Positions 1 to 64,000 of a stretch of DNA of 64,000 nucleotides are shown here, one piece after another (position 1 is the first letter of the stretch; every line of letters begins with the position of its first letter). A program made the position numbers and the translations under genes. Location of the stretch: contig CANIEU010000003.1 of the NCBI GenBank assembly GCA_947466585.1, positions 1 to 64,000 of the forward strand, given 5' to 3'. The DNA comes from Fibrobacterota bacterium (GTDB lineage Bacteria; Fibrobacterota; Fibrobacteria; UBA11236). The notes under the pieces were generated by a model. It saw nothing but the letters and a program-made list of their open reading frames with translations, made no database searches and was not told where the DNA came from.

Positions 1-975
1 CACATCGGAAAAGAGACGGCCGAGCATGGCGAGGAAGCTGGAAAGCATGATGACGCCGAGCACCACGTTGTAGTCGCGGTTTTCGATCGACTTGTACACG
101 AGCAGGCCCATGCCGTCGATGTCGAAGACTTTTTCTATCAGCAGCGCGCCCGCGAACATGAGGGTGAAGATCTCGCCGGCGCGGGTGGCCAGCGGAATGA
201 GCGCGTTACGCAGGGCGTGTTTCCACACGGCCTGGCGGAAGGTCATGCCCTGCAGCAGGGCGGTGCGCATGTAGTCTTTGGAGATTTCTTCGAGCAGGGC
301 GTTCTTGAGCAGCAGGGTGAGAAAGGCGAACTCCCCGGCCATGTAGCAGATCATGGGCAGTGTCATGTGCCAGAGGAAGTCGGTGGTCTTGCCCCAGAAG
401 GTGAAGGACTCCCAGTCGTCGGAGACGATGCCCGAGAGTGGGAACCAATCGAACCACGTGCCGCCGGCGAAGAAGGTGAGCAGGAGCACGCCGAGCGCGA
501 ACCCGGGCACGACGTAGCCGGCGAAGAGAACGGCGGAAGATACGGTGTCGAAGGTCGACTTGTGCTTCAACGCCTTATACAGGCCGAGCGGCATGCACAC
601 GAGGTAGGAGAGCAGGAACGAGGTGACGCCGAAAAAAAGGCTGACCGGGAATTTGGATTTGATCACATCCCATGCGGGTTCGCCGTAGCTGTAGGAGCGG
701 CCCATGTCGAGGCGCACGATCTTGCCGAGCCACCGCGCGTAGCGCACGTGCACGGGCTGGTCGAAACCGTAGTAGCGCTTGATATTTTCGACTTCCTCGG
801 GCGAGATGGCCTTGGAGGCGTCGCGCCCCTTTTCGCCCGAGGCCTGGCGGATCTGCGCGATCATCTGTTCCACCGGGCCGCCGGGCACGAATTGCGTGAG
901 CGCGAAACAGGCGAGCGAGATGCCGAACAGCGTCGGCACCATCAGCACGAGACGGCGGAGGAGGTAGGACTTCAT
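1..975 (-). CDS. yejB: YejB-type peptide ABC transporter permease (3' end outside window)
   Basis: This is an inner-membrane permease of a binding-protein-dependent ABC importer for oligopeptides or microcin-C-like peptides. The minus-strand frame starts at the ATG at 975 (MKSYLLRRLVLMVPTLFG) and stays open for 325 codons to the window edge, which is why the ORF track missed it. The N-terminal segment PGGPVEQMIAQIRQ is a YejB hallmark. Hydrophobic segments recur, and a permease EAA loop (EEISKDYMRTALLQG) lies near residue 228. It starts 12 bases after the stop of the solute-binding gene, so the two are co-transcribed. The C-terminus, and presumably yejE and yejF, lie beyond base 1. The substrate is inferred from family membership. 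Confidence 0.9.
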   Translation of the reverse strand, partial: MKSYLLRRLVLMVPTLFGISLACFALTQFVPGGPVEQMIAQIRQASGEKGRDASKAISPEEVENIKRYYGFDQPVHVRYARWLGKIVRLDMGRSYSYGEPAWDVIKSKFPVSLFFGVTSFLLSYLVCMPLGLYKALKHKSTFDTVSSAVLFAGYVVPGFALGVLLLTFFAGGTWFDWFPLSGIVSDDWESFTFWGKTTDFLWHMTLPMICYMAGEFAFLTLLLKNALLEEISKDYMRTALLQGMTFRQAVWKHALRNALIPLATRAGEIFTLMFAGALLIEKVFDIDGMGLLVYKSIENRDYNVVLGVIMLSSFLAMLGRLFSDV

Positions 976-987
976 ACCGGAACCGGA

Positions 988-2799
988 TTAATCCGCGTAC
1001 CGCACTTTGCCCGTATCCACCGGCATGTCGATGCGGTTCTGGACGTTGAAGTCCTTCTTCGGATCCACGAACCAATAGGGGATGATGGCGTCTTCGCGGT
1101 TGAATTTGTCGAGCACGTACTTGGGCATGCCGAAGCGGTTCCAGTAAAGCAGGCGTGCGTTGTCGGCCTGCCACAGCAGAATGTAGGGCACGATTTCGGT
1201 GAGTCGCTTGTCGAGCTTCTTCAGGATTTCGTTGCGCTTTCCCAGATCCATTTCGGTTTTCTGTGCCGCGATCAGCGCATCGATCTCCTCGTCTTTCACT
1301 CCGGGATAATTGTTGGAAGCGACTTCGTCCGCGGTGGACGACTTCCAGGTTGCTTCGGGATCGCGCAGGCGCCCGGCGCCCCATGCGGCCCAGTACAGGT
1401 CGAAATCGTGGTTGTCAATCCGCTTGCTGATCGAAGACTGCGACATCTGATCGAGTTTGGCGTCGATGCCGGCGGCCTTCAGGTCCTCGAGGTACACGTT
1501 GTAGTGGCGCAGGTCGGTGCTGGCGGTGAGGAAGGAGATCTCGAAGCGCTTGCCGTCCTTCGTCAGCACGCCATCGGATCCGGGCTTCCAGCCTGCCTCG
1601 GCGAGCAGCTTGCGCGCCTTTTCCGGATTGTACTCCAGGAAGGGCGCATCGGGATTGCGGTTGCCCGGGTACAGGTCGGGGTAATAGGAATTCAGCAGGA
1701 AGTACTGGTTGTACATCAGCTTGTCGTTCATCAGCTCGCGGTTGAGCAGGTACGAAAGCGCGATGCGCACGCGCACGTCCTTAAAGATCGGACGACGCAG
1801 GTTGATCGCGAATCCTTGGAAGCCTTTGGGCTCCTGGTTATAAACGGCCTTGCGCACGATCCACCCGGTCTTGATGGAGGGGATTTCATCGACGCCGGTC
1901 TTCTCGGCCCACAGAGCGGCGGTGTACACCGGGTACGCGTCGAAGTCGCCCTTCTTAAAGGCCTCCATGGCCTTGTTGCGGTCTTCCATGAAGCGGTACT
2001 TGATGCGCGCGAAGTTGTACTTGTGCTGATTGTAGCGTTTGGAACGACCCCACCAGTCGCCGCGGCGGACGAGGGTGATATAGCGTTCGCGTTTGATCTC
2101 GCCGATTGCATACGGTCCGCTGACCACGGGAAAGTCGAAGTTCAGGTCGTTGAAGTTTTTGCCTTCCCACACGTGCGCCGGAAAGGCGACGAGTCCCGCC
2201 GCTTCCCAGAAGTTCATCCAGTGCGCTTCGCGGGCCGTGACCCGCAAGGTCAGGCTGTCCACCGCGACGGGCCGGTTGAAGCGCGAGAGCCCTACGCGGA
2301 AGATCGGCGTCATGTTTTCGGGATTCATGATCACGTCGTAGTAGAACTGGAAATCATGCGCGGTGATGGCGTAGCCGTCGCTCCACTTGGCACGCGGGTC
2401 GATGTGGAAGGTGAACGTTTTGCCGTCGGGGGAGGTTTCCCAGCTCTGCGCGAGAATACCCACCGGTTCGTCCTTCACCGCATGCAGCGAGACGAGGTTT
2501 TCATACATCAACCCCATCACGCCGGCGGAGAAGGAATTGTAGTCGAGCCACATGTTCAGCGATTTGGGCGACGCGCCGCCCCAGGTCGTGTAGTCGCCTC
2601 CGGGCACTGCCTTCGCATTCGCGATCGGATCGAATTCCCCCGTCGAATCCACCACGATGTTTTCCGCGATGGCTTGCGAATCCGATCCGCCCGTACCCGC
2701 CTTTTTTTCGCAACCGGTGAACAGGGCGCCCGTCGACAGCAAAACCGCTGCGGGGAGAATCGCGAGACGAAGCAAACGGGTTGGGAACGATGGGGTCAT
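988..2799 (-). CDS. yejA: YejA-type peptide-binding lipoprotein (SBP family 5)
   Basis: This is an extracytoplasmic solute-binding protein for a Yej-type peptide importer, 603 residues. It has a basic N-terminus, a hydrophobic stretch and a lipobox-like FTGC (Phe at -3 is slightly off consensus), so it is probably a lipoprotein. The mature part begins with the DYTTWGGASPKSLNMW segment typical of YejA and contains the family signature region around WSDGYAITAHDFQFYYDVI. The length is normal for the family. It is the first gene of a minus-strand operon with yejB directly downstream. It is divergently arranged with a second peptide-importer cluster, with about 130 bases of shared upstream DNA. 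The 871-codon plus-strand ORF over it is a GC-driven shadow. Confidence 0.9.
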   Translation of the reverse strand: MTPSFPTRLLRLAILPAAVLLSTGALFTGCEKKAGTGGSDSQAIAENIVVDSTGEFDPIANAKAVPGGDYTTWGGASPKSLNMWLDYNSFSAGVMGLMYENLVSLHAVKDEPVGILAQSWETSPDGKTFTFHIDPRAKWSDGYAITAHDFQFYYDVIMNPENMTPIFRVGLSRFNRPVAVDSLTLRVTAREAHWMNFWEAAGLVAFPAHVWEGKNFNDLNFDFPVVSGPYAIGEIKRERYITLVRRGDWWGRSKRYNQHKYNFARIKYRFMEDRNKAMEAFKKGDFDAYPVYTAALWAEKTGVDEIPSIKTGWIVRKAVYNQEPKGFQGFAINLRRPIFKDVRVRIALSYLLNRELMNDKLMYNQYFLLNSYYPDLYPGNRNPDAPFLEYNPEKARKLLAEAGWKPGSDGVLTKDGKRFEISFLTASTDLRHYNVYLEDLKAAGIDAKLDQMSQSSISKRIDNHDFDLYWAAWGAGRLRDPEATWKSSTADEVASNNYPGVKDEEIDALIAAQKTEMDLGKRNEILKKLDKRLTEIVPYILLWQADNARLLYWNRFGMPKYVLDKFNREDAIIPYWFVDPKKDFNVQNRIDMPVDTGKVRYAD

Positions 2800-2928
2800 G
2801 GAGGCCTCGGGAGCGGACGTGGGGGCGTATGAGTGGTGGGAAATTAAGAAAAGCAGGGGGCGCGTGGGGCCTCGCGTACCGTAGGGGCCGATCGCGCCAC
2901 CTTCATCTGCGGAATTACCTTGTCGGCC

Positions 2929-4695
2929 ATGCCGTTTCTGAGTCGGGTTCTCCCCCTTTCCGTGTGCCTGGCGCTCACTCTTCTCGCCGGCTGTGCGCCC
3001 GAACGTGACCCCGGCAACGTGTACCGCGGGGCGCTGATCTCCAACCTCAAGACCTTCGACCCCGCGCAGGCGTCCGATTCCTATTCGAACCAGAGCCAGT
3101 TCCAGATTTACGAGGCGTTGTACGAGTACAAATATCTCGCGCGGCCCTACGAGATCCAGCCCTGTCTGGCCGCGGCCCTACCCGAGGTGAGCGCCGACGG
3201 CACGGTATATACGATCCATGTGCGCACCGATATCGAGTTCCAGGACGATCCGACTTTTCCCGGCGGTAAGGGCCGCAAGATCAACGCCCACGACTTCATC
3301 TACAGTATCAAGCGCCTGACCGATGTGCGCACCGACACCTACGGTTGGTGGATTTTCGACGGGAAGGTGAAGGGGCTCAACGCCTTCCGCGACGCTTCTG
3401 AAAAACTCCCCGCCCTGCCCGACTCGATTCACCCCGCACTGTATGATCAGGAAGTCGAAGGCCTGCGGGCGCTGAACGACAGCACGGTGCGTATCGAACT
3501 CACGCGTCCGTTTCCGTATTTCAAATACATCCTCGCCATGCCCTATGCGGCCTTCGTTGCGCACGAGGTGGTGGACAAGTATGGCCCCGAATTCCTGAAT
3601 CATCCCGTGGGCACGGGCCCGTATGTGCTCAAGGAATGGCGACGCGGCCTGCGGCTCACCTTCGCGCGCAATCCGAAATACCATCACGGCTTTTATCCGA
3701 CCGAAGGTTCCCCCGCCGACAGCGCGGCCGGTCTGCTCGCCGACGCGGGCAAGCCCCTTCCGTTCATCGATCGTGCCGAGCTGTACATCTTCAACGAGAC
3801 GCAGCCGATGTGGCTGAATTTTCTGCGGGGCAACCTCGATCGCAGCAGCATTCCCAAGGACAACTATTCGCAGGCGGTGACGCCGGGCCGCGGCCTCAAC
3901 GAGGTGATCCGCAAGCGCGGCATCGTTCTGAATCGCATGTGGCAACTCGACCTGACCTACATCTGCTTCAACATGAAGGATCCGGTGCTCGGCAAATACA
4001 AGAAGCTGCGCCAGGCCATGCAGCTGGGGTACGATGTGGAGACGGTGATCGACCGCTTCTACAACGGCCGCGGCATTCGCGCGCAAAGCCTGATTCCGCC
4101 TGAGCTCGCCGGTTACGATTCGACGTTCCGCTCGCCTTATGGCGAGTACAACCCCGCGCGTGCACGCAAGCTGCTGGCCGAGGCGGGTTTCCCGGGGGGC
4201 AAGGGATTGCCCGAGTTGGTGTTTCTCACGGTGGCCAGCACCGAGGCGCGCCAACGGGGTGAACACTTCGCTCAGAACATGGCGGCCATCGGCATCACGG
4301 TCAAAGTGGAAAGCTGCACTTGGCCGGAGTATCTGGAGCGTTTGCAGGTGAGCAGGTACCAATTGGTGGGCGCGTCGTGGATGGCCGATTATCCCGACCC
4401 CGAAAACTTTCTGCAGCTTCTCTACGGCCCCAACAAACCGCCCGGCGAGAACAATGCGAGTTATCAGAACGACGCCTACGACCGCCTGTTCGAAGAGATG
4501 ACGCGCCTGCAGGATGGTCCCGATCGCATGGCCGTGATCCGCCAGATGAAGGAAATCGCCGCCGAGGATGCGCCGTGGATTTTCGCGGTGCACCGCGTGG
4601 CCGAAATTCTGTCGTACCAACGCATCGGCAACCTCAAGCCACACGCGGTGGCCGAGTCGCCGATCAAGTACTATCGGATCGGGGAAGGGAAGTAA
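2929..4695 (+). CDS. OppA/DppA-type peptide-binding lipoprotein (SBP family 5)
   Basis: This is a solute-binding lipoprotein of a second peptide ABC importer, 588 residues. The ATG at 2929 was chosen because the track start at 2920 is a TTG that adds only three residues before MPFLSRVLPLSVCLA. A canonical lipobox LLAGC follows the signal segment. Family-5 features include SNLKTFDPAQASDSYS near the N-terminus, INAHDFIYSIKRL, and the repeated NPARARKLLAEAGFPGG motif in the C-terminal lobe. Its stop overlaps the ATG of the downstream permease (TAATG), showing translational coupling. The nearby ABC ATPases usually needed are not in the window. Confidence 0.9.
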   Translation: MPFLSRVLPLSVCLALTLLAGCAPERDPGNVYRGALISNLKTFDPAQASDSYSNQSQFQIYEALYEYKYLARPYEIQPCLAAALPEVSADGTVYTIHVRTDIEFQDDPTFPGGKGRKINAHDFIYSIKRLTDVRTDTYGWWIFDGKVKGLNAFRDASEKLPALPDSIHPALYDQEVEGLRALNDSTVRIELTRPFPYFKYILAMPYAAFVAHEVVDKYGPEFLNHPVGTGPYVLKEWRRGLRLTFARNPKYHHGFYPTEGSPADSAAGLLADAGKPLPFIDRAELYIFNETQPMWLNFLRGNLDRSSIPKDNYSQAVTPGRGLNEVIRKRGIVLNRMWQLDLTYICFNMKDPVLGKYKKLRQAMQLGYDVETVIDRFYNGRGIRAQSLIPPELAGYDSTFRSPYGEYNPARARKLLAEAGFPGGKGLPELVFLTVASTEARQRGEHFAQNMAAIGITVKVESCTWPEYLERLQVSRYQLVGASWMADYPDPENFLQLLYGPNKPPGENNASYQNDAYDRLFEEMTRLQDGPDRMAVIRQMKEIAAEDAPWIFAVHRVAEILSYQRIGNLKPHAVAESPIKYYRIGEGK

Positions 4696-5627
4696 TGCTG
4701 AATTTTCTTCTCCGTCGTCTCGCCCACGCGCTCGCGACATTGTTCGGCATTACCCTGCTGATCTTCGCGCTGTTCCATTGGGTGGGCGGCAACCCGGTGT
4801 TGCGTCTGGTGGGAAAGAGCGCCACGCCCGAAGAAATCGCCCGGCTCACGCACCGCATGGGGTTCGACCGGCCGTTCTGGGTGCAGTACTTTGATTACCT
4901 CGGCGACCTCGTCCGCTTCGACTTCGGGCGCTCGTGGGAGACCAAACAGGGCATCGGCGAGATGCTGGCGGATGGGATCGGTCCTTCGCTCTCGTTGGCC
5001 TTGCCGGCCTTTGCCATCGCCACCGTGGTGGCGCTCACCGTGGCCCTCGTCGCCGCGCTGTACCGCGATCGCTGGCCCGACCGTCTGCTGGTCACGCTTG
5101 CAGTAGCGGGCATGAGCCTGAGCGTATTGGCCTTCATCATCGGCGCGCAGTATGTGTTCGCCTTTCAGGCCGGTTGGTTCCCCATTTCCGGCTGGGAGCC
5201 CGGGGTGCGCGGCCTGCCGTTCCTGATGCTGCCGATCGCGATCTGGGTGGCGGCTTCGGTCGGCTCCGCGGTGCGTTTTTATCGAGCGGTGTTTCTAGAA
5301 GAGATGCGTAAGGAGTACGTGATCACCGCGCGGGCGAAGGGTCTCGCGTGGCCCCGCATCCTGTCGCGCCACGTGCTCCCCAACGCGATGATTCCGGTGC
5401 TGACCCATCTGGTGATGGAGCTTCCGATGTTGTTCACGGGCTCATTGTTGCTCGAAAACTTTTTCGGCATTCCCGGCCTTGGCAATATGAGCATCAGCGC
5501 GATCAACGCTTCCGACCTGCCGGTGATCCAGACCATGACCTTCATTGGAGCCCTGCTGTACCTCGGCGCCAACATTCTGGGCGACGTGTTGTACGCGGTG
5601 GTCGACCCGCGCGTGAGGGTGGGATGA
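4695..5627 (+). CDS. OppB/DppB-type peptide ABC permease
   Basis: This is an inner-membrane permease of a peptide importer, 310 residues. The track ORF begins at 4320, but that extension runs through the previous gene in another frame. The real start is the ATG at 4695, sharing its A with the preceding TAA. The protein opens MLNFLLRRLAHALATLFGITLL, as DppB/OppB proteins do. It has about six hydrophobic segments and carries the EAA cytoplasmic loop EYVITARAKGLAWPRILSRH near residues 204-224, followed by HVLPNAMIPVLTH. It is operonic with the binding lipoprotein upstream and the second permease downstream. Confidence 0.92.
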   Translation: MLNFLLRRLAHALATLFGITLLIFALFHWVGGNPVLRLVGKSATPEEIARLTHRMGFDRPFWVQYFDYLGDLVRFDFGRSWETKQGIGEMLADGIGPSLSLALPAFAIATVVALTVALVAALYRDRWPDRLLVTLAVAGMSLSVLAFIIGAQYVFAFQAGWFPISGWEPGVRGLPFLMLPIAIWVAASVGSAVRFYRAVFLEEMRKEYVITARAKGLAWPRILSRHVLPNAMIPVLTHLVMELPMLFTGSLLLENFFGIPGLGNMSISAINASDLPVIQTMTFIGALLYLGANILGDVLYAVVDPRVRVG

Positions 5628-5633
5628 AGAAAA

Positions 5634-5665
5634 AGATGAAATATGAAATCGGAAATATGAAAGTA
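5634..5665 (+). repeat. Heptanucleotide repeat locus 1 (GAAATnn class)
   Basis: Between the two permease genes, four 7-base units run in exact register: GAAATAT, GAAATCG, GAAATAT and GAAAGTA (5638-5665), preceded by one partial unit. The segment is strikingly AT-rich against its surroundings. I see no clear opposing arm here, unlike most sibling loci, so this may be a degenerated or half element. It lies in the 80-base gap before the next permease start. Confidence 0.65.
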
Positions 5666-5708
5666 GCGCCAGGACTTCCGATTGTTGAGTGGCCGATTGT
5701 ATTCGGCG

Positions 5709-6563
5709 ATGGAGGTCCCATTGCTTCTTGAATCCGTCATTCGGCGTCTGAAGCGGGACAAGGTCGCATTGGTTGCGGTTTGTGTGATCGGGTTGTATCT
5801 GTTCGCCGGGCTGTTGTCGCTGGCCGGATTATTGGCGTCGGGTTTTGCCGAGCAGGTGGGGGAGGCGTACGCGCCGCCTTCCTGGGCGCATCCCTTCGGG
5901 CTCGATGTGCTGGGGCGTTCGGTGTGGGAGCGCCTGGTGCAGGGTTCGCGAGTCGCGTTGATCGTGGGATTCTTTTCGACCGCGATCGCGATCCCGGTCG
6001 GCGCGGTGCTGGGACTCGTGGCGGGCTACTTCCGCGGGTGGGTCGATGCCTTGGTGGTGTGGCTTTATTCCACCCTCGACGCGATTCCCACCATTCTGCT
6101 GCTGCTGGCAATGGCCTTGGTGTTGCCGACCGGAAAGGGTTTGGCGACGGTGTGCATCGCGCTGGGTGTGACCTCGTGGGTGAGCACCTGCCGCGTGGTG
6201 CGCGGCGAGGCGATCCGACAGAAGGAACTCGATTACGTGCGCGCGGCCCGCTCGCTCGGCGCGGGAAACCTGCGCATCCTCTTTGTGCATTTGCTGCCGA
6301 ACGTGCTGCACCTGGTGTTGGTACAAGCCTCACTGGTATTCGTGTATTCGATCAAGAGCGAGGTCATCCTATCGTACCTCGGTGTGGGCGTTCAGAACTT
6401 CCCGAGCTGGGGTGTGATGATCGACGACGCGCGTCTCGAACTCGTGGGTCGAGGTGTATGGTGGCAATTCGCCGCGGCGACCGCGGCGCTTTTCGTACTG
6501 GTGCTGGCGTTCAATCTGTTCAACGATGCGTTGAAGGATGCGCTGGATCCCAAAGAGAGATAA
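5709..6563 (+). CDS. OppC/DppC-type peptide ABC permease
   Basis: This is the second inner-membrane permease of the peptide importer, 284 residues from the ATG at 5709. The track start at 5682 is a TTG inside the repeat-containing gap and was rejected. The N-terminus LLLESVIRRLKRDKVALVAV and the segment HPFGLDVLGRSVWERLVQGSRVAL match the DppC/OppC pattern (FGTDxLGRDxxSRxxxGxR). The EAA loop is QKELDYVRAARSLGAGN, followed by HLLPNVLHLVLV. It ends FNLFNDALKDALDPKER, the usual C-terminus of this family. It follows the other permease and precedes a VIT-family gene by 14 bases. Confidence 0.92.
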   Translation: MEVPLLLESVIRRLKRDKVALVAVCVIGLYLFAGLLSLAGLLASGFAEQVGEAYAPPSWAHPFGLDVLGRSVWERLVQGSRVALIVGFFSTAIAIPVGAVLGLVAGYFRGWVDALVVWLYSTLDAIPTILLLLAMALVLPTGKGLATVCIALGVTSWVSTCRVVRGEAIRQKELDYVRAARSLGAGNLRILFVHLLPNVLHLVLVQASLVFVYSIKSEVILSYLGVGVQNFPSWGVMIDDARLELVGRGVWWQFAAATAALFVLVLAFNLFNDALKDALDPKER

Positions 6564-6577
6564 GAGAGGCCATTCTT

Positions 6578-7285
6578 ATGCGATCACACCACGCCGACCG
6601 ACACCTCGAACGCCACGCCTCCGGCCGCATGGGCTGGCTGCGCGCTTCGGTGCTCGGGGCCAACGACGGTACGGTCTCTGTCTCCGGACTGGTGCTCGGT
6701 GTCGCCGCCTCCGGAGTCAGTCACGGAAGCGTTTTGATTTCGGGGGTCGCGGGCCTGGTCGCCGGAGCCATGTCGATGGCGGCGGGCGAGTACGTGTCCG
6801 TCCAATCGCAAGCCGATGCGGAACGCGCCGATCTGGCCCGCGAGGCGATCGAACTGCGCGATGAGCCCGAAAGCGAACTGGTCGAACTCACCGGCATTTA
6901 TCGCGCACGCGGACTCGACGAAAATCTCGCCGGGCAAGTGGCGAAGCAACTGATGGCCCACGACGCGCTCGGAGCGCATGCCCGTGACGAACTGGGTCTG
7001 ACCGAATCGCTGCGGGCGCGCCCGTTTCAGGCAGCCTTTGCTTCCGCAGGCTCCTTTGTCGTCGGAGCGCTGGTGCCGGTGGGGGCCGTAGCCTTCGCCC
7101 CGGTGACGCGCATTTCCGAAGTGGCCGTCGGCGCCACGCTCGTGACGTTGGTGATTCTCGGGGCGACCGCCGCGCGCGTGGGAGGCGCCCCCGTTTTGCG
7201 CGGCGCGCTTCGCGTGACCTTCTGGGGCGCCCTTGCGATGGCCATGTCATTCGGCATTGGAAAATTGTTCGGTGTGATGGTTTGA
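6578..7285 (+). CDS. VIT1/CCC1-family membrane transporter
   Basis: This is a predicted inner-membrane iron/manganese transporter of the VIT1/CCC1 family, 235 residues. The long track ORF (5780-7285) is an out-of-frame extension through the permease, and the true start is the ATG at 6578. Visible family features are LRASVLGANDGTVSVSGLVLGVAASG (first membrane helix with the conserved ANDG), GAMSMAAGEYVSVQSQ, and a basic/acidic cytosolic loop (about residues 80-150) before three C-terminal hydrophobic segments. It sits 14 bases after the permease gene and may be read through from it, but no functional link is evident. Confidence 0.85.
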   Translation: MRSHHADRHLERHASGRMGWLRASVLGANDGTVSVSGLVLGVAASGVSHGSVLISGVAGLVAGAMSMAAGEYVSVQSQADAERADLAREAIELRDEPESELVELTGIYRARGLDENLAGQVAKQLMAHDALGAHARDELGLTESLRARPFQAAFASAGSFVVGALVPVGAVAFAPVTRISEVAVGATLVTLVILGATAARVGGAPVLRGALRVTFWGALAMAMSFGIGKLFGVMV

Positions 7286-7385
7286 GGCCTTTTCAGGAAA
7301 CGTCTTTGTCTCCATCCTGACCGGAGGAACCGATGCCCGCGAGGCGACTCGACCCTGAAAACGGACGTAGTTCCCAAAATGTTTT

Positions 7386-7415
7386 CAGTCGTGACGCTTA
7401 AAACGACTGTATATT
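7386..7415 (+). promoter_or_regulatory. Dyad symmetry plus TATATT box upstream of small lipoprotein
   Basis: A perfect inverted repeat CAGTCGT-N10-ACGACTG (7386-7409) is followed immediately by TATATT (7410-7415) and then, 7 bases later, by the ATG of the lipoprotein gene. The dyad occupies the place where a -35 element would be, which suggests an operator for an activator or repressor. With TATATT as the -10, transcription would start at or next to the ATG, so the mRNA could be leaderless. This agrees with the absence of a Shine-Dalgarno sequence. Confidence 0.35.
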
Positions 7416-7422
7416 CTCTCCC

Positions 7423-7848
7423 ATGCGCTACTCCCCCCGACCCCGATTTCTGCCTGCCGCCCTCGTGGTCGGCCTGCTCGTCGTTATCCTCATCGCGCTC
7501 GCCGGATGCTTCCTGCAGGGGGGAGGGGGGGTGTATTCCGACGGCCCGCTCCCGAGCGACACCACGGTTACGGTCGGCGGCACCTTCACCTATCGGGCCT
7601 ATTACAGTTGCGAGGGCGGCTGTGGAGGTCACCTTGCCTATCAGTGGCAAAAGGACGGGGTCGATCTAGTGGATTCGGTTCTGGTGGATCAAGATCCCGT
7701 CAGGTTTACCGGTATTCTCGGTGCAACTTCGGATCGCCTCCAATTGTTCAACATTCAGATGGCCGATTCCGGAATATATTCCGTGACGATCAATGACAGT
7801 CTTTATCACGGTTCGGCGCATTTGGCCGTGACGCTCGCCGCTCCCTGA
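7423..7848 (+). CDS. Small Ig-like-domain lipoprotein
   Basis: This is a predicted exported lipoprotein, 141 residues, of unknown function. A basic start and a hydrophobic segment end in the lipobox ALAGC (Cys about residue 29). The mature part looks like one immunoglobulin-type domain: a YQWQKDGVDL strand, then ADSGIYSVTINDS, which is the classic DxGxYxC-like Ig motif without the cysteine. Two cysteines flank a Gly-rich loop (SCEGGCGGH). It stands alone between a VIT gene and a convergent dioxygenase gene, with its own apparent promoter. A role in cell-surface binding would be a guess. Confidence 0.7.
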   Translation: MRYSPRPRFLPAALVVGLLVVILIALAGCFLQGGGGVYSDGPLPSDTTVTVGGTFTYRAYYSCEGGCGGHLAYQWQKDGVDLVDSVLVDQDPVRFTGILGATSDRLQLFNIQMADSGIYSVTINDSLYHGSAHLAVTLAAP

Positions 7849-7894
7849 GGCTTCTTTTTTCTCGGGTTTAACTCAAAGCCCGACGTCAACCGGT

Positions 7895-8719
7895 CTAGGC
7901 CGTCGCGAAGGCCGAAATCCGCACGCCTAAAAACGTACCCGACCACGCCAGGTCGAGCGCGTCTTCTCCCGCCGCGCCGGCGATCACCAGCAGCGGGATC
8001 AAATGCTCCTCGCGCGGGTGGGCCCGCTTGGCCCCCGGAGCCTCGCTCCAACGCGCCAAGGTCGCATCGCGCCCATCTTCACCGGCGGCGGGTTTCGCCA
8101 TCGCCTCCCGCAACCAGGCATCGAACGCCTCGGCCACCGGAATCGCCCGCTCGCGGTCGAACATCTCGCGCAGATTGTGATACGACATGCCGCTGCCCAC
8201 GATGAAGACGCCCTCGTCACGGAGAGGCGCCAATGCCCGGCCCAAACGCAGATGGGTTTGGGGATCGAGCCCGCCGACCAACGACAACTGAATCGTCGTG
8301 ATTTCGGCGTTCGGCCAAATGACTTTGAGCGGTATGAAGGTGCCGTGGTCGAAACCCCGTTCGGCGTCCTCCGCGGTCCCGAATCCGGCGTCGGCCAGCA
8401 AGGTGCGCACGCGGGTCGCCAGAGCGGGACTGCCCGGGGCGGGCCACTGGATCTGGTAAGCCTCAGGAGGAAATCCGAAGTAGTCGTACAGCAGCGGAGG
8501 GTTCGGATTGGTCTGCACCGTGGGAACGTACTCTTCCCAATGGCCCGAGATCACCAGTACCGCTTTGGGCGCTGTCTTGGGCAACTGCGCCACCGATTCC
8601 AGATAGCGGAAGAGCGATTCATGCTCGGCCTTGTAACCGGGTTGATCTTCCCAGCCGAGCTTTACAAAGGCCCACGGGCCGCCGCCGTGCGGAGCGAAGG
8701 CGACGGGCATGCGCATCAT
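7895..8719 (-). CDS. DODA/LigB-type extradiol ring-cleavage dioxygenase homologue
   Basis: This belongs to the LigB/DODA (YgiD-like) class III extradiol dioxygenase family, 274 residues from the ATG at 8719. That ATG overlaps the TGA of the aspartokinase gene (ATGA), and the track start at 9046 is a shadow. Visible features are the N-terminal FAPHGGGPWAF (metal-ligand His in PHGGG), VLVISGHWEE (second metal-site His), ERGFDHGTFIPLK (DHG motif) and VGSGMSYHNL. The mid-protein FDAWLREAM segment and the C-terminal HPREEHLIPLLVIAGA, with its HxxPL motif, are standard. The substrate is unknown. No aromatic degradation genes are nearby, so the linkage to lysC is probably only transcriptional. Confidence 0.82.
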   Translation of the reverse strand: MMRMPVAFAPHGGGPWAFVKLGWEDQPGYKAEHESLFRYLESVAQLPKTAPKAVLVISGHWEEYVPTVQTNPNPPLLYDYFGFPPEAYQIQWPAPGSPALATRVRTLLADAGFGTAEDAERGFDHGTFIPLKVIWPNAEITTIQLSLVGGLDPQTHLRLGRALAPLRDEGVFIVGSGMSYHNLREMFDRERAIPVAEAFDAWLREAMAKPAAGEDGRDATLARWSEAPGAKRAHPREEHLIPLLVIAGAAGEDALDLAWSGTFLGVRISAFATA

Positions 8720-10032
8720 TTCGTCGTCATCTCCGCATACAGTGCCTTGATCGCAGCTTCGTACTGGGCGTTGCTCACACCCACGATAATGTTCAGCTCC
8801 GACGCGCCCTGATCGATGATGCGCACGTTCACCTTCGCCTCGGCGAGGGCCTTGAACACCTTCGCCGCCATGCCCACCTGCCGGGCCATGCCTTCGCCCA
8901 CCACCGCGATCAACGCCAGGTCGCTCTCGACCTCCACCTTGTCGGGTTGCAGAATGCGCAGCACGTCTTCGCGCACGGCTTCGGTCTTGTCGCCGATCTC
9001 CTCGGAGGAAATCAGCACGCTCATGCTGTCGATGCTCGTGGGGCAATGCTCGATCGACACGCCGTGCGTTTCGAACAGGCCGAGGAAGCGGCGCGCGAAA
9101 CCGACTTCCTTGTTCATCATTGTCTTCTCGGCGGTGAACAAGGTGAAGTTCTTCTTGCCCGCGATACCCGCGATGTCGTAGAGCGTCACTTCGGGCAGTT
9201 TCGACACGATCAGTGTACCCGCGTCATCGGGCTTGTTGGTATTGCGGATGTTGATCGGAATGCCCGCCTCGCGCACCGGCGCGATGGCCTCGTCGTGGAA
9301 CACGCTCGCGCCCATGTACGACAGCTCGCGGATCTCGCGGTAGCTGACGAGGTCGAGCGGGCGCGGGTTTTCCACGATGCGCGGATCGGCCATGAGCAGG
9401 CCCGACACGTCGGTCCAGTTCTCATAGAGCTCGGCCTTGGCAGCGCGCGCGGCCACGGCGCCCGAAATGTCGGAGCCGCCGCGCGAGAAAGTCTTCACGT
9501 GGCCGTCGGCGTCGGCGCCGTAGAAGCCGGGGATCACGTAGGTCTTGGTCTCATCGGCCAGGCGCGCGCCCAGCGCGTCGTAGCTGCGCGGGTCGAGGCG
9601 CCCGGCGCGGTCGAAGAATACGCACTCCGCGGGCTCCACGAAGGTCGCGCCCAAAAAGGCCGCCATCAACTTGCCCGAGAAGTACTCGCCGCGCGAGGCG
9701 ATGAAATCCTTGGTCGCGCCGTCCAGGATCTGCGCGTGGAACGCCTCCATCTCGGCGACTATGCCCGCGTTCAGGCTCAGGTCCTTCTCGATCTCGAGAA
9801 ACCGGTCGCGGATCAGCGAGAACGCCTCGTCGAAGGGGATGTTCTTGCGCGCCGCGTGATGGCACTGGTAAAGCAGGTCGGTGAGCTTGGCCTCGCCTGT
9901 GTGGCGCTTGCCCGGGGCTGAAACCACGATGACGCGGCGACGCGCATCCCGGCCCAAAATGTCCTTGATCTTCAGGAACTGGCGGGCGTCCGCGACGCTG
10001 GAACCCCCGAACTTGCTGGTAATACGTGCCAT
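8716..10032 (-). CDS. lysC: Aspartokinase
   Basis: This enzyme phosphorylates L-aspartate, the first step toward lysine/diaminopimelate, threonine and methionine. It has 438 residues. The amino-acid-kinase domain starts with KFGGSSVAD (residues 7-15) and includes SRGEYFSGKLMAAFLG, KTFSRGGSDISGAVAARA and YENWTDVSG. Two C-terminal ACT domains follow: one from about residue 310 (FTLFTAEKTMMNKEVGF, feedback-binding type) and a second with VVGEGMARQVGMAAKVFKAL. It is a monofunctional enzyme with no homoserine dehydrogenase fused. It overlaps the dioxygenase gene by four bases downstream. A REP-like palindrome separates it from the upstream DHH phosphoesterase gene. Confidence 0.95.
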   Translation of the reverse strand: MARITSKFGGSSVADARQFLKIKDILGRDARRRVIVVSAPGKRHTGEAKLTDLLYQCHHAARKNIPFDEAFSLIRDRFLEIEKDLSLNAGIVAEMEAFHAQILDGATKDFIASRGEYFSGKLMAAFLGATFVEPAECVFFDRAGRLDPRSYDALGARLADETKTYVIPGFYGADADGHVKTFSRGGSDISGAVAARAAKAELYENWTDVSGLLMADPRIVENPRPLDLVSYREIRELSYMGASVFHDEAIAPVREAGIPINIRNTNKPDDAGTLIVSKLPEVTLYDIAGIAGKKNFTLFTAEKTMMNKEVGFARRFLGLFETHGVSIEHCPTSIDSMSVLISSEEIGDKTEAVREDVLRILQPDKVEVESDLALIAVVGEGMARQVGMAAKVFKALAEAKVNVRIIDQGASELNIIVGVSNAQYEAAIKALYAEMTTK

Positions 10033-10081
10033 AGGGGAGGAAACGTAAAAAACCTAGACCAACGCACCTCGTTGGCTAACA

Positions 10082-10140
10082 CCCTCACCCCCAATCCCTC
10101 TCCCCCCCGCCTACGCGGGGGCAGGCTCGGGAGAGGGAGG
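10082..10140 (-). repeat. REP-like GC-rich palindrome A
   Basis: This is a nested palindrome five bases after the DHH phosphoesterase stop codon. It begins CCCTCACCC. The outer stem is CCCTCTCCC (10096-10104) with GGGAGAGGG (10129-10137), enclosing a second palindrome CCCCCGCCTACGCGGGGG. Bases 10103-10126 are identical to 28136-28159. It probably acts as a transcript end or mRNA stabiliser and may be a dispersed mobile palindrome. Confidence 0.7.
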
Positions 10141-10144
10141 AGCG

Positions 10145-11164
10145 CTACTTGTAGACCTCGAAGAACCGTTTGGTAAAGGCCTCCACGGCGTCCGGGGGCA
10201 GGCGGTTGATGCCCGCGGCAAGCGCACGGCCGCCACCGGAGGGGAATTCGCGCGCGAGCGCGGAGGCGGGCGGGGCGTCTTTGCGGCCGTGCGGCGCACG
10301 GACGGAAACCTGAAAAGAGCCGTCGTGCAAGGGATGCAAGATGGCAACCGCGCGGTCGGGTTCGGCGAGCGCGACGCGGTTGGCGAAGGTGGAGCCCAAT
10401 CGCCTCGCCCACGCCTCGCCCGGGAGGGCATACAGGGACGCACCGGACCGCGAGTCGACCGGGGAGAGACCGATCATGGCCTGCTCGTCTTCGTGCAATT
10501 GGGCGCGCAACGGGGCGATCAGGCCGCTCTCCTGCAGAAAGGCGACGGGGTCGCGGAAGGCGCTCATGCACTCGGCCACGTGGAGCGGGGCGAACAACAC
10601 GTCGTCGAGGGATTCACCGTAGGCGTTGTAGTTCAGGAGTTCGCCGGCCTCGCGCAAACTTTCCTGCAAGCCTTCGCGCTCCGACGCAGGAAGCGCGAGG
10701 GTGGCGAGCAGGGCATCGGCGGCTTCGGGTACGTTGTCGCCGAATGCGGCCATGGCCGCCCAGCGTGGGTCGGGTTCGGACCCTTTCCGGGCCAGGTCGG
10801 CATGCACGAGCAGGGCGGTGCAGGTGCCACGGGCCGTTACGATGTGGGAGCGGAAGCGCGAGGATCGGGGAACTTCCCCGGGCTCATGGTGATCATACCA
10901 AGTGACCCGAATGGTAGGATTTCGCAGCATCCTGAGCAGATCGTCCCGATTATCGCCCAGGTTGATATCGCAAACGCAGAGATCGAGCCCTTCCTCGCCG
11001 ACAAGGGATTCGGGCACGTGTTGCAACAAGCGTAGGTCCCGTTTCAGGCCCGTCACCCGCAGTGCGGGAGTGATCCCATCGAGGTGGAGCAGGTGCTGGC
11101 TGATGATGCCGTCGGCATCGCCGTTGAAGACGAAAACCGAGCGTTTTTTACTAGGCGAATTCAT
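10145..11164 (-). CDS. DHH-family phosphoesterase
   Basis: This is a DHH-superfamily phosphoesterase, 339 residues, probably hydrolysing a nucleotide or short-oligonucleotide phosphodiester. Visible metal-binding motifs are FNGDADGI (residues 13-20), DINLGDN (about 66-72) and YDHHEPG (90-96). Toward the C-terminus, GGGRALAAGINRLP resembles the DHHA1 substrate-binding GGGHxxAAG motif. It lacks RecJ OB or extra domains and the CBS/DRTGG domains of pyrophosphatases, so it is closest to simple DHH/DHHA1 enzymes. The exact substrate cannot be told. It is upstream of lysC on the same strand and divergent from hppA. Confidence 0.8.
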   Translation of the reverse strand: MNSPSKKRSVFVFNGDADGIISQHLLHLDGITPALRVTGLKRDLRLLQHVPESLVGEEGLDLCVCDINLGDNRDDLLRMLRNPTIRVTWYDHHEPGEVPRSSRFRSHIVTARGTCTALLVHADLARKGSEPDPRWAAMAAFGDNVPEAADALLATLALPASEREGLQESLREAGELLNYNAYGESLDDVLFAPLHVAECMSAFRDPVAFLQESGLIAPLRAQLHEDEQAMIGLSPVDSRSGASLYALPGEAWARRLGSTFANRVALAEPDRAVAILHPLHDGSFQVSVRAPHGRKDAPPASALAREFPSGGGRALAAGINRLPPDAVEAFTKRFFEVYK

Positions 11165-11331
11165 GGCTGAGATAGTAGATTACCGTAACCCTAAATTGGC
11201 GAATTCAATCATAAAACGACCGGGAAGCCGCTTCCAAACAAGCAGTGATCCGGTCGCGACGGGGCTTTTTTGCGGTGCCTGCGTGCGACCCCGATCGGTC
11301 CTTCCCGGCCCGGACATTTTGAAAGGTTTTC

Positions 11332-13407
<2,076 letters not shown>

Positions 13408-13409
13408 AA

Positions 13410-14201
13410 ATGTCCGCGTCCCATCAAAATCGCCTCTATCAGATCCTCTACCCCAACCAGGCGCTGATCGCCTCGCAACTGGGTCCGCAGGATTTCGCGC
13501 GTCATTATCTCGTGGGCTCGGTGCGCCACTACTCGGGCAAACTCGTTTTCGCAGAAATCGACGCGGGCTTCCGTCACCCGTACTTCAAGATCGACGAGAC
13601 CTTCGCCGAAATGCATCCGCATCCCGACGGCACTCCGAAGCGCACGAAGTTCATCAGCTCGTACCGCGTCCTCGAGCACATGGACTTCGACTTTATTCTC
13701 AAGCTCTACCTGGCCAACTCCGAGGCTCAGGTGCTCGAATTATCACCCGGCACCTACACCGCCAAGCATGAATCCGGTTATCTGCGTACCTACGCGGAGA
13801 TCGCCCCGCTGTCGATGCTGGTGCTGTCGCCTCTTGCCATGACCGACTTCGGCGCATTCATCACCGCACCAGGCAACGCCAAGGGTTCGCCCAAGTTGTT
13901 TTACACCCAGATCGAGCTGAACATCCGCGAGTTTTTGGAGACCTTCGAAAGCAATCCTTTCGCACAGGCGCCGTTCGCGTTCCTGCATCCTTCCAAGTTG
14001 CGCGACGCCATTCTCGACATGCAGGCGCAGCCCGAAAAGAAATCCAAGGGCCTTTCGCTGTTTTGTCCACTTGACCAGCTTTCGTTCAAAAAAATCCGTC
14101 ACGGATTCATGTTCGCTTCGCCGCACCGGTACAAGTTCTTCCCGATGCCCTCGGCCCACGAGATCGAGGAAAAAAACTTCAAGTTCTGGCAGGGGATGTA
14201 G
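13410..14201 (+). CDS. Conserved hypothetical protein
   Basis: I do not recognise this 263-residue protein. The ATG at 13410 lies three bases after the hppA stop, and the track start at 13395 overlaps hppA without need. It has no signal peptide or membrane segment and a mixed composition, with aromatic-rich stretches such as [21 protein letters not shown] and [18 protein letters not shown]. The close spacing implies co-transcription with hppA. The downstream gap carries a heptad-repeat hairpin. Confidence 0.75.
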
Positions 14202-14213
14202 GGGAGAGAGTAG

Positions 14214-14322
14214 ACAGTTTACAGATTACGGTTCACAGTGAACACATGAGTGGTCCAAACCGGCCAAGAGTCGCCTAGAAAATTTGTTTTTTACCGACGA
14301 CTGTGAACTGTTAACTGTTTAC
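14214..14322. repeat. Heptanucleotide inverted-repeat hairpin, locus 2 (ACAGTTn class)
   Basis: The left arm reads ACAGTTT, ACAGATT, ACGGTTC, ACAGTGA (14214-14241). The right arm (14300-14322) reads, on the opposite strand, three units of the form ACAGTTA, ACAGTTC, ACAGTC. The arms can pair across a loop of about 58 bases. The element fills the gap between the unknown gene and the small membrane protein. The right arm ends 16 bases before the next start codon and was wrongly included in the ORF-track extension of that gene. Confidence 0.7.
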
Positions 14323-14337
14323 GCTCCGGAGTTCCCA

Positions 14338-14652
14338 ATGACCAAGCCCACCAAGACCCTCTTCTTCGCCACCCTCGCCCTTCTCGCGGTCGCATTCCTC
14401 TCCGGCTGCGGGTTCGTCGGCTCCACCCCGATCGACTCGGCCAATCCCCCCGGGTTCTTTTACGGCTTCTGGCACGGCATGATCGCGCCTTACACGCTGA
14501 TTCTGCGCCTGTTCTTCGACATCAAGATGTACGCCACCCCGAACAACGGCTGGTTTTACGACTTCGGCTTCTGGATCGGCATCACCGGTTCCCTGCCGCT
14601 GGGCTGGCTCGCGGCCATCATCGCCGTGATCGCCCACGTATTCTTCCTTTAG
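14338..14652 (+). CDS. Small membrane protein with lipoprotein-like N-terminus
   Basis: This is a predicted membrane protein of 104 residues, unknown function. The ATG at 14338 was chosen because the track extension to 14284 runs through the repeat hairpin. The N-terminal hydrophobic segment ends in FLSGC, a plausible lipobox. Then come a conserved-looking YGFWHGMIAPYTLILRLFFD segment and PNNGWFYDFGFWIGI, and a final hydrophobic helix (LGWLAAIIAVIAHVFFL). Similar short proteins occur widely with no assigned role. It precedes dnaE by about 90 bases. Confidence 0.7.
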   Translation: MTKPTKTLFFATLALLAVAFLSGCGFVGSTPIDSANPPGFFYGFWHGMIAPYTLILRLFFDIKMYATPNNGWFYDFGFWIGITGSLPLGWLAAIIAVIAHVFFL

Positions 14653-14745
14653 GCCCGATTTGCAGCTTGAGGCCCCCCTCGCGGGATGCTAGGTTGACTG
14701 CCGGCCGGAACGCCGCGAACACCCGAATTTCACCTCATTTTGCCC

Positions 14746-17700
14746 ATGGCTTTCCCCCCCGACACGATCGCAAGTTCCGCCGCAAATCCTGCCGGCGCCG
14801 AGCTTCCGCCACCGAATTTCGCACACCTTCACGTGCATTCGGAGTACTCGATGCTCCGGTCCACGGCCCGTATTCCCGCGCTCATCAAAAAGGCGCAGGA
14901 GATGGGGCAGACCGCGCTTGCGCTCACCGACCATGGCAACATGTTCGGCATGCTGGAGTTTTACACGGCGGCCAAAAAGGCCGGCCTTAAAGCGATCATC
15001 GGCTGCGACCTGTACCTCGCGCCCGACTCCCGCACCAACACCAACTACGCCTCCGGTGAAAAGCCTTGGCACCAGATCGTGGTGCTGGCAGAGAACGAAA
15101 CCGGTTACCGCAACCTGCTCGCGCTCTGCTCCGCCGGGCATCTCGACGGGTTCCACCAAAAGCCGCGCGTCGATCGCGAAACGCTTCGCCAATACGCCGA
15201 GGGCTTGTTCTTTCTGGTACCCAACATCGACAGCGATGCGGGCTGGTATTACCTCAAGGGACAGGAACAAAAGGGTCGGGAATCGCTGGAGTTTCTCGCG
15301 TCGCTGAGTAACTCCGCTGACGCGGAGGTGGGTACTCCGGGAGACGGTTCCTCCGCTCCCGGCAGCAAAGAGCGCGTCTTCCTCATGGTGCAGGATCACG
15401 GCGTCGAGGACGAGCGCACCGTCAATAAGTTCTTCCTCAAGCTCCATCAGGAAGAGGGCTGGAACCTTCTCGCCGCCAACGACGTGCACTACGTGGTGCA
15501 GAAGGATGCGCGCGCACACGAGATCGTGCTCTGCATCGAGGCCAACGCGCGCCTGAACGACGTCGACCGTCCGCGCTTCCCCTCCGATCAATTTCACCTG
15601 CGCACCGGCGATGAAATGATCGCCCTGCTGGGGCAATATCCCGGCGCCATTGCCAACACACTGCGCCTCGCCGAGGCGTGCAACGTGACGATTTCGTTCG
15701 GCACCTTGTACCTGCCGCAGTTTCCCATTCCCCCGGAGTTCGCCGACGCCGATGCGTTTCTCGCGCATCTCGCCCAAGAAGGACTGGTCACGCGTTACGG
15801 CACGCCGACGGCCGAACTCCAGGAGCGTCTGAACTACGAGCTCGAGGTGATGAAGAACATGGGCGTTGCGGGCTACATGCTCATCGTGCAGGACTTCATC
15901 AACGCCGCCAAGGCGCGCAATATCCCCGTGGGTCCGGGCCGTGGTTCTGCGGTGGGTTCGCTCGTGTGCTACACCATCGGCATCACCGACGTCGATCCAG
16001 TGCGCTACAAGCTGCTGTTCGAGCGCTTCCTGAACCCCGAGCGTGTGTCGATGCCCGATATCGATACCGACTTCTCCGACGGCGGGCGCGCCGAGGTCAT
16101 CCAGTACGTGGTCGACAAATACGGCACCGAGTCGGTGGCCCAGATCGTGACCTACGGTCGCCTCAAGGCCAAGGCAGTACTCAAGGACGTGGCCAGAGTT
16201 CTCGGTATCGACCATAAAGAAGTGGAACGCCTCAACAAGTTCATCCCGCCGCTGGCGCGCGGGCTGGTGCGTCCCACGGGCGACAAGAACAAGGAAGTCA
16301 CCTACGCCTCCGACATTTCCGAGGTGATGCAGGCCGTGGCCGCGGGCGGCGAGCCCTACCGTCAGTTGTGGGAACTCGCGCTCAGCCTCGAAGGCATTGT
16401 GCGTCAGGCCGGCATGCACGCCGCGGCGGTGATCATTGCGCCCAAGGCCGTGGTGAATTTCGCCCCGCTGTTCAAGCAGCAGGGGTCGGAACAGGTGATG
16501 ATCCAGTACGACATGCGCTACTCCGAGGACATCGGTCTGCTCAAGATGGACTTCCTCGGTCTGCGTAACCTGTCGGTGATCCAGGACGCCATCGCGCAGA
16601 TCAAACGCAACCACGGTATCGACGTCAATCCGCTCAAGCTCGACATGGAGGATCCCACCACACTGGCGATGCTCGGGCGCGGGCAGACCGTGGGCGTGTT
16701 CCAGTTCGAATCCGGCGGCATGCAGGACTACCTCCGCAAGCTGCAACCTTCGGGACTCGAAGACTTGATCGCGATGAACGCGCTCTACCGTCCCGGCCCG
16801 ATGGCCAACATCCCGGACTACATCGCGCGCAAACGCGGCATGCAGAAGCCCGACTATTACCACAAGGATCTCGAGCCCATTCTGCGCGAGACCTACGGCG
16901 TGATCGTGTATCAGGAGCAGGTGATGCAGCTGGCGCAGGTGCTGGCGGGCTTCACGCTCGGCGGCGCCGATTTGCTGCGCCGCGCGATGGGTAAAAAAGA
17001 CGAGAAGAAGATGAAGGAGCTCAAGCCCAAGTTCGTGGGCGGCGCCAAGGAACGGGGCTACGATCCCGCCATGGCGGAGAAGCTCTGGGATCTGCTCATT
17101 CCGTTCTCGAGTTACGCCTTCAACAAGTCGCACTCGGCGGCCTACGCCACTGTGGGATACCAGACCGCCTGGCTCAAGGCGAACTACCCCGCCGAGTTCA
17201 TGGCAGCCAACATGAACTCTGAAATGCAAGACACCACGCGCCTGGTGATCCTGCTCAACGAGTGCCGCCAAATCGGCGTCGACGTCCAGTTCCCCGATGT
17301 CAACCGTAGCGACGCGCACTTCCGCTCCGAAAACGGCAAGATCATTTACGGCCTTGCGGGCGTGAAGAACGTGGGCCTCAGCGCGGTCGAAAAACTCGTG
17401 GACGAGCGCCGCAAAAACGGCCCCTTCCGCAGCCTCTTCGATTTGTGCCGCCGCGTCGATTCGCAGGCGCTCAACCGCCGCGCGCTCGAATCGCTCATTC
17501 TCGCGGGCGCGCTTCCCGACGATCTTCCCGGTAATCGTGCGCAACAGTTCGCTGCCGTGGAAACCGCCATGGCCTGGGCTGCGAGCCTGCAGGCCGACCG
17601 CGATCTCGGGCAGGTCAGCCTGTTCGGCGGCAGCGACGATACGGACGGCGGCGCGAACATGGATACGCACGAGCCGTCGCTCCCCGCGGTGGATCCGTGG

Positions 17701-18363
17701 CCCTATCACGAGATGCTCGAAAAGGAGAAAGAGGTGCTCGGCCTCTATCTCTCGGGTCACCCTCTCGAACCGTATCGCGCCGAGCTCGAAGGCTTCGCCA
17801 GCGCGCCGCTCGACCCCGACCGCCTGCGTACCATCGCTTCGGGAACCAACGTGATTCTCGGCGGGATGATCACCCGGCTCAAGCAGCGCATCAGCCCCAA
17901 GGATAACCGCACCTTCGCCTTCGCCGACTTGGAAGACTTCACCGGCAAGGTGGATGTGGCCATTTGGTCCGATGTGTTCGAGTCGGTGCGCCACGATGTG
18001 GAAGTCGACTCGATGGTGCTGATCCGCGGCGCCTTGTCCTGGGACGAAGAACGCCGCGTGCACAAGCTGACGGCCTCGAAGGTGCTGCCGCTCTCCGGCG
18101 CGCGCGAGCAACTGGCGCGCAGCGTGCATGTGCGTGTGCGCAGTTCGGGGCTGCAACCCGATCAACTCGAAACGCTGCGCGCGTTGTGCGAGTGGTATCC
18201 CGGCGAGTGCAAGCTCGTGTTCCATCTGGATGCGGGTCGACCCGACCCGCTCGAGATCGTAAGCGACCGATTTCAGATCAGCGCCGAGGCGGGGTGCTTC
18301 GACCGCCTGCGCGAATGGGCCGGACCGGGCAACGTGTGGCTGAGCGCAAAGACCGCGGGTTAA
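14746..18363 (+). CDS. dnaE: DNA polymerase III alpha subunit
   Basis: This is the replicative polymerase catalytic subunit, 1,205 residues from the ATG at 14746 (the track TTG at 14740 adds two residues). The N-terminal PHP domain starts HLHVHSEYSMLRS (about residue 27) with LTDHGNMFG. The polymerase active site carries PDIDTDFSDGGR (about 437), keeping the PDxDxDF acidic pair, and GRGSAVGSLVCY. Helix-hairpin-helix and OB-fold regions follow (ITRLKQRISPKDNRTFAF near 1040). The length matches the DnaE1 type, with no exonuclease insertion. One oddity is a low-complexity insert (SNSADAEVGTPGDGSSAPGS, about 188-207) after the PHP motifs. Its stop codon shares bases with that of the convergent methyltransferase gene. 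Confidence 0.97.
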   Translation: MAFPPDTIASSAANPAGAELPPPNFAHLHVHSEYSMLRSTARIPALIKKAQEMGQTALALTDHGNMFGMLEFYTAAKKAGLKAIIGCDLYLAPDSRTNTNYASGEKPWHQIVVLAENETGYRNLLALCSAGHLDGFHQKPRVDRETLRQYAEGLFFLVPNIDSDAGWYYLKGQEQKGRESLEFLASLSNSADAEVGTPGDGSSAPGSKERVFLMVQDHGVEDERTVNKFFLKLHQEEGWNLLAANDVHYVVQKDARAHEIVLCIEANARLNDVDRPRFPSDQFHLRTGDEMIALLGQYPGAIANTLRLAEACNVTISFGTLYLPQFPIPPEFADADAFLAHLAQEGLVTRYGTPTAELQERLNYELEVMKNMGVAGYMLIVQDFINAAKARNIPVGPGRGSAVGSLVCYTIGITDVDPVRYKLLFERFLNPERVSMPDIDTDFSDGGRAEVIQYVVDKYGTESVAQIVTYGRLKAKAVLKDVARVLGIDHKEVERLNKFIPPLARGLVRPTGDKNKEVTYASDISEVMQAVAAGGEPYRQLWELALSLEGIVRQAGMHAAAVIIAPKAVVNFAPLFKQQGSEQVMIQYDMRYSEDIGLLKMDFLGLRNLSVIQDAIAQIKRNHGIDVNPLKLDMEDPTTLAMLGRGQTVGVFQFESGGMQDYLRKLQPSGLEDLIAMNALYRPGPMANIPDYIARKRGMQKPDYYHKDLEPILRETYGVIVYQEQVMQLAQVLAGFTLGGADLLRRAMGKKDEKKMKELKPKFVGGAKERGYDPAMAEKLWDLLIPFSSYAFNKSHSAAYATVGYQTAWLKANYPAEFMAANMNSEMQDTTRLVILLNECRQIGVDVQFPDVNRSDAHFRSENGKIIYGLAGVKNVGLSAVEKLVDERRKNGPFRSLFDLCRRVDSQALNRRALESLILAGALPDDLPGNRAQQFAAVETAMAWAASLQADRDLGQVSLFGGSDDTDGGANMDTHEPSLPAVDPWPYHEMLEKEKEVLGLYLSGHPLEPYRAELEGFASAPLDPDRLRTIASGTNVILGGMITRLKQRISPKDNRTFAFADLEDFTGKVDVAIWSDVFESVRHDVEVDSMVLIRGALSWDEERRVHKLTASKVLPLSGAREQLARSVHVRVRSSGLQPDQLETLRALCEWYPGECKLVFHLDAGRPDPLEIVSDRFQISAEAGCFDRLREWAGPGNVWLSAKTAG

Positions 18364-19244
18364 CCTACGGACACCCACAGATTGATCTGAAAATCTTCGC
18401 GGAACATGCGCCGCGCATACACCAGCGCTTTCCAGAACAGCGCCGGGCCACGCCAACCGGGCAGTCCTTTTTCGCGAAGGCGGTTTTCCAAACGCTCCGC
18501 TTCCAGATCGCGGATTTCGATCGCCATCCCCATACGCTCGGCTGCCGCCCGCAGCGAGCGGATCAACGCGGGTTTCGTGGTGTAATGGATGTCCGCAAAT
18601 CCCCTTACCGGGCGGCCGCGCAGGCGCAACCAGAGGCGCGCGAGCGGGCGCGGGAGCAGGGGCAGCCACGGCAGCAGGTAATGTCCCTCAAAGGTGCCGC
18701 GATAGTCGGGGCAGCGTAGGTGCAGCGCGCCGCCGGGGCGGGTGACGCGTAGCATTTCTGCGACCACGGCGTCGAGATCTTGCACGTGCTCCAGCGTTTG
18801 GTACGAAAGCACGCAGTCGAATGAGGCGTTCTTGTAGGGAAGGTGTTCGCCCACGGCGCGTGCGAAGCGCGCGATCCAGGCGGCGGGGAAGTTTCCCGCG
18901 GCGATGCGTTGCCGCATCAAACTCAGTTTTTCAGGATCGGGCTCTAGGCCGAAGCCGTCGAAACCGCGCTGAAGCCCCCTCAGTGTGGCTGTGCCCATTC
19001 CGGAGGCAAGGTCGAGAAAGCGGGTGGAGCGACTGCCGCCCGAGTCCGCCTTCGGGCCGCTACCCGAGACTGCGATCCGCCGATCCACCTCTTCGAAGCG
19101 AAAATCATTACGCGAATCACAGTGGAACCAATCTTCCGCAACGAGATCGACCCGCTCGAGGTCGCTTACGCCGAAATGGGCGCGATAGTTCCGGATGACG
19201 TACGCGCGATACGCTTCTTGACACGCACGTTCGGCCGGGCTCAT
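18360..19244 (-). CDS. SAM-dependent methyltransferase (class I)
   Basis: This is a predicted class I methyltransferase, 294 residues from the ATG at 19244, which overlaps the TGA of the acetyltransferase gene (ATGA). The track start at 19322 was rejected. The SAM-binding glycine motif is FLDLASGMGTATL, with the acidic end of strand 2 in FGLEPDPEKL. The post-motif FDCVLSYQTLEHVQDLDAVVAEMLRVTRPGGALHLR is typical of UbiE/COQ5-like Methyltransf_11 proteins. Coupling to a FemAB-like acetyltransferase suggests a surface glycan or cell-envelope modification pair. The substrate is unknown. It is convergent with dnaE, and their stop codons overlap within TTAA. Confidence 0.85.
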   Translation of the reverse strand: MSPAERACQEAYRAYVIRNYRAHFGVSDLERVDLVAEDWFHCDSRNDFRFEEVDRRIAVSGSGPKADSGGSRSTRFLDLASGMGTATLRGLQRGFDGFGLEPDPEKLSLMRQRIAAGNFPAAWIARFARAVGEHLPYKNASFDCVLSYQTLEHVQDLDAVVAEMLRVTRPGGALHLRCPDYRGTFEGHYLLPWLPLLPRPLARLWLRLRGRPVRGFADIHYTTKPALIRSLRAAAERMGMAIEIRDLEAERLENRLREKGLPGWRGPALFWKALVYARRMFREDFQINLWVSVG

Positions 19245-20185
19245 GCGTTGCGAACCTTGTCTCGTAAACCGGCGAGCGCTCCCACCAAGCCCGTCCGATT
19301 CAGGCAGGAATCGTAAACGCATCTTCGCGCACCGAGGCTCGCCTTAAAAGGTTCGAGCGAGGTGTTTCCGCCGTTGCCGAGCACGTCGAACACCGGATAT
19401 CCGGCACGCGTGGCGTAGGCGATGAGGTCGTGGTACAGTAGTTGCACCCCGCCCAGGCGGAAGAATTCCGGATCGGAGGCGCCGTGCCAGATGCATGCGT
19501 GACGGTTGTGATAGAAGGCGACAAAACCCGCGATGACGCGGCCATCGTGTTCGGCCAACCACAGCTTCATCGATTCTGCAGGAAGACCTCGCAGCATCTC
19601 GAACAGGGATTCCGGATACATCGAACTCGCGCGCCGACCCCAACGCTTGAGCGACTTCTCGTACACTTCGTAATAGGCTTCCCAATCCGATTCGGTTTCA
19701 GCAATTCGGATCCGTACCGATCCCCTTTGGGCAATGCGCAGCTTCCGGCGCGGATCGGAGCTCCAATCGCGCATGGGATTCTCCGGATCGAGGTCGGTGA
19801 GGTCGATCACCTGGATACTGGACGCGACGACCTTGCCAACACTTACGGGGTTTTGAGTGTACGGCGATCCGGCCAATGCGAGGTTCAGCCCGCGCAACGT
19901 GGTTTCAATGACCGCGGTTTCGGAGGGTTGCAAGATCCGCGGAGTGGTAACCGCGGTGTAGGTTCCGAAGGGACTAAAATAGCGGTCACGGCCCCAGCGC
20001 CTGTCGCGCAACAGCGGAAGACAGGCTGGGCCGCCTTGGGCCGCAGGAAAATCGAAAAGCAGGGGAGCACACTCCGCGCCTAAAAGACGCGCGGCGATTT
20101 TGTGCCAGGCCGGAGTCTGAAAAAACGTCGCGGTTTCATCCGTGCGGGCTAGGGAGTCCCATTGTGCTTCGGAGCAAAGTTTCAT
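19241..20185 (-). CDS. FemAB/BioF2-like GNAT acyltransferase
   Basis: This is a predicted acyltransferase of the FemAB-like GNAT group (Acetyltransf_6, CelD/BcsL type), 314 residues from the ATG at 20185; the 31 extra residues of the track ORF are an arginine-rich artefact. Supporting segments are TPAWHKIAARLLGAE near the start, DPRRKLRIAQRGSVRIRIAETESDWEAYYEVYEKSLKRWG mid-protein, and AEHDGRVIAGFVAFYHNRHACIWHGASDPEFFRLGGVQLLYHDLIAYA toward the end, a layout typical of the family. Such enzymes act on polysaccharides, peptidoglycan or exopolymers. It shares a four-base overlap with the methyltransferase downstream. Confidence 0.75.
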   Translation of the reverse strand: MKLCSEAQWDSLARTDETATFFQTPAWHKIAARLLGAECAPLLFDFPAAQGGPACLPLLRDRRWGRDRYFSPFGTYTAVTTPRILQPSETAVIETTLRGLNLALAGSPYTQNPVSVGKVVASSIQVIDLTDLDPENPMRDWSSDPRRKLRIAQRGSVRIRIAETESDWEAYYEVYEKSLKRWGRRASSMYPESLFEMLRGLPAESMKLWLAEHDGRVIAGFVAFYHNRHACIWHGASDPEFFRLGGVQLLYHDLIAYATRAGYPVFDVLGNGGNTSLEPFKASLGARRCVYDSCLNRTGLVGALAGLRDKVRNA

Positions 20186-20234
20186 GCGGGAACCCGTGCG
20201 CACACGGGAAACAGAAGAGCGTGACGAGGGCGCC

Positions 20235-20390
20235 TTAGGCCGCCTCGTGCGAGTCCGTATCCGTTTCGGGTTTCTCACGGAACACGCGCAGGACGATGCG
20301 TCCCACGGCGACGAGGACTCCGATCAGGGCGAGAATGCCGAGAAGCTTGAACCAGTTGAAGCCCTTGGAGGGCTTTGCCGTGTTTTCCAT
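20235..20390 (-). CDS. Small single-pass membrane protein
   Basis: This is a 51-residue protein of unknown function, read from the ATG at 20390. A short polar N-terminus (MENTAKPSKG) precedes one hydrophobic helix (WFKLLGILALIGVLVAVGRIVL) and an acidic tail (EKPETDTDSHEAA). The track ORF extends 60 residues further upstream, with codon usage unlike a gene. It lies between the acyltransferase and divIVA on the same strand. The gene call rests on a clean membrane helix and position only. Confidence 0.5.
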   Translation of the reverse strand: MENTAKPSKGFNWFKLLGILALIGVLVAVGRIVLRVFREKPETDTDSHEAA

Positions 20391-20573
20391 GATATCCGTC
20401 CGGTCTGCGCGTTGTCTGTACCGCGGCAGGGTTTCCGTTTTGCCGATGCTCCTTGTGTCATCGGGCACGAAACGAAAAACATTTGATGGGTCGCTGCTGC
20501 GGTCTGATCCGAATATACAACAAATCCGGGCCGTTGAAACCGCGACGCCGAATCCGATAACGGTTGTCAAATG

Positions 20574-20613
20574 CCTTCGTTGACCTTCGGTGGCCTTCAG
20601 TAACCTTTGGAGG
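20574..20613. repeat. Decanucleotide tandem repeat spanning the divIVA stop
   Basis: Four 10-base units keep the core CCTT in register: CCTTCGTTGA, CCTTCGGTGG, CCTTCAGTAA, CCTTTGGAGG. The array overlaps the last codons of divIVA and runs 23 bases past its stop. It differs in period from the 7-base intergenic repeats but has the same variable-tail, fixed-core design. Confidence 0.55.
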
Positions 20614-21076
20614 CCTCCGCATCGCCGGCGGGGGGCAGCATCATCGATTCGAGCAGGTCGGCCTGTTCGCGCAGCAGGTTCTGGAAGCGCAGGTAAAACC
20701 GGGCGCGGGTGTCTTCAAGCGCCTGCAACTCCGCGCGGATGGCAGCGATTTGCGCGTTTCCGGCGCGCGTTTCTTCGGCGATGCGTTCGCGAGCCTCGTG
20801 CAGCATGGAACCGGCCTCGAGCTCGGTGCTGCGGCGCTTTTCCTCCATGGCCTGCTGCAGGGTGAGTGCGGCGTCCTGGAGGGTTTTCTCGGACTGGTGA
20901 TAACGGGTGGCCGTGTGTTCCACCTCGCGGAGGCGGTCGGCCAGCTCGCGGTGTTGCCGCGTGAGGGTCTCGAACTCCTTGGCGATGGCGTCGAGCAGGG
21001 CGTGCACCTCGTCGCGATCGTACCCTCGCCACGAGCGGGTGAATTCGTGCTTGCGGATGTCGAGAGGGTTGAGCAT
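20597..21076 (-). CDS. DivIVA-domain protein
   Basis: This is a DivIVA/GpsB-like cytoskeletal or cell-pole protein, 159 residues. The N-terminus MLNPLDIRKHEFTRSWRGYDRDEVHALLD is the diagnostic DivIVA membrane-binding and crossover segment (xPLDIRxxxFxxxxRGYDxxEV). The rest is a long predicted coiled coil with heptad-like Leu/Ala spacing. In other bacteria such proteins recruit division or envelope-growth factors to curved membrane. It is on the same strand as yggS, a common neighbour of divIVA-type genes in division clusters, with about 55 bases between them. A tandem decamer repeat crosses its 3' end. Confidence 0.88.
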   Translation of the reverse strand: MLNPLDIRKHEFTRSWRGYDRDEVHALLDAIAKEFETLTRQHRELADRLREVEHTATRYHQSEKTLQDAALTLQQAMEEKRRSTELEAGSMLHEARERIAEETRAGNAQIAAIRAELQALEDTRARFYLRFQNLLREQADLLESMMLPPAGDAEASKGY

Positions 21077-21131
21077 GGTTTAAAGGTGGTCAATGCACGG
21101 GGGGATGTCAAAGCTCCGCTACCGGCTGCCG

Positions 21132-21836
21132 CTACCTTTCCCCAAAAAGTGCGGTGCCCACGCGCACGTAGTGCGCACCCTCTTCGACGGCGATTTCGAA
21201 ATCGCCGGACATGCCCATCGACAGCTTGGCCAGTAGGGGGTACCGATCCCCAAACTTTTCCCGTGCCGTTTTGAGAAGGGCTGCGAGTTCCTGGAAGCAG
21301 GGGCGGGCGGCCTCGGGGCCTCCTTCGACAGGGCCCATGGTCATGAACCCGATCAGGTCGAGGTGCGGGGCGGGGGGCAGGGATTCGAGGACTTCCATCA
21401 ACGGTTCGGGCGCGAAGCCGCTTTTGTTGGGTTCGCGGGAGGTATTGACTTGGAGGAGTACGCTACGGCGAACACCGAGTTCTCCGGCAATTCGGTTGAT
21501 GGCCTCGTAGAGTTCCACCGAGTCGATGGCATGGAGCGTGGCGCAGAGCGGGAGGATTTTGCGGATCTTGTTGCGCTGCAGGCTGCCGATCAGATGAAGT
21601 GCGTAGTCGCGTGGCGTTCCATCCGGGCGCGGAGGAAGCGGGAATTTGTCGAGGGCTTCCTGGACGCGGTTTTCTCCGAGTAGACGGACGCCGGCATCGA
21701 CGGCTTCGACGATCAACTCGACCGGGTGGGTCTTGCTGACGGCGATCAGTTCGATCTCGTGCGGGTCGCGGTGTGCGCGTGCCGCTGCCGCGGCGATGCG
21801 GGAGAGGATGGCATCCTTGTTGGCAGAGAAACTCAA
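21132..21836 (-). CDS. yggS: YggS-family pyridoxal-phosphate-binding protein
   Basis: This is a pyridoxal 5'-phosphate homeostasis protein (PLPBP/YggS), 234 residues. The PLP lysine is in IAVSKTHP (Lys35), followed by GVRLLGENRVQEALDKF and HLIGSLQRNKIRKIL. The C-terminal phosphate-binding block LSMGMSGDFEIAVEEGAHYVRVGTALFG is intact. The length is standard for the family. It begins inside the stop of the Lon-like gene (ATGA overlap), so it is translated from the same message as the proteolytic cluster upstream. Confidence 0.95.
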   Translation of the reverse strand: MSFSANKDAILSRIAAAAARAHRDPHEIELIAVSKTHPVELIVEAVDAGVRLLGENRVQEALDKFPLPPRPDGTPRDYALHLIGSLQRNKIRKILPLCATLHAIDSVELYEAINRIAGELGVRRSVLLQVNTSREPNKSGFAPEPLMEVLESLPPAPHLDLIGFMTMGPVEGGPEAARPCFQELAALLKTAREKFGDRYPLLAKLSMGMSGDFEIAVEEGAHYVRVGTALFGER

Positions 21837-22498
21837 GGCGCCTTCACTCCGACTGTAATCGATAGCGTTTCATCCACCGTTTTAATTCCCACCAAAACCA
21901 ACCCCTTCGGCAACTTCTTTCCATTCAGCTCTGCCACATTCTCCATCGGCGCAAACAGCTGCGTCACGCCAGCCCGAGCGGCAGCCTTGATCTTCGCTTC
22001 AAGACCTTCAACCGCATAGACCTTGCCCGTCAGCGACAGTTCGCCGGTGAAGGCGAAGGTCGGGTCGATGGGTTTACGCGTCAATGCAGACACCAGCGCG
22101 ACGAACATGGGCAAGCCGATCGACGGGCCGCCCTTTTGCGGCAACGGATCCATCACGTGGAAATGCAGATCGGTGTGGAGGAAGAGCGTGTGGTCGAGTC
22201 CGAGAGTTTTGGCGCGTGCCCGCGCGAGACTGGCGGCGAGATGGGCCGCGTCGCGTGCGGAGCCGACCAGGTTTCCCGTGAGGATGATTTTGCCGCGCCC
22301 CGCAAGCGGGAGGCATTCCGCCGTCGCGACGGTCGCACCTTTGTTCGTCAGTGCCAATCCGAGGACGACTCCCGCGTGAATAGAGGGCGTGGCAGGAGTG
22401 GCGGCCTTTGCAGGCTTCCTCGCTGAGGAGGTCTTGGCCACCTTGGCTAAAACGGATGCGGGTTTGCGGGAGATTCCCGAACGGAGGGGGGCTTTCAT
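21833..22498 (-). CDS. Stand-alone Lon-type (S16) peptidase domain, no ATPase
   Basis: This 221-residue protein has a basic, Ala/Lys-rich N-terminus of about 40 residues, then a domain matching only the proteolytic part of Lon: GVVLGLALTNKG, GRGKIILTGNLV, a DLHFHVMDPLPQKGGPSIGLP active-site strand and FTGELSLTGKVYAVEGLEAKIKAA. Ser126 (GGPSIG) and Lys169 (GLEAK) are 43 residues apart, the same spacing as Ser679-Lys722 in E. coli Lon, so the dyad is intact. Full Lon is about 800 residues with an AAA+ module, and none is present. It sits where lon normally follows clpX in tig-clpP-clpX-lon. The partner or substrate is unknown. Confidence 0.85.
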   Translation of the reverse strand: MKAPLRSGISRKPASVLAKVAKTSSARKPAKAATPATPSIHAGVVLGLALTNKGATVATAECLPLAGRGKIILTGNLVGSARDAAHLAASLARARAKTLGLDHTLFLHTDLHFHVMDPLPQKGGPSIGLPMFVALVSALTRKPIDPTFAFTGELSLTGKVYAVEGLEAKIKAAARAGVTQLFAPMENVAELNGKKLPKGLVLVGIKTVDETLSITVGVKAP

Positions 22499-22542
22499 GA
22501 GTCCCCCAAATCTAATCTTGCGGGGGAGGGCCTAAACTGTGC

Positions 22543-23838
22543 TCAGGCCGTCTGACGGCGCGGCTTTTTGCGCAGCACCAGCAAGGGCTCGGCACCTTTT
22601 TCCACCGTCTCGCGCGTGATCAGACACTCGGCCACATCGCCGCGCGAAGGCAGGGCATACATGTGCGGCTGCAGCACGTGCTCCATCGCCGCGCGCAGGC
22701 CGCGGGCTCCGGTCTTGCGTTTCATCGCCAAGCCCACTACGGCTTCGAGCGCCTCGGGCTGGAACTTAAGCGCGATGCCGTCCATCTCGAATAGCTTCTG
22801 GTACTGCTTCACGATCGCGTTGCGCGGTTCGGTCAGCACCTTGAGCATGGCGTCGGGCTTCAGTTCGTCGAGTACGGTCAGCACGGGCAGGCGGCCCACG
22901 AGTTCGGGAATGAGGCCGAACTGGATCAGATCGTCGGGCTCCACCATGGCGAGGATCTCGCCGAGGTTGCGGTCTTTGCGCGACTGGATCGAGGCCGTGA
23001 AGCCGATGCCGCTTTCGCGCGTGCGGCGCTCGATGATCTTGTCGAGGCCCTCGAAGGCGCCGCCGCAGATGAACAGAATGTTGCGCGTGTTGATGTGGAT
23101 CAGGTTCTGCTCGGGATGCTTGCGTCCGCCCTTGGGCGGCACGGCGGCCACGGTGCCTTCGAGCAACTTGAGCAGGCCCTGCTGTACGCCCTCGCCCGAC
23201 ACGTCGCGGGTAATGGAGGGGTTCGCGCTCTTGCGCGAGATCTTGTCGACTTCGTCGACGTACACGATGCCCTTTTGCGCGGCATCCACATCGTAATCGG
23301 CTGCCTGCAAAAGGCGCACGATGATGTTCTCCACGTCTTCACCCACGTAACCGGCCTCGGTGAGGATGGTCGCGTCGACGATGGTGAAGGGGACTTTCAA
23401 AAACTTGGCGATGGTCTGCGCGAGCAGCGTCTTGCCCGAACCCGTGGGGCCGAGGAAGAGCACGTTCGACTTGTCGATTTCGACGCCGTCGGACTCGCGG
23501 GTCTGCGACACGCGCTTGTAATGGTTGTACACCGCCACCGCGAGCGACATTTTCGCGCGGTCCTGGCCGATCACGTGGCCGTCGAGATGCTCGCGAATTT
23601 CGGCGGGGGTGGCGAGCGACGCGGACTCCGAGCCCGGTGCAGAAGCGTCAGACCGGCGTTTGCCTTCGTCGGCGAGGATCTCGTTGCACATGCCGACGCA
23701 CTCGTCGCAGATATGCACCGAAGGTCCGGTAATGAGCTTGCGCACCTGTCCCGCGTCTTTACCGCAGAACGAGCAACGCGGCGCGCCCGAGTTACCGGTG
23801 TTTCCGGATGTTCCGGAAGTTCCCGCCGAACGGTTCAT
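22543..23838 (-). CDS. clpX: ATP-dependent Clp protease unfoldase ClpX
   Basis: This is the AAA+ unfoldase that recognises substrates and feeds them to ClpP, 431 residues. The N-terminal zinc-binding domain has Cys22, Cys25, Cys44 and Cys47 (CSFCGK, CDECV). The Walker A motif GPTGSGKT and the segment [10 protein letters not shown] (Walker B) follow, and GIGF marks the IGF loop that docks on ClpP. The sensor-2 region is [18 protein letters not shown] short repetitive N-terminus ([13 protein letters not shown]) precedes the zinc domain, which is unusual. Its ATG overlaps the clpP stop (ATGA). Confidence 0.97.
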
Positions 23839-24440
23839 CCTTCGATCGCCTTCTTCTTGCGGTTGCCCGGATTGAAGATGCTGTCCACGATGCCGTACGC
23901 AACGGCCTCTTCGGCGGTCATGTACAGGTCGCGGTCGGTGTCTTTGTGGATCTGATCATCCGTCTTGCCGGTGGACTCGGCGAGGATCTTGTTCAGTTCT
24001 TTTTTCGTCTTGATGATTTCTTTGGCGTGGATCTGGATGTCGCTCGACTGCCCGCCCGCGCCGCCGCTGGGCTGGTGCAACATCACCTTGCCGTGCGGCA
24101 GGATGAAGCGCTTGCCCTTGGTGCCGGCCGAGAGCAGGATCGCGCCCATACTGAACGCCGAGCCCACGCAGATCGTCTGCACGTCGGGCTTCACGTATTT
24201 CATCACGTCGTAGATCGCCAAGCCCGCAGTCACCGAACCGCCGGGCGAGTTGATGTAGATGAGGATGTCCTTGTCCGGATCCTCATACTCGAGGAAGAGC
24301 ATTTGCGCAATGACCGTGTTGGAAACCAGATCGTTGATCTCGGTGCCCAAAAAGATGATGCGCTCTTTGAGAAGGCGGGAGTAAATGTCGTAGACCCGCT
24401 CGGAGCGGCCTGTGGTCTCGATGACGGTAGGGATATACAT
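23835..24440 (-). CDS. clpP: ATP-dependent Clp protease proteolytic subunit
   Basis: This is the serine peptidase of the ClpXP and ClpCP machines, 201 residues. The catalytic serine is in GSAFSMGA (Ser97), where most ClpP proteins have QAASMGA, so the two preceding residues are variant but the Ser is kept. The catalytic histidine is in MLHQPSGG (His122), and the Asp lies in the KDTDRD motif. [16 protein letters not shown] is canonical. It is first in the clpP-clpX-lonlike-yggS run and follows tig. An AGAGG ribosome site lies just upstream. Confidence 0.97.
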
Positions 24441-24618
24441 AAGGCCTCTTTGTTGGACTTCCTAATATAACCAGTCAGAGTACCTGAGCTGCAGTGCACA
24501 CCACCTGAAGCCGCCTATTTACAGGGCTTTTGTCGCGATTTGAAACGGAGAACGCAGAACATGGGCGCCTGTGGCCAAGCGTACCGTATTGGCCTACCGC
24601 ACCACTTGTGAAAATGAA

Positions 24619-24659
24619 GCCCCTCACCCCGACCCTCTCCCAGAGGGAGAGGAAGGGGC
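24619..24659 (-). repeat. REP-like GC-rich palindrome B
   Basis: The sequence GCCCCTCACCCCGACCCTCTCCCAGAGGGAGAGG continues to a closing GGGGC and forms a strong hairpin (CCCTCTCCC with GGGAGAGG around a short loop). It begins about 20 bases after the tig stop, reading in the tig direction. It has the same CCCTCACCC-type opening as copies A and D. Confidence 0.65.
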
Positions 24660-24678
24660 GCAACACCGTCTCGGGTCT

Positions 24679-25935
24679 TTATGCCGCCTTGCCCTTGTAC
24701 CCGATCACCAAGTCCAAGGTCTTTTCGGCCTTGACCTCTTCGCGGATTTCCAAGATCTTGCCGTTCTTGCGCAGGCTGGCCTTCAAGCTTTCAAAGTCCG
24801 TACCGTAACGCAACGCCAATTCGTGGATGCGCTCGTCGACCTGTTCCTGATCCGGCTTCACGTTTTCCTTCGCCGCGATCGCGTCGAGGATGCGCCAGCG
24901 GCGGATCTGGCTCACGGCCTCGGCTTCGAGATCGGAGTGATCGTGGCCGTGGTCGTCGCCTTCGTGCACATGGCCTTGCTCCTGCAGGCGGTTGTTCACA
25001 TAGTTCTGCACGCGCGCCTTGGGAACTTCCACCGGGTGGTTCACCAGCAGGCGATCGATGGCTTCGTTCCAAGCGAGTTCGCGCGCCACGCGCAAAGCGG
25101 ACTCCTCGAGGCGCTCCTTCAAACGGGCGCGCATGTCGGCGACCGTGTCGTAACCGATGCCCTTAGCGAACTCGTCGTTGAGCTCGGGGCGCTTCACTTC
25201 GAGCACCTGTTCGATGGTCAGGTTGTAAGCGGCTTTCTTGCCGGCCATGGTCGGGTTTGCGAAATCGGCGGGGTAGGTGAAGGACACGTCCTTCGTCTCG
25301 CCGGCCTTCGCGCCCACAAGCGCCTCGTCGAGCGCGGCCACGCTGCCCTTGCCCAACTCGATGCGGAACACCGGGTACTGCGGCAGCGGCTGCTCTTCGC
25401 CTTCCATCTCGATGCGCAGATAACGCGCCATCAACACGTCGCCTGTCTGTGCCGGGCGCGCCACGGCTGCCTGGTCGGCGAGCTGTGTGCGGATGTCGTC
25501 GACGCGCATGTCCACGGTCTTCTCGTCCACCGCGTTCGGCTTCAGCTCGATGTTGAACTTGTAGTCGTTCAGCACCACTTCGGGATCCACTTCCATCACG
25601 GCCTGGAACGCGATGTCTTTGCCGGGCTCGTTCTCGAGCTTTTCCACGCGGCCGGGGCCGACGGGTTCGATGTTGTTCTCCTTGCAGGCCTCGCGCACCG
25701 CATCATCCACCAGCGTCTCCAACGACTCGGCGGCGATCGGCTCCTTGTAACGGGCGGCGACCACTTCCTTCGGCACCGCACCGGGGCGGAAACCATTGAT
25801 CTTCATGGTCTTGCTGTACTTCTTCAGCTTGTCCTGAAAAATTTTATCGAGGCGTTCGCGGGGAACGACGATGTCGAGGACGCGCTCGGTGGCGCTGGAG
25901 GTGGTCACGGATGCTTTCACGGTATTGCCTTTCAT
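24679..25935 (-). CDS. tig: Trigger factor with His-rich insert
   Basis: This is a ribosome-associated folding chaperone and peptidyl-prolyl isomerase, 418 residues from the ATG at 25935. The track start at 26013 reads into the tRNA and is wrong. The N-terminal ribosome-binding domain ends in the tail-contact motif GFRPGAVPKEVVAARY. A PPIase-like middle domain contains GAKAGETKDVSFTYPADF, and the long C-terminal helical region starts near LKERLEESALRVARELAW. An unusual histidine/acid stretch, HVHEGDDHGHDHSDLE, lies in the C-terminal domain and could bind metal. It is followed by clpP and clpX, the standard tig-clpP-clpX order. Confidence 0.95.
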   Translation of the reverse strand: MKGNTVKASVTTSSATERVLDIVVPRERLDKIFQDKLKKYSKTMKINGFRPGAVPKEVVAARYKEPIAAESLETLVDDAVREACKENNIEPVGPGRVEKLENEPGKDIAFQAVMEVDPEVVLNDYKFNIELKPNAVDEKTVDMRVDDIRTQLADQAAVARPAQTGDVLMARYLRIEMEGEEQPLPQYPVFRIELGKGSVAALDEALVGAKAGETKDVSFTYPADFANPTMAGKKAAYNLTIEQVLEVKRPELNDEFAKGIGYDTVADMRARLKERLEESALRVARELAWNEAIDRLLVNHPVEVPKARVQNYVNNRLQEQGHVHEGDDHGHDHSDLEAEAVSQIRRWRILDAIAAKENVKPDQEQVDERIHELALRYGTDFESLKASLRKNGKILEIREEVKAEKTLDLVIGYKGKAA

Positions 25936-25985
25936 AAACGGTCTGCGCGGTCTAACCTTGCGCGGCGGCCCTTTGCAGGGAGATC

Positions 25986-26068
25986 TGGTGCGAAGGGAGG
26001 GACTTGAACCCACACACCGAGGTACCAGATCCTAAATCTGGCGCGTCTACCAATTTCGCCACCTTCGC
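25986..26068 (-). tRNA. tRNA-Leu (anticodon TAG)
   Basis: Read on the minus strand, the acceptor arms GCGAAGG and CCTTCGC pair perfectly, followed by discriminator A and an encoded CCA. The anticodon arm is CCAGA-TTTAGGA-TCTGG with anticodon TAG (leucine CUN codons). The T-loop TTCAAGT is present, and the D-arm reads GGCGAAATTGGTAGACGC, typical of tRNA-Leu. It is 83 bases including CCA. It lies between the RNase G/E gene and tig and was masked by the ORF-track extension of tig. Confidence 0.95.
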
Positions 26069-26223
26069 GGGAGGGGGTAAAGGTAACCGCGCGGGGTGCG
26101 GGGTGCAATGGGACAGAGGCGTTAAAACGCCGAAAATCAGGGGTTTAGGGGCGGTAGCCCCTGCAAACGCGCAGGGTTCGGGACGCTGCGTGGGCCAATG
26201 GGTCTGTGCAGGCACAAGCCCTC

Positions 26224-26258
26224 TATCCCCATACCCTTTCTCCCAGAGGGAGAAAGGG
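26224..26258 (-). repeat. REP-like palindrome C
   Basis: The hairpin CCCTTTCTCCCAGAGGGAGAAAGGG (26234-26258), preceded by TATCCCCATA, lies 30 bases after the stop of the RNase G/E gene. It resembles copy B (CTCCCAGAGGGAG core) but with an AT-extended stem, and probably serves as a transcript end. Confidence 0.6.
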
Positions 26259-26288
26259 CTTTCACCAGCGTCGAACTCCTGTGCCGAC

Positions 26289-27875
26289 CTAGGCGGCGAC
26301 GGGCGGGGTCGTCAGCTCTTCGCCCGACTTGGTCACGAACACGCGGAACTCGTCGAGGTTGGCTTCGTCGTCTTCCAGCAGCTGAATCCGCGTCTTGTGC
26401 GTCATCTCCAAATACTTGAAGATCTTGCCGCGGTCGTCGGTGAGCATCTCGATCATGTGCGGGTTGAGCGCAAGCGAAATGTCGGGCGTACCCTTCTTCG
26501 CGCGGTGGCGACGGATCCAGCGATCGACCTGGGCCAACACGAGTTCGCGCGAGGGGATGTAACCCGCACCGTGGCAGGTCGGGCACGTCAGCGTCTGCTC
26601 CGACACGGCGTCGGGGCGGATGCGCTTGCGCGTGATTTCCATGAGTCCGAACTGCGAGAGCTGCGAGAACGAGACCGGCGCCGTGTCCTGACGGATGGCC
26701 TTCTTGAACTCGCGCACCACGGCCTCCTTGTCTTCGTCGGAATCCATGTCGATGTAGTCGATCACGAGCAGGCCGCCCATGTCGCGCAGACGCATCTGCT
26801 TGGCGACCTCCCAGGCCGCGTCCAGATTGGTCTCCAGAATGTTCTTGCCCTGATCGCGGCCGCGCACCTTGCCGCCGGTGTTCACGTCGATGGCGGTGAG
26901 CGCTTCGGTCTTGTCGATCAGCAGGTAGCCGCCGCGCTTCAGGGGCACGCGACGGTGGAAGTTCTTCTCCAGTTCTTCTTCGATGCCGAAGTGGTCGAAC
27001 AGCGAGTCTTCGCCGGTGTACAGCTTGATCTTGCTCACCTTGTCGGGCGAGAGGATCTTGAGGTTGCCCACCACGGTCGCGCACTCGGCACGGTCGTCGA
27101 TCCACACGGCGTCCACTTCTTCGGAGAAGTAGTCGCGCAGGGTGGTGTCGGAGGTATCGCTCTCTTTGTGGACGAGGGCGGGCGCGGGTAATGTCGCCGC
27201 AGCCTGCTTGCAGGCTTCCCACTTCGCTTCGAGGATTTTCATCTGCTTGGCAAACTCGGCTTCACTCTCGTTGAGGCCGTTGGTGCGCACGATGTAGCCG
27301 CACTCGGGCGACTTGAGCTCGCGGAGCATGCGCTTCAGGGCGCGACGCACTTGCGGGTCGCGCGCCTTTTTGCTGACGCCAATGAAGTCGGAACCGGGCA
27401 TGCAGACCAAGAACGGGCCCGCGAAAGAAAGGTGGGTGGTGAGGCGCGGACCCTTGGTGCCGATAGGCTCCTTGGTGATCTGCACGAGTACTTCTTGCCC
27501 GACCTTCAGAAGCTGGTCGATGGGCTTTCCGGCGGTTTCGGGCTCGCGACCGTCGCGGCGCGGACGGCCTTCATCTTCGTCGTCGTCTTCGGCCATGGCG
27601 TCGTCGAGCAGTGAACGGCTCTCCACGTCTTCGACGTGCAAAAAGCCGGCCTTCTCCAGCCCGATGTCCACGAACGCCGCCTGAAGACCCGGCAGCACGG
27701 CATTGACTACACCCTTGAAAACGTCGCCGATGATGCGGCTCGTATCGGGCCGCTCATAAAAAATTTCGCTAAGCCGACCGTCCTCCAGAATGGCAATGCG
27801 CTTCTCGTAGGGGCGTACGTTGATGAGAATCTCGCGCTTGGAGCGCGCATTCCCGCGATGATGGGAGTGTCCCAT
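26289..27875 (-). CDS. rng: Ribonuclease G/E family protein
   Basis: This is an endoribonuclease for single-stranded AU-rich RNA and rRNA maturation, 528 residues. The N-terminal S1-like RNA-binding region starts MGHSHHRGNARSKREILINVRPYEKRIAIL and carries an acidic insert (AMAEDDDEDEGRPRR). The catalytic DNase I-like domain has TAIDVNTGGKVRGRD (about 322) and LLVIDYIDMDSDED (about 372), supplying the metal-binding Asp residues. The zinc-link CPTCHGAG is present near 428. It lacks the long C-terminal scaffold of E. coli RNase E, so it is RNase G-like in layout. Confidence 0.93.
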   Translation of the reverse strand: MGHSHHRGNARSKREILINVRPYEKRIAILEDGRLSEIFYERPDTSRIIGDVFKGVVNAVLPGLQAAFVDIGLEKAGFLHVEDVESRSLLDDAMAEDDDEDEGRPRRDGREPETAGKPIDQLLKVGQEVLVQITKEPIGTKGPRLTTHLSFAGPFLVCMPGSDFIGVSKKARDPQVRRALKRMLRELKSPECGYIVRTNGLNESEAEFAKQMKILEAKWEACKQAAATLPAPALVHKESDTSDTTLRDYFSEEVDAVWIDDRAECATVVGNLKILSPDKVSKIKLYTGEDSLFDHFGIEEELEKNFHRRVPLKRGGYLLIDKTEALTAIDVNTGGKVRGRDQGKNILETNLDAAWEVAKQMRLRDMGGLLVIDYIDMDSDEDKEAVVREFKKAIRQDTAPVSFSQLSQFGLMEITRKRIRPDAVSEQTLTCPTCHGAGYIPSRELVLAQVDRWIRRHRAKKGTPDISLALNPHMIEMLTDDRGKIFKYLEMTHKTRIQLLEDDEANLDEFRVFVTKSGEELTTPPVAA

Positions 27876-28099
27876 GGATGGTAACCTCGATTTTCTTGAA
27901 ATAGTGGCCCTGTTCCGTGCCCGAAAGCCGGAGGAGCAGGGTAGTTATGTAAGTCCAAATGAAAAACATGTTTCACTTCCGTTTCCCGGTCTCCGCAGAC
28001 GCGCACCGTGTTTCGGTGGGGCGTTTTTGAGGAAATTCGGTGAAAATCGTGAATACGCAGGTGAAAATAGAAAGATTACAGGGTTGAGAACGCGGCTCA

Positions 28100-28159
28100 A
28101 TCCTCACCCCAACCTTTGTGGCGCCCTACGCCCTGCCCCCCGCCTACGCGGGGGCAGGC
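28100..28159 (-). repeat. REP-like GC-rich palindrome D
   Basis: The element opens TCCTCACCCCAACC and ends with the palindrome CCCCCCGCCTACGCGGGGGCAGGC (28136-28159), identical over 24 bases to part of copy A. It abuts the stop codon of sprA directly, so it must be in the sprA transcript tail. Confidence 0.7.
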
Positions 28160-31100
28160 CTAAAACCGCATGGTGAACTCACCGAGCAGCGAGATCTCGT
28201 GGGTGTACTCGTTGCCCGGGGTCTGGAAGCTTTGCAGGTACTTGTACTGCCCTTGGAATCGGGCGTCCACGTTGTTGGTGAAGTTGTACGTGGCCTCGGG
28301 GCGAATTTCGGCGTTGACCTCGTCCTTTTCACGGTATTTCAGCCCGTTTTGCTCGACCTCGATACGGAGGTAATTGCAGGAGCTGTTGAGCGAGAGCCGC
28401 AGGTTGTTCTTGAGTTTGATGTAATACCGCCAGAATTGCACGCCCTTTTCGGTCTGCACTTCCCACGAGATCACCGGGGCGATGCCCGCTTCCAAGGTGC
28501 GGCGCGGGGTGTCCTTGGTCGGGTCGCGGAAGTAGGCTGACCGCAGCGGTTCGTTGTCGCCGAGATAGGTGATGGCGCGGATCATGGTGGTACCCCCGTC
28601 TTTGCCGTGCTGCATTTCGGTGGTGTGGGCGGCGTTGGCCGAGACCTCGATGCGCACGTCGTCCTTGGTGGTGCCGGTGAGGCGCAGCAGCGGGGCGAAG
28701 CGGTGGGTCACCTTGTCGGCGTCGGGCGAGGGGTTGAACAAGCTGAAACGCGACTCTTCGCGGTAGTTGTAGTTGGTGGTCGCGGTGAGGGTGCGCAGGT
28801 GGTCGCGAATGTAGGGCACGCGGGCGGCGAAATCGGCGAAGCTGCCGGCGATCGAGATCTCGGGCCACACGACCGTGGTGTCGGAAGCCTGGAAGTAGCG
28901 GTACAGCGTGTACTGCTTGGAGTATTTCAAACCGCCGGTGAGGTCGAGGTTAACGTAAGGCACCGAGAACCCGTTCTGAATGTCGACCGAGCGGTTCACG
29001 ACATGGTTCATCGACGATTGGCCCAGCGCGGCGTCGGGCTCGGACAGGTAGTCGAAGAAGGTGGGTTCCGGCACGCCTTCGAACAGGCTGCCCAGATTGG
29101 ACGGCGAATACAAGAACCCGAACTGGTAGGCGTAGAGCGCGGCCGGACTGACGCTCTTTTTGCGCAGGTATCCGTAGGTGAAGGCTTCGGAGTTGTACTT
29201 GTTCGAGACCGTGTAGGTGAGGTCGATGGACCGCAGACGCCAGGAGTCAGTCGCCTTGCGGGCCCCGTCCAGAGGGCTTTGCAGCGCCTTGGTGAGCGAT
29301 GCGGCGCTGCCGAAAAATTGCGATACGTTGAGGCCCGTGGTGAGGCGGACTTCGTGGTCGGCGCTGGCGCCGAAGTAGGCGGGCTTGAGTGAGCCGCCGA
29401 AGCCGCCCTCTTGCGCATTGTTCCAGGTGTGCTGATAGCCCGAGTTGAACGAGGCGCCCGTGGAGAGCCAGGTCACCGGGCTGGCGGAGTAGTCGGCGTT
29501 GAAGCTTTGCGTGCGGTTGCGCTCGCGGGCGAGAATGCCGTAAACGTCGCCGCGATGCGTGGTGTCGATGTAGCCGGCGCCGGTGGGCGAGAGGTATCCG
29601 CCCGAACCGCGGCTCGGATCGTCGAGGGCGAAAATGAGGTTCGAGGCGAACGGGCTGCCGCAACCGCCCGAGAAGAACGCTTCCTTCGCAAAGCAGGCGT
29701 GCTCTTCGTCGAAGTCGCGGTTGATGTCGACGCGATACCCGAAGGTCAGGATGTTGATCGGTTTCCAGCCGATATCGATGCCGTGCGAGAGGTCGACGCC
29801 GTAGCGCGGCGGCGTGTTGGTTACGGTCTCGAACTCGTCGCGCGGCTTGCGCACTTCGAGGCTGCGGGTGAAGGAGTAGTCGGCCACCACCAGGTTCACC
29901 CGCTCGGGCAGCGGGCTGATCGCGAAGCCCGAGACCGCCTCGGGTACGTATTTGGAATCCTTGGCAGAGCTCAACGGCTTCCACGACACGGCATTCTTGG
30001 GCGAGAGGTTGTAGGTGAGGCGGTATTTGTAGTCGCGGTTGCGCGTGTCGTAGTAGTACTCCGTGCGCTCGGTGCTACCCTGCCGGTACTCCATGCCCGG
30101 GCGTTCCAACAGGGCGCGGGTGAAGAAGTTTTCGGAGCGCATGTCCTTGCGGTAGCTGATCGAGAAGCGCTGCTCGTACACGGCGGTCTGATACACGCGC
30201 GCGTAGCGATTGTTGATGTCGTTCAAGCTGTCTTCGGCGTTGTGCACCGAGGAGAGTTTGCGGTCGAGCAGATCGCGGGTGATGTCGAACAATCCCGTTC
30301 CCGAAAGCTGCAGGTCGGATTGCGGACGCGTGAAAGGACGGTCGAGAGCGCCGCGGAAGGTAAAGGTGACGGGCAGGCTGACGCCCCAATCGTCGGGCAG
30401 GAATTTGTTGGCGAACAACGAGAAGTTGGTGTTGTAGTCCACCCGCGTCACAGCGGCGGCCGGCGTGGGTTTGCCTTGGCTCATGGTGGCGAAGTTGCCG
30501 TTGGTGTATTGCAGGTTGCCCGAGACGTTGATCAGATCGGCGAAGTCGAGTTGGATCTGCGCACGTATGGCGGTACCTGCCGCCTTGTCCACGCCTTCAA
30601 GCCGCAGGTCGTTGACCCAGATCTCGCCGGCTTGGCGCTCCACCGCCGTCGAGTCGATGTACAGCACCAACCGCATCCAATCGATGGCGCCGAGCGAGGG
30701 ATTTCCATGGATCGAGATCGCCAGCGAGGAGTCGTGGCGCCCTTCGTGGTAAGCGTTTTGGGTCACCTCGCGCCCCGTGAATGCGCGATAGAGCGGATCG
30801 TTCTTGAGACCGGTGAGGTCGGCGAGATGGATCGTGAACGAGTTCTTGGACCAGAGATCGCGTTGTTCGGGATCGATCTCGGTCGACTCGTCGAGATGCA
30901 ACTTGATCTCGTAGTAGTCCTTGGAATCGCGGTTGCCCTGATCGCGGCCGAGGCGCAGGCCGAAGCTCACCTTGCCCTGGTTCGGGCTGCGGCCGTTGGC
31001 CCAGGTGGAATCGCCATGCACTTCGAGGCTGAGACGTTCATACCGCGTGAAATCCTTTTTGTCGGAGGCGAGCACGCGTGTGGCGTAGACCTCTTCGCCG

Positions 31101-34100
31101 GCATGCAGGTTCTCGTAGCGCAGCACCAGCGCTTTTTCGGGCAGCGGTTCGCCGGTGCGGGAGTCGCGCTCGCGCGGGGTGTTGGGCGACTGGAAATAAC
31201 CGCGCTCCTCTTGCCGGTTGATCACGTCGACGCGCAGGGAGTTGCTGTCGCGCACCGACGGCGGCACGCTGATGTACAACGAATCGCCCAGATCGCCGCT
31301 GCCGAAGTGGTTGGCATCGATCTCAAACTGGGTGTTGCGGCCGCCTTCTTCCCAGTTGTTGCCGCCGATGTTCACGCGCGCCAGTTGCACCGTCGCGCTC
31401 GCCGACCGCTTGGGAAGCTGGCCCAGCCACATGCGGATGAACTGTCCGTTGGCGAGCAGGCTTTGTTCGGTTTCGGTGTTGCTCGGGTCGATGCGCACGC
31501 CGCCGCCGTAGAGCGGGATCTGGTATTTGCGCCAGCCGTTGCGCAGCTCTTCGCAATAGAAGCGCGCCGAGCAGGTGGAATCGAGCGGCATCGAATAACG
31601 CAGGTAGCGGTTCAGCGTGTCGAGGTTACCGTTGCGGTTGATGTCTTCCGTATCATACGCGACGCCGCCTGTGCCTTGGTTGTTGCCTTCGGTGCCGTTG
31701 ATGGTGTACACCGCTTCGGTGGCGCCGGGAATCGGTTCCTTCCAATTGTCGAGTCCGGGATCCGAATTGTCTGACGGAATGGGGATCGCATAGCAAGAGG
31801 GTTTGCATTCCCAACGCGCACCGATTTCGCGTCCCGAATTGGTGGGAACTCCGTCGAGACCCGCGTCGAATCGGTTCACGTAATCGCCAGCACGTTCGTT
31901 TACTTCGGATTCCATCCGGCCGTCGGGTTCGCCGAGCGGAGATTCGGGAGAGACGACGCTAATGTCTTCCGAGATGCGACCGAGGTCCACGTTGAGCGTA
32001 CCTTCGCGTCCTTGTACCACCACTTCGAGCGTGCGCTTGCGGCTGTGATTGGACGCACCCGCCGGAAAGGAGCGCATGATGCCGCCCCACGAGTTGCCTT
32101 CAAGGTTGTCGTTCGGCAAAAACTGCAGCTTCAGGATGGTCTGCTCGCGGCTGTTGAAGTAGCTGTTGCCGCTGTTGCCGTAGATCTGATAATACTGCTC
32201 GGTGAAGCTGCTGTGCCACACCAGCGCGCCTTGGTGGCGGAAGTCGAGGTTTTCATCGGGTCTGCCGTCGTTGCCGAACAGCGGGGGAGAGGATTTGGTC
32301 CAGCTGTAAATCGTGAGCGGCACGCTCGAGGTGTTTTGGCTGAAGTCGAAGTTGTCGATGTGCGCGTTGTTGCGCGTGTTGGGGTTGTAAATGCTGTGGG
32401 CGATTTCGAATTCGAGGTTCGCCTTGGAAGGCGCTTCGGTTTGCACCAGCGGGAACATGTTGGCGAAGCGCGTCATCCACGCCGGGTTTCCCGCCAATCG
32501 GGTGTTCATGCCCATCAACAAATGGCTGAAGGGTTCGTAGCCGAGCTCCGGCTGCTTCTCGGTGGTGGTCTGGCTCTTGTACAACACGGTCGCCCCGATC
32601 AGGCTCTGATCCGAGAGATTGTCGAGCTTGTATTCCGCGCGCGTGCCGAGCAGCACCTTGTCCTGGATCTGGAACGGCGGATTGCACTCGTAGCTGATGT
32701 CCAGCTCCGCGCTCGGATCGCGCGCCCGCGCCGAGGTGAGCGTGATCTGCCCCGACTCGTACACCACTTCGTAATCGAGTCCGCGTTTGAGTACTGTGGA
32801 GCCGTTAAGCGTGATGCGTTCGGTTCCTGGGGTGATGTCGTAACACTGCTGGCCCGGCGCGGCGAAGGAGTTTTCGCGCACGTCGAAGCTGCTCTTGCGC
32901 TGCCGGCCGAACACCGTGAACCGGGCCACCGAGGGGCCGTTCTGCACGTCTTCGAGCGAGGTTTGATACAGGCTGATGTCGGGTCGCACGCGCTTGAGCG
33001 GGGTGAGACAGTTGGCCGGGTCGCCGTTGGTGGCGGCATCGTTGGTGCGCAGGCCGTTGGTGAGACAGGGTAAAACGAGGTAGCCCGCGTCCAGTTTGAA
33101 AACGAGCGGGTTGTCGATGTCGAGCCGGCCTTTTTCCGCAAGCTTTTCGATACCCAGACGGCGCACGTAGGTGATCGAATCGCCGGGGCCGGTGGTGCGC
33201 CCCTCGTTGTCGGCCACGGTGATGCGGAAGTTGCCGCGATCGGCCGACGAGACGCGTCCGACGGAGTACACGTTGCGCCACATCAGCGGATCCAGTTCGG
33301 GATTGTCCTGATGGCTGCGCGAATAGATCAGCACCTTGTTGTTTTTGCTGCGGAACTGTTCCTGATTGAGGACCTGCACCGGGTCGCCCTGCCAACGCAC
33401 CGCCAGCGTGATGTCGCGATGCCCGCCGGGCACGGTGAGCATGCGGAGTTCTTCGTCGTAGCTGAATTCCGTCGAGGTCAGAGGTTTCCACCGTCCGATC
33501 ACGCACACTGTGGCCTGCGGCGGAGAGGTGTTCGTGTAGGCGCAGGCTTGCGCCGAGTCCGCCGTGGAGATGTCGTCGCCCGCCGAGAGCAGTTGAAACA
33601 CCTCGACCGGGCGGCGGTTCAGCGCGCCGCGCGTGTAGGCGCTGACCTGGCCGGTCCAGTTGGCGGGATCGCTGTAGGCATCGCGATCGGCCAAGGACAG
33701 CCAGAAGTGACGGTAGAAGTCCGCTTCTTTGTCTTCGATGGTGAATTCGCGGGCTTCGGTTCCGGCACCGAGTTTTTGACGCTCCTGCGCGCCGCCTTCC
33801 TGCGAGGCGATGGAGGTGATCTCTAGGTCGCCGAAGCGCAGGCGGGTCTTGATGCCGAACAGGCCTTTGTGCTCTTCGGTGTACCCCGTGAGGCTTGTCC
33901 CGGTGAGCGTCAGCGAGGTGTTGCCCGCTTCGATTTCCTGCACCACGTCGTCTTCGAGTTCGTCCCCTTCGCCGCGGTAGCTGATCTTCATCTGGTCTTG
34001 CGCGTTGTCGCTGAGACCCTGTTCGCTGTTGATTTCCACCGTGATCAGGCGGCCGATGGTGCCCTTTACCACGAAGGCCGGTTGTTGGTCGAGCGTGATG

Positions 34101-34762
34101 CTGGGGAACCAACTACTGGTGTAGGGTACGCCGGTACCGCTCTTGCGGCTGCCGGCCGCGATCAGTTTGTATGAGCCGTTGATGGTGAGCTTGGGCTTGT
34201 CCACACCCACGCGGCGCATCCAGTCGGGAATGCGGAAGGGCAGGTCGAACACATAGGTGCCGAACTCGCTTTCGGGCGCGGCGTCGTCTTTGCCGATGAA
34301 CTCCAGCAGCCAGCGCCGTGAGAGCAGCAGATCGCGCGTGCCCGTGGTGTAGGTGTTGATGTCGGGATGCGCCGACCACAACGCCGTGGAGTCACTGCCG
34401 ATTTTGAGGTACTCGACGATTTCGACGCGGCCGGTTTCGAGGTCGATGTTGTAGGCGCGCTTCAGCAAATCGCTGTTGATCGCCAGTTGCCCGCGCGACG
34501 AGGCGGCGCCTTGCACCGGGGGTGTTCCGCCGTAGGGGCGCGCGGCCGGCGGCACCTTCAGATAATCCGGTTCCCCGGCCTGCGCCGGGGCGGGGTTCGC
34601 GAGATGAAGAAGGGCGGGAAGTACGAGAGGTAAAATCGGTACAATCCACGCGAACAAACCGGGGGCGCGTAGAAACGCCCCCGCCCGGGAAAGGCGGATG
34701 TCCGATGAACGCTTTGGAGGCAAAATTCTTCCCGGTTCCGGCATTTGCCGGAGAGTCCCCAT
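28160..34762 (-). CDS. sprA: SprA/Sov-type T9SS outer-membrane translocon
   Basis: This is a very large outer-membrane protein of 2,200 residues, the size class of SprA/Sov, the type IX secretion translocon. After a basic/hydrophobic N-terminus (LFAWIVPILPLVLPALLHLA) the sequence is dominated by beta-rich, aromatic-rich strands. Diagnostic stretches include RDLLLSRRWLLEFIGK near the start, VEINSEQGLSDNAQDQMKISYRG, AGNTSLTLTGTSLTGYTEEHKGLFGIKTRLRFGD and LRVDVINRQEERGYFQSPNTPRERD. It ends with barrel-like strands (ISLLGEFTMRF). The start could also be the second Met (six residues in). A perfect TATAAT box lies about 45 bases upstream on the same strand. No other T9SS core genes (porK/L/M/N) are in the window. 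Confidence 0.9.
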   Translation of the reverse strand: MGTLRQMPEPGRILPPKRSSDIRLSRAGAFLRAPGLFAWIVPILPLVLPALLHLANPAPAQAGEPDYLKVPPAARPYGGTPPVQGAASSRGQLAINSDLLKRAYNIDLETGRVEIVEYLKIGSDSTALWSAHPDINTYTTGTRDLLLSRRWLLEFIGKDDAAPESEFGTYVFDLPFRIPDWMRRVGVDKPKLTINGSYKLIAAGSRKSGTGVPYTSSWFPSITLDQQPAFVVKGTIGRLITVEINSEQGLSDNAQDQMKISYRGEGDELEDDVVQEIEAGNTSLTLTGTSLTGYTEEHKGLFGIKTRLRFGDLEITSIASQEGGAQERQKLGAGTEAREFTIEDKEADFYRHFWLSLADRDAYSDPANWTGQVSAYTRGALNRRPVEVFQLLSAGDDISTADSAQACAYTNTSPPQATVCVIGRWKPLTSTEFSYDEELRMLTVPGGHRDITLAVRWQGDPVQVLNQEQFRSKNNKVLIYSRSHQDNPELDPLMWRNVYSVGRVSSADRGNFRITVADNEGRTTGPGDSITYVRRLGIEKLAEKGRLDIDNPLVFKLDAGYLVLPCLTNGLRTNDAATNGDPANCLTPLKRVRPDISLYQTSLEDVQNGPSVARFTVFGRQRKSSFDVRENSFAAPGQQCYDITPGTERITLNGSTVLKRGLDYEVVYESGQITLTSARARDPSAELDISYECNPPFQIQDKVLLGTRAEYKLDNLSDQSLIGATVLYKSQTTTEKQPELGYEPFSHLLMGMNTRLAGNPAWMTRFANMFPLVQTEAPSKANLEFEIAHSIYNPNTRNNAHIDNFDFSQNTSSVPLTIYSWTKSSPPLFGNDGRPDENLDFRHQGALVWHSSFTEQYYQIYGNSGNSYFNSREQTILKLQFLPNDNLEGNSWGGIMRSFPAGASNHSRKRTLEVVVQGREGTLNVDLGRISEDISVVSPESPLGEPDGRMESEVNERAGDYVNRFDAGLDGVPTNSGREIGARWECKPSCYAIPIPSDNSDPGLDNWKEPIPGATEAVYTINGTEGNNQGTGGVAYDTEDINRNGNLDTLNRYLRYSMPLDSTCSARFYCEELRNGWRKYQIPLYGGGVRIDPSNTETEQSLLANGQFIRMWLGQLPKRSASATVQLARVNIGGNNWEEGGRNTQFEIDANHFGSGDLGDSLYISVPPSVRDSNSLRVDVINRQEERGYFQSPNTPRERDSRTGEPLPEKALVLRYENLHAGEEVYATRVLASDKKDFTRYERLSLEVHGDSTWANGRSPNQGKVSFGLRLGRDQGNRDSKDYYEIKLHLDESTEIDPEQRDLWSKNSFTIHLADLTGLKNDPLYRAFTGREVTQNAYHEGRHDSSLAISIHGNPSLGAIDWMRLVLYIDSTAVERQAGEIWVNDLRLEGVDKAAGTAIRAQIQLDFADLINVSGNLQYTNGNFATMSQGKPTPAAAVTRVDYNTNFSLFANKFLPDDWGVSLPVTFTFRGALDRPFTRPQSDLQLSGTGLFDITRDLLDRKLSSVHNAEDSLNDINNRYARVYQTAVYEQRFSISYRKDMRSENFFTRALLERPGMEYRQGSTERTEYYYDTRNRDYKYRLTYNLSPKNAVSWKPLSSAKDSKYVPEAVSGFAISPLPERVNLVVADYSFTRSLEVRKPRDEFETVTNTPPRYGVDLSHGIDIGWKPINILTFGYRVDINRDFDEEHACFAKEAFFSGGCGSPFASNLIFALDDPSRGSGGYLSPTGAGYIDTTHRGDVYGILARERNRTQSFNADYSASPVTWLSTGASFNSGYQHTWNNAQEGGFGGSLKPAYFGASADHEVRLTTGLNVSQFFGSAASLTKALQSPLDGARKATDSWRLRSIDLTYTVSNKYNSEAFTYGYLRKKSVSPAALYAYQFGFLYSPSNLGSLFEGVPEPTFFDYLSEPDAALGQSSMNHVVNRSVDIQNGFSVPYVNLDLTGGLKYSKQYTLYRYFQASDTTVVWPEISIAGSFADFAARVPYIRDHLRTLTATTNYNYREESRFSLFNPSPDADKVTHRFAPLLRLTGTTKDDVRIEVSANAAHTTEMQHGKDGGTTMIRAITYLGDNEPLRSAYFRDPTKDTPRRTLEAGIAPVISWEVQTEKGVQFWRYYIKLKNNLRLSLNSSCNYLRIEVEQNGLKYREKDEVNAEIRPEATYNFTNNVDARFQGQYKYLQSFQTPGNEYTHEISLLGEFTMRF

Positions 34763-34806
34763 TTGTTGCGTATGACGTGGTCAGTGGATGCGAGTCAAGG
34801 GCAGGT

Positions 34807-34812
34807 ATTATA
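34807..34812 (-). promoter_or_regulatory. Candidate -10 box (TATAAT) for sprA
   Basis: The minus strand reads TATAAT inside TCGTATAATACC, about 45 bases upstream of the sprA ATG. No good -35 box lies 16-18 bases further upstream, so this is a weak promoter call. A TTGACT sequence lies between it and the start and could belong to an alternative promoter. Confidence 0.3.
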
Positions 34813-34882
34813 CGAAAAACGGCATTTTTTCGGGTACCTTTGAGGACAGTTTCGCAGGATTTTTCGATGAAAGGACGCAATT

Positions 34883-35008
34883 ATGACCGTTCGGAGACAA
34901 GGAGCCATCGAGGTCGCGTCAGAATTGGGCGGTTACTTCGCCGACAGGGGCTTTTCGGTTCCCTTCGGCATCCAAAACGGCGGTCCGTTCACAAGAGGCC
35001 CGTTATGA
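34883..35008 (+). CDS. Possible 41-residue ORF overlapping the orphan secreted-protein gene
   Basis: The ATG at 34883 opens a 41-codon frame ending TTATGA, where the TGA overlaps the ATG of the next gene (ATGA), the pattern of translationally coupled genes. An AAAGGA ribosome site lies about eight bases upstream. The peptide (ELGGYFADRGFSVPFGIQ in its centre) resembles nothing I know. It may be a leader peptide regulating the downstream gene, a real small protein, or chance. It was not in the ORF track because it is below the length cut-off. Confidence 0.35.
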   Translation: MTVRRQGAIEVASELGGYFADRGFSVPFGIQNGGPFTRGPL

Positions 35009-35931
35009 AGATGCTTGCGTGCTTGTTGGGTTCCGTCTTGGGTTCCCTGTTGGGTGCCACATCCGTGACGGCTTCGGAACCCGATGTGCTTTATGATTCC
35101 TTGCGAAGGAGTCTTGAGCAGGTCCGGGACAGGGCATCGGATTATTCTGCAAAATCCAGGAACGCCACCGCCTATGCGAATCTTGTCGCATCCGATTTTT
35201 CTTTCAGGCAGTTTGTCCTCATCCTGGCGCAAACGGACAAAGTTTGGAACGATTCAAGGTACCGGAAAGCCGACCTGTACGGTCCCCGAAACCGGATTCC
35301 GTCCTTGATCGATCGGGCAGGGATTGCCTTGGAAAGATTGAACCCTGCCCGTTGCACCGAAGACTCGTTGTACGAAGATACCGGAGCCTGTTTCGAGTTT
35401 TTGGTGAGGCGCCTTTCCCTTAAAAAAACGGACGACCCAGGATATCGCCCGGGGATTTTCCTGTCCGACGGAGTATCCTATCAGAGGAAATTCGATCAAA
35501 ACTTCGACATCCAGGTTCGGGAATTTCCGATGCGGCGGGATAAGGATTCCAGCGAACTGGCTATGCGGTTTTTTGCCGCTCTTCTGGCTCGCGGAGCGGT
35601 GCTGTTGGATGAGTTTGACGACCACATGGTTGAACTGGATCATGGAATCTCGCTGGCGCTTCGGCAGATCGCGCGGAGCGGTTCCGCGAAGAAGCAGGAT
35701 GTCGAGGCGAACTGTTTCTCCCTGTTGTACACCAATGTTCGGGACAGCCGGGAAGGCACTCGCTACATGATCGATTTAGCCGTGTACAAAACCTTGGACG
35801 GAAGCTTCCGGGTGGCGGAAAAGCATTGCAAGGCAGCCGTTTCTAAGTACTGCGGTTCACCAACGGGGAGCGCTGTAAAAGCGGATTTTAAGGCCTTGTG
35901 TTTGAAGGCGCGCGAGAGAGGCTATGAATGA
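35005..35931 (+). CDS. Orphan secreted protein, lower-GC than neighbours
   Basis: This is a protein of 308 residues, unknown function. The start was placed at the ATG at 35005 (AGAGG upstream), giving a clean signal peptide MKMLACLLGSVLGSLLGATSVTASEP. The mature part is mostly helical and polar, with Cys pairs (RCTEDSLYEDTGACFEF and CKAAVSKYCG) that suggest disulfides in the periplasm or outside. Two 60-base lines I counted are 50% and 53% G+C, clearly below the neighbouring genes. The atypical composition and isolated position suggest recent acquisition. Confidence 0.7.
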   Translation: MKMLACLLGSVLGSLLGATSVTASEPDVLYDSLRRSLEQVRDRASDYSAKSRNATAYANLVASDFSFRQFVLILAQTDKVWNDSRYRKADLYGPRNRIPSLIDRAGIALERLNPARCTEDSLYEDTGACFEFLVRRLSLKKTDDPGYRPGIFLSDGVSYQRKFDQNFDIQVREFPMRRDKDSSELAMRFFAALLARGAVLLDEFDDHMVELDHGISLALRQIARSGSAKKQDVEANCFSLLYTNVRDSREGTRYMIDLAVYKTLDGSFRVAEKHCKAAVSKYCGSPTGSAVKADFKALCLKARERGYE

Positions 35932-36047
35932 AGCGAGTTGAGTAAGCGACGTTACCCGCGCGCACAAGATTATTCGTTCGCTTCGCGACCTCATGTGGCG
36001 TTCGCCTGCGGCGACCTCATGTCCAGGGCCAAACCACCTTTTCCTGG

Positions 36048-38225
36048 CTACCGCGCGGACTCTCGCAGCCGCTCCGCCAATAGCGTAAACCGCTCGATCG
36101 CAGGATTGTGATCCACACACCGATGCACCGCCGCGCGGTGGCCGACGATGACGAGTTGCTCGCGTGCCCGGGTGATGGCGGTATAGAAGAGATTGCGCTG
36201 CAGCATCACGAAATGGCTCTTTGCAATCGCCAATACTACCGCCTTGAACTCGCTGCCCTGGCTCTTGTGGATGGTACAGGCGTAAGCCAATGTGAGTTGA
36301 TCGAGCGCCTCGTCTTCATAGGAAACCCGCTCCCCGTCGAAGTCCGCAACGAGACCGTTTTCTTCGGTATCCACCGAGAGAACTCTCCCGATGTCGCCGT
36401 TGAACACGTTCTTCTCGTAGTTGTTCTTCAGCTGCATGATCTTGTCACCGCTGCGGAACAAACGTCCGCGATGCGAGAGCGCCGGGCCCTTGGGATTCAA
36501 GCGTTGTTGCAGCGCTTCGTTGAGCGCCTGCGTGCCGAGCGGTCCTTGATTCATGGGCGTGAGCACCTGCACGTCGCGGATGGGGTCGAACCCGAAGCGA
36601 CGCGGCAGCCGGTCGCAGGCCATTTCCACCACGGTTTCGAGCAGGCTGCCGGTCTCGCCGCGCTCGACGAAATGCACGTTGCCTTCGCGGGGTTCTCCCG
36701 GAGCCGTGCCTTCGCCAAGGTCGGGTGCGAGTCCACGGTTGACCCGGTGCGCGTTGGTGACGATGCGCGACGCTTCGGCCTGACGGAAGACCGCGGCGAG
36801 ATGCAGGTGCGGCACCGCTTCGGAGCGGATGAATTCGCCGAGGATTTTCCCCGCGCCGATCGAGGGCAACTGGTCCGGGTCGCCGACGAGAACGAGGCGC
36901 GTGCCCGGTTTTACGGCTCGTAACAGGGAGTACATGAGAGCCGTGTCGATCATCGACACTTCGTCCACCACCAGCGCGTCGCAGGGCAGCGGAGTTTTCT
37001 CGTCGTGCAAAAACCCGCGATTGGTCGGATCGTATTGCAGCAGGCGATGCAAGGTGGTTGCCTTACGCCCGGTCACTTCCGATAAGCGACGTGCCGCGCG
37101 GCCCGTGGGTGCGGCCAGCTTGACGTCGAGCCCGGCTTGCGTGAACACACGAAGAATCGCCGATACCGTGGTGGTCTTACCCGTACCGGGACCGCCCGTG
37201 AGCAAGAACAAACCTTCGCCGGCAGCTTGGGCGATGCCGCGCCGTTGCTCGGGGCTGAAATGAAAGCCTGCGCCCGCATGCTTCTCCGCCGCGACGATCG
37301 CCGACTCCACCGTAGCGGCGGGCAGGGCCTTGAGGCCGAGGCGCAGCATCGCCGCGCGGCGGGCAACACCGGTCTCCGCGTGGTACAACCACGGCAGGTA
37401 ATAGTTGCCGTGCTCGTCGCGCTTCACCGAATCGATGGCGGCCATATTGTCGAGGGTATAGACGATCACGTCGAGCTCGAGCTGTAAAAGCTCCGCTGCC
37501 TTTTCGACCAATACTCCCGTGGGCAGAAACACATGGCCCGACTCGGCCGCGCGCGTGAGGGCGAACGCCAGCCCCGCACGAATGCGTTCATAGCCGTCAT
37601 CGGGAAACCCAAGTTTGCGGCCAACGTCATCGGCCTTTAAAAATCCGATGCCCCAGACTTCGTCCGCGAGCCGGTAGGGGTTGGCCTTGAGCAATGCCGC
37701 CGCGTTCGCGCCGTAATGCCGGATGAGGCGATGGCTGAGGCCGAGGCTGAGTTGGTGCGCCTGCAAAAAGAACATCACCTCGCGGCCGGCCTTGCTCTCT
37801 TCCCACGCGCGGAGGATCTTGTCCTTTTTGTGGCCGCGCAACAGTGGAATGGTGTCGAGGCGCCCCGGATCGTTGTCGAGCACGTCGAAGGTGTCTTCAC
37901 CGAAGGCATCCACCAACTTTTTCGCCAGTCCCGGGCCGATGCCCTTGATGGCGCCACCGCCGAGATAGCGCTCCACGGCCTCGCGCCCTTCCGGTGCGAC
38001 GGGCTTGCAACTGCTGACGCTGAACTGCGGTCCGAAGGTTTCGTGCTCGATCCAGGTGCCCGTGAGTTCCACGGTTTCGCCGGGCGTGATGCGCGGTAAC
38101 GTGCCCACCGCCGTGAAGGGGCGTTCTTCGCCCGGCCGCACCAGCTTCACCACCGACCAACCATTGTCGGGATTGTGGAATGTCACGGTTTTAACCGTCG
38201 CGCGGCGGATTTCGACGGTGGACAT
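36048..38225 (-). CDS. recD2: RecD2-type ATP-dependent DNA helicase
   Basis: This is a 5'-3' DNA helicase of the RecD2/TraA branch that works without RecBC, 725 residues. The N-terminal OB-like segment (FTAVGTLPRITPGETVELTG) precedes helix-hairpin-helix motifs (AIKGIGPGLAKKLVDAFGED). The ATPase core has Walker A LLTGGPGTGKTTT (about 345), VVDEVSMIDTALM and LVLVGDPDQLPSIGAGKIL. The C-terminal 2A domain includes YACTIHKSQGSEFKAVVLAI and FYTAITRAREQLVIVG. The long N-terminal extension is diagnostic of RecD2 rather than RecD. It is a single gene; a heptad-repeat remnant lies just upstream of its start. Confidence 0.93.
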   Translation of the reverse strand: MSTVEIRRATVKTVTFHNPDNGWSVVKLVRPGEERPFTAVGTLPRITPGETVELTGTWIEHETFGPQFSVSSCKPVAPEGREAVERYLGGGAIKGIGPGLAKKLVDAFGEDTFDVLDNDPGRLDTIPLLRGHKKDKILRAWEESKAGREVMFFLQAHQLSLGLSHRLIRHYGANAAALLKANPYRLADEVWGIGFLKADDVGRKLGFPDDGYERIRAGLAFALTRAAESGHVFLPTGVLVEKAAELLQLELDVIVYTLDNMAAIDSVKRDEHGNYYLPWLYHAETGVARRAAMLRLGLKALPAATVESAIVAAEKHAGAGFHFSPEQRRGIAQAAGEGLFLLTGGPGTGKTTTVSAILRVFTQAGLDVKLAAPTGRAARRLSEVTGRKATTLHRLLQYDPTNRGFLHDEKTPLPCDALVVDEVSMIDTALMYSLLRAVKPGTRLVLVGDPDQLPSIGAGKILGEFIRSEAVPHLHLAAVFRQAEASRIVTNAHRVNRGLAPDLGEGTAPGEPREGNVHFVERGETGSLLETVVEMACDRLPRRFGFDPIRDVQVLTPMNQGPLGTQALNEALQQRLNPKGPALSHRGRLFRSGDKIMQLKNNYEKNVFNGDIGRVLSVDTEENGLVADFDGERVSYEDEALDQLTLAYACTIHKSQGSEFKAVVLAIAKSHFVMLQRNLFYTAITRAREQLVIVGHRAAVHRCVDHNPAIERFTLLAERLRESAR

Positions 38226-38242
38226 GGGAGAAAAGTTAGCGA

Positions 38243-38270
38243 ACAGCGGACATCTGACAGCTTACAGCAA
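38243..38270 (-). repeat. Heptanucleotide repeat locus 3 (ACAGnnn class)
   Basis: Four 7-base units in exact register, ACAGCGG, ACATCTG, ACAGCTT, ACAGCAA, lie 18 bases upstream of the recD2 start. I see no convincing opposing arm, so this could be a half or decayed member of the family that is complete at 14214 and 46324. Confidence 0.55.
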
Positions 38271-38378
38271 AGAAAATCGCGAGAAGGCAGGATGATTTCA
38301 CTGTTGTTCCCGTGTTTGCCGTTTGCGGCCCGCCGTAAGCCGTCCGCAAAAGAAAGAGGAAAAGAAAAAGAAAAAGAA

Positions 38379-38406
38379 AAGAGGACTCCCCGAAGGAAGT
38401 CCTCTT
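38379..38406 (-). terminator. Rho-independent terminator after the small ribosomal protein gene
   Basis: On the minus strand, AAGAGGACT pairs with AGTCCTCTT across a ten-base loop and is followed by TTTTCTTTTTCTTTTTC, a strong U-rich tail. It lies about 55 bases after the stop of the 31-residue gene and reads in that gene's direction. Confidence 0.85.
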
Positions 38407-38460
38407 CATGATCAACAGTACGATGCGAGCTGTGTGTCGGTGCGGCCAGAGCCGCGGCGG

Positions 38461-38556
38461 TTAGGACAGCTTCTTTTTATGGCGATTCAGGCGACGGCGC
38501 TTTTTGCGCTTGTGAGTCGCCATTTTCGCCCGCTTGCGCTTTTTTCCACAGGGCAT
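38461..38556 (-). CDS. 31-residue AURKAIP1/COX24-like (bS22/mS38-type) ribosomal protein
   Basis: This is a tiny, extremely basic protein, MPCGKKRKRAKMATHKRKKR followed by RRLNRHKKKLS, with 19 Lys/Arg of 31 residues. It matches the short MPSGKKRKRHK-MATHKRKKR proteins of the Bacteroidota/Fibrobacterota group that belong to the AURKAIP1/COX24 family (mitochondrial mS38, mycobacterial bS22) and associate with the small ribosomal subunit. A GAGG ribosome site precedes the ATG, a TTGACA box lies about 70 bases upstream, and a strong terminator follows. This makes a free-standing transcription unit. It was below the ORF-track cut-off. The family assignment is from memory of the sequence pattern, not a search. 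Confidence 0.82.
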   Translation of the reverse strand: MPCGKKRKRAKMATHKRKKRRRLNRHKKKLS

Positions 38557-38600
38557 CGGTACCTCAAAGGTTCAAACAAAGGATCAAAAAGGGAGAGGTA

Positions 38601-38629
38601 AATCTCATTACCAAGTCGGTCTTTGTCAA
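38601..38629 (-). promoter_or_regulatory. Candidate promoter for the 31-residue ribosomal protein
   Basis: The minus strand carries a perfect -35 TTGACA (38624-38629). At 17 bases spacing, the -10 would be GAGATT (38601-38606), a weak match. A ribosomal-protein gene with a private terminator should have a strong promoter here. Confidence 0.35.
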
Positions 38630-38680
38630 GGAGTTGCGTGGTTTTTTCGGTCGATTTCCCTGAAAACCCGCAATTTCCGG

Positions 38681-40132
38681 TTATCCTGCGTCGGCAATGG
38701 CCTGAAACAGGAGTTTGGCGAAGTCTCCGAGTGCCGGGTCACGGGCGCCCATGGAGATCACGAAGTCGCCGGGGCGGGCGGTTGCGGCCACGGCGGCGAG
38801 CACCGCGTCCTTCGATTCCAGGAATATGCCGGTCTCGCGACCGGTGATGCGATTCAAGTGTGCGACGAGATCGGCGGACGAGATCGATTTGTCGGCGGTG
38901 CCGCCGGCGTAGTAGATCTCGGGCAGATAGAGTTTGTCTTCGGGGCCGAGCACGGTGGCGGCGGCTTCCATCATGTCGCGGCCGATCAATTTCATGGGTG
39001 CGAAGCCGTGCGGATGAAAGATCGCGAGCACGCGGCGGTTCTGCTTGAATGCGAGACCCTTCGCGGTCTCCAGCGCGGCTTTCACTTTGGCGGGATTGTG
39101 CGCGAAGTCGTCCACTACCGTGATGCCGTTGGCTTCCCCCACGCGCACGTAACGGCGCTCCACGCCGCGGAAGGCGCGCAGGCCGCGTGCACAGGCCTCG
39201 GGAGCAATGCCGAGCATGCGGCCAACCGCGAGCGCTGCGAGGGCGTTCTCGAGGTTGTGACGACCGGGCACGGGTACCTCGAAGGCAACGCCTTCCCACC
39301 GGAACGACACCGACCATTCCTCGAACACGGGGTCGACCACGGAGACGCCGGCCGCCGAATGTTCATCGAAAAACACGTCGCCCTGTTTTTTGAGCGACAG
39401 GCAGCGGAAGTCGGTCTGGTGGATCACGGCGCGTTTCGATTGGATGCGGAAGGTGCGGAACAGCGGCATCAACGCGTCGATTTCCTGATGGTCCTTCTCG
39501 ATGTTGAGCAGCACGGCGACTTCGGGGTGATAGCGCACCAGGCTGCCGTCCGACTCATCGGCCTCGATCACCAACCAACCCGGTTCGTTCGGTTTGCCGG
39601 GGTCGGTCGCATTGCCCGCAAACGCGTTGCCCGGCAGGCCGCGTTCCGTGAGCGACGGCAGGTTGGCGCCGGTGATGAGCGAGGGCGCGAGGCCGCCCGC
39701 GTCGAGCACCTGCCAGACCATGCCGGTGACGGTGGATTTGCCCGAGGTGCCGGCCACGGCGATGGTCTTGCGTTCGGAGGCGATGGCGGCGAGCAGTTCG
39801 GAGCGGTGCAGCACCGGCACGCTGAGCGCGCGCGCCTGCAGGATTTCGGGGCTGTCGCCCTCGATGGCGGTGGAGACGACGAGCGCGGTGTGCTGGGCGG
39901 TCAGGCCGCTGCCGTCCTGAGGGGTCACGACGATGCCGTGGGATTCAAAGGCGGCGCGCTGTTCGCCTTGCCGGCCTTGGTCGAACGCGCGGTCCGATCC
40001 CGAAACGGCACGGCCTGAAAAACGCAGGTACCAAGCGAGCGCGCTCATGCCGCCGCCGCCGAGACCGGAGAAATGACAGTATTCGAGAGACGCGGGAGCG
40101 GGGGAGGGCGAAGAAACCGGTGCAGGAACCAA
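38681..40132 (-). CDS. MurC-like Mur ligase, substrate uncertain
   Basis: This is an ATP-dependent Mur-family amide ligase, 483 residues. The N-terminal Rossmann motif HFSGLGGGGMSALAWYL matches MurC (HFVGIGGxGMSG), and DESDGS and LNIEKDH follow. The ATP loop is AVAGTSGKST, where MurC and Mpl normally have GTHGKT. DDFAHNPAKV replaces the usual DDYAHHPTE, and the C-terminal MGARDP replaces GAGDI. The C-domain IFHPHGFAPMKLI and PEIYYAGGTADKSIS follow the MurC plan. With these motif changes it may be a MurC paralogue or an Mpl-like enzyme with another substrate. It lies six bases after a HEAT-repeat gene. Confidence 0.75.
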   Translation of the reverse strand: MVPAPVSSPSPAPASLEYCHFSGLGGGGMSALAWYLRFSGRAVSGSDRAFDQGRQGEQRAAFESHGIVVTPQDGSGLTAQHTALVVSTAIEGDSPEILQARALSVPVLHRSELLAAIASERKTIAVAGTSGKSTVTGMVWQVLDAGGLAPSLITGANLPSLTERGLPGNAFAGNATDPGKPNEPGWLVIEADESDGSLVRYHPEVAVLLNIEKDHQEIDALMPLFRTFRIQSKRAVIHQTDFRCLSLKKQGDVFFDEHSAAGVSVVDPVFEEWSVSFRWEGVAFEVPVPGRHNLENALAALAVGRMLGIAPEACARGLRAFRGVERRYVRVGEANGITVVDDFAHNPAKVKAALETAKGLAFKQNRRVLAIFHPHGFAPMKLIGRDMMEAAATVLGPEDKLYLPEIYYAGGTADKSISSADLVAHLNRITGRETGIFLESKDAVLAAVAATARPGDFVISMGARDPALGDFAKLLFQAIADAG

Positions 40133-40138
40133 GGGACC

Positions 40139-41065
40139 CTAGTTTCCGTTCGGGTTTTCGAGCATCTCGTCGATCTCGTTGAGAATGACCTGGTCGTCCC
40201 AGATGTCTTCTCCGATTTCGACCATGCTGCGCTGCTTCAAAATGCCGCGCGCCTGTTCCAGGGCTTCGGCGATGTCGGCTGAACCCACGTTCTCGGTTTC
40301 GATCACGCGCAGCACGTCGGGTAGGCGTTCGAGCCCGCCCACGGTGGCCAGCGCCACCACCGCCTCGTAGCGCACGTCCACATTGGGATGTCGCGCCAGC
40401 TCTTCGAGACGCTTTTCCGCGGCGTGCAGATGGAGCATGTGCGAGGCGTGCGCGGCTTCGATGAGCACGTGCTCGCTTTCGCTATAAAGTTCTTCGAGCA
40501 GAATGCGCTCAAACACGGGGTCGCGCACAAGGCCCATGGCGTACAGGGCGCTGACCTTCACCCACGCGTTCGGAGCCTCGCGGTAATAGCGCAGCACCAT
40601 CTCGCGCACTTCTGGTTTCCACGCAAGGTGGCCCAAAGCCTCGAGTACGCGGCGACGCACTTCCATGCTTTCCATCAACGCGTCGATGCGCGAAAACAGG
40701 AAGTCTTTCACCACTGCGTAAAACTCGGGGTTCGATGCGGGAACGGGGGCTTCGGCGCCCTCGGGCAGATCGTCCTCGAATTCGAGACCGTCGAAAATGA
40801 TGTTTCCGAGGCAGCTGGAGGCCATGCCCCGAATTTCTTCGTCGGGATGGGCTGCAGCCAGGGAGAGGATTTTTTCGAACAGGGGTTGATCGGCCACAAA
40901 GGGGCCGGCCGCTTGAATGGCCGCCAAAACGATTTCAATATCCGGGGAATCCAAAAATTCCCGTAGCTGGCGCGGAGAATCCAAGGCATCCGCTTCCCGG
41001 TTGCCAATGGCTTCGATCCGTTTGAGAATTTGGGGCTTTTCGTCCCTGGAGGAAGGATTCTCCAT
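40139..41065 (-). CDS. HEAT-repeat protein
   Basis: This is a soluble, all-helical protein of 308 residues with repeated HEAT-like helical pairs, for example IRGMASSCLGNIIFDG, VRRRVLEALGHLA, VKVSALYAMGLVRDP and VRYEAVVALATVGG. Acidic residues are frequent in the termini (EDDLPEGAEA, EDIWDDQVILNEIDEM). HEAT repeats usually mediate protein binding; there is no enzymatic motif. Its stop is six bases from the start of the Mur-ligase gene, so the two may form one operon. Confidence 0.82.
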   Translation of the reverse strand: MENPSSRDEKPQILKRIEAIGNREADALDSPRQLREFLDSPDIEIVLAAIQAAGPFVADQPLFEKILSLAAAHPDEEIRGMASSCLGNIIFDGLEFEDDLPEGAEAPVPASNPEFYAVVKDFLFSRIDALMESMEVRRRVLEALGHLAWKPEVREMVLRYYREAPNAWVKVSALYAMGLVRDPVFERILLEELYSESEHVLIEAAHASHMLHLHAAEKRLEELARHPNVDVRYEAVVALATVGGLERLPDVLRVIETENVGSADIAEALEQARGILKQRSMVEIGEDIWDDQVILNEIDEMLENPNGN

Positions 41066-41212
41066 GGTGGCCTGAATATTAGAAATTGTCGAGGCCGGAG
41101 CCCGGTCTACTCCTCATTTGGTGCGCTCTGCAGGCCATTTCGAGGCTTGAGTGGGACCTGTAAGGTGCTTGAGGCAGGGTTAAAGAACGGGTATTTCGTA
41201 CTTTGTGCCCCT

Positions 41213-41899
41213 ATGCAAATTTTTCAAAAATGTGCGCGGATTTCCGGGAATCTGATCGTCTGCACCCTTTTAGGGATGGCTTCCGTCCTTCCCGTTCATG
41301 CCGCTGAAACTCCGGCATCGCCCGCGCTGAAAGAGGCGCGGACGGCACTTGCGGCCCTCACCGAGAAGCATCGCACGGCCGCTGCGGTTTCGTTGTCGTT
41401 CGAATCCCGCGCGGAGGGTGCGGATGGTAATCCCATGCCTCCGGTGAAGGGTAATCTGGTCACCGCCGATTCCGGACGCTTTCGTCTGCAACACGCACAG
41501 GGTCTGGTGGTCTGCGACGGCGAGACCGTGTGGCAATACTTTCCCTCGACCAAGCAGGTCGTGATCCGCTCGGCTTCCGAATCGAATGCGAATGGTTCAG
41601 GCGGCGCGGGTGGAATCCTGCTTCGCTTTCTGCAGGCGCGTGCCACCAGCGCAGGAAAAAGCGGGAAAGACGGGACTCTGCGGGTGGTTCTCGACCCGGG
41701 CAGCGTGGGAGAAAGTCTCGATAGTCTGATCCTCACCCTCTCCGCCGATGGACGCACGGTGCGCCAAGTCGAAACGCAAGATCCCGCGGGCAACCGCGTG
41801 TCCTACGCCCTCAAGTCGCTGCGCTATGACGCGCGTCCCGGACGGGCGGCGTTCACGTTCAAGGTGCCGTCCGGCGTTGAGACGGTGGATATGCGGTAA
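41213..41899 (+). CDS. lolA: Outer-membrane lipoprotein carrier LolA
   Basis: This is a periplasmic chaperone that carries lipoproteins from the LolCDE complex to the outer membrane, 228 residues from the ATG at 41213; the track start at 41030 lies in the divergent upstream region. A signal peptide (VCTLLGMASVLPVHAA) is followed by a beta-rich domain with FESRAEGADGNPMPPVKGNLVTADSGRFRL, the GETVWQYFPSTKQVVI motif, and LILTLSADGRTVRQVETQDPAGNRVSYAL near the end. It is consistent with lolC/lolD elsewhere in the window. A weak TTGAGG-N17-TATTTC promoter lies just upstream. Its stop codon overlaps the first unit of a heptad-repeat element. Confidence 0.9.
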   Translation: MQIFQKCARISGNLIVCTLLGMASVLPVHAAETPASPALKEARTALAALTEKHRTAAAVSLSFESRAEGADGNPMPPVKGNLVTADSGRFRLQHAQGLVVCDGETVWQYFPSTKQVVIRSASESNANGSGGAGGILLRFLQARATSAGKSGKDGTLRVVLDPGSVGESLDSLILTLSADGRTVRQVETQDPAGNRVSYALKSLRYDARPGRAAFTFKVPSGVETVDMR

Positions 41900-42004
41900 C
41901 AATGAACAATGGACAATGGACAATGAACAATGGACAATGAACAATGGGCAGTGAACGCGTGGGAGAAAGCCCGGGATACCGAGCATTGAGCATTGTTCAT
42001 TGAT
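41899..42004. repeat. Heptanucleotide inverted-repeat hairpin, locus 4 (ACAATGr class)
   Basis: Eight contiguous units in exact 7-base register run from the lolA stop: ACAATGA, ACAATGG, ACAATGG, ACAATGA, ACAATGG, ACAATGA, ACAATGG, GCAGTGA (41899-41954). A GC-rich middle follows, and then an opposing arm that reads TCAATGA, ACAATGC, TCAATGC on the other strand (41981-42004). The two arms can pair. It lies 60 bases before yajQ. Confidence 0.8.
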
Positions 42005-42063
42005 CTTTAAACAGGTTCCTTTCGTACATTTGCTTTCTGTAACCACGTATTTAAAGGTTTAAA

Positions 42064-42558
42064 ATGGCTTCCTCCGACTCCTCATTCGACATCGTCTGCA
42101 AGACCGACCTTGAGGAACTGCGCAACGCGGTTCAGCATGCCCAAAAGGAACTGGCGACCCGCTTTGATTTCAAGGGCGGAAAGTCGTCCCTCGAGCTGGA
42201 AAAAGACACGGTCACATTGATCTCGGACGATGAGTTCAAGTTGGAGCAGCTGCGCGATATTCTGGAGAACAAGCTCATCAAGCGCGGGATCGATCCGCGT
42301 ATGGTCAAGTACTCCACCCCGGAAGCTGCCGCCAAGTTGACCATGCGCCAGAAGGCCGAATTCCAATCGGGCCTCGCTCCCGAGCAGTCCAAAAAAATCG
42401 TGAAGCTCCTCAAGGATTTGAAGATCAAGGTGCAGGCTTCGATACAGGGCGAACAGGTGCGCGTCACCGGCAAAGACAAAGACGATCTGCAATCCTGTAT
42501 TCAGGCCATTCGCTCCGCCGATTTCGATTTCGCCTGCGAGTTCACCAATTACCGCTGA
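42064..42558 (+). CDS. yajQ: YajQ-family cyclic di-GMP-binding protein
   Basis: This is a UPF0234/YajQ protein, 164 residues, of a family shown in some proteobacteria to bind cyclic di-GMP and act in regulation. It begins SSFDIVCKTDLEELRNAVQHAQKELATRFDFKG, which is the family signature, and ends QSCIQAIRSADFDFACEFTNYR, also typical. The middle PEQSKKIVKLLKDLKIKVQASIQGEQVRVTGKDKDDLQ is standard. It lies between the lolA heptad hairpin and the surface-protein cluster, with about 14 bases to the next start. A regulatory role here is inferred from the family. Confidence 0.95.
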   Translation: MASSDSSFDIVCKTDLEELRNAVQHAQKELATRFDFKGGKSSLELEKDTVTLISDDEFKLEQLRDILENKLIKRGIDPRMVKYSTPEAAAKLTMRQKAEFQSGLAPEQSKKIVKLLKDLKIKVQASIQGEQVRVTGKDKDDLQSCIQAIRSADFDFACEFTNYR

Positions 42559-42571
42559 CCTCGGACGCAAT

Positions 42572-44203
42572 GTGAATTCGTTTTTCTCCCTGCCTGCATG
42601 GGCACCGTTCCTTGCGTTGGCCGCCCTGGTCGCCTTGGTCGGTGCGCCGGGCGATGCGCAGGCCCAAGACTCCGCCTCGCTGGCCTCCAAGTCCCTGATT
42701 CAGGTTTACGCAATACAGAACCGGGTAATCGCTTTCGCCGACGGGGGTGCGAGTTATAGCCGGCTCGATCTGTTTGCCAATCCGCCGCAGGTCGCCACGC
42801 GCTCCTGGCCTTGGGATGGCGGGGCGGAAGGAGGCGCGCCCTGGGGAAGCTCCCTGCTGCTGCGCGCCCAATACCCGATCACCGATTCGACCCGCGTGGT
42901 GCGCGCGACCTCCTTGCGCTTCGACGGTACGTTCCGGGGCGGTGATAGTTTGATTTTTCGCGACCTCGACACTTCCATCGCCCTGCTTAAGGGGGCGAAC
43001 CTGACGGCGTTGGCGATCCGCACCGCCGCCGATACCACCGCCGTGTTGGGCTTCGGCCGTTTGGGAATCGCCTACGCGCGCCTTGCTCCCGAAACCGGCC
43101 CCGGTTCCACCGTGCTGTTCAACCCGGCGGACACGCTCGTTCATTTTGTGGCGTTTCCTTCCGCATCGGATACGGCGCGCGCGCTCTACTCCTGCCGTTG
43201 GAACCGCCTGTGCCGCATCGACACGCTCTCGGGCGTACCCGCGCTCGACTCGGTGATCGCCGTGGCGGTCGACTCCTCGCGTGCCGATTCGATCTGGCTG
43301 CTCATCGCTACGCAAAAGGGATTGCGCCGCGGCCTCTACGGCGGAACGGTGTTCCCCTACGTGTCCCTCCCCGGAATCGACGGCAACGGAACCGCGGTGC
43401 GCTCGGTGTTCACTTCGCCTTCCCGTGGGCTCGCTTGGGTGTTCTCGGGCTCGCGCTTCTTCTTCAGCGATGATCACGGTGCAAGCTTTCGCGTACCACC
43501 GAACTACGGCAGCCTTGCGAGCCCTCCGTCTTCGTTGAGCGGGTTTTCTCCGGACCGTCCCGTGTCGGCCGCGTTTTACGGGGATACCACCTACATCAGC
43601 TTCGGCATGGAACGTCCCGGTCTCATCTTGTTCCGTCGCGACACGGTGCTCACGAATGTGGGAACAGGGCTCGGCCAAATTCTCCTCGACACCGCCGACG
43701 GTCTGGATATCACCTCGGGGGAAGGCTCGCTCACGACCGTGGCCGTGGCGCGCACCACCGGCGGCGCAGCCACGATCGTCTCCGGCTCCACCCTCAAAGG
43801 ATTGTTTTACCGGCGCGCGGACCAACCCGGCACCGCGTTCGCGAACCTGAACCGCCTCAAGGTTTTGAAAAACTCACTCGCCGAGGTAATCACCTACCCA
43901 ACCCTTTTCACCGCGGCCAAAACCTGCGGCGAGGCGCACGTGCGCATCGGGTACCGCCTCAAAAAAGACGCGCATGTCACTATCACCGTGTACAACTACG
44001 CCATGGAAAAGGTGCGCGTGATCGTGCGCAACGCCCCGCGGCAGGGCGGCATTGCCCGCAGCGAAAATCTCGCCGAAGACCGTTGGGACGGCTGTGATGC
44101 GGGAGGCCGTTTCGTGTCGGTCGGCACCTATTACATCCTGGTGGAGAGCGATCAGGGTGAGAAAGCGTTCGGCAAGTCCTTGGTCACGCGGGGGAGAAAG
44201 TGA
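42572..44203 (+). CDS. Secreted protein with FlgD-like/T9SS-like C-terminal domain
   Basis: This is an exported protein of 543 residues, unknown ligand. It uses a GTG start at 42572 followed by a signal peptide ending AQAQDS. The main part reads as a beta-propeller-like surface domain with repeated short strands (for example LVHFVAFPSASDTARALYSC, SVFTSPSRGLAWVFSGSRFFFSDDHGASFRV). The C-terminal about 85 residues, AHVRIGYRLKKDAHVTITVYNY through WDGCDAGGRFVSVGTYYILVESDQGEKAFGKSLVTRGRK, match the FlgD-type Ig domain and resemble the type-A sorting domain recognised by T9SS. Being next to two PorV-like genes supports a T9SS cargo role. Its stop overlaps the GTG of the next gene. Confidence 0.8.
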   Translation: MNSFFSLPAWAPFLALAALVALVGAPGDAQAQDSASLASKSLIQVYAIQNRVIAFADGGASYSRLDLFANPPQVATRSWPWDGGAEGGAPWGSSLLLRAQYPITDSTRVVRATSLRFDGTFRGGDSLIFRDLDTSIALLKGANLTALAIRTAADTTAVLGFGRLGIAYARLAPETGPGSTVLFNPADTLVHFVAFPSASDTARALYSCRWNRLCRIDTLSGVPALDSVIAVAVDSSRADSIWLLIATQKGLRRGLYGGTVFPYVSLPGIDGNGTAVRSVFTSPSRGLAWVFSGSRFFFSDDHGASFRVPPNYGSLASPPSSLSGFSPDRPVSAAFYGDTTYISFGMERPGLILFRRDTVLTNVGTGLGQILLDTADGLDITSGEGSLTTVAVARTTGGAATIVSGSTLKGLFYRRADQPGTAFANLNRLKVLKNSLAEVITYPTLFTAAKTCGEAHVRIGYRLKKDAHVTITVYNYAMEKVRVIVRNAPRQGGIARSENLAEDRWDGCDAGGRFVSVGTYYILVESDQGEKAFGKSLVTRGRK

Positions 44204-45321
44204 GATCGATGTCTTCCGCCGACGCAAAAAGTTTCGGTTTTCTCCGCCGTCACGTTTTATTCCTCTTGGCTTTTCTGACGATCGCGGAGATTTTCGCCGC
44301 TTCGCAGGAAGTGCTCGGCGGCCACGAAGGCTGGCTCGACCGCATGGGTGCGGGTGTGCGCGAGCTGGGCCGCGGCAACACAGGCACGGCGCTTTCCGAT
44401 GCCGCGCCGGCGGCGTATTGGAATCCCGCCTTGCTGCCCTTCTACCGTAAAACTTACGGCGCCATGGGGGGCGAAGTGCGCAGCCTCGATCGTACGGGCG
44501 GGTATCTCTCCCTGCAAGGCCCGGTCGCCAACAATCTCGGTCTCGGTGTTGGGCTCGTGAATCGTGGTGACCTCGGAATTCGCGCCTATGACGAAAATGA
44601 AAACCCCGTGGGCACGGCTCGGCCGCAGGCTTGGGCGACCTACTTCGGCGCAGGCATGCGCACCTCGCGCCGCAACGCCTTCGGAGCCACCTTGCAAGTC
44701 TACGCTTCCACCCTCGACGTGGGCAACGGCGTAGGTGACGTCCACTTCGTGGGCGGCGTGAATCTCGGCTGGTATCGCCGTTATGATTCACTCAGCCTCG
44801 CCTCGCTGGTTCCCGACGCCTTGCCGCGCTTGCAACGTATTGCGGACATGTTCTCTGGGGCCTTCAGCACCGCTGTGGTGGTGCGCAACCTCGGCATCAA
44901 CCAAAATCTCTCCGCCGATTTCGATCAAACCGTGACCGGCGAAGATGTCGGTTTCGGGTCGGCCTCCAGCAGCGCGGACTTTTTCCCCAAAACCATCGTG
45001 TTGGCGGGCGAATGGCGTCGCCGCCTCTATGACCGCAACGTCGCCTTCGCCGCGGAGCTGTTGGATTATCAACTCAAAAACACGTTGTTCACGGCCGACC
45101 CCGCCGCGCACACCCAAGCCCTGCGTCTCGGTGCGGAGGCCGAGGTAGCGGAGAAGACCTATTTGCGCGCCGGGCTCGACCGCCTCAACCCGACCTTCGG
45201 TTTGGGATACACCTACCGCTGGAGCCGTGCGCGGACGATCACGTTCGATTACGCCCTCATCCTTGAGCGAGGCGCCACCACCTTCAACCCCTATGCCGTG
45301 GGCTTGAAGACCTCCTTTTAA
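44200..45321 (+). CDS. PorV/UPF0164-like outer-membrane beta-barrel protein
   Basis: This is a predicted outer-membrane barrel protein, 373 residues, possibly a shuttle or porin-like factor for T9SS substrates. The GTG at 44200 overlaps the preceding TGA with GGGGAG four bases upstream, and the alternative ATG at 44209 gives nearly the same protein. After a hydrophobic segment (HVLFLLAFLTIAEIFAASQE), the motif MGAGVRELGRGNTGTALSDAAPAAYWNPALL is the UPF0164/PorV signature (GxRAxGMGGAxxAxxDxxxAxxxNPA). The rest alternates amphipathic strands and ends FNPYAVGLKTSF with a terminal aromatic, as in outer-membrane proteins. Confidence 0.8.
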   Translation: MRSMSSADAKSFGFLRRHVLFLLAFLTIAEIFAASQEVLGGHEGWLDRMGAGVRELGRGNTGTALSDAAPAAYWNPALLPFYRKTYGAMGGEVRSLDRTGGYLSLQGPVANNLGLGVGLVNRGDLGIRAYDENENPVGTARPQAWATYFGAGMRTSRRNAFGATLQVYASTLDVGNGVGDVHFVGGVNLGWYRRYDSLSLASLVPDALPRLQRIADMFSGAFSTAVVVRNLGINQNLSADFDQTVTGEDVGFGSASSSADFFPKTIVLAGEWRRRLYDRNVAFAAELLDYQLKNTLFTADPAAHTQALRLGAEAEVAEKTYLRAGLDRLNPTFGLGYTYRWSRARTITFDYALILERGATTFNPYAVGLKTSF

Positions 45322-45352
45322 CGACTTCGCCGTTTCGTAGATTGACCGCTCA

Positions 45353-46318
45353 ATGACCACCCGATTTGCTGCGCCCCGGATTTCGTTCTTTTCGCTCTTT
45401 GTAGCGCTGTGCCTCGCATCCCTTGCGACGCCCCGCCTTGTGTGCGCGCAGACAGGTCTTGATTTGGGCGCCTCCAGTTTTCAGTTCCTGAAACTGTCTC
45501 TTTCGCCCCGGGTGGATGCGATGGGTGGAGCCGGTGCAGCACTGGCCGGAGGCCCTTCCGAAGCCGAGATCAACCCGGCCGTCGTCGCCGGTCAAAAAGG
45601 TGCTCTCGCGCTCGGTCAGGAATATCCGCCCAAGGAGTTCGGCACGCGCGCCAGTTCGATCGGATGGAGTTTGCCGTGGGACGGTCGCCGCGTACTTCTG
45701 CACGCGCGCTACCTCGGGTTCGACGCCATTCCCGGCTGGAATGCCGACAACAACGCCACCACGGCCTATGGGGCGCATACGTTGAAATTACAGGCCGGTC
45801 TTGCCGGACAAAATTACGGGTTCGATTGGGGCGGAAGCGCGGCCTATGCCCGCAACAACATCGCCGATGCATCCTACTCTGCCTTGCTTGCGAACGCGGG
45901 CGTGCGCCACGATGTGTCAGTTGGGTTTTTGCCGGGCAGTTTATCGTTGGGTGGCGCGGTCGATAACGCGGCCTTATGGGCGGGCAAAACCCAGGAGACC
46001 GGAGAAACGCTCGAGTTGCCAACGATTTGGCGCGCGGGTGTGGGATATACGCGTGACCTGAAACCGGGATCGCGCGTGATCGTGGCTGTGGATGCGCGCA
46101 AAACCGACAAGGAAGACCTGGTGTTTCCGGTCGGCGTCGAGTACCGGATGTTGGAGGCGCTGCAGTTACGCGCGGGCTATCCGGTGGGCGATCCCGACAA
46201 CGGATTTGCTTTGGGTGTCGGCCTCAAGTGGTCGCGCTTCGCCTTCAACTATGCCTACAAGAACCATTCCACGCTCTCCGGCGGTCACAGCTGGACGTTG
46301 GAGATCGGGGATTTGTAG
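45353..46318 (+). CDS. PorV/PorQ-family outer-membrane protein
   Basis: This is a 321-residue predicted outer-membrane barrel protein. A signal peptide ends CAQTGL, and the next segment FLKLSLSPRVDAMGGAGAALAGGPSEAEINPA matches the N-terminal signature of the PorV/PorQ family (FLxxxxSARxxAMGGAxxA). Repeated amphipathic strands and a terminal GGHSWTLEIGDL support a barrel. It lies 31 bases after the previous barrel gene, with the FlgD-domain gene further upstream, forming a cargo-plus-two-shuttles block. A heptad hairpin lies three-prime of it. Confidence 0.85.
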   Translation: MTTRFAAPRISFFSLFVALCLASLATPRLVCAQTGLDLGASSFQFLKLSLSPRVDAMGGAGAALAGGPSEAEINPAVVAGQKGALALGQEYPPKEFGTRASSIGWSLPWDGRRVLLHARYLGFDAIPGWNADNNATTAYGAHTLKLQAGLAGQNYGFDWGGSAAYARNNIADASYSALLANAGVRHDVSVGFLPGSLSLGGAVDNAALWAGKTQETGETLELPTIWRAGVGYTRDLKPGSRVIVAVDARKTDKEDLVFPVGVEYRMLEALQLRAGYPVGDPDNGFALGVGLKWSRFAFNYAYKNHSTLSGGHSWTLEIGDL

Positions 46319-46323
46319 ACGAA

Positions 46324-46414
46324 GAGTCGACAGTTCACGGTTCACAGTTTACAGTATCCGCTTATTTCGCTGTTCCGGTTTTACTGTTCACCGAAGACTG
46401 TAAACCGTCGACTC
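46324..46414. repeat. Heptanucleotide inverted-repeat hairpin, locus 5 (ACAGTTn class)
   Basis: The left arm is GAGTCG then ACAGTTC, ACGGTTC, ACAGTTT, ACAGTAT (46324-46357). The right arm (46381-46414) reads, on the other strand, GAGTCG then ACGGTTT, ACAGTCT, TCGGTGA, ACAGTAA. I count 24 of 34 positions pairing, with the outer eight (GAGTCGAC) perfect. It sits between two convergent genes (PorV-like and ubiA) and could end both transcripts. Confidence 0.8.
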
Positions 46415-46418
46415 CCTG

Positions 46419-47279
46419 CTACCGTCCCAACACTCCCGCCAGCAAACTCAGCATGCCCGCCAGCATCAAAAGCTTCAGCAGCTTTTGGGCGCGGGCGAAG
46501 TCGGCCCCCGCACGGGAGAGCTCGCCCAGTAAAGGAATCAGCACCGGAAGGCCTAGGGCGATGATACCGATCGCATAGGCCTTGTGATACCCCAGCGCCA
46601 GCATGGGAAGGGGCAACACCACCAGCAAGAAGACGAGGCAGCCGAAGGCCAATTTGCGTGCCGCCTCGGGCCCTTTGAGCACGGCGAAGGTGTTCAACTC
46701 CGCAGCGCGGTCGCCCGTGACGTCTTCGGCGTCTTTGACGACCTCGCGGGCGAAGGTGACGAGAAACGCGAATAGCGCCGCAGGCAGCGAGTCGTGGGCG
46801 CTGGCGGGAAAGTCGACCAGCAACGGCAGCTCGACGAAGTACACCGCAAGCCCGCACAGCAGGGAGATCACGAGGTTCCCCGAAAGCGGCAGGCCCTTGA
46901 GGAAGCGGTTGTATGTCCACAGCATCACGGCCATTAAAAAGGCGAGCAGGCCGTGCAGCGGACTGCCGATCCACGCGGCCAACAGGGCGAGCAGGTAGAG
47001 CGAGGCCGCCAGCCAGCGCGCGGGAATCAATCCGATGTGGCCGGCGGCGAGCGGGCGCCTCGGCCGGTTGATGCGGTCGGTTTCGATGTCGAGGGCGTCG
47101 TTGTCTGCGTTGCCCGCGGCGACCATGAGGAACATGGACAGGGATCCCCAGAGGGCGAGCTCCCATTCGGGCTGGAGGCGCAGGCTGGCCCATCCGAGCC
47201 AGACGGCGGCCGCGGCAATCACGGCATTCCAAGGGCGAACCAGTCGAATCCAGGCTAAGGGAACGGTTAAAAAGGACAT
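46419..47279 (-). CDS. UbiA-family prenyltransferase
   Basis: This is an integral-membrane aromatic or polyol prenyltransferase, 286 residues from the ATG at 47279 (the track adds 23 residues upstream that are not needed). The first Asp-rich motif is NADNDALDIETDRINRPRRPL (residues 57-76). A second Asp motif region (REVVKDAEDVTGDRAAELNTF) follows, and about nine hydrophobic segments. The motif style and length are closest to the geranylgeranylglyceryl-phosphate/menaquinone-type subgroup, but the exact prenyl acceptor cannot be read. It is convergent with the PorV-like gene across a hairpin element. Confidence 0.88.
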   Translation of the reverse strand: MSFLTVPLAWIRLVRPWNAVIAAAAVWLGWASLRLQPEWELALWGSLSMFLMVAAGNADNDALDIETDRINRPRRPLAAGHIGLIPARWLAASLYLLALLAAWIGSPLHGLLAFLMAVMLWTYNRFLKGLPLSGNLVISLLCGLAVYFVELPLLVDFPASAHDSLPAALFAFLVTFAREVVKDAEDVTGDRAAELNTFAVLKGPEAARKLAFGCLVFLLVVLPLPMLALGYHKAYAIGIIALGLPVLIPLLGELSRAGADFARAQKLLKLLMLAGMLSLLAGVLGR

Positions 47280-47561
47280 GGGGCCAACGTTAGAAAACCG
47301 TACCTTGCCAGCCCACGGAGAACCTCGACCATGTGATTCGGCCGTCAAGTGGCCTCATATCGGTGCTGAACCACGTTCCCCTTCGAATGCACCGATGATT
47401 CGTCCGATAAACGGCCTCATGGTGGAGGCTGCACCTTGTGGGCCCATCTTCCTACCTTTGCCTTCCCGTGACGCCGGTCCCGCCATGCGGCGACCTTCTC
47501 CAGGGGATCACGTCGGTTTCAGCACGTTCAGCACTTCGAGCACAATTAGGTTGAGAATTCC

Positions 47562-49508
47562 ATGATTGAAGCAAATGCCATTTCGCTGGCCTTCGGCGCC
47601 CGCACGTTGCTGGACAACGTCTCCTTCCAGCTCGCGGATCGCGGCAGGCTTTGCCTCGCCGGTTCGAACGGCGCGGGAAAATCCACGCTCTTCAGCATCC
47701 TCATAGGCGAGCTTGGCTGCGATTCGGGCAAGGTGATCCGCTCGGGCGGGCTGCGCATGGGCATGCTGCGTCAGCACGCGGAGTTTCCCGAAGATGCGAC
47801 GGCCTATTCGGCGGCGCTCATGGCCTTCGAGGACGTGATGGGCAAGGCGGCTCGTTTGGAGACGCTGCATCACGCGATGGGTGAGCGCGATCTGACTGAT
47901 TCCGAGATGCACGATCTCGACGCACTGCAGGATGCGCTCATCCGCGACGGTTATTACACGGCGGAGGCGGAGACGCGTTCGGTCCTGCACGGTCTCGGAT
48001 TCAAACGAGACCAACAAGACAAATTGCTTTCGGAGCTTTCGGGCGGATGGAAGATGCGCGTGGCGCTGGCCCAGTTGCTGCTCCGCAAACCCGATTGCCT
48101 GTTGCTCGACGAACCGACCAACCATCTTGATCTGGAATCGATCATGTGGCTCGAAGGGTATCTGCGCAACTATCCCGGATCGATGCTGCTGATTTGCCAC
48201 GACCGTCGTTTCGTGGACAACGTGTGCGAAGGCGTGCTCGACCTGCGTATGGGCAAGCTCGACCTCTATTCGCTCCCGTACGAGAAGTACGAGGAGGAGC
48301 GCGCGATGCGCGTGCTTCAGCAACAGAAAAGCGCTTCCAAGGCGCAAGACGAAATCGAGCGCCTGAATAAGTTCATCGACCGGTTCAAGGCCAAGGCGAG
48401 CAAGGCCACGCTTGCAAAGAGCGCGGTGAAGAAGCGCGACCGCATCGAAGTTGTGGAAGTCGAACAGGAAGGCCCGTCGATGCGACTGCGCTTCCCGACG
48501 CTCGACTACGCCGGCTCGGTGGCCTGGAAGGCAGAGGATCTCGCCAAGCGTTACGGCGAAAAGACGATTTTCAACGACGGCGCCTTTACCATCCTACCCG
48601 GTGACAAGGTGGCATTGGTGGGCCCCAACGGCGCAGGCAAGACCACGCTGATGCGGCTTCTCGTTGGCGAAATCAAGCCCGAGGCGGGTGAGGTGTCGCG
48701 CGGCTCCTCCCTCAAAGCGGGCTACTACGCGCAGTACGTAGAGCCGGACGAGCTCGAGAAGGCGACCCCGATTCTCGACCTGTTGCGCGCGGACTTTCCG
48801 CTGGCGGGCGACAATGCGGCGCGTGCCGCGCTCGGCGCGATGATGTTCTCGGGCGACGACGCCAAGAAAAAGTTCGGCGTGCTGTCGGGCGGTGAACGCG
48901 CTCGCGTGCGCCTCGCGCGCCTTCTGCTGGCTCCCGGAAACGCTCTCGTCCTCGATGAACCGACTAACCATTTGGACGTGCGCTCCAAGGATTTGTTGCT
49001 CGACGCGCTCGCCGATTATCCCGGCACGGTAGTGTTCGTGTCCCATGACCGCGACTTCACGGAGCAACTCGCGACGCGCGTGCTGCGCGTGGACGGCGGC
49101 ACCATCACCGAGTATCCGGGTGATTACGTGTATTACCTGAGCAAGGTGGAAGACGATCTGCGCCGCGAAGCCTTGGAAGAAAAAGGCGGCGAGAAAAAGG
49201 GCGGGAAATCTTCAGGCAAATCCGCCGCTGCCGCCGAACCGGCCCGCGATGCGCGGGACGAGAAAAAGGATGCTGAAAAGGCCAAGCGCCAGCGTGAGAA
49301 GCGAGAAGGCGAAGTCGTGGCCCGCATCGAATCGTTGGAGGCGAGAAGCCTCGCGATCGATGCCGATCTATGCCTGCCGGCGGTGTTCTCCGACCCGGCC
49401 TCCTTGCGTCGTCTCACCGAAGAAAAGAAAGCCGGCGCCACGGAACTCGAGGCCCTCTATAACGAACTCGAATCCCTCGAGAACGCGTCCAAGCAGGCCG
49501 CTGCATGA
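47562..49508 (+). CDS. ABC-F family ATPase (translation-associated)
   Basis: This is a soluble ABC-F protein with two ABC domains, 648 residues, the class that includes Uup, EttA and YbiT and acts on ribosomes. The first ABC has Walker [11 protein letters not shown] and signature [16 protein letters not shown] with DEPTNHLD. A long linker with conserved basic residues ([25 protein letters not shown]) follows. The second ABC has [31 protein letters not shown] and DEPTNHLD. A charged coiled-coil tail (residues about 545-648, [18 protein letters not shown]) is present. It lacks transmembrane segments. It overlaps rsgA by four bases. Confidence 0.93.
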
Positions 49509-50446
49509 AAGCCGATGCCTTCCAGGGCATGACCGGAGGCAATATGCTCCGGGGCATGCTGGTGGAAGTGCAGCGTCGTACGGCAACCGTGCGGGACGAG
49601 GCCGGCAAAGAGACCTTGTGCGCCTATAGCCCCGGTATCCGCCTCGGAGAATTCTCCAACTTCGCCGTGGGCGATCAGGTCGAGTACTACCCGGGCGGCG
49701 CAACCCAAGAGCCGTTGATCACGGCCATTCTGCCGCGCACGAGCAAGATCTCGCGCCCGGGTCCCGGTGAACGCCATGCGCGCGAATTGATTCTCGCCGC
49801 CAACGTGGACTTGCTGGTGGTCACGGTGGCGGCGGCGCAACCGACGTTTCACCCGCGCCTGCTCGACCGCTACCTGGCGGTCGCCGAGCGCTTCGGCATC
49901 AAAGCCCTGATTTGCATCAACAAGTGTGACCTGCAGCCGGTGATTCCTCCGGAAGCCTTGTACCTCGAAACCATCGGCTATGACCGGGTTGCGTGTTCGG
50001 CCGAGACGGGTGAGGGCCTCGAGAAGTTGCGCGTAAAACTGCGGGGCCGCCTGGCCGTGTTGTCGGGGCCTTCGGGCGCGGGTAAAAGTTCGTTGATCGC
50101 CGCCTTGGTTCCCGATGCCGATCCGCGTATCGGCGAGGTGCGTGAGAGCGACGGCAGAGGCCGGCACACCACGACCACGAGCCATTTGTACGCCACCCCC
50201 GATGGGGTGCGCATTATCGATACGCCGGGTCTGCGCGAACTGGGGCTTTGGAACGTGCAGCCCGCCGAAGTGGCGGAGATGTGGCGCGATTTTCGGCCTT
50301 ACCTCGGCAAGTGCCGCTTCACCGATTGCGCGCACCGCACTGAGCCCGACTGCGCCGTGCGCGCGGCGGTGGATGCCGGCGCGATTCCCGATTTTCGTTT
50401 GCAGTCGTACTACCGGGTGCTGGACACCCTTTCCGGAGACGATTGA
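49505..50446 (+). CDS. rsgA: Ribosome small-subunit-dependent GTPase RsgA
   Basis: This is a circularly permuted GTPase that helps 30S subunit maturation, 313 residues. It has an N-terminal OB region with GNMLRGMLVEVQRRTATVRDE, then the permuted order: NKCD (G4), CSAETGEG, GPSGAGKSSLIAAL (G1), and DTPGLREL (G3). The zinc-binding end CRFTDCAHRTEPDC (C-x5-C-x-H-x5-C) is intact. It starts inside the stop of the ABC-F gene, and its own stop overlaps the ATG of the next gene (TGATG). Two ribosome-linked GTPase/ATPase genes are thus coupled. Confidence 0.95.
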   Translation: MKADAFQGMTGGNMLRGMLVEVQRRTATVRDEAGKETLCAYSPGIRLGEFSNFAVGDQVEYYPGGATQEPLITAILPRTSKISRPGPGERHARELILAANVDLLVVTVAAAQPTFHPRLLDRYLAVAERFGIKALICINKCDLQPVIPPEALYLETIGYDRVACSAETGEGLEKLRVKLRGRLAVLSGPSGAGKSSLIAALVPDADPRIGEVRESDGRGRHTTTTSHLYATPDGVRIIDTPGLRELGLWNVQPAEVAEMWRDFRPYLGKCRFTDCAHRTEPDCAVRAAVDAGAIPDFRLQSYYRVLDTLSGDD

Positions 50447-50862
50447 TGTCGTTGGGGTGCGCCGAAACTGCCGCCGTGTTCAGTGTGATTTATGCCGGCG
50501 CGAATGCTTACCAGTTACTGGTCCGCTATGAAAGCGCGCACGAGAAAGCCCGACTGTTTTCCGAAATCGCGGGCGGCGGAAAAACGTCATTCACGCTGCG
50601 GATCGCGCGCGCCGTGTTCTATCTGGCGGCACCGCTCGCCTACCTGTGGGCGATGATCTGCGCCGATCTTCCGGGAACGTTTTTAATCGCAGCCGGCGCG
50701 AAATTCTGGGTGTCTTCGTTTTTAGGAATGCGCACCGAAGGCCGTCTGTTGCGGGGTGCGGAATATCTCCCGCGCGATCATGTGCTCTCGCGTATTGATG
50801 CGATCGCGAACCTAGCCGTGGCGGCGATTGCCGTCTGGTTGATTCTCCGGCAGTGGATGTAA
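50446..50862 (+). CDS. Small membrane protein of unknown function
   Basis: This protein of 138 residues from the ATG at 50446 (overlapping the rsgA stop) has three to four hydrophobic segments (AAVFSVIYAGANAYQLLV, ARAVFYLAAPLAYLWAMICAD, LIAAGAKFWVSSFLGMR, AIANLAVAAIAVWLILRQW). I do not recognise a family. Its position at the 3' end of an ABC-F/rsgA operon suggests co-transcription only. It is convergent with lpxA at a gap of four bases. Confidence 0.7.
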   Translation: MSLGCAETAAVFSVIYAGANAYQLLVRYESAHEKARLFSEIAGGGKTSFTLRIARAVFYLAAPLAYLWAMICADLPGTFLIAAGAKFWVSSFLGMRTEGRLLRGAEYLPRDHVLSRIDAIANLAVAAIAVWLILRQWM

Positions 50863-50866
50863 ACGT

Positions 50867-51643
50867 TTAAGCCCGTCGGCGCAGCAGTCCCCGTTTATGA
50901 CGGGAAAAGAATTCTTCCAGCCCCGCCTTTTCTCCGTCGAACCCGGATTGTGCCCGCATCCAGGCCAAGGCCATGGCGGCATCCTCGCCATAAAGCTTTC
51001 GGTAAAACCCTTCGAGAAACGCGGCCGTTTCCGGATCCGCACCACCCCGGCGCAGGCCAGTAAGGTTGAGTCCACCCCAGCGCAGCGGTTCGCCCAGCGC
51101 CTTGCAGAACGGCGGTACATCTTGATCGACGCGCAATCCGCCGCCGATGAAGGCCCCGGCTCCAATGACGGTGAACTGATGCACGCCGGTCATGCCCGAA
51201 ACAATGGCCCCGGCTCCGATGCGTGTATGGCCGCCGAGCTGCACGGCATTGGCGACGATCACGCCGTCCTCGAGTTCGCAGTCGTGCGCCACATGCGCGT
51301 AAGCCATGACGAGCGCGCTCGCTCCGATGCGCGTGGCCCCGTCGGGTGCCGAAGAACGGTTCACCGTGGCATATTCGCCCACACGGGTTTCCGAACCGAC
51401 GATCGTCCGCGAAGGCCCGCCCGCATATTTCAAATCCTGAGGCGCCCCACCGATCACCGCGCCGCCATCGAGCGTCACGTTTTCGCCAAGTTCGGAGCCC
51501 GACAACACGCGGCTGAACGGTCCGAGCGTTGAACCCGCGCCGATCGTCGCAGCGCGTTCGACCAAGCACCACGGGCCGATCGTGACGCCTGCGGAGATCC
51601 GCGCGTCGTGATGGACGAGTGAGGTGGGGTGGATGGAGGGCAT
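50867..51643 (-). CDS. lpxA: UDP-N-acetylglucosamine acyltransferase LpxA
   Basis: This catalyses the first acylation of lipid A biosynthesis, 258 residues. It has hexapeptide-repeat (left-handed beta-helix) sequence from residue 1 (SIHPTSLVHHDARISAGVTIGP) and the catalytic histidine in YAHVAHDC (His120). GGHTRIGAGAIVSGMTGVHQFTVIGAGAFIGGG and QDVPPFCKALGEP mark the usual C-terminal helix region. It is last in bamA-ompH-lpxD-lpxC-fabZ-lpxA. A heptad hairpin separates it from fabZ. Confidence 0.95.
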   Translation of the reverse strand: MPSIHPTSLVHHDARISAGVTIGPWCLVERAATIGAGSTLGPFSRVLSGSELGENVTLDGGAVIGGAPQDLKYAGGPSRTIVGSETRVGEYATVNRSSAPDGATRIGASALVMAYAHVAHDCELEDGVIVANAVQLGGHTRIGAGAIVSGMTGVHQFTVIGAGAFIGGGLRVDQDVPPFCKALGEPLRWGGLNLTGLRRGGADPETAAFLEGFYRKLYGEDAAMALAWMRAQSGFDGEKAGLEEFFSRHKRGLLRRRA

Positions 51644-51652
51644 ATTAAATAT

Positions 51653-51730
51653 GAAATCAGAAATCAGAAATCAGAAAAGAAGGTCGATGTGATCTTTCCT
51701 ATTTCTGATTTCCTATTTCCGATTTTAGAT
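51653..51730. repeat. Heptanucleotide inverted-repeat hairpin, locus 6 (GAAATnn class)
   Basis: The left arm has GAAATCA, GAAATCA, GAAATCA, GAAAAGA (51653-51680). The right arm (51694-51730) reads, on the other strand, AATCTAA, AATCGGA, AATAGGA, AATCAGA, AATAGGA. The arms pair for more than 25 bases around a 13-base loop. It fills the whole gap between fabZ and lpxA, ten bases from the lpxA start and ending at the fabZ stop. It therefore lies in the operon mRNA. Confidence 0.8.
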
Positions 51731-52183
51731 TCACACCATCGTCGCCTTGAGTACCGCTTCGGCGGCTTTTTCACCGTTCACGCTCGCGTAGGCGTTGGCG
51801 GTGGCGAAGCCGCGGCGAAACTGGACGAGTTCGACGTTCAGTTCGAGCACGTCGCCCGGGCGGACGGCCTTACGGAAGCGGACGTCTTCAAGCCCGGCAA
51901 AGGCGGGGCGCTTGCCGGCAGCGACTTCGGGGAACGACTCGGCGATGAGGATGCACAGCGCCTGCGCGAGCGCTTCGATCTGCAGCACGCCTGGCATCAC
52001 CGGTTCCCCGGGAAAGTGGCCTGCGAAGTAATCATCGCTCGCGCGCACATCGCGCAGGGCGCGGATGCGCTTGCCCTTCTCCAGCTCGGGCACGGTGTCG
52101 ATGAATAGGAAGGGCGGGCGATGCGGTATCGCGCGCAACACCGCTTCGTGGTCGAGAGAATTGGTTTCGGTGGTATCGCTCAT
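51731..52183 (-). CDS. fabZ: 3-hydroxyacyl-ACP dehydratase FabZ
   Basis: This dehydrates 3-hydroxyacyl-ACP in fatty-acid synthesis, 150 residues. It has a single hotdog domain with HRPPFLFID (residues 21-29), the catalytic His in AGHFPGEPVMPGVLQIEALAQ (His56) and Glu70. It is a separate gene, whereas in Bacteroidota it is commonly fused to lpxC. The ATG at 52183 overlaps the lpxC stop (ATGA), so translation is coupled. Confidence 0.95.
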   Translation of the reverse strand: MSDTTETNSLDHEAVLRAIPHRPPFLFIDTVPELEKGKRIRALRDVRASDDYFAGHFPGEPVMPGVLQIEALAQALCILIAESFPEVAAGKRPAFAGLEDVRFRKAVRPGDVLELNVELVQFRRGFATANAYASVNGEKAAEAVLKATMV

Positions 52184-53106
52184 GATGCGGTTCCTTCGGA
52201 TCTTCGAGATCCTTGATGGGGCGTATCGGCCGGACCGGATCCGTGCTTTTGCAGAGCATCCAGCAGCAAATGATTGAGGGCGTGGCCCCCGTTTACGATC
52301 GTCAGGCGCAGCCGGGGCAGCGCCAACCGGTTCAGGGCGAGATCACCGAGCAAATCTAGAACCTTGTGCCGGGCGAGTTCGCCCTCCAGGCGGAACCGCT
52401 GCGGGTGCAAAAGCGGAAAGGTCGTTCCGCACGCCCAGGGCAACTTGGCTTTTCCTTCGATGAATTGTGCGGCTGAAGCGGCGATGAGTAGTCCGGAATC
52501 GAGGTCGGCGCCGGCGAGTAGATCGTGCGCCCCCGCGAGTCTCATCCAATCTTCAAGAAGGATAAAGGTGCGTGCGGGAAGCACCGCCTGCGGTGCATCG
52601 AGGACCGAGGACAGTTCGAAGTGTTGATGCACTTCTCCCGACGTCCAGCGGTAGTCCACCGCAAAATGCGGGTGCGGCATGGCCCGGATGCTTCCTTCCG
52701 GTCCGTCGTGATTCCAGTGCAGATCGGTCTCGTATTCACGCACGCGCGCCGCCGAAAATTCCCGATCGATGCACAGGGCATTCAGGACTCCGTAATAGGA
52801 AGCGGCGCTTCCGTCGAGTCCGGGAAGCTCTGCGGCGTCGCAGGTGATGTCGATCGGTGCCTCGGCGAAGAACAGCGCGGCGGCCAGCAAATGCTCCGGG
52901 GTGCGGATGACGGCGCCGGTCTCCGGATGCGTGAGCCTCGTCGCGCGCCGTGCGGATCGTGTGAGAGTCGTAAGGTCGCGCGCCGTCAGCGGTGCATCAA
53001 AGCCCGGAAAGAGAAACCGGATTCCGAGGCCGTCTTCGCGCCGCGGCGTAAAGGTCACGGTGGAAAGTGCGCCGGAGTGCAGGGCGCGGCCGGACAGGGT
53101 GGTCAT
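52180..53106 (-). CDS. lpxC: UDP-3-O-acyl-N-acetylglucosamine deacetylase LpxC
   Basis: This is a zinc deacetylase, the committed step of lipid A synthesis, 308 residues from the ATG at 53106 (overlapping the lpxD stop); the track start at 53391 runs through lpxD in another frame. Metal ligands are in TPEHLLAA (His72), RHKVLDLLGD (His247, Asp251) and GGHALNHLLL (His275, catalytic). LPGLDGSAASY and LPARTFILLEDW match the family. It is a separate enzyme, not the LpxC-FabZ fusion. Confidence 0.95.
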   Translation of the reverse strand: MTTLSGRALHSGALSTVTFTPRREDGLGIRFLFPGFDAPLTARDLTTLTRSARRATRLTHPETGAVIRTPEHLLAAALFFAEAPIDITCDAAELPGLDGSAASYYGVLNALCIDREFSAARVREYETDLHWNHDGPEGSIRAMPHPHFAVDYRWTSGEVHQHFELSSVLDAPQAVLPARTFILLEDWMRLAGAHDLLAGADLDSGLLIAASAAQFIEGKAKLPWACGTTFPLLHPQRFRLEGELARHKVLDLLGDLALNRLALPRLRLTIVNGGHALNHLLLDALQKHGSGPADTPHQGSRRSEGTAS

Positions 53107-54092
53107 TTCCCGGTCCGCCTTTTGATTTCGTCGCGCCGCCATTCCGTGATCGGCCGTGCGGGAAACCCCGCTACCGTGACGCCGTCTGCGACGTTTTTCG
53201 TCACACCCGCCTTGGCCGCCACGGAAACGTTGTCGCCGAGTACCAGATGTCCGGCAACGGATGCGGCGCCGCCCATGCGGAAATATTTCCCGATCACGGT
53301 GGAGCCGGCAATACCCGATTGGGAGGCGAGCAGCGCACCTGCACCGAGGCGCACGTTGTGCGCGATCTGCACATGGCTGTCGAGCTTGCAATCGTCTCCG
53401 ATTTTGGTGGGATGGAGCACCCCTGCCGCCACCACGGTATTGGCGCCCAAAAAGCAGCGCGCCCCAATACGCACGCCTGCGTCATGCGGCATGTGTTCCA
53501 AGCCCGTGGACGATGGCGATTCGAAAAACCCGAACCCGGCGCACCCGATGACCGCGCCGGATTGAACGACGGAGTCTCGCCCGATCACCGTGTGTGCCCG
53601 GACCACGGAGTTCGCCTCCAGCCGCGTACCGGACCCCACGTAACTTCCCTTCTCGACCACCGCTCCCGCTTCCACGGTCACGTTACCCTCCAGCACGCCT
53701 TCGACGATGGCGGTATGGTGGATGGCGTTACCGGTGCCCTCTGCAAACGGGACGGAGCGTTCGATGCGGCCCGCGAGCGCATGCAACAAGGCCGCCAGCA
53801 TAACGCGGGCGTTGCGGATGCGCAGCAAGGGAAGCGGATCGGGAATCTCCGTGAGCGAAGCTTCGGCGAGTACGAGGCCGACCCCATGGTGCGCAAGCGC
53901 GGCGAGGGTTTCGAGACGCGTTCCCACGCCCAGGATCACGATCGAATCGGGCCCCGCGCGATCCGGTTCGTCCAAAAACAGAAAACGCCGGGAGGACTCC
54001 GGCGTCTTGAGCAGGTTATCAATGTCTGTGCCGACGAGATGCGCGTGCAGTCCCGGTATGGCGTCGAGTGCGAACCCGTCCCGAATGCGCAT
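53103..54092 (-). CDS. lpxD: UDP-3-O-acylglucosamine N-acyltransferase LpxD
   Basis: This is the second acyltransferase of lipid A synthesis, 329 residues. It has an N-terminal uridine-binding region (FLFLDEPDRAGPDSIVILG), then hexapeptide repeats with DSHVQIAHNVRLGAGALLASQSGIAGSTVIG, in which the catalytic-type histidine is in IAHN. It ends VAGFPARPITEWRRDEIKRRTGK, as LpxD proteins do. It is followed directly by lpxC with a four-base overlap and preceded by ompH by 28 bases. Confidence 0.95.
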   Translation of the reverse strand: MRIRDGFALDAIPGLHAHLVGTDIDNLLKTPESSRRFLFLDEPDRAGPDSIVILGVGTRLETLAALAHHGVGLVLAEASLTEIPDPLPLLRIRNARVMLAALLHALAGRIERSVPFAEGTGNAIHHTAIVEGVLEGNVTVEAGAVVEKGSYVGSGTRLEANSVVRAHTVIGRDSVVQSGAVIGCAGFGFFESPSSTGLEHMPHDAGVRIGARCFLGANTVVAAGVLHPTKIGDDCKLDSHVQIAHNVRLGAGALLASQSGIAGSTVIGKYFRMGGAASVAGHLVLGDNVSVAAKAGVTKNVADGVTVAGFPARPITEWRRDEIKRRTGK

Positions 54093-54120
54093 GGTGCGGA
54101 GTTCCGGGACGCGCCTCGCC

Positions 54121-54660
54121 TTACTTGGCTGCCGGGGTCGCGTTTTCCTTGTTGAGGATTTCGAGCACGCGTTGGGTCAGATCGTTGTCCTTCTTCCAGA
54201 ATACCACGGCTCCGGCGGCGCGATCGAAAACCATGTCGTAACCTTCCTGATTGGCCACGTCTTGAATGGTCTTCTTGATCTTCTGGATGATCGGGTCGGA
54301 GATTTCCTGGTTCTTCTGGTAGAGGGCGCCTTCCTTGCCGTAGATCTGCTGAACGAACTGCTCGTAGTCGGCCTTCTTCTTTGTGAAGGAGGCTTCGAGT
54401 TCCTTCTTCTTTTCTTCGGAGAGCATCAGCGACTGCTTCTCGAGACGCTCTTTCAGTTCCAACAGTTCCTTCTGCTTGGCCTGCGCGTCCTGCTCCCACT
54501 TCTGCACTTGACGGTCGTAATCGCGCTGGGCCTTGGTGGTTTCCGCGTACTTCTCGAAAATCATCTTGGAGTCGACGTGCGCGATCTTGAGGTCCGCAAA
54601 GGACGTCGCCGCCGAAACCAGAACCACCAGCGCTGTCAGAATTTTGGTCGAAACCTTCAT
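54121..54660 (-). CDS. OmpH/Skp-type periplasmic chaperone
   Basis: This is an outer-membrane protein chaperone, 179 residues. The signal peptide is MKVSTKILTALVVLVSAATSFA; the mature start LKIAHVDSKMIFEKYAETTKA and a long Lys/Glu-rich coiled coil (QAKQKELLELKERLEKQSLM) match Skp/OmpH, and the C-terminal strand segment EGYDMVFDRAAGAVVFWKKDNDLTQRVLE closes the trimer body in known structures. It lies between bamA and lpxD, the usual order. Confidence 0.93.
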   Translation of the reverse strand: MKVSTKILTALVVLVSAATSFADLKIAHVDSKMIFEKYAETTKAQRDYDRQVQKWEQDAQAKQKELLELKERLEKQSLMLSEEKKKELEASFTKKKADYEQFVQQIYGKEGALYQKNQEISDPIIQKIKKTIQDVANQEGYDMVFDRAAGAVVFWKKDNDLTQRVLEILNKENATPAAK

Positions 54661-54689
54661 GTCATTCTCCTCGTTGTACCGTTACGCGT

Positions 54690-54742
54690 AATCTAAAATC
54701 TGAATCCCGCAGTCCCGTGTCCTGTCCCGGTCCCGGGACAGG
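54690..54742 (-). repeat. bamA-ompH intergenic hairpin with short repeats
   Basis: A perfect palindrome CCTGTCCCGGTCCCGGGACAGG (54721-54742) lies seven bases after the bamA stop. Next to it are partly periodic units with AATCT or GTCC cores (54690-54715) at spacings of 5-8 bases. It could be an RNA-processing site or attenuator between bamA and ompH. The periodicity is too irregular to group with the exact heptad family. Confidence 0.5.
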
Positions 54743-54748
54743 AAAAAC

Positions 54749-57172
54749 CTAGAACCCCTGTTCGATCGTGAAATTGACTGTGGGGCTGCGGCCGGCGCGC
54801 GGGTAGCGGTTTCCGTTGTAATCCTCGGGGTCGTCGAGCGGCCAGCCGAAGTCGAAGCCCATGCCGAAGGGCGCCACCATGGGCACCACCACGCGGAACC
54901 CGAAGCCGATGTCGCGGCGCAGGTCGGAGAGGTCGATTTCGGACCAGGGGTCGGGCGCTTGACTCTTGAGAATCGGATTGTAAACGCCGCGACCCGAGGC
55001 ATCGTATTTGGCAAGGCGTCCGAAGGCGCCGCCGGCATCGAAGAAGGCAAGCATGTAGAACGTGTTCTCGACCACCGGGTAGGTGAACTCGGTGCTGAAC
55101 GAGAGGAAGCTGCGGGAGATGCGTCCGCCGCCGATCGTTCCGGGCAGATAACCGCGCAGCTTGCCCTGGTAGCCCAGGAGACCGCCCATTTGGTACAGCG
55201 CGTAGCTCTGCACGTTGTCGCCCAGGATGATGCCGCTTTGGGTTTCGACCCCGAGCACGAGCTTTTGAATCATCGGGAACCACCAATTGACGCGCGCGTC
55301 CCACTGGCTGTAGTCGAAGTCGCCGCCCATCCAGCCGCCTACACGCGTCCAGCCCAGCGAGTAGCGCGAGCCGTCGGTGGGGAAGAAGGGCAGGTTTTTG
55401 TCGTCGCGCACCACGGTGAAGTTCACCGACGATTCGATACCCGAGGCCACAATCAGGTTGTTTTTGTCGTCTGCCTGACCGTTGTCGTTGTAGGTGAAGT
55501 TGTACGTGGAACGGACGGTGAAGTAATCGTCGGGCCAGTTGAGGCGACGGCCCAGCGTCAGGCGCAGGCCGTAGCGCAGGTAGTCGTTGTAGTAGTCGTA
55601 CTGCGACTTCTGGTTGCTGTAGAACAGGCTGCCGCCCACGAGGGTGGGGGTATCGAACAACCAGGGTTCGGTGAATCCGAGCGAGTAGAGTTGCTTGTAC
55701 GGGCCCACTTCCACGCTGGCGTCGGCGCGCTGACCGTTGCCGAGGAAGTTGGGGATCTGCAGACCGAGCGTGCCGACCATGCCGTCGCGTCCGCTATAGG
55801 CCGCGCCGGCGGAGAACGTGCCGGTGCCCGCTTCCTTTTCGGTGACCTTGAAGATCAGGTTGACGTCGGAACCGTCGCCCTTCGTGTCGCGCTCGATATC
55901 GGGCTCCACGTTGTCGAAGAAGGCCAGTTGCATAATGTCGCGCTGCGAGCGCATCAGCAGCGACTGGCGGTACACGTCGCCGGGGAACATCTTGATTTCG
56001 CGGCGGATGACCTTGTCCTTGGTCTTGGTGTTGCCGCGCACGTCCACGCGGTTGATGTGCGCGAGGCTGTTCTCGCGGATGTTGAAGGTCACCTCGACCA
56101 TGGTGTCGTGGTATTCCAGCTTGTCGTCGATCTCCACAAAGAGGTAACCCTCTTCGCGGTACAGCGAGGTGATCTGGTACTTCATCACTTCGTACTTGCG
56201 CTTGTTGAACACCTCGCCGCTGTCGAAGAGGACCTGTGCCCGCAGGGCTTCGTCGCGAACGATGTTGTTGTGCACGAAGTTCGCGCGTTCGAAGTGGTAT
56301 CGGTCGCCTTCGCGGACGCCCACGCGGATGTCGATGTGGCGCTTGTCGGCGGTGTAGGCGGTGGTATCCTTCAGCACCGCAGCATCGAGGTAACCCAGCT
56401 CGCGGTAGTAGTCGAGCAGGGAGTCGAGGCCCATGCGGTACTCTTCCTCCTTGAAGTCGCCCGCGCGCCACCAGCGGTCTTCCTTGATGGGGAAGCGCTT
56501 GCGCAACACCTTGTCGGCCACGTGGTCGTTGCCCGCGAAGGTCACGTAGCGCACGGCCACCTTCTTGCCTTCATCGACCGTAAAGGTCACGATTTTTTCG
56601 CCGCTTTTCTTGTCAAGCGATTCCGAAGCTTCGGCCGTGGCCAGCAGGTAACCCTTCTCGCGGTACACCGACAGAATGCGCTGGCGTGAAGATTCCACGG
56701 CGCCCGGAGAGAACACGGCGCCCTCGATCAGATCGATTTTCGATTTGAAATCGCTCTCCGAAAGTTTCTTGAGTCCCTTGTACTTCACCTTGCTAAGCAC
56801 CGGAAGCTCCGACACCGTGAAGAACAGAATGATGCCGTCGAGCGCGAGCGGGCTGTCTTCCTCCACGCGGATGTCGGAAAACAGGTTCAGCTTGTTGAGC
56901 GCGTTCACCGAACCGCGGATGCGATTGCGGAGCACGGCCGGGGGGTAGGATTCCCCCTTCTCGACCTGAAGCGCGTTGAGGATGATGGAGGCGTCCACCG
57001 TCTTGTTGCCCTCGACCCGGATTTCGGCGATGCGGATCTGGCGCGAAGGGCTTTGGAGGAAGCCTGATTGGGCGCGCGCCGGAGCGGTCATCAGCCAGCA
57101 AATCCCCGCAAGGAGGCATACACGGAGAAAAGCGTTGAAACTGCGCAAATGCCTGTCCTTCGTATTCTTCAA
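54749..57172 (-). CDS. bamA: Outer-membrane assembly protein BamA
   Basis: This is the central barrel of the outer-membrane protein insertase, 807 residues, on a TTG start at 57172; no ATG gives the signal peptide, and KNTKDRHLRSFNAFLRVCLLAGICWLMTAPARA is a clean signal peptide. Five POTRA domains follow (for example IRIAEIRVEGNKTVDASIILNAL, LAHINRVDVRGNTKTKDKVIRRE). The C-terminal 16-strand barrel begins near GTFSAGAAYSGRDG and includes RGYLPGTIGGG in the position of the conserved loop-6 RGF/Y motif. It ends FTIEQGF with the terminal Phe. It heads the lipid A operon. Confidence 0.95.
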   Translation of the reverse strand: MKNTKDRHLRSFNAFLRVCLLAGICWLMTAPARAQSGFLQSPSRQIRIAEIRVEGNKTVDASIILNALQVEKGESYPPAVLRNRIRGSVNALNKLNLFSDIRVEEDSPLALDGIILFFTVSELPVLSKVKYKGLKKLSESDFKSKIDLIEGAVFSPGAVESSRQRILSVYREKGYLLATAEASESLDKKSGEKIVTFTVDEGKKVAVRYVTFAGNDHVADKVLRKRFPIKEDRWWRAGDFKEEEYRMGLDSLLDYYRELGYLDAAVLKDTTAYTADKRHIDIRVGVREGDRYHFERANFVHNNIVRDEALRAQVLFDSGEVFNKRKYEVMKYQITSLYREEGYLFVEIDDKLEYHDTMVEVTFNIRENSLAHINRVDVRGNTKTKDKVIRREIKMFPGDVYRQSLLMRSQRDIMQLAFFDNVEPDIERDTKGDGSDVNLIFKVTEKEAGTGTFSAGAAYSGRDGMVGTLGLQIPNFLGNGQRADASVEVGPYKQLYSLGFTEPWLFDTPTLVGGSLFYSNQKSQYDYYNDYLRYGLRLTLGRRLNWPDDYFTVRSTYNFTYNDNGQADDKNNLIVASGIESSVNFTVVRDDKNLPFFPTDGSRYSLGWTRVGGWMGGDFDYSQWDARVNWWFPMIQKLVLGVETQSGIILGDNVQSYALYQMGGLLGYQGKLRGYLPGTIGGGRISRSFLSFSTEFTYPVVENTFYMLAFFDAGGAFGRLAKYDASGRGVYNPILKSQAPDPWSEIDLSDLRRDIGFGFRVVVPMVAPFGMGFDFGWPLDDPEDYNGNRYPRAGRSPTVNFTIEQGF

Positions 57173-57362
57173 CGGACCGAAGTACGGTCCGGTCGACAGT
57201 CGATTTTGTCGGGGAATGCGTGAAAAAGATCCCGCACGGCATGCATGCCGCCAGAAGCGCGCCTAATATAGAAAGGAAGGGGGGTCGAGACTCGTCCCGG
57301 GCCACCCTGCGTTCGGGAATCTTCGAGGTCGCCTGCAGGGGGGCCCCGCGCGGATACCAACG

Positions 57363-57391
57363 AAAAAGGGGGCCCCGAAGAGCCCCCTTTT
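57363..57391. terminator. Bidirectional Rho-independent terminator after clpC
   Basis: AAAAGGGGGC (57364-57373) and GCCCCCTTTT (57382-57391) pair perfectly over ten bases around an eight-base loop, with flanking T and A runs on both sides. It lies about 45 bases after the clpC stop and would also stop transcription from the other side. Confidence 0.85.
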
Positions 57392-57435
57392 AACCGACCG
57401 TTCCCAGACCGCTTCCGGTCAGACCAGCCATCAGA

Positions 57436-59916
57436 TCAAACTTCGGTCTCTGCCGGCGCCGGGTCCTTTTTGGGCAGGGTCGAAACCATCTCGAAGGTCA
57501 GTTCGTCGCCGTTGCGGCCGACCTGGAGCACCGAGCTGTCGGAGACGTGCCCGCGCAGAATTTCATCGGCCAGGGGATCTTCCAGCAGCTTCTGGATCGA
57601 GCGGCGCAGCGGCCGCGCTCCCAATTGCGGGTCGAAGCCCTTTTCGATGATGAGTTCGCGCACCGGGTCGGTGACCTGCACCTTGATGTCGCGCGCCGAG
57701 AGACGGGACTCCAGCTCGCCGATCAATAGGTCGACGATTCGGTTCATGTCCTTGCGCTCCAGCGGGTGGAACACCACGATGTCGTCGAGGCGGTTCAGGA
57801 ATTCAGGGTTGAACGCCTTCTTTACCTCTTCGCGCACCATCTTGTCCATGCGCTCGTACTCGCTGTTCAGGTCGCTGTGGCCGAAGCCCAGGCCCGTGCC
57901 TTTCTTGATGTCCTTCGCTCCCAGGTTGCTGGTCATGATGATGATGGTGTTCTTGAAGTTCACCTTGCGGCCGTAGCTGTCGGTGAGCTGGCCATCATCG
58001 AGGATCTGCAGCAGCAGGTTGAACACATCGGGATGGGCCTTCTCGATTTCGTCGAGCAGGATCACGGCGTACGGGCGCTTGCGGATCTTCTCCGTGAGTT
58101 GGCCGCCTTCCTCGTAGCCCACGTAACCCGGAGGCGCGCCTACGAGGCGCGACACGGCGAACTTTTCCATGTACTCCGACATGTCGATACGGATCATCGC
58201 GTCGTCTGACTCGAACAGAAAGTTCGCCAGCGCCTTCACGAGCTCGGTTTTACCCACGCCCGTGGGGCCGAGAAACATGAAGCTGCCCATCGGGCGCTTG
58301 GCCGAGTGCACGCCCGACCTCGAACGGCGGATCGCCTTGGAGATGACTTCGATCGCCTTCTCCTGACCGACCACGCGCTTGCCCAGTTCCTGCTCCATCC
58401 GGAGCAGGCGCTCGGCCTCGGCTCCGGCCATCTTGTTCAGGGGCACGCCGGTCATCTTCGCCACCACTTCGTGGATGGCTTCTTCGTCGACCACGAGGCG
58501 CTCTTCGCGCTTCTGCTCGCGCCACTTTTTGCGCATGTCTTCCAGCTCGGACTTCAGGCGCTCCTGGCTGTCGCGCAAACGCGCGGCGGTCTCGTAATCC
58601 TGATGCTCGACCGAGGCTTCCTTTTCTTTCACCACAGCTTCGAGTTCGGCTTCCTTCTCGCGCAGCTCCGGCGGAATCGACAGGCTGGCGAGGCGCACGC
58701 GCGCACCCGCTTCGTCGATCACGTCGATGGCCTTATCGGGCATGAAGCGGTCGTTCAGGTAGCGGTCGGCGAAGCGTACCGCGGTTTCGAGCGCCGCGTC
58801 GGTGTAGGTCACCTTGTGGTGCTGCTCGTAGCGCGCACGCAGGCCCTTGATGATAAGCAAGGTTTCTGCGGGGCTGGGCGGTTCCACCACGATGGTCTGG
58901 AAGCGGCGCTCGAGCGCACCGTCCTTCTCGATGTACTTGCGGTATTCATCCAGCGTGGTCGCGCCGATGCACTGGAACTCGCCGCGCGAGAGCGCCGGTT
59001 TGAAAATGTTGCTGGCGTCGAGCGAACCTTCCGAACCGCCGGCACCCACGATGGTGTGCAGCTCGTCGATGAAGACGATCACGTTGTCGTTCTTCTGCAG
59101 CTCGGTCATCAGCGACTTCAGGCGTTCTTCGAATTGACCGCGGTATTTGGTGCCGGCCACGATGCTGCCCATGTCGAGCGTCACAACGCGCTTGTTCTCG
59201 AGCACTTCGGGAATGTTGCGCTCGGTGATCTTCTGCGCGAGACCTTCCACGATCGCGGTTTTACCCACGCCGGGTTCGCCGATCAGCACCGGATTGTTCT
59301 TCTTGCGGCGGCTCAGGATCTGGATGACGCGCTCGATTTCCTGCGCGCGGCCGATGATCGGATCGAGCTGGCCCTGACGCGCGAGCTCGGTGAGGTCGCG
59401 GCCGAAGTGGTCGAGGAACGGGGTCTTCGACTTCTTGCGCGCGGCGGCGGCGTCGGGTGTGGCGGCGGCGGCATCGCCCCCGCGCAGCACACGCTCGATT
59501 TCTTCTTTCACGCGTTCGTATTCCACGCCGATGGCGGCAAGCGCGGTGGCGGCGGCGCTTTCATGGTCTTTCATCAGCGCGAGCAGCAGGTGTTCGGTGC
59601 CGATGTACTTGTGGCTCATCGCGCGCGCCTCTTGCGCGGCGATCTCGAGAACCTTCTTCGCGCGCGGCGTGAAGGGAATCATTTGACCGATGGTCATCAT
59701 CCCGCCCGAGGACGAAATCGACTTCTCGATGTTGCGGGCCAGATCCTCGAGGTCCACGTTCAAATTCTTTAGCACGGCAACGGCCACCCCGTCGCCTTCG
59801 CGGATCAGACCGAGCAGCAGATGCTCAGTGCCCACATAGTCATTGCCGAGTCGCACCGACTCTTCGCGGGCGAGCTGCATGACTTTCTTGACGCGGTCGG
59901 TAAACATCCCGTTCAT
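57436..59916 (-). CDS. clpC: ATP-dependent Clp unfoldase ClpC
   Basis: This is a class I Clp ATPase with two AAA+ domains, 826 residues, that delivers substrates to ClpP. The N-terminal Clp-N repeats start [17 protein letters not shown]. The first ATPase has [16 protein letters not shown] and the second [19 protein letters not shown]/coiled-coil middle region ([20 protein letters not shown]) identifies ClpC rather than ClpA or ClpB. It lies downstream of mcsA and mcsB, the usual clpC partners. An AAGGA site is five bases before the ATG, preceded by a 9-base repeat. The track plus-strand ORF over it is a shadow. Confidence 0.96.
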
Positions 59917-59927
59917 GGCGATCCTTT

Positions 59928-59954
59928 TTGAAAATCCTGAAAATCCAGAAATTC
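59928..59954 (-). repeat. Nine-base tandem repeat in the clpC leader
   Basis: Just upstream of the clpC ATG the plus strand reads TTGAAAATC, CTGAAAATC, CAGAAATTC, an exact 9-base period. On the clpC mRNA this gives repeated GGATTTTC segments that resemble extra Shine-Dalgarno-like GGAT sites in front of the real AAGGAT. It may affect translation initiation. Confidence 0.45.
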
Positions 59955-60105
59955 ATCCGAAACGGCGGAGTGATCCAACCGTTCGCTGCTGAGGGTTAAA
60001 ATACAAACCCCGTGGGGCCGACCCGCGTTGAAAAGACTCCTTCGGGCCGTTTCATACCGCACCGATGCGGCGCGCGCGTTTCAAATTGGGCCGGTTTCGG
60101 GGAAA

Positions 60106-61242
60106 TCAGACCCCGGCGAGAACCGTGCGTCCCCGAAGGGCGCGCCGGGCGTTTTCCGACTCCGTCGCTTCCGGTTCCGGGAGAGTTGATTCCTCTACCG
60201 GGGTCGTCGCCGCGAGATGCGCCGGTTGGCCCTGAATACGCAACGTCTCCAGCTTGGGAAGCAGTGAATGCGTGAAAATTCCCTTGTAAACTCCGGCCCG
60301 CGCGAACGAGGTCAGGAACAGCATTTCCGCGAATTCCATACGTCGCGCCTCTTGCAACAAGCGCAATGCCCGATGCATGCGGTCTTCGAGCAGATTGGAG
60401 TCGCGTGCGTTCCATCGTTCCCAGGCTCCGGTTTCGGCGTCGAGCAGGGTCTTCAGTTTCCCTGCAAAACGTCGGTGGAGATCTTCACTAGAAAGATCCA
60501 TGCCACCGCGTGTGAGCAGGCGATAATACCCGGCCTCAGCCGCTCCCGGATCACGCAGCAACAAGGGACGAAGTTCCAGTCCCATAGCCGCCATGGCCTG
60601 TCGGATTTGCGGGATCTTGCGGGCGGCTGTGAGCCCGGGCAGATGAACGCCGGCTTCGCATTGCAAACCGTTGCCGGCAAAGGCGGGGTCCGAAGTGAGC
60701 AGTCCCCATGCGGGGGAGCGACTGAAGACCGGTTCGCCTTGGAACAGCTCGGGTTCCTCCGCGTTTAAAAAGTCGGTCGGGGTCTCCGCAGGCGCACCGC
60801 CTTCGGTCCGGATCCGGGTCCAATGCTCCGTCTCTCCGAGAAGCGCATGCTCGGCCATACCGTGCCCCGCTTCGCGGGTGAACAGCATTTTGAAATCCCG
60901 TTTTCCGGGAAAGGACGATGGCCTTTCGGGAAGCAGCATGCGTTCGCGCAGCACGCCGAGGTTTTCCGGCGCGCAGTGCGCCAATGTCACGGCCGTTTCA
61001 AAGCCGCGTCCGTGCGCGTGGATGCGAGCGCGCTCCGCCAGTCGGGCGCAGATTTCGGGCGTGCAGGAAACCCAAAACGGGAAGCCCGTGAAGTTACGGC
61101 GCAGAATCTGCGCGTGAAACAGAACGCGCGCACCGGGGTCCGCTCCGGCGGCGCCCGCAGGCGTGCGCGTCCAGGGCACAGGCGCCGCTGCCAGTTCCGC
61201 TGCAGAGGGCAGGTTCCCGGAAAATGCATGCGAGGCGCTCAC
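60106..61242 (-). CDS. McsB-like arginine kinase homologue, probable pseudokinase
   Basis: This is a 378-residue relative of protein arginine kinase McsB, in the mcsA-mcsB-clpC context. The overall plan fits: GARVLFHAQILRRNFTGFPFW aligns with the SSRIRLARN region, LLGETEHWTRIR with the NEEDH block, WGLLTSDPAFAGNGLQCEAGVHLPGL with the LTSCPTNxGTGLRASVMxHLPxL nucleotide-binding block, and LLEDRMHRAL with the C-domain ELEDRVYRS region. Active-site residues are lost: SSRIRLARN has become FHAQILRRN (42-50), the cysteine of SCPTN is Asp185, and GETEH replaces NEEDH. It starts within the mcsA stop (ATGA). It is probably an adaptor without kinase activity. Confidence 0.75.
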   Translation of the reverse strand: MSASHAFSGNLPSAAELAAAPVPWTRTPAGAAGADPGARVLFHAQILRRNFTGFPFWVSCTPEICARLAERARIHAHGRGFETAVTLAHCAPENLGVLRERMLLPERPSSFPGKRDFKMLFTREAGHGMAEHALLGETEHWTRIRTEGGAPAETPTDFLNAEEPELFQGEPVFSRSPAWGLLTSDPAFAGNGLQCEAGVHLPGLTAARKIPQIRQAMAAMGLELRPLLLRDPGAAEAGYYRLLTRGGMDLSSEDLHRRFAGKLKTLLDAETGAWERWNARDSNLLEDRMHRALRLLQEARRMEFAEMLFLTSFARAGVYKGIFTHSLLPKLETLRIQGQPAHLAATTPVEESTLPEPEATESENARRALRGRTVLAGV

Positions 61243-61562
61243 GCAGAGTCTCCAAGATTCTTTGGGCGCGCATTGAGCCTGCGACGGAGGTCCGCAGCTT
61301 CTTCATAACGCTCGTGACGCAGCGCGTCGCTCAGCTTTTCGCGCAAGACCCCGGTGTCTTCCTGCTCCGCCTCGGGTTCGACGGAATGGGGTGAGGGTGG
61401 CCGGCGGTACAATGCCGGATGCACGTGAAGGAGATCGTCGAAAAGCGTTTCGCCGAAGCAGGCGTAACACGCCGGGCAGCCGAGCAAACCGCGTTCGAGA
61501 AACTCCGCGTGGGTGAAACCGCACTGGGTGCAAACGAGAAGGGCGCTCATGGATGCGCTCAT
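61239..61562 (-). CDS. McsA-like zinc-finger adaptor
   Basis: This is a 107-residue zinc protein related to McsA, activator of McsB and adaptor of ClpC. It has only one zinc block, CTQCGFTHAEFLERGLLGCPACYACFG (two CxxC pairs), whereas Bacillus McsA has an extra N-terminal zinc module. A UVR motif LREKLSDALRHERYEEAADLRRRL follows, as in McsA and UvrB. The ATG at 61562 abuts the lolD stop (TAAATG); the ATG at 61550 is a possible shorter start. It overlaps the mcsB-like start by four bases. Confidence 0.8.
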   Translation of the reverse strand: MSASMSALLVCTQCGFTHAEFLERGLLGCPACYACFGETLFDDLLHVHPALYRRPPSPHSVEPEAEQEDTGVLREKLSDALRHERYEEAADLRRRLNARPKNLGDSA

Positions 61563-62246
61563 TTATTCCGCGGAATGCAAGCGGCCGTCGCGCAGGGCGA
61601 GCGGGCGCGTCGCCAGGCGGGCAAGGGCCGCATCGTGGGTTACCACCAGCACGGCCACGCCGTGATCGCGGTTCAACGCAGCGAGCATGCCGTGCAGGTG
61701 GTCGGAGTTGCGCGTGTCGAGATTGCCCGACGGTTCGTCGCACAGCAGCACGGCCGGTTTGTTCACGAGGGCGCGCGCCACCGCCGCCCGCTGGCGTTCG
61801 CCGCCGCTGAGACGCGCGGGAATGTGCTCCATCCGATCGCCGAGGCCGACTTCGGCCAGAAGGCTTTCCGCACGCGCACGGCCCGCCGCGTCGAGCGTGC
61901 CCGCGATGCGGAGGGGCAGCAACACGTTCTCCAGCGCGGAGAGGTCGGGAAGCAGGTGGTGGAACTGGAAGACGAAGCCGATCTCACGATTGCGCACGCG
62001 CGAGAGCCGCGCATCGCCGAGGCCGGAGACGTCTTCGCCACGGAAGCGCACCGCGCCCGCAGTGGGGCTTTCGAGCAGGCCGAGGATATGCAGCAGAGTG
62101 CTTTTGCCCGCGCCCGAGGCGCCGGTGATCGACACGAAGTCGCCGGCACCGAGATCGAAGTCGAGATCGCGGAACAGTTCGATGCGGTTGCCGGTTTCGG
62201 TGAAGACCTTGGAAGCGCCACGCAGGGACAGAAGTGGGGTTGTCAT
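61563..62246 (-). CDS. lolD: Lipoprotein-release ABC ATPase LolD
   Basis: This is the ATP-binding subunit of the LolCDE complex that extracts outer-membrane lipoproteins from the inner membrane, 227 residues. Walker A is GASGAGKST (residues 42-50), the signature LSGGERQRAAVARAL, Walker B VLLCDEPSGNLD, with the Q-loop and family segment GFVFQFHHLLPDLSALENVLLP. It lies between lolC (separated by a heptad hairpin) and mcsA. It pairs with lolA at 41213, which completes the Lol pathway in this window. Confidence 0.92.
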   Translation of the reverse strand: MTTPLLSLRGASKVFTETGNRIELFRDLDFDLGAGDFVSITGASGAGKSTLLHILGLLESPTAGAVRFRGEDVSGLGDARLSRVRNREIGFVFQFHHLLPDLSALENVLLPLRIAGTLDAAGRARAESLLAEVGLGDRMEHIPARLSGGERQRAAVARALVNKPAVLLCDEPSGNLDTRNSDHLHGMLAALNRDHGVAVLVVTHDAALARLATRPLALRDGRLHSAE

Positions 62247-62266
62247 TGTGGGCGCCCCGAAAAAAC

Positions 62267-62352
62267 AAAATCAGAAATAGGAAATAGGAAATATGAAAGA
62301 ACGCAAGCATTCTTGCCGATTTCCATGTTTGTGTTCTTTTTCATATTTCTCG
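62267..62352. repeat. Heptanucleotide inverted-repeat hairpin, locus 7 (GAAATnn class)
   Basis: The left arm has AAAATCA, GAAATAG, GAAATAG, GAAATAT, GAAAGAA (62267-62301). The right arm reads, on the other strand, GAAATAT, GAAAAAG, AACACAA, ACATGGA (62319-62350). The two arms meet at a perfect stem-loop GCAAGCATTCTTGC (62303-62316). It lies between lolC and lolD, so it is within that operon mRNA. Confidence 0.75.
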
Positions 62353-62366
62353 TATCATTCATGTCC

Positions 62367-63617
62367 TCATTCATGTCTGATCGCCTCCACCGGGTCTTGC
62401 CGCGCGGCCTTGAGCGCGGGAGGCAGGGTCGCGAGCCCGCACAGCAGGTTGGTCAGCGCCAGCACCCCGATCACATCGGGCCAACGGAGATCTACCGGCA
62501 AAACCGTGACGAAATACACATCGCCGGGAAGGCGGATGAGCCCGAATTCTTTTTGGACCCAGTAGCTCAGCAAGCCCAGCGCCGCACCCGCGAGGGAACC
62601 GACCAGGCCGACCAGCATACCTTCGTACACGAAGATGCGTAGGATCGAGGCGCGGGTGGCACCCATGGCGCGGAGAATGCCGATCTCGCGGGTCTTGTCG
62701 TTGACGACCATGATCAGCGAGGAGATGATGTTGAAAGCGGCGATCAGGATGATGATGCCGAGCGCGAGACCCACGAGCACTTTTTCGTAGGCCATCCATT
62801 TGATGAGGGTCGAGTTCTTCGCCTGCCAATCGACCGCCCGGTAGGGGAAGCCGAGTTTCTGTTCGAGCGCTGCGGCCGTGACGGGGCTGTGGTGCGGATC
62901 GCGGACGCGCAGTTGCAGGCCCGTGACCGCGCCGGGCATGCCGAACAGGCGCTGCGCGGTTGCGAGCGAGATGTAGGCCAGCGTTTCGTCATATTGATAC
63001 ATGCCCGATTCGAACATGCCCGCGACCACGCAGGGCTGGATGCGCGGCATCATGCCGCTTCCGAGTCCGCCGGTGAAATCGCTTTTGGAAAAGTCGGCGA
63101 GAAACACCTTGTCGCCGGTTTCGACCCCGAGCCGCGCGGCCAAAGCATAGCCGAGGATCACGGCGGGGAAGCGCCGACCCGCTGTATCGATGAGGGAATC
63201 CAACCGGTATTCGCCGCGCGTTACGGTTTCGGGAAGGCCGATCACACCGCGCGAAAGGTCGGCATCAATGCCATAAACGAGGATGCCGTCCTGATTGCCT
63301 TTGAAGGAGATCACGGTTTTGGAAAGGATGAAGGGAGCGGCGGCGACCACGTCCTTGTTTTCGAGGACAGTTCGGCGCAAGGATTCGTGCTCGCGGATCG
63401 GGAGAAACTGGTGCCGCGTGATTTCGACGTGGGCGTCCTTGCCCATGAGCTGCCGGTTGACTTCGGCTTCGAAGCCGTTGATGGCCGAGAGCACGAAAAT
63501 GAGCAGCCAGGTGCCGATCATCACCCCGAGGGCGGAAAACAGCGCGATCAGGCCAGACGACAGGTTGTGCCGCTGGGCCCAGAAGTATTTGCGCGCGAGG
63601 AAGCGTTCGAAGGACAT
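62367..63617 (-). CDS. lolC: Lipoprotein-release transmembrane protein LolC/LolE type
   Basis: This is the inner-membrane FtsX/LolC-family permease of the LolCDE complex, 416 residues from the ATG at 63617. It has an N-terminal transmembrane helix (SSGLIALFSALGVMIGTWLLIFVLS), a long periplasmic domain (about residues 45-260), then three C-terminal helices typical of the family, including KVLVGLALGIIILIAAFNIISSLIMVVNDKTREIGILRAMGAT. One protein seems to serve for both LolC and LolE. It is followed by lolD across the hairpin. Confidence 0.9.
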   Translation of the reverse strand: MSFERFLARKYFWAQRHNLSSGLIALFSALGVMIGTWLLIFVLSAINGFEAEVNRQLMGKDAHVEITRHQFLPIREHESLRRTVLENKDVVAAAPFILSKTVISFKGNQDGILVYGIDADLSRGVIGLPETVTRGEYRLDSLIDTAGRRFPAVILGYALAARLGVETGDKVFLADFSKSDFTGGLGSGMMPRIQPCVVAGMFESGMYQYDETLAYISLATAQRLFGMPGAVTGLQLRVRDPHHSPVTAAALEQKLGFPYRAVDWQAKNSTLIKWMAYEKVLVGLALGIIILIAAFNIISSLIMVVNDKTREIGILRAMGATRASILRIFVYEGMLVGLVGSLAGAALGLLSYWVQKEFGLIRLPGDVYFVTVLPVDLRWPDVIGVLALTNLLCGLATLPPALKAARQDPVEAIRHE

Positions 63618-63739
63618 TGAAGGAAAAGATAGAAGGGTATTGGGCGTCTGGGTCTCGCTCCGGCGTCCCTGTTTTTCTTCGGTAACCACAGCAAATCTTC
63701 GTGCTCTGGGGTGTAGGCTTCATTCCTATTTTCCGGTGC

Positions 63740-64000
63740 ATGCTCAAGCCCTACCTCCAGCTCGTCCGTATTCCTGCCGTGTTCAGTTCGCTCTCCAATG
63801 CCTGGGCGGGTTGGTGGATCGGCGGGGCGGTGGCCCTTTCGGTCGGCGCGACCCGCGCACCCGTGACCTCCTTGATTCTCGGCCTGATCGCGGCCGCCGC
63901 GTACCTGCTCGCCGGTATGGCGCTTAACGACATCGCGGACCTCGAGGTCGACCGTAAGGAACGCCCGTCGCGCCCCTTGCCGGCCGGCGCCGTTCCGGTC
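63740..64000 (+). CDS. UbiA-family prenyltransferase (3' end outside window)
   Basis: This is a second UbiA-type prenyltransferase, starting at the ATG at 63740; the frame remains open for 87 codons to the window end, and the ORF track lacks it. Hydrophobic segments bracket the first Asp motif MALNDIADLEVDRKERPSRPLPAG, which fits NDxxDxxxDxxxRPxRPL. The start MLKPYLQLVRIPAVFSSLSNAWAGWW is typical. It is distinct in sequence from the UbiA gene at 46419. Confidence 0.85.
   Translation, partial: MLKPYLQLVRIPAVFSSLSNAWAGWWIGGAVALSVGATRAPVTSLILGLIAAAAYLLAGMALNDIADLEVDRKERPSRPLPAGAVPV

Follow-up and report, generated by a model that had tools for sequence, protein, structure and literature searches.

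What a Lon protease becomes once its motor is gone is the question raised by a short gene in a 64,000-nucleotide window of a Fibrobacterota genome (GCA_947466585.1, contig CANIEU010000003.1, positions 1 to 64,000; species G000), in which the order tig-clpP-clpX-S16-yggS-DivIVA places a bare Lon proteolytic (S16) domain between clpX and yggS. The initial annotation had described here, next to tig-clpP-clpX, a 221-residue S16-only gene with an intact catalytic dyad at 21833-22498; the coordinates are right and the gene order is seen in the window as well as in relatives, while the strand is minus, the plus-strand translation of this interval being interrupted by stops and the minus strand being open over 221 aa. 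The features of the locus are as follows.

21833..22498, minus strand: S16-only Lon gene (P0001), 221 aa, an open frame with ATG (Lon_C, E=2.1e-37)
21860..22378, minus strand: Lon proteolytic domain (S16, Pfam Lon_C, E=2.1e-37), residues 41-213
22121..22123, minus strand: catalytic Ser126 (E. coli S679), present without exception in 40 other LonA and all S16-only relatives
21992..21994, minus strand: catalytic Lys169 (E. coli K722), invariant in the same proteins
22379..22498, minus strand: basic N-terminal tail rich in Ala and Lys (residues 1-40), probably disordered (sequence, AF2)
22502..22507, minus strand: Shine-Dalgarno-like GGGGGA ahead of the ATG of the S16 gene
22543..23838, minus strand: clpX, intact, upstream neighbour of the S16 gene
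23835..24440, minus strand: clpP
24679..26013, minus strand: tig (trigger factor), open reading frame as listed, with the true start probably at an internal ATG near 25935; order kept in relatives
21132..21836, minus strand: yggS, TTG start, overlapping the S16 stop as TTGA

As read from its sequence, the 221-aa protein consists of an entire S16 domain of LonA type preceded by a basic tail. It scores 129 bits with Lon_C against a gathering score of 21.1, Ser126 and Lys169 stand 43 residues apart as do S679 and K722 of E. coli Lon, H112, H114, T151 and E153 are also retained, and Pro125 precedes the catalytic Ser (GGPS), which gives the A-type site of LonA. An AF2 model from an alignment of 43 sequences reaches a pLDDT of 87, with the S16 domain confident and the tail not; its closest PDB matches are LonA protease domains (rmsd about 1.8 A), several of them substrate- or inhibitor-bound, but as that alignment consists mostly of LonA, its resemblance to active-state structures means little on its own. 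The odd Ala/Lys N-terminus that had also been remarked upon is real (residues 1-40, rich in Ala, Lys and Pro, pLDDT about 60) but private to the window species; it is missing in both sister proteins, those of G001 and G002, and is therefore non-essential to the S16-only type.

These sister proteins, S16-only and of about 190 aa, are encoded at the same locus of two congeners, whereas a fourth congener, G003, carries a full 794-aa Lon at this position, and full Lons stand between clpX and yggS in the sister genus g2. Both G003 and genus g2 have a full lon in the order clpX...lon...yggS, which establishes positional orthology, and the reduction in place of a LonA to its S16 domain in this lineage is supported. 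Because a full Lon occupies the slot in relatives, the place beside clpX was inherited and offers no argument for a partnership with ClpX. Across 168 Fibrobacterota genomes, an S16-only Lon in mid-contig position was found in three (G000, G001 and G002), all of this genus, and a Lon above the TIGR00763 cut-off in 109; the remaining short matches are truncated at contig ends or come from family f4, a few partial ones in draft genomes being left aside here. G010, of the same order, and the genomes of family f7 gave no Lon match at E 1e-15. Elsewhere in the phylum, Lon is commonly missing altogether.

A mobile-element or phage origin was considered and rejected: the phage and plasmid matches are distant (<60% identity), the annotated ones are mostly lon, and the phage 'hypothetical protein' match that was opened is a Lon-sized CDS of 820 codons. 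Among about 58 Lon matches on viral contigs (two short or weak ones, L117 and L158, left out) no S16-only frame lies away from a contig edge, one frame with 149 residues upstream of S16 being the exception.

The slot between clpX and yggS gains and loses passengers across L043, L044 and L045, with a gene for a YCF48-like secreted protein in G001 and G002, a histidine-kinase-like gene in G003 and a glycosyl-hydrolase-like gene in G002 and G003. A stretch TTTATCATTGC...CTTATGGCA is common to G001 and G002 at the start of the S16 gene despite differing surroundings, and is possibly a shared truncation junction or promoter.

L043, ~10255-10285, plus strand: TTTATCATTGC...CTTATGGCA stretch at the S16 start
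L044, ~10845-10870, minus strand: the same stretch

Has the missing part of Lon moved elsewhere? The window genome (2.24 Mb, 98.4% complete) contains no second Lon, no Lon AAA+ module and no LAN domain; the queries for the missing parts were the LAN-domain family and, from the Lon of a congener, the N-terminal and AAA+ region. In G000, G001 and G002 alike, the motor and LAN parts of Lon are absent and only short matches to other AAA+ proteins appear, while the same searches recover the full Lon, its AAA+ module and the LAN domain in G003. A further S16-like match on contig C20 is YifB/ComM and not Lon, and a contig-end fragment on C4 that resembles a Lon tail is the C-terminus of RadA. The proposal of a lon gene that kept its place but not its ATPase, and now encodes S16 alone, is thus borne out; neither the full-length lon nor the orphan Lon-type AAA+ module for which a search had been suggested exists in this genome, and a paralogous fragment of a single genome does not describe a gene that two sister species share and beside which no other Lon is found.

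How the freed domain has evolved is the next part of the answer. The S16-only genes keep their reading frame at 53-59% amino-acid identity, differ most at third codon positions (differences between G000 and G002 of 0.35/0.27/0.72 by codon position) and, judged from these comparisons, are under selection, of a changed kind. The S16-only domains evolve fast: when trees are built on identical taxa, their branches measure 0.78, 0.26 and 0.47 with a shared stem of 0.53, against 0.08 for the protease domain of the G003 Lon; the concatenated neighbour genes give 0.19, 0.16, 0.13 and 0.14 for the four species. The longest S16 branch (0.78) is that of G000, the window species, whose protein also bears the unusual motif GGPSIG, and the two could reflect a weakening function.

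Seven of the eight tabulated active-site positions are identical in the three S16-only proteins, compared with 73 of 185 columns overall. At the eighth, equivalent to D676, G001 retains the Asp that is invariant in 40 other LonA, and G000 and G002 carry Gly. In the inactive state of human LONP1 the dyad is obstructed by an Asp, and in the activated Lon of Yersinia pestis D676 is displaced (PMC8163871). Changes at otherwise conserved positions are concentrated. The 12 full Fibrobacterota Lons share 89 conserved columns; 17 of these are altered in all three S16-only proteins, nine of the 17 within hairpin residues 48-58 or the alpha1 start at 78-87 (p=2e-4, odds ratio 10, the p-value being optimistic since the segments were picked after the changes had been listed). 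G55, L58, V80, M81, E83 and P121 are 97-100% conserved in the 40 other LonA, and published structures assign the opening and closing of the Lon active site to two elements, the beta1-beta2 hairpin and the Ser loop (PMC9569914).

22130..22132, minus strand: Gly123 replacing the LonA-invariant Asp (D676 equivalent), from the alignment
22325..22357, minus strand: remodelled beta1-beta2 gating hairpin, residues 48-58, with W50, G55, E56 and L58 changed in all three proteins
22238..22267, minus strand: remodelled start of helix alpha1, residues 78-87, with G78, V80, M81, E83 and I87 changed in all three proteins

The S16-only protein, a remnant of LonA, has, we think, probably become a free-standing, ATP-independent peptidase with remodelled gating. 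An ordinary LonA has lost its substrate-binding (LAN) domain and AAA+ module in place, and what is left would be an active S16-only peptidase, probably assembled with itself into a ring like that of isolated Lon protease domains. Remodelled gating elements would replace activation by substrate-loaded AAA+ domains, and the loss of the inhibitory Asp in two of the three species may help to free the site from motor control. Suitable substrates would be peptides and already unfolded segments, such as products of ClpXP, ClpCP or FtsH, with folded proteins beyond reach. LonC is known to degrade unfolded proteins without ATPase activity (PMC3391209). The isolated protease domain of E. coli Lon, on the other hand, crystallised in an inactive state with a self-occluded site (PMC9569914), so that activity here would depend on the remodelling being effective. 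The intact fold and dyad, selection and the conservation of the active site in three species count for a peptidase; to be set against this predicted activity are the D676 equivalent kept in G001 and the GGPSIG motif and long branch of G000.

An S16 ring might instead act in trans, paired with ClpX, ClpC, FtsH or ClpB as its AAA+ unfoldase, which we regard as unlikely. The genome does offer partners, as ClpX (with ClpP), ClpC, two FtsH and ClpB are all present, HslV was not found in it, and clpX is the immediate neighbour.

57436..59952 of the window, minus strand: ClpC gene

The neighbourhood is older than the truncation, however, the ClpX of the window species retains in its sequence the IGF loop for ClpP, and at the hairpin and the start of alpha1 LonA-conserved residues expected of a motor-gated enzyme are lost, so that the ClpX or ClpC partner suggested by the initial annotation is left unsupported. 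In Lon, moreover, the motor is covalently joined to the protease domain, and we know of no docking loop.

That the domain persists without catalysis, as an oligomeric scaffold or regulator like the domains of RadA and YifB, has a precedent in S16 homologues devoid of peptidase function (MEROPS remark in PMC9569914), yet the three proteins all agree at the Ser, Lys, Thr, Glu and the two His while about 60% of columns vary, and we give this role little credence. The S16-only gene as a decaying remnant heading for loss, in a phylum in which many genomes have no Lon match, would suit the long S16-only branches, but three species at about 50% identity have kept frame, start codon and active site with third-position-biased substitutions, which makes decay quite improbable. 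Errors of assembly or binning, or a frameshift that conceals an AAA+ region, are hardly credible although congener records are metagenome-assembled, as only 44 bp separate clpX from the S16 gene, too little to hide such a region, the gene lies mid-contig on a 203-kb contig, and three separate assemblies with genus-congruent neighbour genes have the same architecture.

With the free-standing peptidase as the preferred reading, it can be asked how often the truncation happened. The neighbour genes join G000 with G003 and G001 with G002 at 99-100% support (alternatives, AU p=9e-5 and 0.012), whereas the S16 sequences unite the three S16-only proteins and reject the neighbour-gene tree by 36 log-likelihood units (p=1e-4). 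Composition was dismissed as the cause of the conflict, as the neighbour-gene result survives Dayhoff-4 recoding: G000 with G003 is still preferred and the tree with an S16-only clade has p=0.002. Recoding of S16 weakens the preference for the S16-only clade (species tree p=0.11). For the G003 Lon, the distances of its N-terminal and AAA+ region are compatible with vertical descent; rpoB had no match in G003 and was unusable as an extra marker. Either two truncations would have occurred, with the similarly freed sites changing alike, or a single one, with Lon regained by G003 from a close relative.

A partial counterpart is found in family f4, where the slot between clpX and yggS of G012 and G014 holds proteins of 423-456 aa in which the LAN domain is gone and much of the AAA+ core has eroded; a P-loop GPAGSGK and an intact Ser/Lys dyad remain, and no Walker B can be aligned.

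L061:4205-5575, plus strand: f4 Lon derivative between clpX and yggS
L062:5042-6313, plus strand: f4 Lon derivative between clpX and yggS

These represent a LonC-like state, apparently reached separately. Twelve of the 17 changed sites are altered also in G012 and G014, an overlap that is not significant (p=0.09), so that the case for convergence rests on the four replacements 58A, 81A, 133V and 163V which they have in common with the S16-only proteins. It is conceivable, and we offer it tentatively, that the Lon motor was lost repeatedly at one locus, twice in the genus and partially in f4, with the peptidase kept and the hairpin and alpha1 convergently rebuilt each time into a constitutively open protease.

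Among known systems, LonA shares with the S16-only protein the protease domain, the A-type site with Pro before Ser and the position next to tig-clpP-clpX; what the S16-only protein lacks is the LAN domain (none in protein or genome), the helical region and the AAA+ module (TIGR00763, 117 bits against a cut-off of 608), and its hairpin and alpha1 start are remodelled. SepM/YlbL-type PDZ-Lon proteins are likewise S16 peptidases without an AAA+ motor, built with a PDZ domain and a membrane anchor, whereas the protein described here has no PDZ match and scores 20.9 bits with the SepM model against a cut-off of 200. LonC (MtaLonC, TTC1975; S16.007) is a further S16 protease for which ATP hydrolysis is expected to be dispensable, but it is defined by Asp before Ser and a degenerate AAA layer (PMC9569914), in place of which the S16-only protein has Pro125 and no AAA segment. 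The isolated Lon protease-domain constructs (1RR9, 3WU3-6, 5E7S) cover nearly the same span and have the same fold; they are laboratory truncations, and the Fibrobacterota gene is a natural and conserved one. As S16 proteins without ATPase parts are already recorded in MEROPS (PMC9569914), the S16-only type is a variant of known ATPase-free S16 proteins such as LonC and PDZ-Lon, not a new kind. No earlier description of a LonA cut down to its bare domain at the native locus turned up in an open-access library, an absence that is weak evidence.

AAA+ proteases are usually regarded as inseparable machines of motor and chamber, and here the motor has been dropped and the chamber kept. S16-only and full-length congeners at one locus provide matched pairs that bear on how the ATPase switches the Lon active site and on which residues release that site from motor control. 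In this lineage of uncultured Fibrobacterota, the S16-only Lon is a natural experiment in what a protease does once its motor is lost.

Follow-up and report, generated by a model that had tools for sequence, protein, structure and literature searches.

A propeller protein coupled to PorV/PorQ-family barrels in Fibrobacterota: a candidate surface module resembling PorZ:PorQ

Genes and gene order at the locus

The window analysed here covers the first 64,000 nucleotides of contig 3, from a Fibrobacterota genome of 2.24 Mb that is 98% complete. At 42572-46318, in the place given by the original prediction, it holds three open reading frames, P1, P2 and P3, all on the + strand. The features of this locus and of the relevant genes around it are as follows.

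42572..44203, + strand: P1 (543 aa), secreted, made up of a beta-propeller and, at the C-terminus, a FlgD/T9SS-like Ig domain; the signal peptide takes up about residues 1-32
42674..43861, + strand: predicted beta-propeller region of P1 (residues ~35-430), variable; from the AF2 model, Foldseek and identity
43877..44200, + strand: C-terminal Ig domain of P1 (residues 436-543), conserved
44190..44203, + strand: P1/P2 junction, GGGGGAGAAAGTGA, a Shine-Dalgarno-like run within the C-terminal codons of P1 and a 4-nt GTGA stop-start overlap
44200..45321, + strand: P2, a PorV/PorQ-family outer-membrane barrel, the invariant partner of P1
45353..46318, + strand: P3, a second PorV/PorQ-family barrel, from profile match and synteny
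41147..41899 (start uncertain), + strand: lolA, outer-membrane lipoprotein carrier (PF03548, 39.3 bits; synteny)
42064..42558, + strand: yajQ/DUF520 gene between lolA and P1 (PF04461, 202 bits)
28160..34762, - strand: sprA, T9SS outer-membrane translocon (TIGR04189, 593 bits, cut-off 200; PF14349)

The four nucleotides GTGA at 44200-44203 are common to the stop of P1 and the start of P2, and a purine run, GGGGGAG, lies immediately 5′ of this overlap within the final codons of P1. The original prediction took the stop-start overlap of the first two genes as a sign of their co-production, and the arrangement recurs in nearly all relatives. Named relatives all belong to Fibrobacterota, Fibrobacter succinogenes among them. 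Of 72 P1/P2 junctions from named relatives, 45 are at exactly -4 nt, and 69 lie between -4 and +2 nt or near that range.

A search of 168 Fibrobacterota genomes found P1 in 148, with one copy in each P1-bearing genome, the sole exception being one genome with two matches. Nearly all full-length P1 frames in this search are of ~450-690 aa, and a frame of ~540 aa is seen again even where the alignment covers the C-terminal part alone. The genes lolA, P1 and P2 are co-oriented and in the same order in all 32 sampled loci, which represent 13 families, and P3 directly follows P2 in most of them. Several deep-branching families have the order ftsK-lolA-P1-P2-P3-mreB-mreC-mreD-PBP2(-rodA). Most Fibrobacteraceae lack P3 beside P2 and have recF there instead, and the insertion of yajQ (DUF520) before P1 is confined to the family to which the window belongs. 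P1 is a phylum-wide core gene in a conserved housekeeping order, and the P1-P2 pair looks like a permanent part of the cell-surface machinery rather than a secreted product. No T9SS gene is found among the lolA, ftsK and mreBCD neighbours, an observation that counts against the PorZ:PorQ-like reading discussed below.

Domains and predicted folds

The sole credible Pfam domain on P1 is a weak FlgD_ig (PF13860) at residues 452-529, with 18.4 bits and an E-value of 0.002, below the 27-bit cut-off. The T9SS tail model TIGR04183 (cut-off 23 bits) gave no match to P1 up to E 10, and profile searches found no enzymatic domain on the protein. Among the homologues, FlgD_ig matches 20 of 32, the best at 2.5e-7, CHU_C matches five, the PorZ model matches seven, and TIGR04183 matches one, at 1.1e-4; FlgD models are touched by six. 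Since homologues match FlgD_ig, CHU_C and TIGR04183, the likeness of the P1 Ig domain to FlgD and T9SS domains is not due to chance, and in this respect the FlgD/T9SS-like end assigned to the first protein by the original prediction is borne out.

An AlphaFold (AF2) model of P1 built from 59 sequences (pLDDT 83, pTM 0.77) can be read as a single beta-propeller followed by a C-terminal Ig domain. Foldseek matches this model best to the propeller sensors BT3049 and BT4663, with TM-scores that are low because both of these proteins have two propellers. When the P1 family profile was compared with the PDB, the generic match to the BT4663 propeller (4a2l, 4e-18) was stronger than that to PorZ (5m11, 4e-5). 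BT4663 is the nearest structural relative of PorZ (PMC8545088). Taken together, the AF2 model and the PDB searches give P1 the architecture of a PorZ-type protein, that is, a beta-propeller and then a C-terminal Ig CTD. A lipobox-like motif is present in just 6 of 59 P1 homologues.

The Ig domain is the best-conserved part of P1, with a phylum-wide mean pairwise identity of 0.42 compared to 0.19 for the propeller. Its length, ~105 aa, may be compared with those of the uncleaved CTDs of PorZ (96) and PorU (108), while cleaved cargo CTDs measure 67-88 (PMC11285876). The uncleaved CTDs have an extra hairpin. By size, then, the domain appears component-like, falling in the uncleaved PorU/PorZ range and above the cleaved cargo CTDs.

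P2 and P3 score 45.7 bits (6.6e-12) and 82.9 bits (2.9e-23), respectively, on the NCBIfam PorV/PorQ family model (NF033709), both below its curated cut-off of 90 bits. Their homology to the PorV/PorQ family is nevertheless clear. The family profiles match the T9SS PorV structure 6h3i_F, that of P2 at 1.2e-15 and that of P3 at 5e-21, and the PorV likeness originally proposed for the two genes that follow P1 can be retained. P3 scores higher for PorQ (49 bits) than for PorV (28 bits). The AF2 model of P2 (pLDDT 80, pTM 0.77) was compared with known structures by Foldseek. PorV ranked highest (8gl6_F, E 5e-12, TM 0.62; 6h3i_F, 2e-11, TM 0.60), followed by FadL at ~0.48 and then by Bacteroidota BamG chains at 0.42-0.46; in this comparison P2 is a FadL-like barrel closest to PorV.

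T9SS components of the genome

The identification of sprA, which the original prediction had placed in the window, is certain, and it is accompanied by other T9SS genes. One 1396-aa C25 peptidase scores 429.5 bits on the PorU sortase model (cut-off 420); across the phylum, 163 of 168 genomes have C25. There is also a PorV-like protein above the Pfam PorV cut-off, and the type-A tail model TIGR04183 has 16 matches in the genome, 10 of them above cut-off. A T9SS is present, at least in part, with both SprA and PorU. The original prediction was to be given up if the C-terminal domain scored only as flagellar FlgD and sprA proved to be the only T9SS gene of the genome; the latter is not the case, because PorU, the PorV-like protein and the TIGR04183 tails are present as well. 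Of the further por genes that it proposed to check, no match in the genome was obtained with the models of PorL (GldL) and PorM (GldM); the model of PorN (GldN) had no match, and its control was silent too. These three missing matches, and the lack of a TIGR04183 or PorZ score on P1, also speak against the PorZ:PorQ-like reading, as do the single propeller of P1, the existence of a better PorZ candidate and the greater strength of the generic propeller matches.

A candidate PorZ is encoded elsewhere, at C1:217780-219975, next to lpxK. It has 732 aa and scores 81 bits on the PorZ model NF052228, which has a cut-off of 260 bits and describes a protein of ~757 aa with two propellers; P1 does not match this model. 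Because there is a better PorZ candidate elsewhere in the genome, P1 is not simply PorZ, and orthology to PorZ was rejected as the sole reading of P1. Among the CTD proteins retrieved from the same genome, the P1 Ig profile matched the CTD of the PorZ candidate best (5e-7; 96% in hhalign), and it matched PorU at 2.5e-5.

The best PorV candidate of the genome, as judged from sequence, is neither P2 nor P3 but an 813-aa fused protein at C1:339984-342422 (- strand), which scores 105.7 bits on the PorV barrel model NF033710 and 43.4 on PF19572, above cut-off. About 430 residues with propeller repeats are inserted after its first barrel segment. Relatives of the fused protein are found in 163 of 168 Fibrobacterota genomes and in 89 of the 89 good ones. 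The combination of a propeller with a PorV barrel thus occurs twice in the phylum, on a single chain in one case and divided between two coupled genes in the other, and this provides indirect support for a physical pairing of P1 and P2. The papers searched for a Fibrobacterota attachment complex and for PorV with a propeller had nothing on this locus.

Interpretation of the module

In P. gingivalis the attachment complex consists of PorU, PorV, PorQ and PorZ, and PorQ anchors PorZ at the surface, probably through the PorZ CTD (PMC5562754). There PorZ, held by PorQ, binds anionic LPS (PMC8545088, PMC5562754). P1 and P2 resemble PorZ:PorQ in combining a secreted protein that has a beta-propeller and a C-terminal, CTD-type Ig domain with a barrel partner of the PorV/PorQ family, in a genome that likewise has the core T9SS sortase. 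They differ in that P1 has one propeller and PorZ two, in the scores of P1-P2(-P3), which are below the cut-offs of the PorZ and PorQ models, in the adjacency and translational coupling of the P1 and P2 genes, in the lolA/ftsK/mre neighbourhood, and in the presence of a separate PorZ-like gene. P2 and P3 share fold family and profile with the T9SS shuttle PorV (6h3i/8gl6 chain F), although they fall under the PorV equivalog cut-off and the fused protein is the better PorV candidate. By membership the locus is "PorV family plus PorZ-like".

We consider it probable, though by no means assured, that P1-P2-(P3) is a core surface module of Fibrobacterota that follows the design of the PorZ:PorQ half of the T9SS attachment complex. 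In this view P1 is most likely a PorZ-type component that resides at the surface, where its cognate barrel P2 would hold it; in lineages that have P3, this would be another barrel. As its signal peptide suggests, P1 would be exported by Sec, and it would then cross the outer membrane through SprA with the C-terminal Ig domain as signal, retaining this domain after export. P2 would be made in step with P1 by coupled translation, as the gene structure shows. P1 would dock on this PorV/PorQ-type barrel and display its propeller at the surface. There, by analogy with PorZ, its probable ligand is a glycan, lipid or other component of the surface, and it may serve the attachment of cargo or the maintenance of the outer membrane. 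P3 would be a second, dispensable barrel of the P2 family.

The main rival, and a serious alternative even though we hold it to be unlikely, is an outer-membrane assembly canopy like that of BAM. P2 and P3, as barrels of the FadL family, would play the part of BamG, and P1 would be a surface propeller in the role of BamI; they would aid BamA in the folding of outer-membrane proteins, and the Ig domain would just dock the propeller. It has to be taken seriously because BamG is FadL-like, because an Ig-like domain and a propeller occur together in BamI, and because the lolA/ftsK/mreBCD neighbourhood is one of envelope housekeeping. The BAM of Bacteroidota has the FadL-like BamG together with the surface protein BamI, in which an Ig-like domain is joined to a beta-propeller (PMC12578637), and BamG/BamH occur across the FCB phyla except Chlorobiota (PMC12611786). 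P1 and P2 resemble BamG/BamI in these domains and in their housekeeping distribution, and BamG chains do appear in the Foldseek list of P2. Against this, P2 is nearer to PorV, with TM-scores of 0.60-0.62, well over those for BamG, and at the level of sequence profiles P2 and P3 both find PorV but none of the BamG chains. The Ig domain of BamI, a lipoprotein, is N-terminal, whereas most P1 homologues lack a lipobox and their Ig domain is C-terminal, the reverse domain order. P1 and P2 thus depart from a Bacteroidota-type BAM, in which the barrel is closest to BamG and the propeller protein is a lipoprotein.

The original prediction saw in P1 a T9SS passenger, with P2 and P3 as dedicated PorV-like shuttles. 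Type B cargo genes are likewise followed by a PorP/SprF shuttle of their own. That a CTD gene comes immediately before a barrel gene, with translation of the two coupled, is indeed how the genes of cognate CTD/shuttle pairs are arranged in Flavobacterium (PMC12618676), and a T9SS sortase and CTD proteins are found in the genome. Those pairs, however, form a variable family and P1-P2 is a single-copy core locus; moreover, the barrels here are of the PorV/PorQ type and the P1 Ig domain is FlgD/type-A-like. Core-gene behaviour makes cargo status unlikely for P1, since secreted enzymes and adhesins do not behave as a single-copy, phylum-wide gene with fixed order and a hyper-conserved Ig domain. 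P1 also has no enzymatic domain, and its Ig domain is of component-like length. We therefore regard the passenger reading as improbable. A CTD-bearing protein coupled to PorV-family barrels in a T9SS genome stands from the original interpretation, while "cargo" and "dedicated cassette" are not supported: P1 is a single-copy core gene (148/168) in a housekeeping order, with an Ig domain far better conserved than the rest of the protein. In this it resembles a permanent component and is nearer to PorZ than to a passenger. That P1 is a periplasmic or flagellar-like FlgD-Ig protein with no relation to T9SS is very improbable. Such a reading draws on FlgD_ig as the only credible Pfam domain and on the homologues that touch FlgD models, but FlgD_ig does not discriminate, because it also matches the CTDs of PorU and the PorZ candidate in this genome, and the partner barrels are of the PorV family. 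Identity with flagellar FlgD was rejected since FlgD_ig also matches the PorU and PorZ-like CTDs.

A further reading, which we consider doubtful, is a core surface machine of Fibrobacterota that copies no Bacteroidota complex. A PorV-type barrel with its own propeller protein would form a fixed outer-membrane site linked to the delivery of lipoproteins and to growth of the cell (ftsK-lolA-P1-P2-P3-mreBCD-PBP2-rodA). Such a site would couple surface protein attachment or outer-membrane assembly to envelope elongation, in a phylum whose T9SS has no recognisable PorL/M/N.

Fibrobacter keeps its cellulases at the cell surface. T9SS export in this genus has so far been inferred from enzyme tails alone (PMC6851124). 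The P1-P2 pair and the genes for PorU, the PorV-like protein and the PorZ candidate make up a defined parts list with which the secretion and display of enzymes in this phylum can be tested. Since the pair keeps its order with lolA, ftsK and the mre genes, a connection of surface assembly to cell growth can be put to the test as well.

Gene order around P1, P2 and P3

In deep Fibrobacterota lineages the genes for the secreted propeller protein (P1) and two PorV/PorQ-family barrels (P2, P3) lie in the order ftsK-lolA-P1-P2-P3-mreB-mreC-mreD-PBP2(-rodA) (loci L079, L081, L082, L083, L089, L091-L093 and L096; ftsK was not seen at L083), with division genes on one side, elongation genes on the other and outer-membrane surface genes nested between. 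In the window, the gaps flanking yajQ-P1-P2-P3 hold short heptamer repeats (41898-41956 and 46330-46355; units AACAATG and ACAGTTC).

T9SS components and candidate components of the source genome

C4:66805-70992 (L113:6806-10993), +, C25 protease, 1396 aa, exceeding the PorU sortase cut-off
C1:217780-219975 (L199:7781-9979), +, PorZ candidate, 732 aa, type-A tail
C1:339984-342422 (L085:4985-7423), -, PorV-family barrel, 813 aa

Genome-wide, SprA and PorU are both present in the T9SS of G000, the source genome; the C25 protease is single, with a FlgD/CHU_C-like C-terminal domain. GldL, GldM and GldN were not detectable in the whole genome, leaving either a highly divergent motor or another energy source. 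Immediately 5′ of the PorZ candidate gene lies lpxK (lipid A kinase), an adjacency consistent with the LPS-delivery role of PorZ.

The 813-aa barrel carries a beta-propeller-type insert of ~430 aa past its first barrel segment. It is probably the PorV of the phylum; 163 of the 168 Fibrobacterota genomes encode a relative, including all 89 of high quality.
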